Source: Trebouxia sp. TZW2008 (Eukaryota > Chlorophyta > Trebouxiophyceae > Trebouxiales > Trebouxiaceae). Taken from it: a stretch of 64,000 nucleotides of DNA. The notes beneath the pieces are model-generated. The model searched no databases and was not told where the DNA came from. It worked only from the letters and a program-made list of their open reading frames with translations. Shown piece after piece: positions 1 through 64,000 of the stretch (the stretch's first letter is position 1; every line of letters begins with the position of its first letter). The translations under genes and the position numbers were made by a program. The stretch lies in contig BDIU01000098.1 in the NCBI GenBank assembly GCA_002118135.1, positions 17,904 to 81,903 on the forward strand. Reading direction: 5' to 3'.

Positions 1-2496
1 GCCATGCGTCTTGCAGCTGCTGTTGATGGAATGTTTGAGTTGAGCCAAATGCAGAAAGGGCTTGTCTGCACAGGCGCAACACACTTCTTGATCATTCAGT
101 GTGGGGAAAGACGGCTTGGATTTCAGACTCGCCAAAGCGTCCAACAAATCTTTTCAGACAGCTGGTCTTCAACCTCAGCTCAGCCCAACGTCACTGGCAT
201 TTTCACAACTGCACCATCTACTCAGTGCATGAGGGAGGACATCTTGATGGAAAGTGAAGGAAGCGAAGACGAGGGTATGGGTGTCAAAGCAGAAGACAAT
301 GCTCAAGCACATGTCATACAGCAAGCTGAGCCTCTGCGTAACCTGCACCCGTTCATGCTGATTGCATTTGAGCTGACACGGAAGCGAAAGCTGAGTGCAA
401 GTCAGTCGCTAAGCAATGCTGTTGGCCACACAAGCAGCATTGGTGCTCCCAACACAGCCATGTCTGGCAGCGAGCATCTGCTGAGTCCTATGAGCAGTGG
501 CATTGGCTCAGTCAATGCGTTGAGATCAGGCTCTCCATCAGGCATGCTGTCGCCAAACATTGCTGCTCCAGCGTTGGAAGATGGACAGGTATGCTACTCC
601 ACGTTCAAAGTTTGTCTGACTCTCTTTGAGAGCCAGATTCCACCCTGACATGCATGAAAATGGCCCATAGATCTGCTGACTGATTGTTGTCGGCACATGT
701 GCAGATGCGCATGTGTAGCATCAGTGCTTGCACACTAACAATGTTGATAAATTTGCAATCACTTCTGTCAATGCTGAACTCTTTGGCTCTGTTAGCCGTG
801 TTCACTAAGCTGATTTCCCAAGCACAGTTTCCCAGCTTGCTGTACATTTAGCCCACAGTTTGCATCACTGACAAGACTGAGTCATGTGAGCCTGGGAACT
901 GAAAAGCTGGCTGATTTCAATCTTGCATTGTTTTTGGTCCTGCTAGCCAGTCAGGTCCTCTAGTCACATCTCCTATCAGCCTTGCATGAACTTGCAGTAT
1001 TGGGGACTGGTGCTTCTGCACCACCAATAACAATCAGCGGACAGCCAATGACTGCCAATCATGGCCTTTTCTGCAGCTCTTGCGTGTATGCAGGAGGTGG
1101 CAAGCGTTGGTTTACATTGCAGCCTTCAGGATACAGCAGCTGCCTCAACCTCTTCAAGGCAACTGCCTGCATTCCAACAGGCAAGAGTACAAGTTTGTGC
1201 ATACATGCTCATGACCATGATTGCTTGTGATGTTGCGGCCTTATGTCATGGAGCAGGCTTGCTTGTTACTCACTATGCTTGGCGCCTGCCAGAATGGAAG
1301 CGGTGTCCTGGTAGACATGAGCATCTTTCAACACGCCTGATTTCTGCCAAAGCATGGACCAGCGCTCTTCAGCAGAGCTTGACACATGTCAGACAGCAAG
1401 TACCTTGCCTTCAACATGCTGAATGCTTCTGCTCGGTCTTCAGCATTGTCATCCTCATCATTCTTTCTGCATTCACCTTGATCTATACTGCTCTACGCGC
1501 ACTCATACCTTGTGCAACAGGCAGACGCTGCAGAATTGTTCGGTTGAGTGTCAAAGTACATGGTATTTGCGTCAGGCAGGTGTTTTGTGCCATTTAATGC
1601 AGCACAGACATCTGAGATTGCCAATTGCAGGGATCTGCCAGCAGACAAACCCCTGTATCCAAATGGTTGCAGCAGGACCTTACCTGGGCAGATGTCATTG
1701 TGGCTATTCTGTTGAGCAAGAACGAGTTCATGCACATGCAAGAGATCTTTAGGTAACTGATGTCCAGTGCTTTGAATCAAGAACTTGCAATCCTTGCTCA
1801 AGCATGTTCTGCTTGTGGAATTCTGCATCTGTATGTTAAGCAACTGGTGTGCAGTGAGATGGTGGACAGTCCAATGCTAGATGTCAAGATGCAAAAGGAG
1901 TTGGATGACTACATTCAGGCACACAACTCTGCAGCGGGCCTTACAACAAAGCCGAGGGTCTATCCTGCCTCTCATTTGTGTCTCATCAGGTCGATGAGCG
2001 GTGTGTCAGGTACAAACTGCACTTGTTCTGCTAGCTCAGCTACTTGCAGTGACTGCAGCTGACACTGTGATGCACCCTACAGAGGCAAGGATGTGGGATT
2101 GGGTGACGGATGGTACGGTCTGGCAGAATTCGGCTTCAGCACAACAAAACCTATGAAGCAGGTAGGTTCGGCAATGTGCCCAATTGTACATAGCCCATCT
2201 TCAGCATGTCCTTTTTGTCTGGCACTTGTCTGATTGGGCATGCAGATGGTTTTTCATTTTGCTTTGCCTCCACACAGCATTTCTTGTCAGCTGATGCCAC
2301 TTGCATGCAGCATGCCACCTAGCAGGTTGCTGGGCAGCAAATGTTTGATGTTATGAGCTGCCAGGCCAGCATATTCCAGTACGTCCAGGATATCATAATG
2401 CAGACGTAACAATGCAAATGTTGCAATGCGCAGGGCCAGCGTGAGCACCTCAAGGCTCGATACAAGGCATTTCAGGCCAGGAACACAGCAGCTTAA
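1..2496 (+). CDS. 3' part of an unidentified multi-exon gene (5' end outside window)
   Basis: I do not recognise the family. An open frame runs from the window edge to a GT donor at 588 and encodes an acidic patch followed by a Ser-rich stretch with several SP sites, probably disordered. Further exons that fit by phase are 1631-1752, 1855-1989, 2083-2161 and 2434-2496, ending in TAA. They encode a helical segment containing SKWLQQDLTWADVIVAILLS, then a segment with GWYGLAEFGFSTTKP, and the C-terminus KARYKAFQARNTAA. At least one exon between 588 and 1631 is unresolved; one candidate begins near 1076. The gene converges on the minus-strand sirtuin at 3198. The last four exons join without a stop, so a real gene is likely, but its function is unknown. 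Confidence 0.55.
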
Positions 2497-3197
2497 TGCT
2501 CTCAGTTGTTGCTGACCAAACAAAGTAGATAGCAGACTTGATTTTGCGATTGAAATGTATCCTGCATTGAGTGCAGCACGTGTTGCTGGTAGGACCAAAC
2601 GCATCCGGCGCTGTCAGATGCGTCTGGCTTCGTGCTTATGCATGCTTGCTCAAATGAGCGTAGGTATTTCTTTGAAACAAGTTCAGTGTTGTCTATGTGG
2701 CATCAGATCTGGTCAAGCAAGGGCTTTCTGCCATGCAGAGACTAAGTGCCGACTTTGCAGGTCGTGCAGTCAGCAGATTGTCAAGCATGACAATGTCTGA
2801 GCGTTCCTGTCATGTGTTGTTAAGTGACATGGCTACAAATTGCATGTACATGATGTAAGCAGGAGCTGAAGGAATGCATCGCTTGGCATTGGATTGCAAG
2901 AGCTGACTTGCTTTGCTCTAGCAAGCACCACAAGCCTCGCATGCAAGAGCGGCATATGCAGGTGTACATCACTGGAATGAGCTGCCGTATGGCCACATAC
3001 AGAACAGGTATGTAGTTGTTCATGGTCAATTGAGGCAACAGCGCCTACTGCGGGTGTTGATCTTCATCTGCTGTATCCAGCCATCAAGCCATAATCTTAC
3101 TTATAATACAGTCAGCTGCATATTACAGTCAGCCTAATGTTGCGCTGGGCAAATGGTCTGACACAGCCTGCATTCAGCTTGGCATTGATGACTACTG
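2497..3197. other. Convergent intergenic region
   Basis: About 700 bases lie between the stop of the first gene and the stop of the minus-strand sirtuin. Several short open frames occur but none has coding character or family motifs. It presumably holds the two 3' untranslated regions. Confidence 0.5.
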
Positions 3198-6100
3198 TCA
3201 CAATGAGGATGAGCTGGTCATGGGATTATGAGCCTCATGTTCTGGATCCTGGGAATTGCTGATCAATGTTTGCAACTCCTTCTCCCAGCCTAAAAGCTTA
3301 CACAGCTCTTGCACTCCAGCATCACAGTCCCCTTGGAACAGCACATCGCGGTAGTTGCCTTCACCGAAGTTGAACCCCATCTCTACCCCTAATTGCCTCA
3401 TTTTAGGTGGAGCCTCGCCCACTTTCTCACGGTTGATCAACAGTCGGGGAACATCATCACGCACTTTGTCTGCAACATCCGCAAGATTTACTGCCATGTT
3501 CTTCACATGGGCCAAACGCTACATCATCACACGTGTTGTCAACAATATGCACAGCCTTAAATGTCTTGCTCCCAGCCAGGGCTGAAAAGTACTGCAACAC
3601 TTTGTCTGTGACATGCACAGCATCCACTGTCGCTGTTGAAACCTGAGGTCGTACGGCAGGCAATGTGTGCATATACCTTGCTTGTAAGCAACTGCTCAGC
3701 ATAGCATGCTCACTATGCCAGCCAAACCATGCTCAGCAGCCGTAGAGGGGCCCAAAAAGTTTCTGTTCTAGTGTGACCTCTGATGCGCTTATGATGGAGA
3801 CAAGATGCATAGCGTTGGCTGAATATGCCAGTCAGCATCAACAGCATTCAGAACTCAATGAAACAATGCAAGATGCCTGATCATGCATATGCACATTCAT
3901 GCTCACAAAGCTATGAGCAACACACAGAACTGACATTGCCATCACATCCATAACTGGCGTAACATGGCTGCCCCTGGGATCATTTCCTGTCTCGATGGTA
4001 TGAAAATAATACAGCATAGTACACTCTTGATGGCAAAGTGGTGTGAGAGAAGAGAGTGACCTATGAGGGAGGCAAAGGGCTGCACAGTCAGGCTGGTGCC
4101 CAGCACAATGAGCAGGTCAGCCTTGGAGAAGTCAGACGCCATGTACTGGAAGAAGCGCTGTGGCAAGCTCTCCCCAAAGAACACAATGTCAGGCTTCACC
4201 AAACCCTCTGCAAGTCATGAACACACTGTGGGAAAGCATTATTTCTGCAACCATTGCATTGCTGGCATGTTCATGAGACCAGCTCGCCTCATGCAAGCAT
4301 ACAGCCTTGAGGTACAGCACATCACTAGGCTGTCTGGGGTGAATCAAGCGCAGCCATGACCTAACACAAGGCATTTTGACTCAACGATCCAGCCATATAC
4401 AATGCCTGGCACACAAAGCATTGCAACACAGCGCAGCAAGCTTACGCTAGCCGCAAAGCACAGCACAGCACGGCACAGCGCAGCGCAGCGCAGCACAGCA
4501 CAGCACAGAGCACAGCTTCACACTCAGCAGTGGCTCACCGCAAGATTTGCAGTCACACCTGGTCTTGCCTTGCATGACTGCTCTCCTGACGTGATTCAAG
4601 CTGTGCTCCTTCTTGCATCGCACGCAGTGCGCGCCTGCAGGCAACATGCATATCAACCAACACATGACACTGGAGCATGAGCTCCAATCAAGCTTGCAGG
4701 TGCAAGCTGTTGTGCAGCAGATGCAAGTTCAGGACTATCAGCAAGTCTGTGGCAAGCAGCGAATTGCAGCCTCGCCTGATGAAGCTTTCTTTTGCCTTCT
4801 GCTTGAGATCAAGGAAGTAATTAGACAGCACGCCAAAACAAACCCTGCTCTGAACAAGCCTTCACTGCAATTGTGCACATATGTCAGGGATTCACCCGCT
4901 GTTAGGCATTGCGTTACATATTAATTTTCCCTTTTGTGCTGGCATCGCACAAAGATCAGTGTTTGGGCCTGACTTGTGAATGGGGAACCCTCAAGGTTGC
5001 AGGACTCACTGTCATCGTTGCCGTGTGCAGCAACAATATCCTAGACCATTTCTTGCAGTAATCACTGCCAAAGTTGCTCTCTAGTTCCACATTGAAGTTC
5101 CTTGAAGCACTTACTGTCAAAATTGCCATGGGCAGCAACAATGTCTTCCTTAGGCAAGCCAGCTTGGTTCTCCAGAGAGTCTATGTTCTGAGTGAAGCAA
5201 CGCAGCAGCAAGCCCTTGTCATGCAGCAGCTTCATGAAGAAGTGCGCAGGTGTTGGCTGAAAGGTGCCTGGGAACAGCTCCTGCAATGATCGAGACAGAA
5301 GAAGGTTTCCACTTGGAAATGTCATGACAGAATCACAGGGGTGAGTTGAGAGTTACTTTCCGAGTAAGTAACACTACAATTAAATGCCCAAACTTTGGCA
5401 GATGAAAGTCCCTTTGGTGAGCAGAAGGAGCCCAGGACTGATCACAAGCACAAGCTACAATGAGATCTTGATGTGATGGCATCATGGTGGCTCAGCTGGT
5501 TGCGCTTGTCAACATGCCCAATCTGCAAAAGGGACGCATGGCTCATGAGCAAGGTCAGACAGCTGGGTCTCACCCTCCAACCCCATAAACCAGCTGCAGT
5601 CATGCAGTGTCAATAACAAGTAGGTTGTTTCATCATGGCTTGGGACTGACCTTTGCAAGCATGAAGAAGGGTGCAGGATTCCTTTTGAAATAGTTGATCT
5701 CAAAGACAGCTTCAGGAAAGGGCAGATCATACTTCTGCAGGTTGCTGTACAGCCCTGTGCCAGGAGTGCGGAAATCTGGGATGCCGGCACTGACACTCAG
5801 CCCAGCTCCACACATACACACAATCCTCTTGACCTTGCCTGCAGCAAGCACAAGCTGATCAGCACTAAACTGGACGCATGACCAGCAAAGACAGCTCGAG
5901 GAGTATGCATGCGCAATAATTTGGGAGGATTAAACAGAGATGTCAATGGCTATGGGAAGCGTGTTGAATGAGCAGAAACTCCAGGAATAAGCCACAAATG
6001 TATCAAACTTGCATGTTTACTTCCTAATGCGCTATTTTAAGATACTGGCTCTTGCTTTCGTGTAAGAATGAGCAACTGAATGTTGCGTCAATCTTACAGA

Positions 6101-6850
6101 TTGGGCAAATCAGGACTGATGTGAAAAGTCCTGATTTGCCCACAAGCTGCTGTGGCACACATCTTGTAAGTCCCTAAGCAACAAGCAGACCATGCATAAC
6201 AAAATGCCATGTGCATGTGTGAGAGGATCTGAAGACAAATCAGGGAACGCCGCATACATCAATCAATTTCTTGACACCAAAGAGACTAAGGCAGTGATGA
6301 GCAGCAATGCAGACTAGTGGCTGTTGATAGCATACAGTGTCCAAAAGAATGGCCACCTGACTTGATGCGCTCAGCAATCCCCTTCAGATCAAAGCTGTCC
6401 AGCAATGGCTGCCGCTGCTTTGTCTGTACAAGGCAGATACACAATCTCAGGCATTGACTCTTGAGGTGGAGCAGGGCAATGGCAGCTGATTAAACAGGAA
6501 TGAACAAGTGGCACACACATCTGACATAGATTGCAGCTGTACCTGACCTCCGCCAGCGATTTGCAGTCCAGACAGCAGGGCATTGAGATCAATTTCTTCC
6601 TGCAAGCACTTGAGCTGCTCAACATTTGCTTGAGCTTGGACCGGAATAGACCAGATCTACTCATTCATAAGCTTACATCTGACTCAGATGCTGAGTCAGG
6701 CTCTGCATGTAAGACTGAATGTTGCCCTGACTCCTCCACTGAAGCAGCTGCTGCAGTTCTCGGTTCTGCAGGCTCCTGTGAGTCTGGATTGCGAGCTGCA
6801 GCAACCTCAGCTTCAGTTCATACTTCCGTCGAACCTTGACCGGACCGGTC
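3198..6850 (-). CDS. Class I (SIRT2/Hst2-like) NAD-dependent protein deacylase, sirtuin
   Basis: Predicted NAD-dependent lysine deacylase of the Sir2 family. Minus-strand exons that join in phase are 6543-6614, 6357-6423, 5651-5838, 5115-5280, 4539-4634, 4061-4207 and 3198-3469. Visible motifs in order are [17 protein letters not shown] at the N-terminal helix, the NAD-binding [25 protein letters not shown], the catalytic AAHGNFD, a zinc site with CVRC and CDCKSC, then [12 protein letters not shown] and PRLLINREK. The order and spacing match SIRT2/Hst2 rather than the plant SRT1 or SRT2 classes. An acidic N-terminal exon ending at 6677 (reading SASESD before its donor) joins in phase through a 62-nt intron, but the start codon upstream is not resolved because a stop interrupts that frame near 6800. 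The intron after the catalytic His exon holds a duplicated exon end, and intron 6424-6542 separates the core from the N-terminal arm. Confidence 0.9.
4450..4513. repeat. Imperfect GCACA/GCGCA microsatellite
   Basis: A run of CAGCA and CAGCG pentamers lies in the sirtuin intron immediately downstream (on the minus strand) of the zinc-site exon end at 4539. It is low complexity and non-coding, though it keeps frames open on both strands by chance. Confidence 0.8.
5010..5150 (-). repeat. Duplicated sirtuin exon end (catalytic-His exon plus donor)
   Basis: On the minus strand the exon end encoding [10 protein letters not shown] and its GTAAGT donor (5107-5147) is followed about 90 nt later by a diverged copy (5016-5046) that still reads [13 protein letters not shown] and still carries a GTGAGT donor. 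The copy is inside the intron. Only the first donor gives the correct phase with the zinc-site exon. Confidence 0.8.
6102..6142. repeat. Perfect 16-bp inverted repeat with 9-nt loop
   Basis: TGGGCAAATCAGGACT at 6102-6117 is the exact reverse complement of 6127-6142. It lies in the sirtuin intron between 5839 and 6356. The outer flanks (ATCTTACAGA and ATCTTGTAAG) also pair imperfectly, so the hairpin could be longer. Confidence 0.85.
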
Positions 6851-7685
6851 ATACATCAGCAATGCATCACTCTCATGGACCTGATGAGGCCATCGCACGC
6901 CTGTGCTGTCCTTGCCGAGCTGCTGAGGATCTGAAGCTATGGCAGCGCCTGTCTGAGCGTCGGCAGCACGGTTTCGATGAGGGAACGAGGCCAGCAGGAA
7001 ACGAGTGACGCTTTTGAGCTAGCGCCACTCTAGCAGGCGAGATGACTGCAAGGTGGCTAGCGTAACAGATCACGTCCACATGCCCTTCCTTAAGTCCGGC
7101 AGATGCTGATCAGTAGCAAGTTGGTCCTACTGCCAAAAGTCTTGAGCAAATGGTTTCGGAGCACCCATGAGTCATGCTTTGCGGTGCCGAGTTGGAAGCT
7201 AGCGAAGCGCAGCATGCTCAGCAGCGCACAGCACGGAAAGCAAGCATTAGGCGTTTGTGGACAAGAGCTTCGTTGGAGCGCTGATGGCGTTTTGACTTGC
7301 CATGGTTGCTCAGATCTCGTGCGGCAAGTTGCGCGCGCAACGTTCTTGCGGTCAACTTTTGCAGATCCCGATAGGTCAGCGAACCAGACCTCGACAGGTA
7401 ACGCCTCGACACCAAAAACGCTCCTATCAAGCTTGGTGTCGCTTTAGCGACCGAACCCAAACTTTTTTTGTGGACTCGAGTGCAGGTCCTGGTTGTGCTT
7501 TGCGGCGTGCTTGGCTGATGCTTCCCAGCAGTGCCAGGAGTGCAGGGCTTCCAAGACTGTCCTTTTGACGAGGTTTGTGCTGAATCGTCATCGCTTTGGT
7601 ATGGAAACAGAGGCATGCTCAGCAAACGATAACATACACCTAAATCCCTTCCTATGTGCAGGCAAGTGCCTCAGAACCTGTCTGG
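6850..7685. promoter_or_regulatory. CpG-rich region between divergent sirtuin and YqaJ genes
   Basis: This stretch, roughly 6830 to 7620, is visibly richer in CpG than the flanking introns. It separates the minus-strand sirtuin from the plus-strand YqaJ gene, so it probably contains both transcription starts. An acceptor-like GTGCAG at 7656-7661 suggests a 5' untranslated or short coding exon upstream of the YqaJ start. Overlapping open frames on both strands here look like a by-product of high GC. Confidence 0.45.
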
Positions 7686-10600
7686 ATGGCGTCACCCTCA
7701 GCTTCTCAGGTGTCCCTCGATGACATTCTGGAATACACAAGCAACAATGAAGTGCTGACTCCAGCAGAGCAGGCACAGCAGCTATGCGAACTTGAAGAGC
7801 CGATCCCAGCAGATCTTGCAGATCAGCTCTTCACTCCTGAAGCCCCAGCCCCTGCAGCAATCAACCCTTATGTTGGCCAGGTCCCAAACACGTATCTGTA
7901 TGCCATCAGCAAGGCTGAGCTCAGCTCAAGGGCTGGTCTGCAGTATGTGCCCTTGCCTCTTCCAACACCAGCCATGCTTGAAGCAGCTGCCAGATCAGAC
8001 ATCTCTGAGCTGATTCCTCAAGATCACCCTGAATGGCAAAATCTGCGATCTGGTGAGACTAGTGCAAACAACTCTATTGTCTCAGGCTGTTATAACTGCA
8101 TCACTTTGAACAGGTCAAATCTGTCAGGCAGTTGCATGGGCAGATTGCATCTGTGTCATTATGCTGTAACTTACATTACTTGTACCTGCTGCTGATTGAT
8201 GCATCCTGCATGCAATTGGGAATATGCAGTCTGAGTATGCACAATGATCAGCTTGATCTTCAGACACAGTGCAGGGTCACCCCTTTGTCTTGAAATCAAG
8301 GCAATGACTGTCCATGTTCACGTTTGGCTTGCTGACATGTCTCTGATTGACCAATTCGATCCTCAGACATTGTCGCTTGTTGCATCTATAGTACTTTGTC
8401 CTTTATCATGACTGCATTGTGTACCAAGAAACTTGCCCGTGTTCCAACTGTCCGTACTCAAAGATGCCACTGCAGTCAGAACGCAGTGATAGGTTTCCAA
8501 GCGCCTTGTCCCTGCGTCGAGAATGTTCTTAGATTAAGCGTCCTTACAAAGTGGTTTTACTGTATTCTCCAAGCTCTGCTTGTCTGCAGGCAAAGTGACA
8601 GGAAGCAGCTTGGCTGAGATCCTAGGGCTGTTTGAGCCCTTGGCTGGAAGGGCCCTTGTCCAAGCAGGTGTCCACAGCAAGATGCGTGACTCTGCCAAGC
8701 TTCAAGCCAAAGTTGCCTCCCTTCAGAACCCCAGACAGGCAGCCGCTGAGGTCGATCCACAAACCCAAGTGTACTTTGACTGGGGCCACAGGCATGAGGC
8801 ATGCGGCATAGTCAGCTATATCCACGCCCATAGGCAGCGCACAGTTCATGAGATTGGCTTTGTGCTGTTGGACCCAAGCCTCAAAACTTTACCTCCTGAG
8901 GTCAGGCAAGGAATTGATCCAGCAACCTTGCCTGTGATAGGCAGCAGTCCAGACGGCATCATTACAGAGCATCCCACAACAGTAATCAATCGCCCACGCC
9001 AGCATTGGAGACAGTACCCACCATCCATGCGGCGGGTGCTGGAGATCAAAGCCAAAACCCCTTTCAGACCCAACGTGGGTCAAGGCACCTGGACATGGCT
9101 GGGCAAGAGCTGCAAGCCCTACACCAGGATCCTGCCTCAATACTTTGCTCAAGCTCAGCTCAACATGATGGTCACAGACTCTGCCTCCTGTCATCTGCTG
9201 TGCTACACAGTCAGAGGCGGCAGCGCTGAGTTCACAATTCCCTTGCACAAGGCGTGGTGCAACCAGATGCTGCACTGGCTATCAGAGCTCAACACACAGT
9301 ACATTGTCAAGGGGCTAGCACCCCCTGAGAATGTGTTCTGGGACCAGGAAGCTTACAGGGCGTTTGTGGCGCTGACTAAGAAGGCTTGTCAGAGCCTTGA
9401 CAACAGTGGCGTGGCTGTGCAGTCACATCATAGCACCCAGTCCGCACCCCTTTTTTGCGCTGTGGGCACTGAGGATGTTGTGCCCAATACACCTGAGACT
9501 GGTCAGGCAAGTCAGCAGCAGCAGCAGCGGCAGCTGCAGCGCCCCGCTGGCTGGCAATTTCTGCCGCAGCAGCAGCAGGAGCATCAGCAGCCTGAGCATC
9601 AGCAGCAGCAACAGCAGCCGCAGCAACAGACTGCAATTTTGGTACCAGCAGCTTGCTTTAGTATGGCACAGGCAATGCCTGCATCTGTAGCATCCTTGCA
9701 GCTACTGTCTGCAGCCGCCATCCCCTTGCCAGATCAGGACACAGACATGCCTGATGCTGTGGCAGAGCCCCAGGGGCCCTTGCAACAGCCCCAAGGGCAA
9801 CAGCCCCAACAGCAGCAGCTTCCAGGGCAGCAGCCCAAAGCGCTACAGCCCCAACAGCCTGAGTCTTCTGGCCCCATTGGGCACCACAGGCTTGTCTCTT
9901 GGATGCAGCACATCCTCCAGAAGCATTGTGTGGACCTCAGACATCTGCTGGACAGCACCTGCCAGTCTGCCTTGTCCCTGCTGGCCACATCTGATGTGAT
10001 CAAGGCCTTGGAACGCATAGCCAGGGATGTGAAGGCTGGCTGGCCGGACAACCCAAGTGCACTTGTCATGCATCGCATTCGCCACTTCAGAGCATCCCCA
10101 CCACCTGTCAACACCCCTGGGGCTGCTCAGAATGGCCCTGGGGCTGCTGCAGACAGCCCTGGGAGGAGTACTACTGGACCTGGGGCTGATGCCAGGGGTG
10201 ATGAGGCTTTTCCTGCTGGCCTTGGGGCTGGTGCAAGGAGCCCAGGGCGTGTTGATGCCATTCCCCAGGCTCCTGCTCAAGCGCCCAATGCTGGAGTTCC
10301 TGCTCATGCAGAGATACAGACACCTGTGATGAAGACAAACCTTCCCGCCAGAGCCTTCAACACCGCAGCGACAGGCCAGCCTGACTCGCTCATGATGCCT
10401 CCTGCCACAGCTGCTGCATTTGTCAACAGCGTTGCTGGTGCAGCGCCTTGCACCTGGCAGGCGCTCACGGCGTCAGCATCAGCACGCATCAGCCCTAGCA
10501 GAGGCCCTATTACCCAAGATAGGCATCAGGCTGTGCATCAGACTCCAGTTCAGCGGCAGCTATGGCCTGATTCAGGCAGTGACTCAGCTAATCCGCCTGT

Positions 10601-11099
10601 TCTGGTTGAACTATTTGCTGGGTCAACAGCTGCAGATCCAATTGACCTCAACACCGTGCCCAACACTCCTTTGCAAGCTGCCACTGGCAATGAAGGTGTG
10701 CCTGTCGACGCTGCTACCTTTGGTGCCAATAACACAGGAGTGCCCTTCAATGCAACAGCCCTCAGCACCACCTTGGTCAATGCAGCAGTTGGCTGTGCTG
10801 CTCAGCGCCCTGCCCTAGAGCCTTCTACAGATGCTTCAAGAGAAGCAAAGTTTGGAAGCAGACCTTTTCCAGCAAACATGTCAGAAGTCATTAGATATAG
10901 GCTGCTTGAGGCAACTGCCATGCATTCGGCAGATCTTAGCCCAGATGACTTTGACGCCACCATACTCATCAGGCTAGCGCACATGCCAGAATGGAAGGCT
11001 CTAAAAGTTCTGCAGCGGGTTGCAGACACATACTGGCCAGGCATTGAGAACAACACAAGGTTCTTGATGAGCATTTGCTGCAGCATGCATAAGTTGTAG
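7686..11099 (+). CDS. YqaJ/lambda-exonuclease-type nuclease with Gln-rich tail and two hnRNP Q acidic-domain-like modules
   Basis: Two exons, 7686-8052 and 8590-11099, join in phase to give 958 residues. The N-terminal half carries a PD-(D/E)XK recombinase-type nuclease in the expected order: GKVTGSSLAEILG, DWGHRHE (about residue 190), GSSPDG (about 240), the catalytic LEIK (about 273-276) and YFAQAQLNMMVTD. In phages and bacteria this family resects 5' DNA ends for recombination. The middle and C-terminal parts are low complexity, with CAG-encoded Gln tracts (9515-9640) and Pro/Ala/Gly repeats. Two short helical segments (about 9885-10090 and 10880-11090) contain WPDNPSALVMHRI and LSPDDFDATILIRL and resemble the hnRNP Q/R acidic domain; that assignment is by eye. 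The start is the first in-frame ATG, but an upstream exon is possible. A cellular role is not known. Confidence 0.8.
9510..9640 (+). repeat. CAG/CAR tract encoding polyglutamine-rich segment
   Basis: Imperfect CAGCAGCAG runs in frame in the YqaJ-type gene encode Gln-rich sequence with occasional His, Pro, Arg and Glu. A second Gln/Pro run lies at 9770-9860. The antisense strand is open over the same stretch as poly-Leu or poly-Ala. Confidence 0.85.
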
Positions 11100-12249
11100 A
11101 GAGTACTGTATTGGTATATCCAGTGACAGCATTGTTTTGAAAGCGTGTGTTTCAAAACAAGGAGTTGCGTTGAAGTCAGAGTCTCCGTTATCCAAGTGTG
11201 TTTGCCACATCTAGTCCACATCCTCTTGTCAGAAGAAAAGAGTTCACACCAGCTTAAGGGTGTTGGAAAGATAGGTGTGTCATTTTGCAGTGTTTGTTGA
11301 ACACAGTGGATGCAGTTGTTTGAGGAGACAAATGCTTTTTTAATGGCAAAAGCTGATTGCAACATAATTCAATATGTCAGTGAAGCTTGATCTGAGAGTA
11401 GTCTATTGAGTGGTGTAGTGCAGCATGGTTGTGAGTGACCAGCATTGTTGGTTGAGGGTTGTGCAAACCTGTAGGGCTGTACAGGCTACATCCAGATCTT
11501 CACCCGCTTTTGTACTGCAAGCATCTGTAATGTCATTGCTGAAAGTCGAAATGTGACTTGAATGTACGCACGCATGGTGAAGGCCTTCTTTGCCTTGGAC
11601 ACAAACTGCTAGCATAATTGACAGACGTCAATGACAACTTGCGCTGTTCTATGTGCCACAGCAATGTTGCAGCAGCGCCTACAGCATGGCCACAGTTTCA
11701 ATAGTCCCCCTTTGCTCTGTGCACCGTGCTATTGGGCCAATACAATTTTGACAAATGAGTCTGGCTAATAATCAAGTCACAAGCGCATGCTGCATGCTGC
11801 TTTATGCATGAACCATCAGGAGGTGCAGTATGCATAGCCCGCAAAATCTGCCTGTCGGATCAGTCGGGTCTTTAAAATGTCAATTTGACCGTGGACCCCT
11901 TGTAAATTGGGTGTAATTGGGTCTAACCTAATTTTTCAAAATGCCTGTTTTCTCAAAACTGCTTGCTTCTTCTGCCACGCACGTTTGTACGTTTGCTTGT
12001 TGATCAAGAGCGATCGTTGCGGTCAACGATCGAACGGCCGGCCGCAGGCTGCTGCTCGAGATATCTGCCGGCAGGGCAAATACGAACTGCCGCACGCTGC
12101 TCGGTCAGTCCGGATCCAAAGGCGTCTGCTTCTGTGATATGAACGCGTCTAGACAGGTAACGACCGACGAAGTCAATCGCATGTTCGCATACTAGTAGTG
12201 CAGAAAGTTTTGAAACATTGACGTGCTGTAGACAAGGCAGACAGCGAAG
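11100..12249. other. Intergenic region and DDM1 promoter
   Basis: No gene is supported from 11100 to about 11990. TGTAA-like sequences occur near 11526 and 11900 and could serve 3'-end formation of the YqaJ gene. From about 12000 to 12200 the sequence becomes CpG-rich and dense in palindromic hexamers, consistent with the promoter and 5' leader of the DDM1 gene whose ATG is at 12250. Confidence 0.5.
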
Positions 12250-18972
<6,723 letters not shown>

Positions 18973-19666
18973 TGCATTGCAGCGCCCTACGCCTGTTTTT
19001 TGAATTGTGTCGTTCTCTTGTTGAGTTGTGTCGTCGGTGCTTTTCACAGAGGCTCAGGTTGTTTACAGGTTTGCAGTTGACACCCTAGGTACAACACAGC
19101 ATCTGTACAGATTCTTACCATTGTTTGCATTCCTTAGGTACTGCTGCTAGCTGAGCTGTGTGTGCAGACTTCTCCATGCGCATTAGTCACGTGCACACTG
19201 GCAAGCTCGAAACATTTGATCCCTGATCACAAGCTGCGTACCACCTCGTGGCGGAAGTTGTTACTGTGACATGACATATGTGTAGAATTAGCATGCTTCT
19301 CACTTCAGCTTCTACAACTCATCATACATCATGCAGCCCAAGCTTTGCAATCATGCACAAAACGCATAAGGCTGTGAGCACGTAGGAAGTGAGGTGCATT
19401 TCCAAATTAAACATGTACATATTGGCTGAAGACAGAGCTGAATGCTGCAAACAAAAGAAAGATGGTGGTAACAGTTGCTATGAGATTACACAGAATCATT
19501 CAATGCTGAACATGCGATTGGTCGTAGACTGTGGTAGCAATATCACTGTTGACGGAAGTCAAGCTGCTGTAGAACTTGAGTCAAACCAGCATGGGTGACA
19601 GCTGTTGTCATGAGCTGTGGCGGTCCATAGCATGCTTTTGGCCTGTGCAACACCACACAAATGTGT
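18973..19666. other. Convergent intergenic region
   Basis: About 700 bases between the DDM1 stop and the minus-strand GILT stop. No gene is supported. TTACA at 19486-19490, which reads TGTAA on the minus strand, is a possible polyadenylation signal for the GILT gene. Confidence 0.45.
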
Positions 19667-20748
19667 TCAATGACAATGTGACAAGGCAATGCCCTCAAAG
19701 GGTATCAGCTTGTCGCATGTGTTGGTACAAATGCGTTCCCACCTGACACCAAGGTAAGCAGCGCATATGAAAGTCTGCAGCTGGTCTAATGCGCCGCCTA
19801 CTGTGATGCCATTGACAGTCACCCAGGGAACATAAGTGTGGGGGGGTGTCAAACTGGCTGTCTCTTCAGCTGCCTGCTTCTGGAGATCATCTGCCATCTG
19901 CCCTGCAACACCCCAGAGCCTCAGACTTGAGCACATCAACACAATCAAAACAGCACATTGGAAAGCATCAGCCAAAGGAGCTCTGTGAGGCAAGTCCCAG
20001 ACTGACTAGACTCTTTGACAGCACCAGCGCTGATATCGTGAATGCATGCAGAAAAGCTGGAGCAGCTAGCTTGAAAGCCAGGTGTGTGCTGCATGAGCTG
20101 CCTGCACAAGCTGGAAGGATGGTACCAGATGAGCAGTTTTGGATCGCTGCATAGTCAATGCCTGCATCTTTTGCGCATGGCTCTGCTGGCTCTAAGGGGT
20201 GAATCTTGCCAGGCCCAGGTGTTTCCAGACATTTGGCAAATGGAAACCAGACTCGCTGGTTGGGATTCAGGTGAATTGCGCAGCTCAGAATGCGATTCAG
20301 CTCACACTCCTGCTGACCGTGTTGGCAGATAATGCCATCCTGTGTGTGGTCAGTCACGGAATTTTCCAGATACTGACAAAGCAGTATTCAAGGCTGGAGT
20401 TTGCTTTCGATGTCTTGCCTTGGTCTGCTTTGCATTGCCATATGGAATGTATCGAAAATGTGTGATGTTCATGACGCCATTGTCATATATTCTTGCAGCC
20501 GTCGTGTCCAGAAATCTCGCACAATATGGGCAAAGGGATTCACCTGCATGCCAAACAGGTTGAAAACAACAGGATGGTTGAGCTTTCACAACTGCTAAGC
20601 ATACACGCCCACCGTAGAAATTGACTTGCACCAGTGGTGCTGGTGGATCTGTCTTCGCTGCGTCGTGCTGCTCGGCCAGGCACGTACAAGCTGCAAGAGT
20701 GATCAGTAGTAGCAAGAACTTCTCGCTGCAAGCTGTGTACATGCGCAT
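19667..20748 (-). CDS. GILT-type (gamma-interferon-inducible lysosomal thiol reductase) protein
   Basis: Four minus-strand exons, 20613-20748, 20419-20543, 20126-20339 and 19667-19902, give 236 residues. A hydrophobic signal peptide (about residues 8-25) precedes VNFYGESLCPYCARF with the redox CxxC at Cys50/Cys53, then HFRYIPYGNAK, the GILT signature CQHGQQECELN (from about residue 92), and near the end PHTYVPWVTVNG. GILT enzymes reduce disulfides in the secretory or vacuolar system. All three structural hallmarks are present, so the family is secure; the substrate in an alga is unknown. The second intron begins with GC rather than GT (donor AAG then GCAAGA), and that choice is forced by the phase of the CQHG exon. 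The gene is divergent from the plus-strand ORF at 21007, with 258 bp between the start codons. Confidence 0.92.
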
Positions 20749-21006
20749 GTCACTGGTTCAACTGCAAGTCTCAGACTGTTTGTAGATAGTCGCAGGCCCT
20801 CACAAGCTTTGCACCCGATTTATGCAAGCGCGTAATTGCAGGCAATGTCCAAGCACACAGGTCAAAGGGTTTCGGAAGAATTGCATGCGCATGCGAGCTG
20901 GGCGAGAAACATGACTTTTACTGCGATCGCACTCGCGTCCTGTATGCATCCAACGAGCGTTTTGTTCGCAACGATTGGGCGTGATCGTGTGTGACTTGCA
21001 CGACTT
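20749..21006. promoter_or_regulatory. Compact divergent promoter, GILT / ELM2-like ORF
   Basis: Only 258 bp separate the two start codons, and the half nearer the plus-strand ORF is CpG-rich. Both genes must be initiated from here unless one has a distant leader exon. No recognisable factor site is claimed. Confidence 0.55.
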
Positions 21007-21315
21007 ATGTCTGAAAAGGTTTCGCGCACTGATTGCGGATTTTCGGAACAAACACAGCAAGCCGGCAAAGGCCCGAGTGATCACGATCACGGTACAAGCA
21101 AGCGTCCTGCTGATAGCGAGATCGATTCCGACGCCGGCAACGAGAAGCGTCCTAGGGCAGCCCCGTCCATCATACTCAACAACGCACCTCCTAGGACTAC
21201 CCGCGTGGGACCGCAATATCAGGCTGTGGTGCCTCCGTGGCCGCCCGTGTCTCAATTCAAGCCCACAAAGCTCCAGAAACCAGACGTACCTGACAGCAAC
21301 ACAAGCAAGCCCTGA
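21007..21315 (+). CDS. Small ELM2-motif-like protein; candidate first cistron of a dicistronic mRNA
   Basis: A single-exon ORF of 102 residues. It is basic and hydrophilic and contains RVGPQYQAVVPPWPP near residue 68, which resembles the start of the ELM2 motif (RVGxxYQAxIP) found in chromatin co-repressor proteins; the rest of an ELM2 domain is missing. The stop lies 55 nt before the ATG of the FAN-type gene. I see no other ATG in any frame between 21007 and 21371. The ORF1 start context is poor (C at -3, T at +4) while the downstream ATG has G at -3. This fits a leaky-scanning two-ORF transcript. Alternatively it is a regulatory upstream ORF, or a separate short gene. Confidence 0.55.
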   Translation: MSEKVSRTDCGFSEQTQQAGKGPSDHDHGTSKRPADSEIDSDAGNEKRPRAAPSIILNNAPPRTTRVGPQYQAVVPPWPPVSQFKPTKLQKPDVPDSNTSKP

Positions 21316-21370
21316 GCAGTGATCACATCTGCTGCAGTGAGCGTGCCAGATCGCTGGTTAAACGCAAGCC

Positions 21371-34375
<13,005 letters not shown>

Positions 34376-34893
34376 CACTCTGAGGGCTTGTCTGCACCCC
34401 TCCCTACATTTCAGACGAACTTCCTCCGTATGCAGCTTTGGGGTCCTGCATCCAGACTGTTGCCGCTGAAATCATTGCAATGTTTTACCACAAGGCATCG
34501 ATGCAACACTTTCTGCGCAGCACTTTCTGCCTGTATTCTACCAGACCCTTTCACTGAGTTGTCCACCACGTCATACTGCATAGCCGGATTTTGCATTTGT
34601 TTGTTGCTCAACAGTGCGCTAAGAGCCTCAGCATGAAGGGCTGTGCGACCCAATGTGTCTTTGACCTAACAGCAACATTAGCTTCAGATTCCGCTGTTGC
34701 CGATCTCTGCAAGCACTCGAAGGCGCATTGACAAGCGAATTAGTTGCCGCTGACGTCAATCCAGTTGGCGGGTTGGCTTGCAATGTTGCAGAAGCTTGTG
34801 GCAAAGGTGATCTGAAGTAAGAGCTAGCGTGTTCCGACCTGCGGTGACGCCTTTGTAAGCGATCCAGACTGAATACCGGAGGCTTGTGGCGTC
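34376..34893. promoter_or_regulatory. FAN 3' end and ARP4 promoter
   Basis: No gene is supported between the FAN stop and the ARP4 start. From about 34680 to 34890 CpG becomes frequent, as at other gene starts in the window, so the ARP4 promoter and leader probably lie there. Confidence 0.5.
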
Positions 34894-37800
34894 ATGTACG
34901 GCGGAGGTAGGTCTGAGATTTCTTGCAAAGGGCGCTCAGGCGCTGGAATTCCGTTATGCAGCAAATACGCTGCTCTGCAGACGAGGTCAACGCCGTTGTG
35001 GTGGACGTGGGATCACACACGGTTAAGGCTGGCTTCGCCGGGGAAGATACCCCGAAGGCCTTGTTTCCATCGGTACGGCGTTTCTGCAGTGTGGACAGCA
35101 CTGTGCGCCAGCTTTCTTGAGTCACCTGGCAAATTAATGCATGCTTGTGTGTCAGGTGTTAGGCCTGGTGCCAAATGACAGAGCTAATGGCGCAAGCCCA
35201 ATGGACACTGATGGTGCAACTCCCAACAAGCGCAGGCGCACCAGCAACCATGTGTACACTGGCACCTCTGACGTCAACTACAGGCGGGAACACATGGAGG
35301 TCAGCAGCTGCCCTTCCATGTGCTTGTAAAACGTATCACCAGCAATTTATGTAGTTTGAGCCAGGCAGTCATCATATGAATGCAGTGATCTGCCTGCCCA
35401 AGTGACATGACTGGTCATATGTGTGTGCAGGTAGAAGGAGCACTGCATAATGGCCTATATCAAGACATGGACATTGTGCAAGAGCTCTGGGAACACGCTT
35501 TCAAGTAAGCTCCTCACAGGTCACTCTCAAATTCATGTATAGTGCCTTTCATGCATCTTGTTTGCAAGCTCCAGGTGCAGCTGCAGCATCAAAGATCGGC
35601 ATCCAGTGATGCACAGGCTCTTCTGAAGGCATCAAACTAGCAACATACAGCTGCTGCTGCCCATCGTACTTGGCAGCAGTAGTCCATGCACACGCAACAG
35701 CTGTGATTTGATTCTGCAGTCATGATTTGACCTTTACCTATGCAAGACCAGACTTTGCAAACCATCAAGCAGAAGACATGCAAACAAACTCTGCTGTAAC
35801 ATGCTCAGGGACCGCCTTGTCATAGACCCAAAAGAACACCCGATTCTGTTTGCTGAGCCCACATTCAACACGAAGGCTATGCGGGAGCAGATGGTGCAGA
35901 CCATATTTGAGCAGCATGGCTGCCCAGCCATTTTCCTGGCCAAGAACGCTGTGCTCAGTTCCTTTGCCACAGGCAGACAAACTTCTCTGGTGGTGGACAC
36001 TGGTCATGAAGGTGCTGTAGGTGGGCATCTTTACTTCTCGCTTAATTGATCTTGTAATGGATCTGTGACAATTTGACATGCAGTTTCTACTTAGCTTGAC
36101 GTCACTGCAATACACACATCCTGGCGCAGAACGCAGAGCTGAGTTCCTTTGCTACAGATAGGCAGACCCCCTTAGTTGCCGATGCAGTTGATGAGGTGAA
36201 CGTCACTAGTCCTCGCTTACATTAGTCTTGTGATCGATTGTCTTTAAACATTTGACGTGCCATTTGTGTTCAGCTTGACACCGCTGTAATACACACATTC
36301 TGGCCAAGAATGCTGTGGTGGATTCCTTTGCTGCTGCAAGGCAAACCTCTCTAGTAGTGGACACAGGTCATGAAGGCGCGGCAGATAAGCATCAGTGCTT
36401 TTTGTTTACAACACTCCTGCTTCAAGAATGCCTGAATGTGAGTCAAAAGTTGACACACATATTTGTTCAGCTTGACTTTGTTACAAATCACTCTTTGGAG
36501 CAAAGCTGGTAACGTTAATAGAGGTGGGGATCACTCAAATAGGAATCAGCTGCCAATCCTACACATCCTGCGTCTGCCTAAAAAATCAAATGAGCAGCTT
36601 TTCAATGGCAAGCTTGAGCTGCTGAATCTGGCTCTTCAGTTGGCTGCCTTCATTAGTGGTCACTGAGCATGAAATGACCTGCACACACCATTGCACAATC
36701 ACAAAACTAGTCAGCTTCATGCCTGTCCTGCTACATCAGGCCTTTGCTGCCGTGCTGTTGATGTCAATGCGTGATGTGTTACAAGTCTTACCGGCCGAGA
36801 GACGCCACAGGCTCTACCCAAGGCAGCCTTGGAAGGCACAAATACATAAGGTACATTCTGCACCACACAGCAAGGGTCAGAAATTGAAGCAAACAAGAAC
36901 ATTCCAGTGTTGCAGCATGTTGTGTGTCAAGCCTGGTGTGCTTACCTTGTCCTCAGCAAGCAGTGGCAGGTGCAGCAGAATCTCGATAGGTTCTGTGTCA
37001 GCAGCCATAACCACAAACTCGGAGATACCACGGTTCAGTGTCTTGGTAGCTGCACGGACAATTTGGGCGTCAGCAATGGATGTCCGTGAAGCTCACAGTG
37101 AGCTAAGGGAGCAGCTGCCATACATGCAGACGTTCACCTTCATTTGCTCCCTTGCGCAGCTGCTTGTAGTTTGCGGCTTGCTGGACTATGTCCAAGATAG
37201 TATTTGTGAGCTGCAAGAGCACAAGTTCCGTGAGCACGCGCTTTCCGCTTGGTGTACATGGTAAGTGGTAGCAGAAACGGTCTTACCGTAGCGTCGGCCA
37301 ATGGGTATGCCTTGGGGTTCACAGCCTCAGCCATCTGGATCACAGGCCGATCACTACCCACAGCTAGGGCTAGCGATATGTCGGGAGCTGACTTGCGCCA
37401 ACAGCTTTCCGGTTCGAGCGATTGCCTGCGGCTGCAGAGCTTCGTTCGTCTCCTGTAACGCACATGACTAAGCTGTAGTCATCGGGTTTTGGCCATGCGA
37501 TTTTGTTGCAACTCCTAGAAGTCATTGCCTTGCAAAGCAATTTTGCTGTTTTTTTGGGGTGTTTCCTATGTCATAGGTTGCCTTGACCTGAGTGCCGCAT
37601 AGGCATTCCCCCTGAGCGGCCCACGTGATCATTGATGATTGAGGCTAAAGCATGTAAAATTCGTCTTCTCACTTGGTGTGATTGGCTGCAGTGTGTGCTG
37701 TCCATGATGGATACGTGCTTCAAAAATCCATCTCCAGGTCACCTTTGGGCGGCAGCTTGCTTTCAAAATGCATGCTGAAGGTGGCAGAATCTATACTGGC

Positions 37801-40800
37801 TGAGAAGAACTTCACAATCCGGCCCCGCTACTCCATTAAGCGCACTGAGCGCCAACCTGGCGTTTTTGAGGTGAGCTGCTACTGTTGTGCATAGTTTGAA
37901 GTGGCTAAGCATGTCAAGCGCATAGCATGGAATACTTGCGCTGGGTTCAGGGCTGCCTCTGCACAGAAAAGCTCCTGTAGTGATGCCCTCACTCACTTTT
38001 TGTCGTTTCGCCCTCATCTGAAGGCAGTATGTCCTGTCCCTCCTTCAGGAATGCAGAGGAGAACTTTCATCACTGCTGAAGATTGTATGCATTTGCGGCA
38101 TCTGCTGAGATGTGCCTCCTGGCGTTTTTTGCTTGCTGTCATACATGGAGCAGTGCGGTCTCTTGCATCATTGATGGCATCTGATGAGTGCAGATCACAT
38201 ATGTGCTGCATGTGCCATGCAGGTGCTTAGCAGCAATACCACAGCTAGCTTCAAGCAGTATCATATGAATCTCAGTGCAGCAGATGTTTGGCAGATGCAC
38301 GTTATATACCTGCTGCTTTGTGTATCACGCAGGTGCATGAAGTAGATAGCAGCAACACCACAGCTAGCTTCAAGCAGTATCATGTGGACCAGATTGCAGC
38401 AGACATGAAGGACAGTATCTGTAGAGTGTCAGACACACCCTTTGATGAGCAGGAGAATGCCAACATCCCCACTGTCAGCTACGAGGTCAGCATGCATTAC
38501 TCACATCACACTACCTTGCATAGTTCCTTGCCAACATTGATAGACCCAGCATACAACTCCATTGTACAGTTGCTTTCTGAGATTGACAGAAATTGGAATA
38601 CATAGCTGTGACTGCCCATGCACATTTCAAAGTATGCATCTGACACATCACACCTGAAACGTTCAGCTTGCATGATTGTGTGCCTGTCATACAGCTTATG
38701 TGATACTGCTCAATAGATCAAGCTGCTGTGGCGCCGTCAGAACATAAGCACCTGATTTTGGAATTGTTTGCAGTTGCCAGACGGGAATGAGATTCAGATA
38801 GGATCAGACCGCTTCAAGGTGCCAGAAGTGTTGTTTCAGCCGGTAAGCAGCCTCTGCATCTCCTGTTGATAGACAGACTGATCATGGTTGCTAGTGCAGC
38901 ATAACATTTGCGCTGAGCCTGCATCATTGACGGAAGTGCAGATGCAACGCATGATCCAAAAGCTTATACAATTGAACCAGTACTTCGGGCAGTATCAGTC
39001 CTTGTTGCCATGTTTTCCCAAGTGCGTTTGTTGTTGATGATGTGAAGGTGATGCGTGACTGCACATGTGCTGCAATAATATGCCCAATGAAGTTGTTACA
39101 GTCACCTGGTCATGCCTGAATATGTCATGCCCTTTACATAACGCTATTTCCAGCATTCCATCAGTCACGCAACACGTGTTTTGTGCTCAACCCTCTGCAT
39201 GGCTGCATGACACCTTGACTGCTCATATAAGCCAATTTGCTGTGTCTTTGTAGTGTCTGCTGTGTTTTACCTATATTAATGTCAATCGAGCCATTTTGTA
39301 ACTGCAGAAACTACTGTCCAGCTTCAAGGGTTTGGAGACGGTGCAAGGCTACGATGGGTCTCAGGCAGTTGCAAGCATACCAGGTAAAGCTTTCAGGATT
39401 TGTGTGCATACCTGCTGGTGCACTGCTGATCCTAGGCTGTTATGTCATGCAACCTGTCAGTATGATTTGCTGGTACAGCTTTGTGCATGCTGCCCAATAG
39501 GCATATTTTCATGCAATAGTGGCATGCTATTCCAAAGCTGTCGTGTGGTTGATACAATGCAGGCATGCAGCACTGCAGCACCTGTATCTGCACATTGTCA
39601 CACATCCTGCTGCCATGTGCAAGAAATGCAGTGACCTTCTTTGTCACATGTGCTAGTGTGCACCATTGTTGCAACGGCTGGCTGACTGTGCCAAGTGCTT
39701 GCAGAGCTTGTGCTGGATAGTGTGGGCAAATGTGATGTGGATGTCAGAAGGGACCTATACAGCGGCATCATTCTGACAGGCAAGCACCGCTCTGAAAGCT
39801 ATACCTGATTGCATTCACACCATGCTTGTATATGCTTTGTGATGCAGCCGCCTGCCATCTGCAAAGGGTACTGAAGCCCCAGGTTTTTGGTGCAAGATGC
39901 TTTTGTATGTGTCCTCTGTGATGCTGCTGACTGTCGTTTGCAAGAGGCACCAAATTCCCAGCTGTATGTTGTGCAATGTAGCCCCCATGCAAGGGCCAGC
40001 AGTTGATTTCATCTTTGCCAAAGCTGCTGCTGCCGCTGCTGCTTACCATGATGCACGATGGCTTGCAGCTAAATTGCAATTGTGATCAGCTGTTGCTGCA
40101 TGCATAGAGATTTGTGTGTCAGACAGATACTTTACTGAATAGCTTTGTCTGCTGAAGCTCTGCCTGTGCTGCAAGCGATGCTATGTAGAGACTATCAAGC
40201 AAATGCAGCAGCTGGCTTGGCAGGCATGACGTGCGTTATGCTGCATGAAATGCACACAAGCACCGGAACAATTGCTACAATTGGAATGCATTGCAGGCGG
40301 CACATCTTTGTTCACCAGCCTGAGGGAGAGACTGGAGCGCGAAGTTGGAGAGCTAGCAGCTCAGAACGCCAAAGTCAAGGTCACCTCACCGGCAAACACC
40401 ATGGAACGCCGCTTTAGTGTGTGGTTAGGTAAGCTCTTAGCTGCTGCAGCTTCCATTTGTAGGCACAGCATGAGGCCCTGCTGCCACAGCAGTCTATGCT
40501 GTGATGCCAGTTTGCTAGGTATGTGCTGTTGTGTGAGGACTTGCGCACCAGCTTGGCACAAGAGAATCAAGCAGGCCAGAGACACTTGCTTGAACCTATG
40601 TTTTTCCAGCAGTTTATGCCAGATGCAGTTGGAATGCAGTCCATGACAGCTTGTATATCCTGGGCAAAGATTGTCCATCACAGCTTTCTGCACGTTCTGG
40701 CAGCATGCCTTGAGCATTGCAGAAAGCATCGTAGCTGTGTGGAATGAGGGTTGCATTGTAATTGCAAGCTCGTGCAGTGCACAGCCTATGAAGCTCAGCA

Positions 40801-40931
40801 CATTCATGAAGTTTGTGGCCTGTGTAGGAGGGTCCATACTGGCCTCCTTAGGCAGCTTTCAGCAGATGTGGATGTCTAAACAGGAGTATGAAGAACATGG
40901 CGCAGGAATGATACACAAGAAAGCACCATAA
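34894..40931 (+). CDS. ARP4: Actin-related protein 4 (BAF53/ACTL6 type)
   Basis: Twelve exons give 440 residues, against 441 in Arabidopsis ARP4: 34894-34906, 34981-35072, 35156-35299, 35431-35504, 35809-36020, 37692-37870, 38333-38485, 38774-38842, 39308-39383, 39705-39779, 40297-40428, 40828-40931. The first exon is only 13 nt and supplies MYGG; the second continues [19 protein letters not shown]. Other landmarks are [67 protein letters not shown], and the C-terminus [22 protein letters not shown]4 is a nuclear subunit of SWI/SNF, INO80, SWR1 and NuA4 complexes. Intron 10 starts with GC (39780). Intron 5 (36021-37691) contains a whole SNU13 gene on the other strand. Confidence 0.96.
35938..36450 (+). 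repeat. Three tandem copies (about 180-bp period) of ARP4 exon 5 end plus intron
   Basis: The exon end from TGGCCAAGAACGCTGTG through TGGACACTGGTCATGAAGG is followed by intron text with CAGCTTGAC...TGTAATACACACAT-like blocks. The whole unit recurs at about 36121-36298 and 36299-36450. The third copy still reads [11 protein letters not shown]; the second is badly decayed. Only the first is attached to the upstream exon body. Confidence 0.9.
36586..37334 (-). CDS. SNU13: SNU13 / 15.5K (L7Ae family) snoRNP and U4 snRNP protein, nested in ARP4 intron 5
   Basis: Five minus-strand exons, 37287-37334, 37138-37210, 36946-37049, 36792-36857 and 36586-36678, give 127 residues, the usual length. The protein starts [15 protein letters not shown], then [74 protein letters not shown] and ends KLAIEKLLI. 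The L7Ae RNA-binding signature is intact. SNU13 binds the kink-turn of U4 snRNA and of box C/D snoRNAs in the nucleus. It is entirely inside the 1.67-kb ARP4 intron 5 on the opposite strand, with a CpG-rich stretch (about 37280-37460) upstream of its ATG that is probably its own promoter. Confidence 0.95.
38219..38415 (+). repeat. Duplicated start of ARP4 exon 7
   Basis: GCAGCAACACCACAGCTAGC and TTCAAGCAGTATCATGTG in exon 7 (from 38333) are preceded by a close copy at 38222-38290 (AGCAGCAATACCACAGCTAG, then TTCAAGCAGTATCATATG). The upstream copy carries an acceptor (GCAG at 38218-38222) but hits a stop at its start, so the downstream acceptor is used. Confidence 0.9.
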
Positions 40932-41001
40932 CTGGACACTCAGAAAATCATCTGATGAATGTGCACTGTTTGATTTACAACGCTCACATCGGATGCCACT
41001 C

Positions 41002-41006
41002 TGTAA
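41002..41006 (+). terminator. Candidate polyadenylation signal TGTAA for ARP4
   Basis: TGTAA, the usual green-algal polyadenylation signal, lies 71 nt after the ARP4 stop. A pentamer is weak evidence alone. Confidence 0.35.
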
Positions 41007-41275
41007 TGTCATGCATCAAATGCAAACAACATGCAACAGATTACTCCGAACATTTATGGAGGAGTGACACTCAATTCCATGTGGCGTGCAGTAAAATTAG
41101 CGTTGTGTGCATGCACTTCTGCATACGAGGTCGTACTTTGCTGTTCATCAGCTGTGAGGGCTGGTTTGGACATCACAAACGACAACAGCAGGCCGCCATT
41201 GCAGACAGCTGTGAGAGCAAATAGCCAATGCAGGCATGCATCGGCCTAGAACAAATGACGCTCAGGAGTATTTTA

Positions 41276-41280
41276 TTACA
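41276..41280 (-). terminator. Candidate polyadenylation signal TGTAA for the Gly/Thr-rich gene
   Basis: The plus strand TTACA reads TGTAA on the minus strand, about 260 nt after the stop of the gene at 41543-43337. Confidence 0.3.
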
Positions 41281-41542
41281 ACTGCTCACTGTACAATGTG
41301 CTGCAATCAAATTAGTCAAACGAGCTTCAGGCAAGCTCGATAGTCCAATTCAAAATCTTTCTGCACATGCTACTGTCAGAAGGCCTTCCAAAGACAATGA
41401 CCAACAAGCTTCAGTATCAACAAATTTTTTGGTTGCGACAACAAACACAAAGTTGACAGGTATCGACTGGTGTTGCAAGACCAATACTTGAAACACAAGC
41501 TTGTCTCTGCTGCACATGAAACAAATAAGGCAACGCGGCTAT

Positions 41543-43337
41543 TTAGGAGATGGTGTTTCCACCGCTTCCAGTGCGGCCTTGTCCTGAGCCGTAGCCAGTG
41601 TTGGTGCCTGTGCCTGTGCCAGTGCCGCTTGATCCATAGCCAGTGTTGGTACCAGTGCCAGTACCCTGTGATCCATAGCCAGTGCTGGTGCCTGTGCCAG
41701 TGCCTCTGCCAGTGTTGGTTCCCTGGCCATGAGTCTCCCTGTATGACTCAGTGCCTGGGATGTAGCTGGCAAGGCCACCTGCAGTGCCTGAGGATGCACC
41801 AGTGCCAGTGCCTGTGCCAGAGCCGTAGCCAGCTCCAGTGGTGGTGCCAGTGCGGGATCCAGTGACGCCAGTCCCAGTAGATCCAGTCACACCAGTGGTG
41901 CCGCGGTTGCCAGTCACACCAGTGCCGTACTCAGCAGTTGGGACACCGCCACAGGGGTCAGCCTGAGTGACCTCAACAATGCGTTCCTTGGTGTCAACCA
42001 CCTCTGATGTGCGGTTGTGGGTCTGCTCACGCTCTTGTCCTGCACAGCAGATGCTCATACTGAATAACTGTGTCAACTGTAAATGTTGAAATCAATTCAG
42101 GCAAAACTGCCTGTGATGCCAGCATTGCATGCAAACATGTAGACGTCAGAATTCAATGCAAATCTTGAGCAACGATGTGTCTTTCAACATAACTCTTATC
42201 CAGACAAGCATCATTGGCTCACAGTCGCAGCATCAATACTGCAAGGCATTGCTCTCAAACTGCTGCTGCTGATGTCAAAGTACACGCCAGTGTGAGCAAT
42301 TGCAAAAGCAGGGAAGAATATTTGCTGACCTGTTGGCCTGGTCTCAACCACAAACTCCTTCTCGACAGGGTGGTGCTCACGGATGTAAGTCTTGATCTCC
42401 TTGATCACTGGACGGTCCTCAACCTGCAATAAAATGGCTGGCATCAGTTGGTCCAGCAGCAAAATGCAGCAGCAGCAGCAGTTCAGGTAGCACAAAAAGA
42501 GTAGCAGCAGCTTTGCAGCTTGCAAGCACTTACCGCTGTGTAGTACTTGGTATCACATACGATGCTGGTGTCTCCAACAATGGCGTGGTTGCGGTCAAAC
42601 TGCATGTCACAAAAGAATGTCAGCACCAGAATATATTGGGCATAGTGAAGGATATGTTGCTGAGATGCTAACAGAACAGCAAAATGCAGTGCCCACCCCA
42701 CTCTGGTGCGTGATGTTCAGCCCACGGAATGCGTCTGAGACACCACCAGTCCTGCCGCTTGTCACACCAGTGCCAGCACCGGTGCCGACTCCAGTGCCGG
42801 TGGTGCCAGTCCTGCTAACATTGCTGCCGGAGTTGACGCCAGAACCAGTTCCGGTGTTGGCACCAGAGCGTCCTTCGAGCTGGCTGGTGGCTCCTGTTGC
42901 GCCTGAACGTGCACCTGCTGATGTGCTGCCCTCGTAGTTCAAGTTTCTGGCCTCTTCTGATCCCACGTTGCCACGCTGGCTGCCTGACCCGTAGCCTGCA
43001 GCAACGACGGAAGCCATCAGCCCGGAGGAAGGACAGATAGACTTTGAGCAAAGAGTGCAGTTTGGCAGAGAAAGAAATTGGCGCCGAAAGCAGATTCAGC
43101 TAAAGTCGGCTGCCATGCATGCCACCAGGATCTATGTTCGAGGAGCATTTGTGTCAAACAAGACGTTGTAACAGGCTCATGGCTGTCCGCAAGAGCTGTC
43201 TTACCAGAGCCAGCATTGGTGCCAGTGCCGGTGCCAGTGCCAACGCCTGAACCGGTGTTACCGGTGCCTGAGCGACCGACATCCTGCTCGACCTCGTTTT
43301 CAGCCTTCTTGCGGCCTAGTCCGAAAAGTCCAGACAT
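41543..43337 (-). CDS. Gly/Thr/Ser-rich disordered, hydrophilin- or LEA-like protein
   Basis: Five minus-strand exons, 43205-43337, 42697-42995, 42534-42599, 42330-42423 and 41543-42039, give 362 residues. The N- and C-terminal parts are low complexity with GTGTGTGTN and [11 protein letters not shown] repeats. Between them is an ordered-looking core with [49 protein letters not shown] and [11 protein letters not shown], whose Val/Glu/Arg repeats recall stress-associated hydrophilins and DUF2382-type proteins; I cannot assign a family with certainty. The composition (Gly, Thr, Ser; very few hydrophobics) fits a desiccation or stress protectant. The start [15 protein letters not shown] follows a CpG-rich leader. 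Confidence 0.75.
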
Positions 43338-44993
43338 GTTGAAAGCTGTTTGTCAGGAGGAGCTGAAGTGCTTTTCGTAAAGAATCAAGACACACTAAAA
43401 AGCTGTGTTTGTCGCGGCGAGTCAACAACACGAGTGACGATTAGGGTACTGTGCGAGCGTAGCTACGGGCTAGATCTCCTTGGCTGACGCAAATTCAATA
43501 TCATCGACAAGGTATCAATTAGTCATGCCTTTGCAGAGCTTCCCGCTTTGCAAACTGAATCAAACCAAGCTCCAGTGGCAAGTGGTGATCGACAGAGATC
43601 GCAAAGCAACAGCGGCTTACGGAGGCTTGCTTCACAGCCCCTTTCATGGAGGCTGATCGCTGAACGCGAGAGCTGCAGAGCTATTCGCCTCTTTCCTGTC
43701 ATGCTTCTGCCTGCCTGGCTCAAGCTCTGTTCTATGACGCGCTGAACTACTTCTTTCGTGCAGTCGTTTGGCTTGGAGTTCTATGTGTGCATGATTAGTT
43801 CTGCAAATCTTTCCAACATCCTGTACTTGTTAAATTTCTCAGCAGCAGCACAGGCCTGACAGGTTTGCAGAGCTACTCAACGCTTTCCCAATATGCTCCA
43901 TGCAGCACTTGCCTGCTTTGCTCAACCCCACCTCTGTGATGCACTGAACTGCTTCATACCTGCATGTGCTCATGTTTGAGTAGCTGCTCAAATGAATTTC
44001 ACAAATGTTCTCAAAAGCCTGTACACTTGACACTCTTCCTCAGCAGCAGCATGGGTTTGGGCGCCCTGGTGACAAGCGGCAGAAATCATGCAGCGACAGC
44101 GGCTTACAAAGGCTCTTTTCATGCGCCGACATGTGCAACCACTGAGCAGGAAGCAGGGCAGTTTGTATCAGTCTGTTGTCATACTTTGCGAGGGCGACAC
44201 AAGATGTTGACCAAGATTGGCCATACCATAGATCCAGCTACATATGGACGGCCATACCTGTGCTACTGTCGTTCTGTGGAATAGGCTTGGTTGGGGTGAT
44301 GCAACAGCATCCAGCATGCAGTCAGATTCCATTCTGGTACAGATGCAGGAGCCTTAGCAACAACTGTGGATACCACATTCTGCGACACTGTGCGGCACAT
44401 GCGTCAGCTTAGGTGTGAGGGATGGCATAGATACTGCATGCCCAAGTGACCTTCAAGTCTCAAACAGCATATCCATCTGACAGATGTTGCTGAATTGCCC
44501 TTGTATTGCTATGTATACACATAGCTGTTGTCTAATCTGTAGTTGCAGCTGTGCTTCCCTCATACTTGTATGGCTTGCACACAGGAGCGTCATAGAGCAC
44601 CAGCCGGTGTAATGCAATGCGCTAAAGACTGGCACTGCACATGCATACAGGCAAACAGCTACGGACACCATATGTGCATAAAGTCTGCAGAAGGCCGTGT
44701 GACATACGAACTACCCCGGCTTATCTGCACGCAATTACTCTCAAAGCAAGCGACACTATGTCGGCATGGTGGGAAGCTGCTGTAACTACAATACATGTTG
44801 TTCCAAGCCTGCTGATGTAAGCGTAGACCCATCAGTGACACATAATCAGCCATTTGAAGAACAATGTTACACTGCTGCAGCTTGTTTGAATCTTGTAAAG
44901 ATGGCAAAGGTTCTTGCCATTCAGTGCAGACCCTGTGGCTATAAGGGAAACAGCAAGCATGCAAGATGCCAGCCTTACAACAAGACTTTTGAA
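43338..44993. other. Intergenic region with tandem duplication
   Basis: About 1.65 kb between the start of the Gly/Thr-rich gene and the stop of the RabGGTase gene (both minus). The first 300 bases are CpG-rich, as expected for a promoter. The rest contains a roughly 200-bp tandem duplication (listed) and no supportable gene. Confidence 0.5.
43735..44060. repeat. Tandem duplication, about 200-bp period, intergenic
   Basis: The blocks GACGCGCTGAACTACTTC, TGTGCATGATTAGTTCTGCA and CTCAGCAGCAGCACAGG at 43735-43855 recur in the same order, diverged, at 43938-44055 (GATGCACTGAACTGCTTC ... CTCAGCAGCAGCATGGG). A GGCTTACGGAGGCT / GGCTTACAAAGGCT pair (43614 and 44101) lies just outside and is in a different order. 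Confidence 0.7.
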
Positions 44994-47308
44994 TCAAGGG
45001 CCAACTGGAGTCAGTGATTGAGTGATCCGAGTGGCCTTGCCCTGCATAGCGTCAAGATAGTACCCTTTCCTATAAGGATCTATTTGTATCAATGACTTGT
45101 AGATACACTCTGCTTCAGGACACTTGCTACTGTCTGAATGCTGCAGCTGGTGCTGAACCTCCCTGAGTCGAGCCAGTGTGAGGAGGGGCCATTTCTGACC
45201 TGACCTGTCCTCTTCGCCAGTACCTGCCTGTTGCTCCATCTGCAGAATGTCCTGGCACATGGCAGCCTGCTCTTCAAGTGTTGTCTCAAGAGTCTGCAAT
45301 GCGCAGGCAGTACAATTAGCGCTGCTGTCAGCAGGACGCATGTCAGCAACAGCAGCTAATGCTAGTTTCTCAACAGCATCACTGCAGATTTGTAAGGCAA
45401 AAGGTGTGCTTCAGTGCAACTGCATTGCTGCAAGTGAAGGCAGATACGTTGTTGAGGAGAATGTACCTATCTAGTGCACTGCATGCCCTGAGTCTGCTTG
45501 CAGTGCATTTCCCAGCAAAGCAAGTAGCAGCCCAGCATGACACAACATTCTATGTACAGTCTCCACAAGATGCGCTTGTGTGCTGTTGCTTGCAACGCTC
45601 AAGCTCAGACATGAACAGATCTGCATGCAAGGTGGAAAGCAGTGCACCTGTCTGGCAGCTGCTTCTTGAGGAGAGTCCTTGGCCTTTTCCCAACCAGCCA
45701 GAGAGTTGCCAATGAGCCATCTGAGGTACAGCCAGCTGCTCTGGTCGTGAGGCTCTGTGTAGAATGCATTCTTCACCAGCTCATACTCCTGCTGCAAAAC
45801 ATGACTGGGCAAGGGCTGCACCGTGCCTGTGCCTGCATTGTGACGTTCCGTAAAGTCAGCATGATCACACAGTAGCCTTCTTTGCATGCCGTTTGGCATG
45901 CCAGCAATGCAGTCTCTATTGTGAACTTTGTATTGTACAATATTGCTGCATATTGCTTGTTCAGCAAAGTGGCAGCGTGCTCAATTATCAAGTGCTGGCA
46001 GGCAGACAAAGATGGCAATCAGAGCAATCAAGCTTTCAGGTTGTGTCAAGTAAGGCAGGCAGACATGACTGTTGCATCATCCTGGTTACTACATATTTGG
46101 CTCAAAGCCCCCATGTGATAGTCTCATGCCTATCACCTCTACACAGAGTCATGGCACTGTCATGTCTGGCAACTGTGCAACCAATCACATCTAAGGGCAT
46201 GGGATAATCACCTGATGAGGAAGCAGGGGAGTCCTTTTGGGAGTCAGCAGCCAGCAGCTCAGCCAAACTCAGAGTTGGCCGCTCTGTATTGAGGGCTTGC
46301 AGCACCCTGGTCCGCTCATGCCACGCTGAGTAATTGCTGAAGTTGTCCTCAATTCTGTTCAAGACATACTCTTCCTGATCTTCTGCTGACAGGCCCATCA
46401 AATTGATGAGCAGGCGCCAGTAAGACCAGCAGTGAAAGTTGCGGGAGTCTGCCATCATGAATCTGCACAGCCACTACAGCATTGCGATTCATGTTCTCTA
46501 TCTGGTTCAGGTACTGCTGAATGCTGAACTCAAGACAGAATGCTTGAGGCGCCCTTGAGGGTACCAAGGTACGCTGCAAGTGTTGGGGTGGCTTTATTGA
46601 GTTTCCCGGCAGCACCGGCAGGACATTCTGTGCAAAGCTAGCTCACTGTATGCAGCACAAAGGAACTTTCCAACTTACTGTTTGACCAACTGTAGCTCTG
46701 TGTCCAGAGGCAGCAGGCGCATCTGGATGATCCACTTGCGGTGATGCCATGAGCTGTAAGACTTTGGATTTCTGGTGAGAGCTGCTTGTGTGAGCTGTAT
46801 TTCCTGCTGGGCTATCCTTTTGGCTGTTTCAGGGCCATCACAGCCCTGCGACATTAAAGCACGTACTCTTGCTGTTATGAAAGCTTGTGCCAGTCCTTGT
46901 CTAAAACGCACAAAATATGGAGGATAGGCATGGCAGTGAGGGCCAGATTATACTCGCTACGCAGGCGGTGCGCACCTTCAACTTGTCATGGAGTGCTTCG
47001 CGTCTGTAGTTCCAGACTGTATAAAGCTCAGGATTCTGCTCAATCAGCTTTCCTGCTAGGTTCAGGGATTCCTCATCGTACTGTTTCGCTTTCCTTCTCC
47101 TCAGTACCTCTGCCGTGAGTCTGCTATACAACGCGATCTGCGTTATGCAACATGAGCGTCAGATCTGGTAGCCACGTGGAGGTGGTCTTCTTGCGGGCGC
47201 TCAAGTAAATTCCAGAATTGCAGAGTGATCACTCACTCGCTTTTGAGTTGCCGCGACCTTCTGCGGGTCTTCCGGCGTGCCCTTAGGCTGCCGTGGCCTG
47301 CCATGCAT
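44994..47308 (-). CDS. RGTA: Rab geranylgeranyltransferase (type II) alpha subunit
   Basis: Six minus-strand exons, 47237-47308, 46976-47137, 46679-46845, 46212-46462, 45648-45832 and 44994-45293, give 378 residues. It starts MHGRPRQP, the typical start of this subunit. Prenyltransferase alpha repeats are visible: NPELYTVWNYRREAL, NPKSYSSWHHRKWII, DSRNFHCWSYWRLLIN, NFSNYSAWHERTRVL and EPHDQSSWLYLRWLIG. The C-terminal part (KWPLLTLARL, then YYLDAM) fits the family. The enzyme, with its beta subunit and an escort protein, attaches geranylgeranyl groups to Rab GTPases in the cytosol. The product stops after the helical domain, so the leucine-rich repeats seen in plant and animal RGTA are absent, as in yeast Bet4. 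The third exon start (46845) is chosen by phase and similarity; an earlier acceptor is possible. Confidence 0.9.
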
Positions 47309-47530
47309 GTTGCAGCGATCAGGCTGACACGAGATGGATGCAAGCCGAGCAATCGCAGACAGCAGCGCAAGGTGAAACTGCAGAGGCAGCTGCGCACCTA
47401 AGCCTTGGTCAACGCATTCCGTGAGAACAGCTCTGCATGTGCCTCAGCATGCGAGAGCTGCTTTGCGGGGCATGAAGGTGATCTGCAGCAAATGCCTGCG
47501 ATCTCGGTCGCCTGTAGCTCTTGCTGCCGC
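47309..47530. promoter_or_regulatory. Compact divergent promoter, RabGGTase alpha / HAD hydrolase
   Basis: Only 222 bp separate the two start codons. The segment is CpG-rich compared with the introns on either side. It likely drives both genes. No specific factor site is claimed. Confidence 0.6.
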
Positions 47531-49594
47531 ATGAGTACAGCTGCTGTGAAAGGTCAAACCTTGCTTGGCAGAAGTCGTGCCTTTCATTCTGGAGTGTCGC
47601 GAGCGCATCGCGGGACACAAGGTCTGTCTCGGCGGTTCAAAGGAAACAAAGCGTTGGTTGTCATGGCTCAAGGTGGGTTTCGTGGGTTACACCGCATCTG
47701 CTGTTTTGGATGCTCATGGGCATGCCGCATATCAGCAGAGGTCACCATATTGAAATCAGAAAACACCTCAGTCACCTGCAATTGATTGTAAGCGTGGAAA
47801 GCAGGCAGCAATGCTAGACGCAAGGCCGTATGGGCGTTTGACTTTGATGGGGTCGTGTGCAACTCAGTAGGCGAGAGCAGCATAACAGCTTGGAAAGTAA
47901 TGTCAATGGTTTGTGTGTCGTTAGTCTTTGCGTGCAAGACTCTCATCACTGCTCAACTGCAGGCTGCTGCACAACACTGGCCACACAAGTTTGACTCTGA
48001 TCAAACCAATGCAAAAAAGCAGCAGGTTCTCAAAGATATGCAAACTGTCAGACCAGTCATTGAGACAGGGTAGGCATTGTGATTGCCTTTGGTATGCTCA
48101 ATAGCTGAGGAGCTGTGCTCCTTGTGCTCAACAAAAGCCATGACATGCACTGCATAGGTATGAGAATATCATCCAGATACGATGCTTGCTTGAGGGTGTG
48201 AAGCCCGACGACATTCTGCAAAATTGGCACAGCATTCTGCCAGAATATATGGAGAAATGGCAGCAAAGCAGAAAAGAGGTGATGCACGCAATCAGTGCTT
48301 CTTGGCACATGCTTGTCATCCACAGGTCAAGCATATTCTTCAGTGTACAGTGTTTCCTCTGCAGCAAGTAGTTGTTGGCCCAACGACTTGTTGCGCTAAA
48401 GATCTTTGCTATCAAAGTCACGCAACAAGCTCAAATCTGTAGCATGCTGTTTGTGGCGAGATTGTTGACAAACCATTGACTTTTACAAATGCAATGCAGC
48501 TGGTTGAGAAGTTTGGCAGCGTCCGAGATGCCTGGATTGCTGATGACCTTCATAGCTGGCTTGATGCCAATGAGATCTACCCTGGCATACCAGAAGATTT
48601 TGCAGCAGCTCAGAAACAAGATGAGGTGTATATTGTCACCACCAAGCAGGTAAAGTCAGCACACTCTACCTGATCAGCTTTATTGAAGCATTGCAAAGCA
48701 TGCGGCAAAGATAGAGATCTAGGTTATGAATCATATATCACGCGACATTGATCATTTCTTGAAGCTCCTGTATGGGCTGGCACTGAAGCGCCTTGTGCAT
48801 TCTGATCAAGTCTACTGTTATGCAGCGTCCTCAACATGCAGATGCAGCCATGCTCTGGCCAGCATGCTTGATGCTGTCTGGGTTGCTGATGCCTTGCTTC
48901 ATGAGGAGAGAATTGGTTGTTTATGCAGGCCAGATTTACTGAAGCTCTGATGAAAGATAAAGCCAAGGTGGACTTTTCTGCTGACAGAATCTTCTCCACA
49001 GCAGAGACCGGTCAGCCCAAGAGTGAAGTCCTGAAGCAGCTGGAACAGAAGCATCCCAACACCAGCTACCACTTTGTTGAAGACAAGCTGGGCACTCTAG
49101 ACAAGGTAGGCACTCTCTGGTACATTTCACTATTGACCATTTACACCAGAGCTCCTTCAAAGACCCCACAAAGGGGCCCACAGGACACCTTTCGTACTCA
49201 AACATGACAGTCTTTGGTATTTGTCAATAGAGCATCCAGAGCTGTAATCGAGGATGGATGCTAGTGCTGCATCACCATTTGGCCGCATTAGTACATAGCT
49301 GTAATGCGACAGTAGTTGCTGTTGCAAGACAGACAACAGCATCAACATTGTGGCCTCATCATGTCTTCTGCAACCTCCAGCACGTCTAGAATTGGCAGCT
49401 GCAACATTGTTTGCAATTGCATTGAAGCGCAATTCTGTGCACAGGTTTGTCAAGTAAAGGAGCTGGACCATTGGAGCTTGTATCTTGTGGACTGGGGCTA
49501 CAACACACAGCAAGAACGAGATAGGGCTTCCAAACACCCCCGTGTGCATGTAGTGAATCAGCATCAGCTGTCAGAAGCCATCAATCACAGTTGA
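47531..49594 (+). CDS. Plant-type HAD-superfamily hydrolase, probably plastid-targeted
   Basis: Seven exons, 47531-47672, 47805-47896, 47963-48069, 48158-48278, 48500-48649, 48929-49105 and 49445-49594, give 312 residues. The first exon encodes a Ser/Arg/Ala-rich leader without acidic residues, like a chloroplast transit peptide. The catalytic motif I is AFDFDGVVCNS (nucleophile Asp about residue 60), followed by VRPVIETGYEN, IYPGIPEDFAAAQ, VYIVTTKQARFTEAL (motif II Thr), the helix FSADRIFSTAETG and FVEDKLGTL (motif IV Asp), ending with WSLYLVDWGYNT. This order is that of an uncharacterised plant HAD family. The substrate is unknown; a phosphatase or related hydrolase is expected from the family. 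Confidence 0.9.
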
Positions 49595-50527
49595 GCAGCC
49601 AAGTTTACCAATCACAGCACATCAGGCTTTGAGCAGGCCTTGATGCCTGTCAGGCAACTGAGTACCAGCTGCTGCCTCTCAGAATGTTCAAAGTCAGAGT
49701 CTTCAGACTTGACAATGACAAAAGCAGCATTACCTGGTACAATGTAACATGGACACTTCTGACAAGTACCAGTACTAGTTCAAGTGCAGAGCACTATGAT
49801 CCTGACAATTGGATTAAATGCAAATTCTGCTGCGTGCATGCGCTGACGCACTGTGTGTGCATGCAAGCAGCAGAGTGGAGGCATCGTGTTGTATAGTAGA
49901 GGTGGTTGTGTCACTTCTACTTACTTTAGAAGTGCTTCCAAAGCTGGCTGTCATTCAGCCTGAGAGGCCTCTGTGACTTCTGCATAATCATGTGACCACA
50001 CTTCTGCACGTGCATCAGGTGCACGTGCAATGGCAACCGGCACTTCGCACTGTGATCTGATCAAAAAATGTCACGCGGCGTTCACGTCACAACGGGACTG
50101 ACTTGTTTGGCGCAGCGTGGACATTTGGTCTGCCATAGTGCGCAGGGGCGAGGGTACTCAGTGAGACCCCTGCGGTGGTTCCGTCAGCAAGTTGCTTAGG
50201 TAGCTCTGTCTGGAGGCGACTTGCGCTGTTTAAACGTCTTGACGTAGTTGACGCAGTCCCAAGCAAAGTGCCGGGACGCGGCGAAATCGTCATTGCTCTG
50301 TCCCTTCTTTCGACTTGACTCAGGCGCCAGGGACACTTTTGACATGTCGCCTTTGAACGGAAGCTTCAGCAGCCTAATGTAAACATGCAGCTGGCTTGCG
50401 AAGTACAGCAGTAGGGCATGGCATAGCACGCGCCAGTTGGGCAGTGCTGTTCCGGCACTGCTTGCTCATTTGACAGCAGACCACCCTCAGCAAGCTCAGA
50501 ACAGGGCTCAGTTTACCCCACTTCATC
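49595..50527. other. Intergenic region with CpG-rich segment
   Basis: From 49595 to about 50020 nothing coding is seen. From about 50030 to 50345 the sequence is CpG-rich and probably contains the start region of the amidotransferase-peptidase gene. A short minus-strand ORF in it is listed separately. Confidence 0.45.
50196..50345 (-). CDS. Possible small ORF (49 residues), unrecognised
   Basis: An ATG-initiated minus-strand frame starts MSKVSLAPESSRKKGQSNDD and ends with KSPPDRAT. It is hydrophilic and contains an aromatic stretch SRHFAWDCVNYVKTF that looks more protein-like than chance. It lies in a CpG-rich segment divergent from the large plus-strand gene at 50528, where a promoter is expected. 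I find no family match; an overlapping 68-residue frame covers the same bases, so this may be spurious. Confidence 0.3.
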   Translation of the reverse strand: MSKVSLAPESSRKKGQSNDDFAASRHFAWDCVNYVKTFKQRKSPPDRAT

Positions 50528-53500
50528 ATGTGTCGGCTCATGGCCTATATGGGGCCGCCAGTTCTGGTGGCAGATGTAGTTCTATGGCCTGACAGGTCCA
50601 TTCTGAAACAGTCATATGATGCCAGGGAGCGTAAAATGGACGCAACACTGCCACAACACCTGGTCAGCAATGATGTTTCTGCATTTGCTAGCATGTGTTT
50701 GCATGCCTGTTGGCTATGCTCAGAAAGTTTTGATCGCACGACAGGCATATGGCAACTTGAATGGAGATGGTTTTGGCATTGGCTGGTTCAGCCAGCATCA
50801 GGAGTGTCAGCCTTCAGATCCTTCACCATGCGTGTTTACTTCCGTCACTCCTGCATGGTAGGGGACCAGACCTTGCATGCTGGAAGCTCATGATTGCATT
50901 GGCATGGGCAAGGCTTGTTTGCCTGTCACCAGTCTCTGCTTGAGGCATGCGAACCCACATCATGGTCATGCATGTAAGGCAAGAGATCAGTGCATACTCT
51001 GTGTTCAAAATATATGACTGCAACATACACCTGCCAAAGGCTGCGACAGGTGTATTGCAGCTGTGTGGTGCAATCCACTGATGAATGACATCAGCTCATT
51101 GGTTCAAGTTGCAGGAACAATGAGAACCTGGGTCGACCATCTTGCAAGATTGTCTTTGCCTTGGTCTTCACTCGCGTGCGTGCTGCCGATGTTGCAGGAA
51201 CAATGAAAACCTGGGACGACTGTCTTGCAAGATTGTGTCTCCCTTGGTTTTTGCTCATGTGCGCGCCGCCTACCCTGGCATGCCTGTGAGTGAGCAGAAT
51301 TGCCACCCATTTCAGTTCAGCCGCTACCTGTGGATGCACAATGGTGTGCTAGGAGGGTTTATGAAGATCAGGCGAGCTCTGCTGTCAACCCTGGCAGATG
51401 CAGCATATGACACTGTCTCCTCTTTCCATTCAGACTCAGCTGTCAGCTTCTCCATCTTTCTGAATCACCTTCCTGATTTGGAGTCTCAGCAGACGCCACA
51501 GAAGCTGCTGCAGGCTATGGAGGTAGGCATTGTTCTGTGCTCATTTCAGGTAGCGTTGTGCATGATAGGCTTATGTGGGACAGGTACATTGGGATCATGT
51601 GAGATAAGTACATGAGGTTCATGTGAGATAACTGCATGAAGTTTATGTGAGATAATCATGATGTTTATGTGAGATAGATTCGTTAGATTTATGTGAGATA
51701 AGTACACCAGGTTTATGTAAGATAAGTACATGTGAGACTGAGTGTCCATGTCAGCATTTCAAAGCTGCTGCCTATACCTCAGCAATGCTTCCATTTGCGT
51801 TTGGTGAAAGCTTGGTCTGCTATGTGTCGAGGTGTTGCTGACTGTCCTGCTACATCCTGCTGGCGCTTGTGATCTGGTCCTTACCAGCAACATTTAGCAG
51901 GCAACCACAAAACCGCTTTTGCGTCTGCCTGCATTGCACCTCACAGAGGCACTGGACATCCACAGCAGAATGAGCAATCTGCATACGCTGAGCCCAACAG
52001 GTACCCTGGCTTGTCCATGAATCAGACGTCATAACTACAGCAGTCTGCTTGCAGGCAACTATAGCCACTATCACCAAGTGCCAGCAAGAGGCCGGCATCA
52101 CAGAGGTCTCCCTGCTCAACTTTGTGGTGTCAGACGGGCACAACATGGTGGCCACGCGCTATGTTTCCCATGACTCCGAGTCACCTGCCTCCCTGTATTA
52201 TGCTGAGGGGTCAGCTTTCCAAAGGGAGCCTCATGAGACAGGGGCCAGGCCTGAGTCAGCCACTCCTGGAGCTGCATCAAATGCTGCCAGCGCCAGAAAC
52301 ACAGCTGTCACAGGTTTGCCATACCTTCACTTGCTAATGTCAATGCAGGCATCCTCATGGTGTTGTTATCTGTGCTTTTGCTTGAATGTTAAATTGGTTG
52401 CCTTGCAACACTTTTTGTGTACAGTTCAGCTGCTAGCACAGCTGTCCCAGCGTAATTTGACATTGCATGCTCTTGTCTGTGGTTGTGGCTTCACCTGATA
52501 TGGTCACAGCGCACCCAGCTTGCTTTTTGTGTCACTTAGCTGGTGGTACAGTTATCTGACCCTCTTCACAGCAGCGTCCTGATGCTACAACAGCCCATGG
52601 CTATACTTGACTAGCACATACAGCAATGATTGATTTGACTGCACATGCATGGTTTGCCTCTGTTGCCAGAAGGCTATTACTGCCACACAAGTATCTGGTG
52701 CCCCAGCAAGCTTTGCAGCAGTCTTTCAGTGTATTGCATGCACTCCAACTCCTGCGGTGCAACAGAGGATGCCCAGGAGCTTTCAGTCCCAACTCCGTTC
52801 TCAGCCTCGACATATCAAGCCCATGCTCCCAGTGCTGTTGGTGTACACCAGGTGAAGGGGAGTACAGCCTGAAGTATGGTGAGGTGGGCACCCGAGTTGC
52901 CATAGTTTCCAGTGAACCCATCACTGGCTCCTCAGACTGGGTCTCAGTCCCACGCAATACAGCCCTGGTGATCAGCCAGGGCAAGAGTGGGTACGTCAGC
53001 ATCCTGAAGTCCCCCTTGTCAGGCAGTGGCAAGCATGCCAGGCAGGAGGAGGTGATGCGCTGCCTGGAGGCAGTCACCAGTGCTGCTGAGGTGGAGGGGC
53101 AGGCCTACCCCCTGCACCGCCACAAACGGCGTAGGATGACACAGAGCGTCGGTCAGCAGCCCTGCTCTGCTGCACTTTTTGCTTATTTACTTTTTGCGTG
53201 ACACTCTTTTCATTGCATGGTGTGCATGACACACCATTGTTTACATGATGTGGTTCGTGTGACACTTTGGCCTGACCTGTTTTGATGTCGAGTCAGCTGT
53301 CTGCTATTTGCTATCGTGCAACTCATTGCTAGTCTCTGGTATTAGTCAGCATTTGTGCTATTCGGACACTGATATTGTGCCTGCTTGCAAATAGATTGCG
53401 TCAGAGCTCAGTACCAAGAGAAAACGCATAAACAGTCCCCACAGCAGTCACATTTGCCCTTGCAGCCTCCATTCTCTACTGGTTGAAGGAAAGCGAATGC

Positions 53501-56500
53501 GGTGCTTCCACTCTACAACCTGCCAAAAAATCACAGAAATCTTTGCAACAATTGTCAATTGTGCTGATCTGTGTCACATGTCAAAAGTGTGTGTTGGTTA
53601 ACAGGCAGCTTGGTAGAGCTGGAGTAGTCAAGCTGCACAGCAGATGGTGCTAGGGAGGAGCTGGTGCTGGCACTGCTGCTTACAAGCTGCAGCATTGACT
53701 TGCACTTGCTGCTTCTCACTGACACTGGCAAAGTGCCTTTGCTATTCAACCAGTGAAAAGATGTTGAAGCAAGACAACAAGGTGTGCAGGTAGCTTGGTG
53801 GAACTGGAATTGTCAAGCTGCAAAGCAGGCAGCACAGAGGAGGTGTGGGGTGCTGGCAGAGCTGCCTATGAGGAGCACCTGCATCAATGACTTAGACTTG
53901 CCACGTTTGGCTGATTGTGGCTGGATTGCTGTGTACCAAGGACGCTTGATTGTGTGCAGGCAAGTTGGTAGAGCTGGGACCGTCAAGTTGCACAGCAGGC
54001 AGCACAGGAGAAGAGTGGGTCGCTGGCAGAGCTGCGTATGAGGAACATCTTTGTTGTTGAACCAAAATGCACAATGTTCTGTAGGCAGCTTGGTTGAGTT
54101 GGAGGAGTCAAGCTGCACAGCAGGCAGCACAGGGGAGGAGTGGGGTGCTGGCAGAGCTGCCTATGAGGAGCACCTGCTGACAGGGCACAGCGGGGCAGTG
54201 GTGTGCCTGGCCATGTATGGGGACCGCCTGCTCTTCTCAGGCTCCACTGACTGCACCATCAAGGCAAGGGCTTACGCTGCAAGTCTCTGTGATGACAAAT
54301 AGCTGACAGAGTACAGCTTGAATGCCAGACATAGCATGCCTTGATTGAGTGTAATGAAGCAGAAATTACCATTCAGGCTGTGGTCTTGGTCACCTTCCAT
54401 TGTTTTTGCTGTTTGCATGTCTGGCCTAGCCACTATCTGACACGGGGTCATGATGGAGCAGCGTGCCCCAGTCTGTGGACTACTCAAAGCAATTGCATCT
54501 CATTTTGTTGCCAAACAGTGCTCAGCATAAGGATGTGAAATGCCGATTTGCTGTGCTTCGCCTGTTTGACAAGTGTCCATACTGAATGAGGGACTGCAGA
54601 CAGCAGGCCTACGACCTTGCTTTGATCAATCGAAACTGTCCTGTCAATGCAACAGCTCAAGCACAGGCTGTGTAGGGTGACTGACATGCCAGATGTATGC
54701 AACAGGTGTGGGACACCTCGCAGTGCAAGTGCTTGCACAGCCTATGTGTCACAACAGTTGTTTAAGTGTGGCAGGCGTGGGACACCTTGCATTGCAAGTG
54801 CTTGCATAGCCTACATCATTGACATGCTGCTTGTGTATGACAGGTATGGGACACCTCACAGTGCAAGTGCTTGCACAGCCTGAGGGGCCACAAGCAGCCT
54901 GTGCAGCGCATAGCTATCTGCGGAAAGCGCATGTACAGCACAGCAGGGCGAGACGTCAGAGTGTGGGACGTGGACAGCTTTGCCTGTCTGCAAGTTATCA
55001 AAACCCAGCAGGACTGCGGAGCCCTGTTAGCCCTAGCTGCTGCCCCTGATGGGACTGTGTATGTTGGTGGGCAGGTCAGTTGTTGCCATGCCAAAGTCTG
55101 TCATTCTTTGGCATTGTTGGTAAACTTCAGCCAAGGACTGCCTTGTGAAGCTGGGATTGCCGGGCATTGCAGAGTGGTTGATGGCATTGTTGCTGACCTG
55201 TATAAAGCCAGAAAATGCTGATGTCGCTGGATGTTTCTTGTCACGCATGCTCTGTCTGCAATGGCAGCAATCTGTATGATTGTGGGACAATGTGTGTACT
55301 ATGCATGCCGTACACAGTGGCAAAGCCGCAATGCTGCTGCAGATCACAAAAAGATGCTTAGTCTATATGAACTCTTTGTCATGAAAATTGAATGCAGCAA
55401 GCTAAAGGTTTCCTTTGCTGTGGTCTGACTGAAGCCATATGTGCAGGACATGCGGGTGCAAGCCTACAGGTGCAGCAATGACCCAGTCTGCACTCCCCAC
55501 CAAACTCACCAGCTAGACACCCCCACCCCCTCCACCAGCAACCTGCTTGCCAATGGCCACGCTGCCCCCCTCACCCCAGCCAACGGCCACCCCACCAGCA
55601 ATGGCTGGCTCTCCAGAACAGCTGCCTTGATCGACCCCCCACTGCCCAAATCAGGCATCAGACCCTGTGATGTGAACGGTCACAGCAATGCAACGGCTCA
55701 CAGCAATGCTGGGCAGAAGCCTCCTAGGCATGACAGCCTAAGCAGAGCAGCATCAAACAATGGTACAGCTTGCAATGGGAGTGCAACGCCAGAGGGAGGG
55801 GTTCTGGTGGCTAGCAGTGACATGGCTGATAGCCATTGTGGGGTTGTGATTGCACTGGCGCTGTGTGGGGAGTATGTGTGCAGTGCAGCTGGTGATGCCA
55901 TGATCAAGCTGTGGCAAGCTGGCTCCCTTGACTTTGTCAGGTGACATGCAAATCCTTTTGCCAATTGCCTTCTGCTCCACAGTGTGTTTGCCAACCACTC
56001 CTTCATTTGTGTCATTAAAGTCAGCAACATCATATCAGCAGCGTTTTCAACAAGACAGCCAGATGCTGTTTGCAAAACTGACAGTACTGCCTGCTGTTTG
56101 CACTGACAAGAATGCCAGGTGCTGTCTGCACTAATACAATTGCCAGATGCTGTTTGCATAACATGTTCTTGAACAGTTTACAACATCAAACCGGCAGAGA
56201 AGACACTGTTGCATTTCTGGCTAGAGCTACCCTGCATGTCATCAACTGCACTGCAGGGTGTTGCGAGGGCACAGGGGAAGTGTGCTGACACTGTGCTCCC
56301 TTGGCGGTCTGCTCCTCAGCGGTGGGCGAGACAACATCATCAGAGTATGGGACATGGAAGCCCTAGTATGCCGCAGAACCCTGCCTGGGCACAGAGATGA
56401 TGTGATGTGCATAGCTGGGCTTGGGCTGCAGCCCCCTGCCAGACCCCCTTCAGGAGCCTCACCACCCACTGAACACGATTATCAGGTATAGCTCAGGACT

Positions 56501-59500
56501 GTTGCGAAAATGTCTGTGAGGCAGTTTGAGGCCTTGCCGTTGCTGTGGTGCCAAATTACTGTGTGCATATGATTGCAGCCATGAGCTGCACTGCCTTGAC
56601 AAATCATCAGTTGGTCTACTGACCTTGTTCTGACTTGTGAGGTCTGCTCACATTCACCTTTTGGCCATGATTGCATCTAGATCAGCTCATTGGGGCTACA
56701 TTGCTGCTGTCTGTTGTGCTGCTTTGGCAGCTGTCACCATCTTGAACCATGTCAAACTGTGTAAGCTGTCATGCGTCTGTCTGGGAGCTGTCAGCTGACT
56801 ACCTGTGGCTGTGCACAGTTTGGGGAGGGGCGATTGAGCAGCAGTGCTCTGTTTGCCAGTAGCTCAGCAGATGGCACAGTTAGGGTGTGGTCAGCACGCT
56901 GCTGGTCCTGCCTGGCGCTACTCACACCCCACCCGCCCGACCAGTCCCTTCCCCTCCTTGCCACTGTTATGTCAGACAGGTCAGCCTTGCATACAAATAC
57001 AATGCACTAGCCAAGCTACATATGCTGCAAAAAGCATTTGTGATGCCTGACAGTGCAATGCGCCTCCCGTGTGCATGTCATACAAGCCTGGTCAAACCTG
57101 CTCATGGTCCTCAGGCATCCCGGCTGAACTCATCTGGTTTCAGCTGCCAGACAATAAGCTGCTTCAGCATTCCTTGGTCTATACATGTTTGTGTCTGCTG
57201 AGTCTTGCCCCACTCTGAGATAGTGCTGCCTGTCGGCCGTGCACAGGAACTGATACCATCCATGATAGTTCCCAATGAACAAGCATTTGGGTCTGTGTGC
57301 ACAGACAGAACCGTAATTCCTCATGTGTGTCAATTTGTAAGCATGTGACAAGACTCTCATCATGCATGGCATTGGCTTGAAATGACACCCCTTTTTTGGT
57401 TGGCAGGTTTGCCATCACAGGGTCATCAGATAAGCTGGTGCGGCTGTGGAGTATAGAGGACTTGTACAGGCAGGCTGTAGAGACAGCCTGGGGGGCACCC
57501 ACCCGACCCCAGCCTGCCCCTGCTGACTCTGCACAGTCCACGCGCACTGCTGCTGTTACTGAGGACGGTCAGGAGGTCTCACAAGGTTTGATCCTGCAGC
57601 TGCAGCCATTATGAGCATCAGTGATGTAATGCTCATGGTCTGTTGGCAATTTGGCTTGACCCCATGTTTAACGAGCTCAAAAAGCATAACCTCAACCATC
57701 ACTGCGACCATCGTTTTCATTTGCATGATCGTCATTTTCCATCATCAGCAGTGTAGAGCAGCGAGCAACACTGCTATTCAGCCCTTTACTGCTTCTGAGG
57801 ACGTCGTTGCCTGGGTCTGCGGTTTGCTGTGATTGCAGCTTCTATTGTATAGGTGCATTGACTGAAGCCATATGGGTTGTCAGCATATCGTGTTGGCACC
57901 ATTGTTTAGCCATGACAGAAAGCAACAGACTTTGTCGCATGGCACAATGGCAGCTCGCTTGATGGCAGCTGCAGCAGCATGAAATAGGACCATTATTAGG
58001 GTCCACCAGTACATCTCAGCAATGCTTACTCTATTCATTGCGACTCTGTATACTGTGTGCAGGTGCCATAGCACGCAGCAAACGAGCTTGTCCCAATGCT
58101 GCAAATGAAGCCCGAGCAGGCGGCAGCAGCAGCAGCAGCAATAGTGTGACCCTGTCTGCCCGCCTGGAAAAGGAGCTAGAGCGCACGCTGAGGGAGTTTG
58201 TGCGCATGCGCACGGTCAGCAGCGATCGCAGCCTTAGAGAGGACTGCTTCCGAGGGGCCAAGTACCTTGCCCACCTCTTGGAGTCCCTAGGTAAGCCTTC
58301 TTGGAATGGGCTGTATTTATGTTCTGTTGGATAACAGCCTGCTTGTTTGGAGCAACTGCTGTGCACCTGAGACATGATCGTTCATCTGCAAGCATGTGTG
58401 AGGGTGATTGCTGACCCTACACGTCGCTGTAGACAGCAGAAAGATATGTGACTCGACACAAGATATGTTGTTTGATTGTTACTTCTGTGCTCGTGACACG
58501 AGAGCTCTCAGCTGTAGCTTCTCTTTTTTGACGATGTGCCTGTTCAACGCCAGAGACATTTAGGTGGGTATCAAGTCAGCTTTTGAAGGCATGTTTGATA
58601 CAGATCTGCAGCTCAGGAGGTGATCGGCTTCAATCAAGCTTTTAGTAAGCATTCATGCACAGCTTTTGTCTGCATCGAGCTCAGAACAGATTCTAAGCCT
58701 TAGAGACCCTTCTGTCAATGATGAGTCAAGCCAATGGACCCTTCAACCACAGACCGTTCAACCAAGAGTTCATGCCCTGACTTGATGCAGGTGCTGAGAT
58801 CAAGATCAGCCGGCCTGTGGAGGACAAGAATCCTGTTGTCATTGCCCGCCTTGGCAGGGATGACAGCAAACGCACTGTCACCTTCTATGGCCACTATGAT
58901 GTGCAGCCTGCAATGGAGCGGGAGTGGGTGACTGACCCCTTTGAAATGAATGCCATTGACGGCTACTACTATGGGCGTGGCACATCAGACAATAAGGTCA
59001 GCCTGCTTTTCCCACTATTTTTGCCTTATGCATAGCTGCAGCACCTTTGCCACAAGACCATGCAAGACACTGAGCTGCAAGCACCCAAAATGGCATCTAG
59101 CACCTGGATGCACTCTTATGCTCATTCTAAAAGCTTATTGCCATCGACTGTCATCAGGTGCTATGAGACAAGCAGACTGCGCCTGTGCAGCGTATGTTTA
59201 TCTCATGATGGCAACATGTGGGTGATGTTTGTTCCACCTGGCTCTTGCTGGACATTTTTGGCAAGCGTTCCTGATCTTGGGTCAAAAGCCTGGGGAAAGA
59301 TAAATACACTTCACAGATGACTAGTATCCAATTTGCAGATCCAGATCATTTTTTGCTGACATGCGTGGCGTTTGGGTCATGCAGGGCCCTATCCTGGCAT
59401 TCATATATGCGGTGAAGGAGATGCTGGAGGAGGGGCATGGCACAGACGCCTCCCTGCCTGTCAATGTAGCCTTTGTCTTTGAGGGAGAAGAGGAAAATGG

Positions 59501-62500
59501 TATGTCTGATCCATTATATGCTTGTTGTTCCTCAGCCTCAATGGTACAGCTGTGTCCATTCTGTGCTGAGCACATGCCAAGCTTCATGATCTTGATGGCC
59601 ATAGAGTTTTGGGCGCAAATCAGCTGCACTGCATAGGCACTTTGAGCTTGACTTCATACTCCTGTTCTCAAGAAACTGTCTTTACACAGACTGTCCTTAC
59701 TCAGCAGCAATTCTACAGTACGAGTGCAGTGATCAGTCTGGATCTTGTTATCCTTACACTGCAAATGTCCTTACATGTAATGTTCTGATATCGAGCAGCC
59801 TGATATCAGGAGGTGACTGTGGTGGTGTTGAGGGTGATGGGTTGCATGCAGGCAGTGTGGGATTCAAAGACGCGCTGTTGGGCAACCAGCACTGGCTAGA
59901 GGGCACCCAGCTGGTGGTCATCAGCAACACCCAGTGGGTTGGGGAGACCATGCCTTGCCTTACATACGGCATGCGTGGCATGATTGCCCTCTCCATCGAG
60001 GTCTGACCCCGCTGTTCCTCGTCTCTCCCCCACAAGCCCACAGTCACCCCTACATGCAGGCTTGCATACCTGTCACATACGCTGCAGCTAATCATGCTTT
60101 GACCCTGCCTATCAGTCATTGCTCCTGCTCTGCTGACTGCACACATACAGTGCGACCTCTCACTGCCATACGCCATACTGTGACTTTGTCTCTGCACTCA
60201 GTTTTTGTAAGGGAAAACAGCCACAAGTCACATCAGCCTGCAATGTCTCTGCCGCAGGGTACTGCTTGCAGCTCAAAATGCTTCTGCAGGCTCAGCAGAC
60301 TAGTCAGTCACACAACCAGATTTCAGAGCTCTTCAGATCTTGCGCTTGCGTGTGGTGCAGGTGAAGGGCCCAGAGCGTGACATTCACAGCGGCAATGATG
60401 GTGGTGTCTTCAATGAGCCGCTGTCAGATTTGACCAAGCTGCTAGCCAGTCTGGTGGACAGCCGCAACAACATCATGGTGCCAGGCTTCTACAACGGGGT
60501 GCGGCCCAACACCCTGGGGGCAGCCTTACAGCGTTTGGACACCTGCCATGAGTTCAGCCTGGAGGGGTACCGAGAAGCCCTGGGCATCCCAAAATTGGCC
60601 TCTGCTGCCAACATGAGGTGTGCTATCCTGCTCTTGTGCTTTCTTTGTCAGACGCGCGTTTCACAGATGCACCTGTGATGGATAGCCCTCCTGCCAAAAC
60701 CCAGAGTGGAAACCCAGAGAAAAGCCAGAAACAAGCTGTCTTGCTTGTGTGCCATGTTAGCAAACAAGCTCGATCAATTATGACCAATTGCTAGCTAATC
60801 GAATTTGTCACATTCCTGCTGGCCTCTGCTGCCATTACAAGATCAGCTGTCCTATTCTTGTGGTTCTTTTGTCACATGTGTGGTTCACATATATTGGACA
60901 GTCCTTCAAAAGTACAAATGGGACCTGTCTTGCTTGCTTGCTTACCATGTCAAGAAACTAGCTGGACCAGGCATATCTATGTACAAGCAATGGTCAGATT
61001 CATCAGAGCTTAACAGCATGTCAGACTTTACTTCTAACCTCCAAGCCAGACATCAGCTTGACAGTACCAGTGTGTTGTGCAAGGTGCATCGTCCTGCATC
61101 ATAGAAAACAATTGCCACCTGGTGTATTTCTTGTTCAATCATTCTTTTACAGGGGAGAGTGCCAGCTGTGCGATGACTCTGCATATTCTCATGAATTGAC
61201 ATGTGCAACCAGTTTGGGATTGCTGGTTAGCCTGACAGCGTGGGGCATGGTGCAGGGAGCTTTTGAAGGCAAGATGGTGTGAGCCCACTCTGTCTGTAGT
61301 CGATGTGCGCATTGGCGATGAAGACGGCAGTGGTGACAGCGCCTACCGCTTTGGCCCCACCAGATTCTCTGTCATCCCTCGCTCAGCTGTCGGCAACGTC
61401 AGCATTCGTTTTGTGCCTGATCAAGACGCTGAGCACCTCATACAAGCTCTCAGGTCTGCATACCTTAAGTCCATCTTCTGTGTTCTTCTGTGCTGCTTGT
61501 CTGCTGGAGTAGCAGACAGGAAGTATACTGTATGTAGCAATCTCATGCCCTCATCAAGGCGTTTTTGCATCATAGTGTGCAGCAAGCATTCAAGTCCAGA
61601 CTTCTGGCTCAGAGTTTGGCAACAGAATTGCAAGCTTGCGACACAGTACATTCATGTCTTCCAAGCATGCTGTGCCGCTTCAGGCAAGTGCCCTGAAAAC
61701 ATGAGCTTGTGGTGGTGGCTGCAGGGCGCATGTGGAGCATGAGTTCAACAAGCTGCGCAGCAGCAATGTGGTGGGTGTGCGTGTGAAATCAGTGGGGGAC
61801 TGGTGGGAGGCTGACCCTGAGAGCAAGCTGTTCCGCCTAGCAGAGCGAGCCCTGGCCCGCGAGTGGAGCGTGCAACCCCTCTTTGTGAGAGAGGGGGGCA
61901 CCATGCCGGTCAGTGCCCCTCATCCTGCCTTTCTATCCCCTCAGCTATTCATTCTGAGTGCGTTCGTGAAACAGATGTCTAGTAAGAGAGCCAACAGCAG
62001 TGTTACAGTGCTTCTAAAGGTGAGCAGATGAGCAGGGGAAAAGGATTGTCCCTCACTCTACTTGGCTGCATCATGCTTCTGCCTGCATGTCTTCACCTGC
62101 AAATAATGCTTTGAGTTCCGGTCCTGGCCAAAGCATTGAGGCACATGTGGATGACAATTGTTTCCTGTTTGACATTGTTGCTGGGCTGCATGTGTCGTTG
62201 CAGGTCTTGCTGTGCAACAGCGCCCTTTTCTGGGGCCATGCTACTCAATTGGAGCCTCTCAAGCATGACAGCATTTTTTACGTTGAAGGCTCAGCTTCCT
62301 TAGCTGTGCTTCCATTGACCGTGTTCAAATTCAACAACATGAAACTATTCCAGAGCAAGTTTCTCATCAGCCACTGTATCAGGAGCAGTGTGGTCTACAT
62401 TGTTTGCAGAAAGATTTATGGATCCATTGTCTTGGCAGTTCGTGCAACCCTGCCCATTATTTGGCAGCTGAAACAGATTGGTGCGATGCTTGCAGGTGGC

Positions 62501-62660
62501 CTCCACCTTGGAGAAGATGCTGGCAGCCCCAGCTTTGCTTGTCCCTTTTGGTCAAGCCAGTGACAACTGTCATCTGGCTAATGAGCGACTGCAGCGCATC
62601 AACCTGATCAAGGGCAAGAATGTCATCAAGCATCTGCTGAATGAGGTGGCCACAGTCTGA
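50528..62660 (+). CDS. Fused Dug3-Dug2-type protein: class II glutamine amidotransferase, WD40 propeller and M20 peptidase
   Basis: Nineteen exons join in one frame, 1362 residues: 50528-50662, 50745-50857, 51198-51522, 52055-52313, 52852-53151, 54085-54263, 54844-55074, 55447-55940, 56257-56485, 56819-56979, 57407-57585, 58063-58290, 58791-58996, 59385-59499, 59852-60000, 60361-60617, 61274-61453, 61725-61908, 62496-62660. Residues 1-377 are an Ntn-type amidotransferase: MCRLMAY (nucleophile Cys2), SYDARER, NLNGDGFGIGWF, FAHVRAAYPGMPVSEQNCHP, SEPITGSSDW. About 378-868 are WD40 repeats (LLTGHSGAVVCLAMYGDRLL). About 868-1362 are an M20 peptidase: FYGHYDVQP, GRGTSDNKG, FEGEEENG, DIHSGNDGG, DNCHLANERL, with metal and catalytic residues present. 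Yeast Dug3 is the amidotransferase and Dug2 is WD40 plus M20; together they cleave the gamma-glutamyl bond of glutathione. The intron after 54263 begins with GC. The exon 17 acceptor (61274, AAG) is unusual; the first two exon edges are the least certain. Confidence 0.88.
51107..51280 (+). repeat. Duplicated start of amidotransferase exon 3
   Basis: GTTGCAGGAACAATGA then GAACCTGGGTCGACCATCTT (51111-51180) and the following CTTGCAAGATTGT block recur at 51191-51265. Both copies have a good acceptor in the same phase and both read NNENLGR-SCKIV. Only the second continues FAHVRAAYPGMP; using the first would shift the frame in the second copy. Confidence 0.9.
51575..51735. repeat. Minisatellite, unit like TTTATGTGAGATAAGTACATG
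   Basis: Seven or so imperfect units of about 23-28 bp built on TTTATGTGAGATAAGTACATG occupy part of the intron after 51522. Keeps long frames open on the minus strand as MYLS/ISHI-type repeats, which are not a gene. Confidence 0.85.
53600..54185 (+). repeat. Four tandem copies of the linker exon between amidotransferase and WD40 parts
   Basis: Copies begin after acceptors at about 53605, 53790, 53960 and 54085, each reading GSLVELE-like, then SSCTAGSTGEE and AGRAAYEEHL. Copy 1 has an early in-frame stop, and copies 2 and 3 run into stops after EEHL. Only copy 4 continues to LTGHSGAVVC, the first WD40 repeat. The copies are spaced 125-185 bp. Confidence 0.92.
54700..54895 (+). repeat. Three tandem copies of a WD40 exon start
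   Basis: Acceptors at 54705, 54774 and 54843 are each followed by G(T/C)(G/A)TGGGACACCT, then GTGCAAGTGCTTGCACAGCC-like sequence reading VWDTS(Q)CKCLHSL. Only the third copy continues RGHKQPVQ and stays open to the donor at 55074. Confidence 0.92.
59690..59790. repeat. Copy of the interspersed repeat with GTCCTTAC modules
   Basis: GTCCTTACTCAG, GAGTGCAGTGATCAG and GTCCTTACATGTAATG in this intron match, in reverse orientation, modules of the repeat at 25675-25830. Confidence 0.5.
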
Positions 62661-64000
62661 GGCTCAGCCATAAGGCAAGAAAGCATACAACACAGCATTG
62701 GCACTGGCAGTCTGAACCAGACAGATGTGAAAGCGGCTGCGTAGACTGATTGGGTGAAGTGTGAGCTGTCTTCAAATGGATGACTGTTGGACTGCTCTGA
62801 AGCCTCTCAGGTCTTGGACCAAAGCCACAGTGCTGCTCTAATCACCACAGCTAACAGCAGCACGTGGGTTCCTGAACCCAACCTCCATCGACTTCACCTA
62901 AATCAGTATCAGCATGTCTCAGCAGTCGAGCTGGCCAGAGAGAGAGAGACCATAGTAATGTCACAGGTCACAGTGCTGTAGTTGGTGTTGCGACTCGATG
63001 CTTGAATCATTGTCGGTGTCACATCTTACCTACAACTACATTTGTGCACAGCTAACTATGCAGTCATCGTCAAGTAATGTGCAATCATGGCTTAGACAAC
63101 TCAGTTGGGTCAGATCATGATGTCGTGACGTTGCTATCGTCTCAACTACAGCGCAACACAGTGGAGCGCTGGGCTTCCTTCCTTTATCCTGAGGCCTGTA
63201 TTACCCGCCACAGCAAATTTTGGGAAGTATTGTCTTGATGTCATGTACGGCACGCAGCAGCCCAGACATTCCAACTGTAATATACCTTGCGCACCCAACC
63301 ACTTACCTGAAATCCCGAGCGTTTGCTTGATATAATGCACACCCTACAAGAAAAGGGAAAAGAAAGCCCGGGTCTGCTGCTTCAAGAACAGCAGCCATCA
63401 GAAAGTTGACCTTCTTGCATCGGACTGATCGCTTAGCCGCTCGTTGACTAGGCCGTTGTTCGTGCACATGCCAAGTTCGTCCGGTGTCTCGGTTGGCTGT
63501 TTGCCTACTGGGAATGGACATTTCCCCTGTAACCAAAAAAGGAAAAAAAAATAAGTTGACCTATGAGGGGTCAGCCCGTCGTCTTTTGCGTCTGTGATTG
63601 GTCCTACCTTGAGAACCTTCCAAAAACCTCCTGGACTTGTTGATACTGTCAGCACTTTTCACAGAGTGTTCATGCACTTTTAGAATCAGCTTATTTGCTG
63701 CAGCTTGCATAACGCCCAACGACTTTAGGGTCTGTCTGTTGCTGGTGTATGTCGAGCCATAGAAACCTAGAATGTAAGTCAGGATTGCAACTTTGTGTCC
63801 ATAAGTTTTTTGTTTTTTTTTCTGGGGTTACAGGGGATTGCGTGGAGCGGACCTTATCCGCTATCAGAACGGAGCGAACGGAGTGGCGCCACGTACAGTC
63901 CCCCCAGAAAATTTTGCACCACTCCAGTACATGTGCATGTTCAAGCAAGTCTGTGAGGCGCAACAACGCAATGTCGCGGCGGTGCTGATCAGCATAGGAA
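62661..64000. other. Intergenic end region, no assignable gene
   Basis: Nothing with family motifs is seen. TGTAA near 63276 could serve the upstream gene. From about 63400 the sequence is more CpG-rich and contains two splice-acceptor-like sites with long T runs on opposite strands (part of an inverted repeat listed separately), so exons of a gene continuing outside the window are possible on either strand. An ATG at 63971 near the window end might start one. Confidence 0.4.
63522..63838. repeat. Inverted repeat ends about 315 bp apart (TCCCCTGTAACC / GGTTACAGGGGA)
   Basis: TCCCCTGTAACC at 63522-63533 is the reverse complement of GGTTACAGGGGA at 63827-63838, and each is followed inward by an A- or T-run. 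The layout is that of a small inverted-repeat element. No clear target-site duplication is visible at the outer edges. Confidence 0.5.

What the first reader, a model, noticed from the sequence alone, without database searches (positions are those of the whole stretch)
50528..62660. Glutathione-degrading Dug3 and Dug2 activities fused in one polypeptide
The amidotransferase part (Dug3-like) and the WD40-M20 part (Dug2-like) are separate genes in yeast that form a complex. Here the donor after the amidotransferase (53151, phase 1) joins in phase to the linker exon (54085), the linker exon has no usable Met, and no stop separates the parts over 19 exons. The active-site Cys2 and the M20 metal ligands are all present, so both halves look functional. 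This would be a single-chain gamma-glutamyl peptidase for glutathione turnover, with the propeller as the spacer. A Dug1-like Cys-Gly dipeptidase is not in the window. I cannot say whether the fusion has been reported.
Basis: partly seen in the sequence, partly recalled or inferred. Interest (0 to 1): 0.88.

Follow-up and report, generated by a model that had tools for sequence, protein, structure and literature searches.

The report
One-chain glutathione-degrading enzyme in algae
A green alga makes, as one long protein, the two parts of a glutathione-cutting enzyme that yeast makes as two separate proteins, and the joined form is found across green and red algae, so a pathway described as fungal is probably much wider.

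Summary
The fusion is real. Nineteen exons (50528-62660, +) join without a stop into 1,368 residues: Dug3-type class II amidotransferase, WD40 propeller, Dug2-type M20 domain. Protein P0001, from contigs of at most 5,222 bases, equals the spliced model over residues 5-1368; the gene spans 12.1 kb, so that contig should be spliced RNA, which settles the doubtful 53151-54085 junction. It is no one-off: 112 of 297 fetched proteins carry both domains, Dug3 first in all 112, in chlorophytes, streptophyte algae and red algae; the named fungi seen are split. One paper calls the pathway fungus-specific, another reports DUG orthologues in Euglena. One claim fails: the M20 metal ligands are not all present. 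A ligand Asp is Asn1077, as in 97 of 104 fused and 13 of 13 named fungal rows; Dug1 and CNDP1/2 have Asp. The amidotransferase residues are invariant. Best reading: a one-chain gamma-glutamyl amidase on glutathione or gamma-Glu peptides, with the M20 domain as dimer scaffold rather than peptidase. Activity is inferred; whether fused or split came first is unresolved.

The parts
50528..50662 (+). exon 1: MCRL..., start, Cys2 nucleophile (codon 50531-50533), Dug3-type amidotransferase
50745..50857 (+). exon 2: NGDGFG motif
51198..51522 (+). exon 3: HVRAA, MHNG and HSDSA motifs; the second of two copies of its start, the one in P0001
52055..52313 (+). exon 4: amidotransferase
52852..53151 (+). 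exon 5: end of the amidotransferase half, donor of the fusion intron
54085..54263 (+). exon 6: linker and start of the WD40 propeller (GC donor)
54844..55074 (+). exon 7: WD40
55447..55940 (+). exon 8: WD40 with a low-complexity insert
56257..56485 (+). exon 9: WD40
56819..56979 (+). exon 10: WD40
57407..57585 (+). exon 11: end of the WD40 part and linker
58063..58290 (+). exon 12: linker, start of M20 domain
58791..58996 (+). exon 13: M20, H979, D981, D1011
59385..59499 (+). exon 14: M20, E1049 and E1050
59852..60000 (+). exon 15: M20, Asn1077 (59926-59928) in place of the Asp metal ligand
60361..60617 (+). exon 16: M20, His1110 (the residue that in CN2 comes from the partner subunit; role recalled), start of the dimerisation domain
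61256..61453 (+). exon 17: M20
61725..61908 (+). exon 18: M20
62496..62660 (+). exon 19: M20 C-terminus, His1340, stop TGA
53603..54140 (+). four tandem copies of the exon-6 acceptor and exon start; the last (54085) is the one in P0001

Best explanation
One gene encodes one polypeptide: Dug3-type class II amidotransferase + WD40 propeller + Dug2-type M20 domain. It most likely works as the one-chain counterpart of the yeast (Dug2p-Dug3p)2 complex. Cys2 of the amidotransferase attacks the gamma-glutamyl carbonyl of glutathione (and probably of gamma-Glu dipeptides) and releases glutamate plus Cys-Gly (or the other amino compound). The propeller holds the amidotransferase against the M20 domain, and the M20 domain pairs two chains into a dimer; it is unlikely to cut Cys-Gly itself. 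Shown here: the fusion, the spliced sequence, the domain order and its spread, the intact amidotransferase signature, the altered M20 metal site. Inferred: substrate, dimer, scaffold role.
For: Spliced model and an identical database protein from a short contig. Pfam over cut-off: GATase_4 42.6 bits (23), WD40 97.8 (27), Peptidase_M20 81.7 (24.6), M20_dimer 30.9 (21). In 112 of 112 two-domain proteins Dug3 precedes M20. C2, R3, N51, D53, H103, R105, N131, G132 and D162 do not vary wherever present in 90 fused and 16 named fungal Dug3 rows (numbering). Besides truncated or split algal rows, the M20-without-Dug3 rows found are fungal WD40-M20 proteins. The M20 ligand Asp195 (CN2) is Asn in 97 of 104 fused and 13 of 13 named fungal Dug2 rows. 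A fused relative (P0007) is predicted mostly with confidence (mean pLDDT 81.8, pTM 0.60); best solved match Dug1, 4g1p. The amidotransferase is found only here in the assembly (5 of 5 matches), the M20 part in 8 of 9 matches, the ninth being the distant C380 gene. Yeast: the (Dug2p-Dug3p)2 complex is said to cleave GSH to Glu and Cys-Gly (PMC6508711, passages), and genetics suggests gamma-Glu dipeptides too (PMC7617739, passages).
Against: No activity has been measured for any fused protein that I know of. The amidotransferase could use another gamma-glutamyl substrate. The other M20 site residues (His99, Asp101, Asp132, Glu167, His228, His445 of CN2) are kept in at least 99 of 104 fused rows, more than a bare scaffold would need, so some metal or substrate binding may remain. 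No clear Dug1 partner was found in the assembly, while GGT and ChaC genes are present, so the enzyme may be redundant. S. cerevisiae Dug2 and Dug3 themselves were not among the fetched rows. The recalled yeast results on WD40 and M20 could not be read here.
Confidence: 0.7

Rival explanations
1. Bifunctional enzyme: the amidotransferase frees Cys-Gly and the M20 domain of the same chain cuts it to Cys and Gly, so one protein does the whole degradation and no Dug1 is needed.
For: In this protein and 22 of 23 named fused chlorophytes the catalytic Glu is kept; the other M20 site residues are kept; no clear Dug1 orthologue was found in the assembly.
Against: The Asp metal ligand is Asn here and in 23 of 23 named fused chlorophytes, while the four closest solved dipeptidase sequences (3dlj, 4ruh, 2zof, 4g1p) have Asp; in the fifth, 4mmo, the printed alignment puts Gly there with Glu beside it. 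Fungal Dug2 has the same Asn, and yeast Dug2p was reported to have no peptidase activity (recalled, Kaur et al. 2012).
Confidence: 0.12
2. Same architecture, other substrate: the enzyme hydrolyses a different gamma-glutamyl compound (gamma-Glu dipeptides, phytochelatins, an EgtC-type intermediate, or plain glutamine) and glutathione is minor.
For: The amidotransferase part also matches the EgtC model (144.2 bits) and EgtC structures; of 80 bacterial loci with a stand-alone relative none shows an M20 frame in the flanks, so the catalytic part can serve without such a partner; the yeast complex also seems to take gamma-Glu-Met.
Against: Below the EgtC cut-off of 218.65 bits. It shares the WD40-M20 partner and the Asn signature with fungal Dug2, whose complex acts on glutathione.
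Confidence: 0.15
3. Two neighbouring genes, Dug3 ending soon after 53151 and Dug2 starting downstream, wrongly joined.
For: Exon 5 read on into the intron gives 16 residues and a stop; the intron holds three unused copies of the exon-6 start; in one relative the two halves are annotated as near-neighbour gene models (P0194 gene15336, P0066 gene15334).
Against: P0001, an unbroken 1,364-aa frame on contigs of at most 5,222 bases, is identical across the junction; in the 200 codons upstream of exon 6 in its frame every stretch is closed by stops and the linker exon has no Met before the WD40 part; both domains recur in one protein in 112 rows.
Confidence: 0.02

Closest known systems
Fungal Dug2p-Dug3p glutathione-degrading complex
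   Same: Same three domains; amidotransferase site residues identical to 16 named fungal rows; WD40-M20 part alignable over its length; same Asp-to-Asn change in M20.
   Different: Two proteins in the named fungi seen, one polypeptide here; amidotransferase placed at the N-terminus; an extra low-complexity insert in exon 8.
Dug1/CNDP (M20) dipeptidases
   Same: Same M20 fold (best solved match 4g1p), dimerisation domain.
   Different: Dug1, CNDP1, CNDP2 keep the Asp ligand; here Asn. No WD40 or amidotransferase.
EgtC, class II amidotransferase of ergothioneine synthesis
   Same: N-terminal Cys class II amidotransferase; gamma-glutamyl amide chemistry (recalled).
   Different: Score below the curated cut-off; no WD40-M20 part.
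Unnamed 'glutamine amidotransferase type-2 domain-containing' proteins of algae in public databases
   Same: Same fused architecture (Coccomyxa, Chlorella, Chlamydomonas, Volvox, Chara, Cyanidium and others).
   Different: Nothing essential; this locus is one more member.
Euglena gracilis 'GSH degradosome' contig GDJR01091960.1 (PMC6351624)
   Same: DUG orthologue outside fungi, reported by BLAST and up in hypoxia (passages).
   Different: Whether it is fused is not said in the passages seen; its sequence was not examined.

Membership tests
Dug3 (class II amidotransferase of the DUG pathway) | Cys nucleophile right after Met and class II amidotransferase motifs | tested here: met
   C2, NGDGFG, HVRA, MHNG kept; GATase_4 over cut-off
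Dug3 (class II amidotransferase of the DUG pathway) | closer to fungal Dug3 than to EgtC or bacterial stand-alone relatives | tested here: inconclusive
   EgtC model below cut-off; fungal Dug3 and bacterial stand-alone relatives both lie outside the main fused group, deep order weakly supported
Dug3 (class II amidotransferase of the DUG pathway) | cleaves glutathione to Glu and Cys-Gly | not testable with these tools
   needs an enzyme assay
Dug2 (WD40-M20 partner) | WD40 followed by an M20 domain on the fungal-Dug2 side of the tree, apart from Dug1/CNDP | tested here: met
   split from the three dipeptidases with support 100/100
Dug2 (WD40-M20 partner) | separate polypeptide that binds Dug3 | tested here: not met
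   one polypeptide; so a fused variant, not a plain Dug2
M20A metallopeptidase (catalytically active) | full set of two-metal ligands | tested here: not met
   Asp195 (CN2) is Asn1077
M20A metallopeptidase (catalytically active) | catalytic Asp and Glu | tested here: met
   D981 and E1049 in the window protein; the Glu is absent in 42 of 104 fused relatives
EgtC | score over the curated equivalog cut-off | tested here: not met
   144.2 against 218.65 bits, on P0001, which lacks the first four residues

The most novel reading that the evidence does not exclude
The one-chain enzyme is the old eukaryotic form of the DUG system, and the two-gene complex known from yeast is a later fission in fungi. 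The whole family is built on a former peptidase whose metal site was altered before the groups parted and which now serves as dimer scaffold or sensor for an amidotransferase. The 'fungus-specific' pathway would then be an old, largely unnoticed glutathione-turnover route of algae and protists.
Probability: 0.35. Interest if true: 0.7.

Novelty: new variant of a known kind. Interest (0 to 1): 0.55.

Why it matters
Reviews of glutathione breakdown in photosynthetic organisms name GGT and gamma-glutamyl cyclotransferases (one review's passage, PMC10295655, has no mention of Dug); a widespread third enzyme would change that picture. A covalently joined complex fixes the 1:1 stoichiometry and makes structure and mechanism easier to study, and the shared Asn in M20 offers a testable reason why Dug2 should not be a peptidase.

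Tried and rejected
Two-gene reading: rejected on P0001. A separate stand-alone Dug3 in the assembly: the one GATase_4 hit (C395) is glucosamine-fructose-6-phosphate aminotransferase by its motifs (name recalled).

Results against a clean 'always fused' picture: of 297 fetched proteins 112 have both domains, 23 M20 without Dug3, 128 Dug3 without M20, 34 neither. Among named or traceable algae, P0058 (Chlamydomonas sp. UWO 241) and P0070 (Volvox africanus) have WD40-M20 without the amidotransferase; P0172 (Cyanidiococcus) has amidotransferase and WD40 without M20; P0179, P0180, P0181 and P0191 (Haematococcus, two Monoraphidium, Chlorella variabilis) are short Dug3 models, some marked partial; and P0066 and P0194 look like the two halves in near-neighbour gene models of one genome. 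I take most for broken gene models, untested.

Polarity of fusion and fission: in the M20 tree the fused rows are one side of a branch against fungi and outgroup with support 58/56, in the amidotransferase tree 52/25, so undecided. The fused protein P0167 falls near fungi in both, weakly (joining it to fungi in the M20 tree: p-AU 0.268, not rejected). Joining fungi with the rows I took for holozoans is disfavoured (p-AU 0.030; the groups were named after trees had been seen), which speaks against plain vertical descent in opisthokonts. These trees used 39 and 47 chosen rows, not all. EgtC was too long a branch to root the first amidotransferase tree, and bacterial 3mdn was long too.

Bacterial stand-alone Dug3-like genes as a clue: 0 of 80 loci show an M20 frame of 80 codons or more in the flanks; the profile does find CNDP1, CNDP2, Dug1 and the C380 fragment. 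The tool kept 80 of 285 loci, flanks were at most 6 kb and often shorter. Foldseek: the 50 rows shown of 1,988 are M20 and propeller matches; domain contacts could not be tested because no coordinates are given. C2 and the other site counts use 90 of the 112 fused rows (those reaching both ends of the site region), the M20 counts 104 of 112 (those covering 85% of the profile).

Papers: ten searches, judged from titles, abstract starts and some passages; the lists were cut. None showed a report of the fused protein. Most subscription papers are not held, among them Kaur et al. 2012, Ganguli et al. 2007 and the Aspergillus nidulans DUG paper.
Full report
What is there. Splicing 19 exons between 50528 and 62660 (+) gives 4,107 bases and 1,368 residues with one stop, at the end. 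All 18 acceptors are AG; 17 donors are GT and one (exon 6) is GC. Pfam finds GATase_4 (best stretch 50-225), WD40 repeats, Peptidase_M20 (976-1363) and M20_dimer (1091-1261), each over its curated cut-off.

Proof of the fusion. On DNA alone the junction 53151|54085 was open to doubt: exon 5 read onward ends after 16 residues. A full-length search returned P0001, 1,364 aa, from two contigs of which the longest has 5,222 bases. It equals the model from residue 5 to the end, letter for letter. Since the gene covers 12,133 bases, an unbroken 4,092-base frame on a 5.2-kb contig should come from spliced RNA (my inference; the source is only labelled 'lgn'). The missing residues are MCRL; the database frame starts at the next Met, which I read as a gene-caller's choice, because 64 of 90 fused rows start with MC.

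Spread. Of the 297 proteins fetched by three searches, 112 carry both domains and in 112 of 112 Dug3 precedes M20. Among them are 23 named chlorophyte rows (Trebouxia, Coccomyxa, Myrmecia, Elliptochloris, Chlorella, Auxenochlorella, Prototheca, Picochlorum, Bryopsis, Raphidocelis, Scenedesmus, Chlamydomonas, Volvox, Pleodorina, a pedinophyte, Chloropicon, Cymbomonas), five streptophyte algae (Chara and Closterium by name; Mesostigma, Chlorokybus and Spirogloea read from gene-name prefixes, recalled) and three red algae (Agarophyton, Gracilaria, Cyanidium). P0129 bears the prefix CFRG, which I recall as Creolimax, and rows named m.93046 and the like resemble choanoflagellate transcriptomes (recalled). 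Each search listed at most 120 rows and many rows are unnamed, so nothing follows about absence in land plants or animals. The named fungi seen have a WD40-M20 protein (13 rows) or a stand-alone amidotransferase (16 rows), none both. Exceptions to the fused state among algae are told under Tried and rejected. Databases name some fused proteins 'glutamine amidotransferase type-2 domain-containing', 'Cndp1' or 'Cys-Gly metallodipeptidase DUG1', the last two misleading in view of the next paragraph.

The two halves are not equally intact. Amidotransferase: in 90 fused rows Cys2 is present in 70 of 70 that reach it (20 do not), N51, D53, N131, G132 and D162 in 90 of 90, H103 and R105 in 89 of 89. 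M20, aligned on carnosinase CN2: His99, Asp101 and His228 are kept in 104 of 104 fused rows, Asp132 and Glu167 in 103, His445 in 99; but the ligand Asp195 is Asn in 97, Ser in 6 and Asp in 1, and that one row (Closterium) has lost two other ligands and the catalytic Glu. Catalytic Glu166 is kept in 62 of 104; it is lost in the five streptophyte algae and in many unnamed rows that group with red algae, and kept in Cyanidium. The 16 rows called fungal include three unnamed ones; the 13 named fungi all have Asn and Glu. Dug1, CNDP1 and CNDP2 have Asp; mouse CN2 too, while in the next solved relative, 4mmo, the column shows Gly beside a Glu. The role of each CN2 residue is recalled, from no call.

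Mechanism. The yeast (Dug2p-Dug3p)2 complex is said to cleave glutathione to Glu and Cys-Gly (PMC6508711, passages) and, from mutant growth, gamma-Glu dipeptides (PMC7617739, passages). I recall from the abstract of Kaur et al. 2012 (not held) that Dug2p showed no peptidase activity, that its WD40 domain binds Dug3p and that its M20 domain makes the dimer. The fused order and the altered M20 site fit that division of labour. The predicted fold of the Elliptochloris relative is mostly confident (mean pLDDT 81.8, pTM 0.60; 130 of 1,188 residues under 50), with Dug1 as the top solved match; relative placement of the domains was not tested.

Setting in the genome. In the 68.5-Mb assembly the amidotransferase matches only here (5 of 5 matches) and the M20 part in 8 of 9. 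GGT-type and ChaC-type genes are present. Other M20-family genes exist (C329, C62, C380, C484), but with Dug1 as query the only matches outside this gene lie on C380; the search is exon by exon, so a split Dug1 could be missed.

Evolution. Trees of the two halves agree broadly (green algae, red algae with some protists, fungi), as expected if the halves travelled together. The deep order is not resolved. Fission in fungi, a fusion after fungi branched off, and transfer between lineages all remain open; a plain fungi-with-holozoans grouping is disfavoured in the M20 tree at p-AU 0.030, with the holozoan labels recalled. None of 80 bacterial loci with a stand-alone relative showed an M20 frame nearby.

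Against the literature. PMC9012958 (abstract start and passages) calls the pathway fungus-specific. PMC6351624 (passages) had already reported DUG orthologues in Euglena by BLAST. No paper on the fusion was found in ten searches of the held library (listed under Tried and rejected).

Verdict. A real, conserved gene fusion with a matching spliced sequence, already sitting unnamed in databases; function well supported by homology but untested. New variant of a known kind; interest 0.55.

Noticed in passing
51108-51270, 53603-54140, 54682-54881: Three exons of this one gene (3, 6, 7) have tandem copies of their 3' splice site plus exon start in the preceding intron (2, 4 and 3 copies in all). P0001 holds the last copy each time. 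Upstream copies keep a CAG acceptor; the exon-6 and exon-7 copies run into a stop in the used frame, so use of an exon-6 copy would give a Dug3-only product. TRF shows no other array of period over 39 in the window.
   Followed up: partly
47800-49600: Upstream + strand gene with an FDFDGVV motif, HAD-hydrolase-like; read by eye from the DNA only.
   Followed up: no
L038-L117: Stand-alone Dug3-like amidotransferases in many bacteria (Acidobacteriota, Planctomycetota, Bacteroidota and others) without an M20 frame nearby; their role is open.
   Followed up: partly
P0027, P0028, P0031, P0041, P0042: Some fused relatives are much longer (1,840-2,174 aa), with large inserts between the domains.
   Followed up: no
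P0214: A stand-alone Dug3-like row labelled Colp12, not named as a fungus, falls inside the fungal group of the amidotransferase tree: a contaminant, a transfer or a broken model.
   Followed up: no
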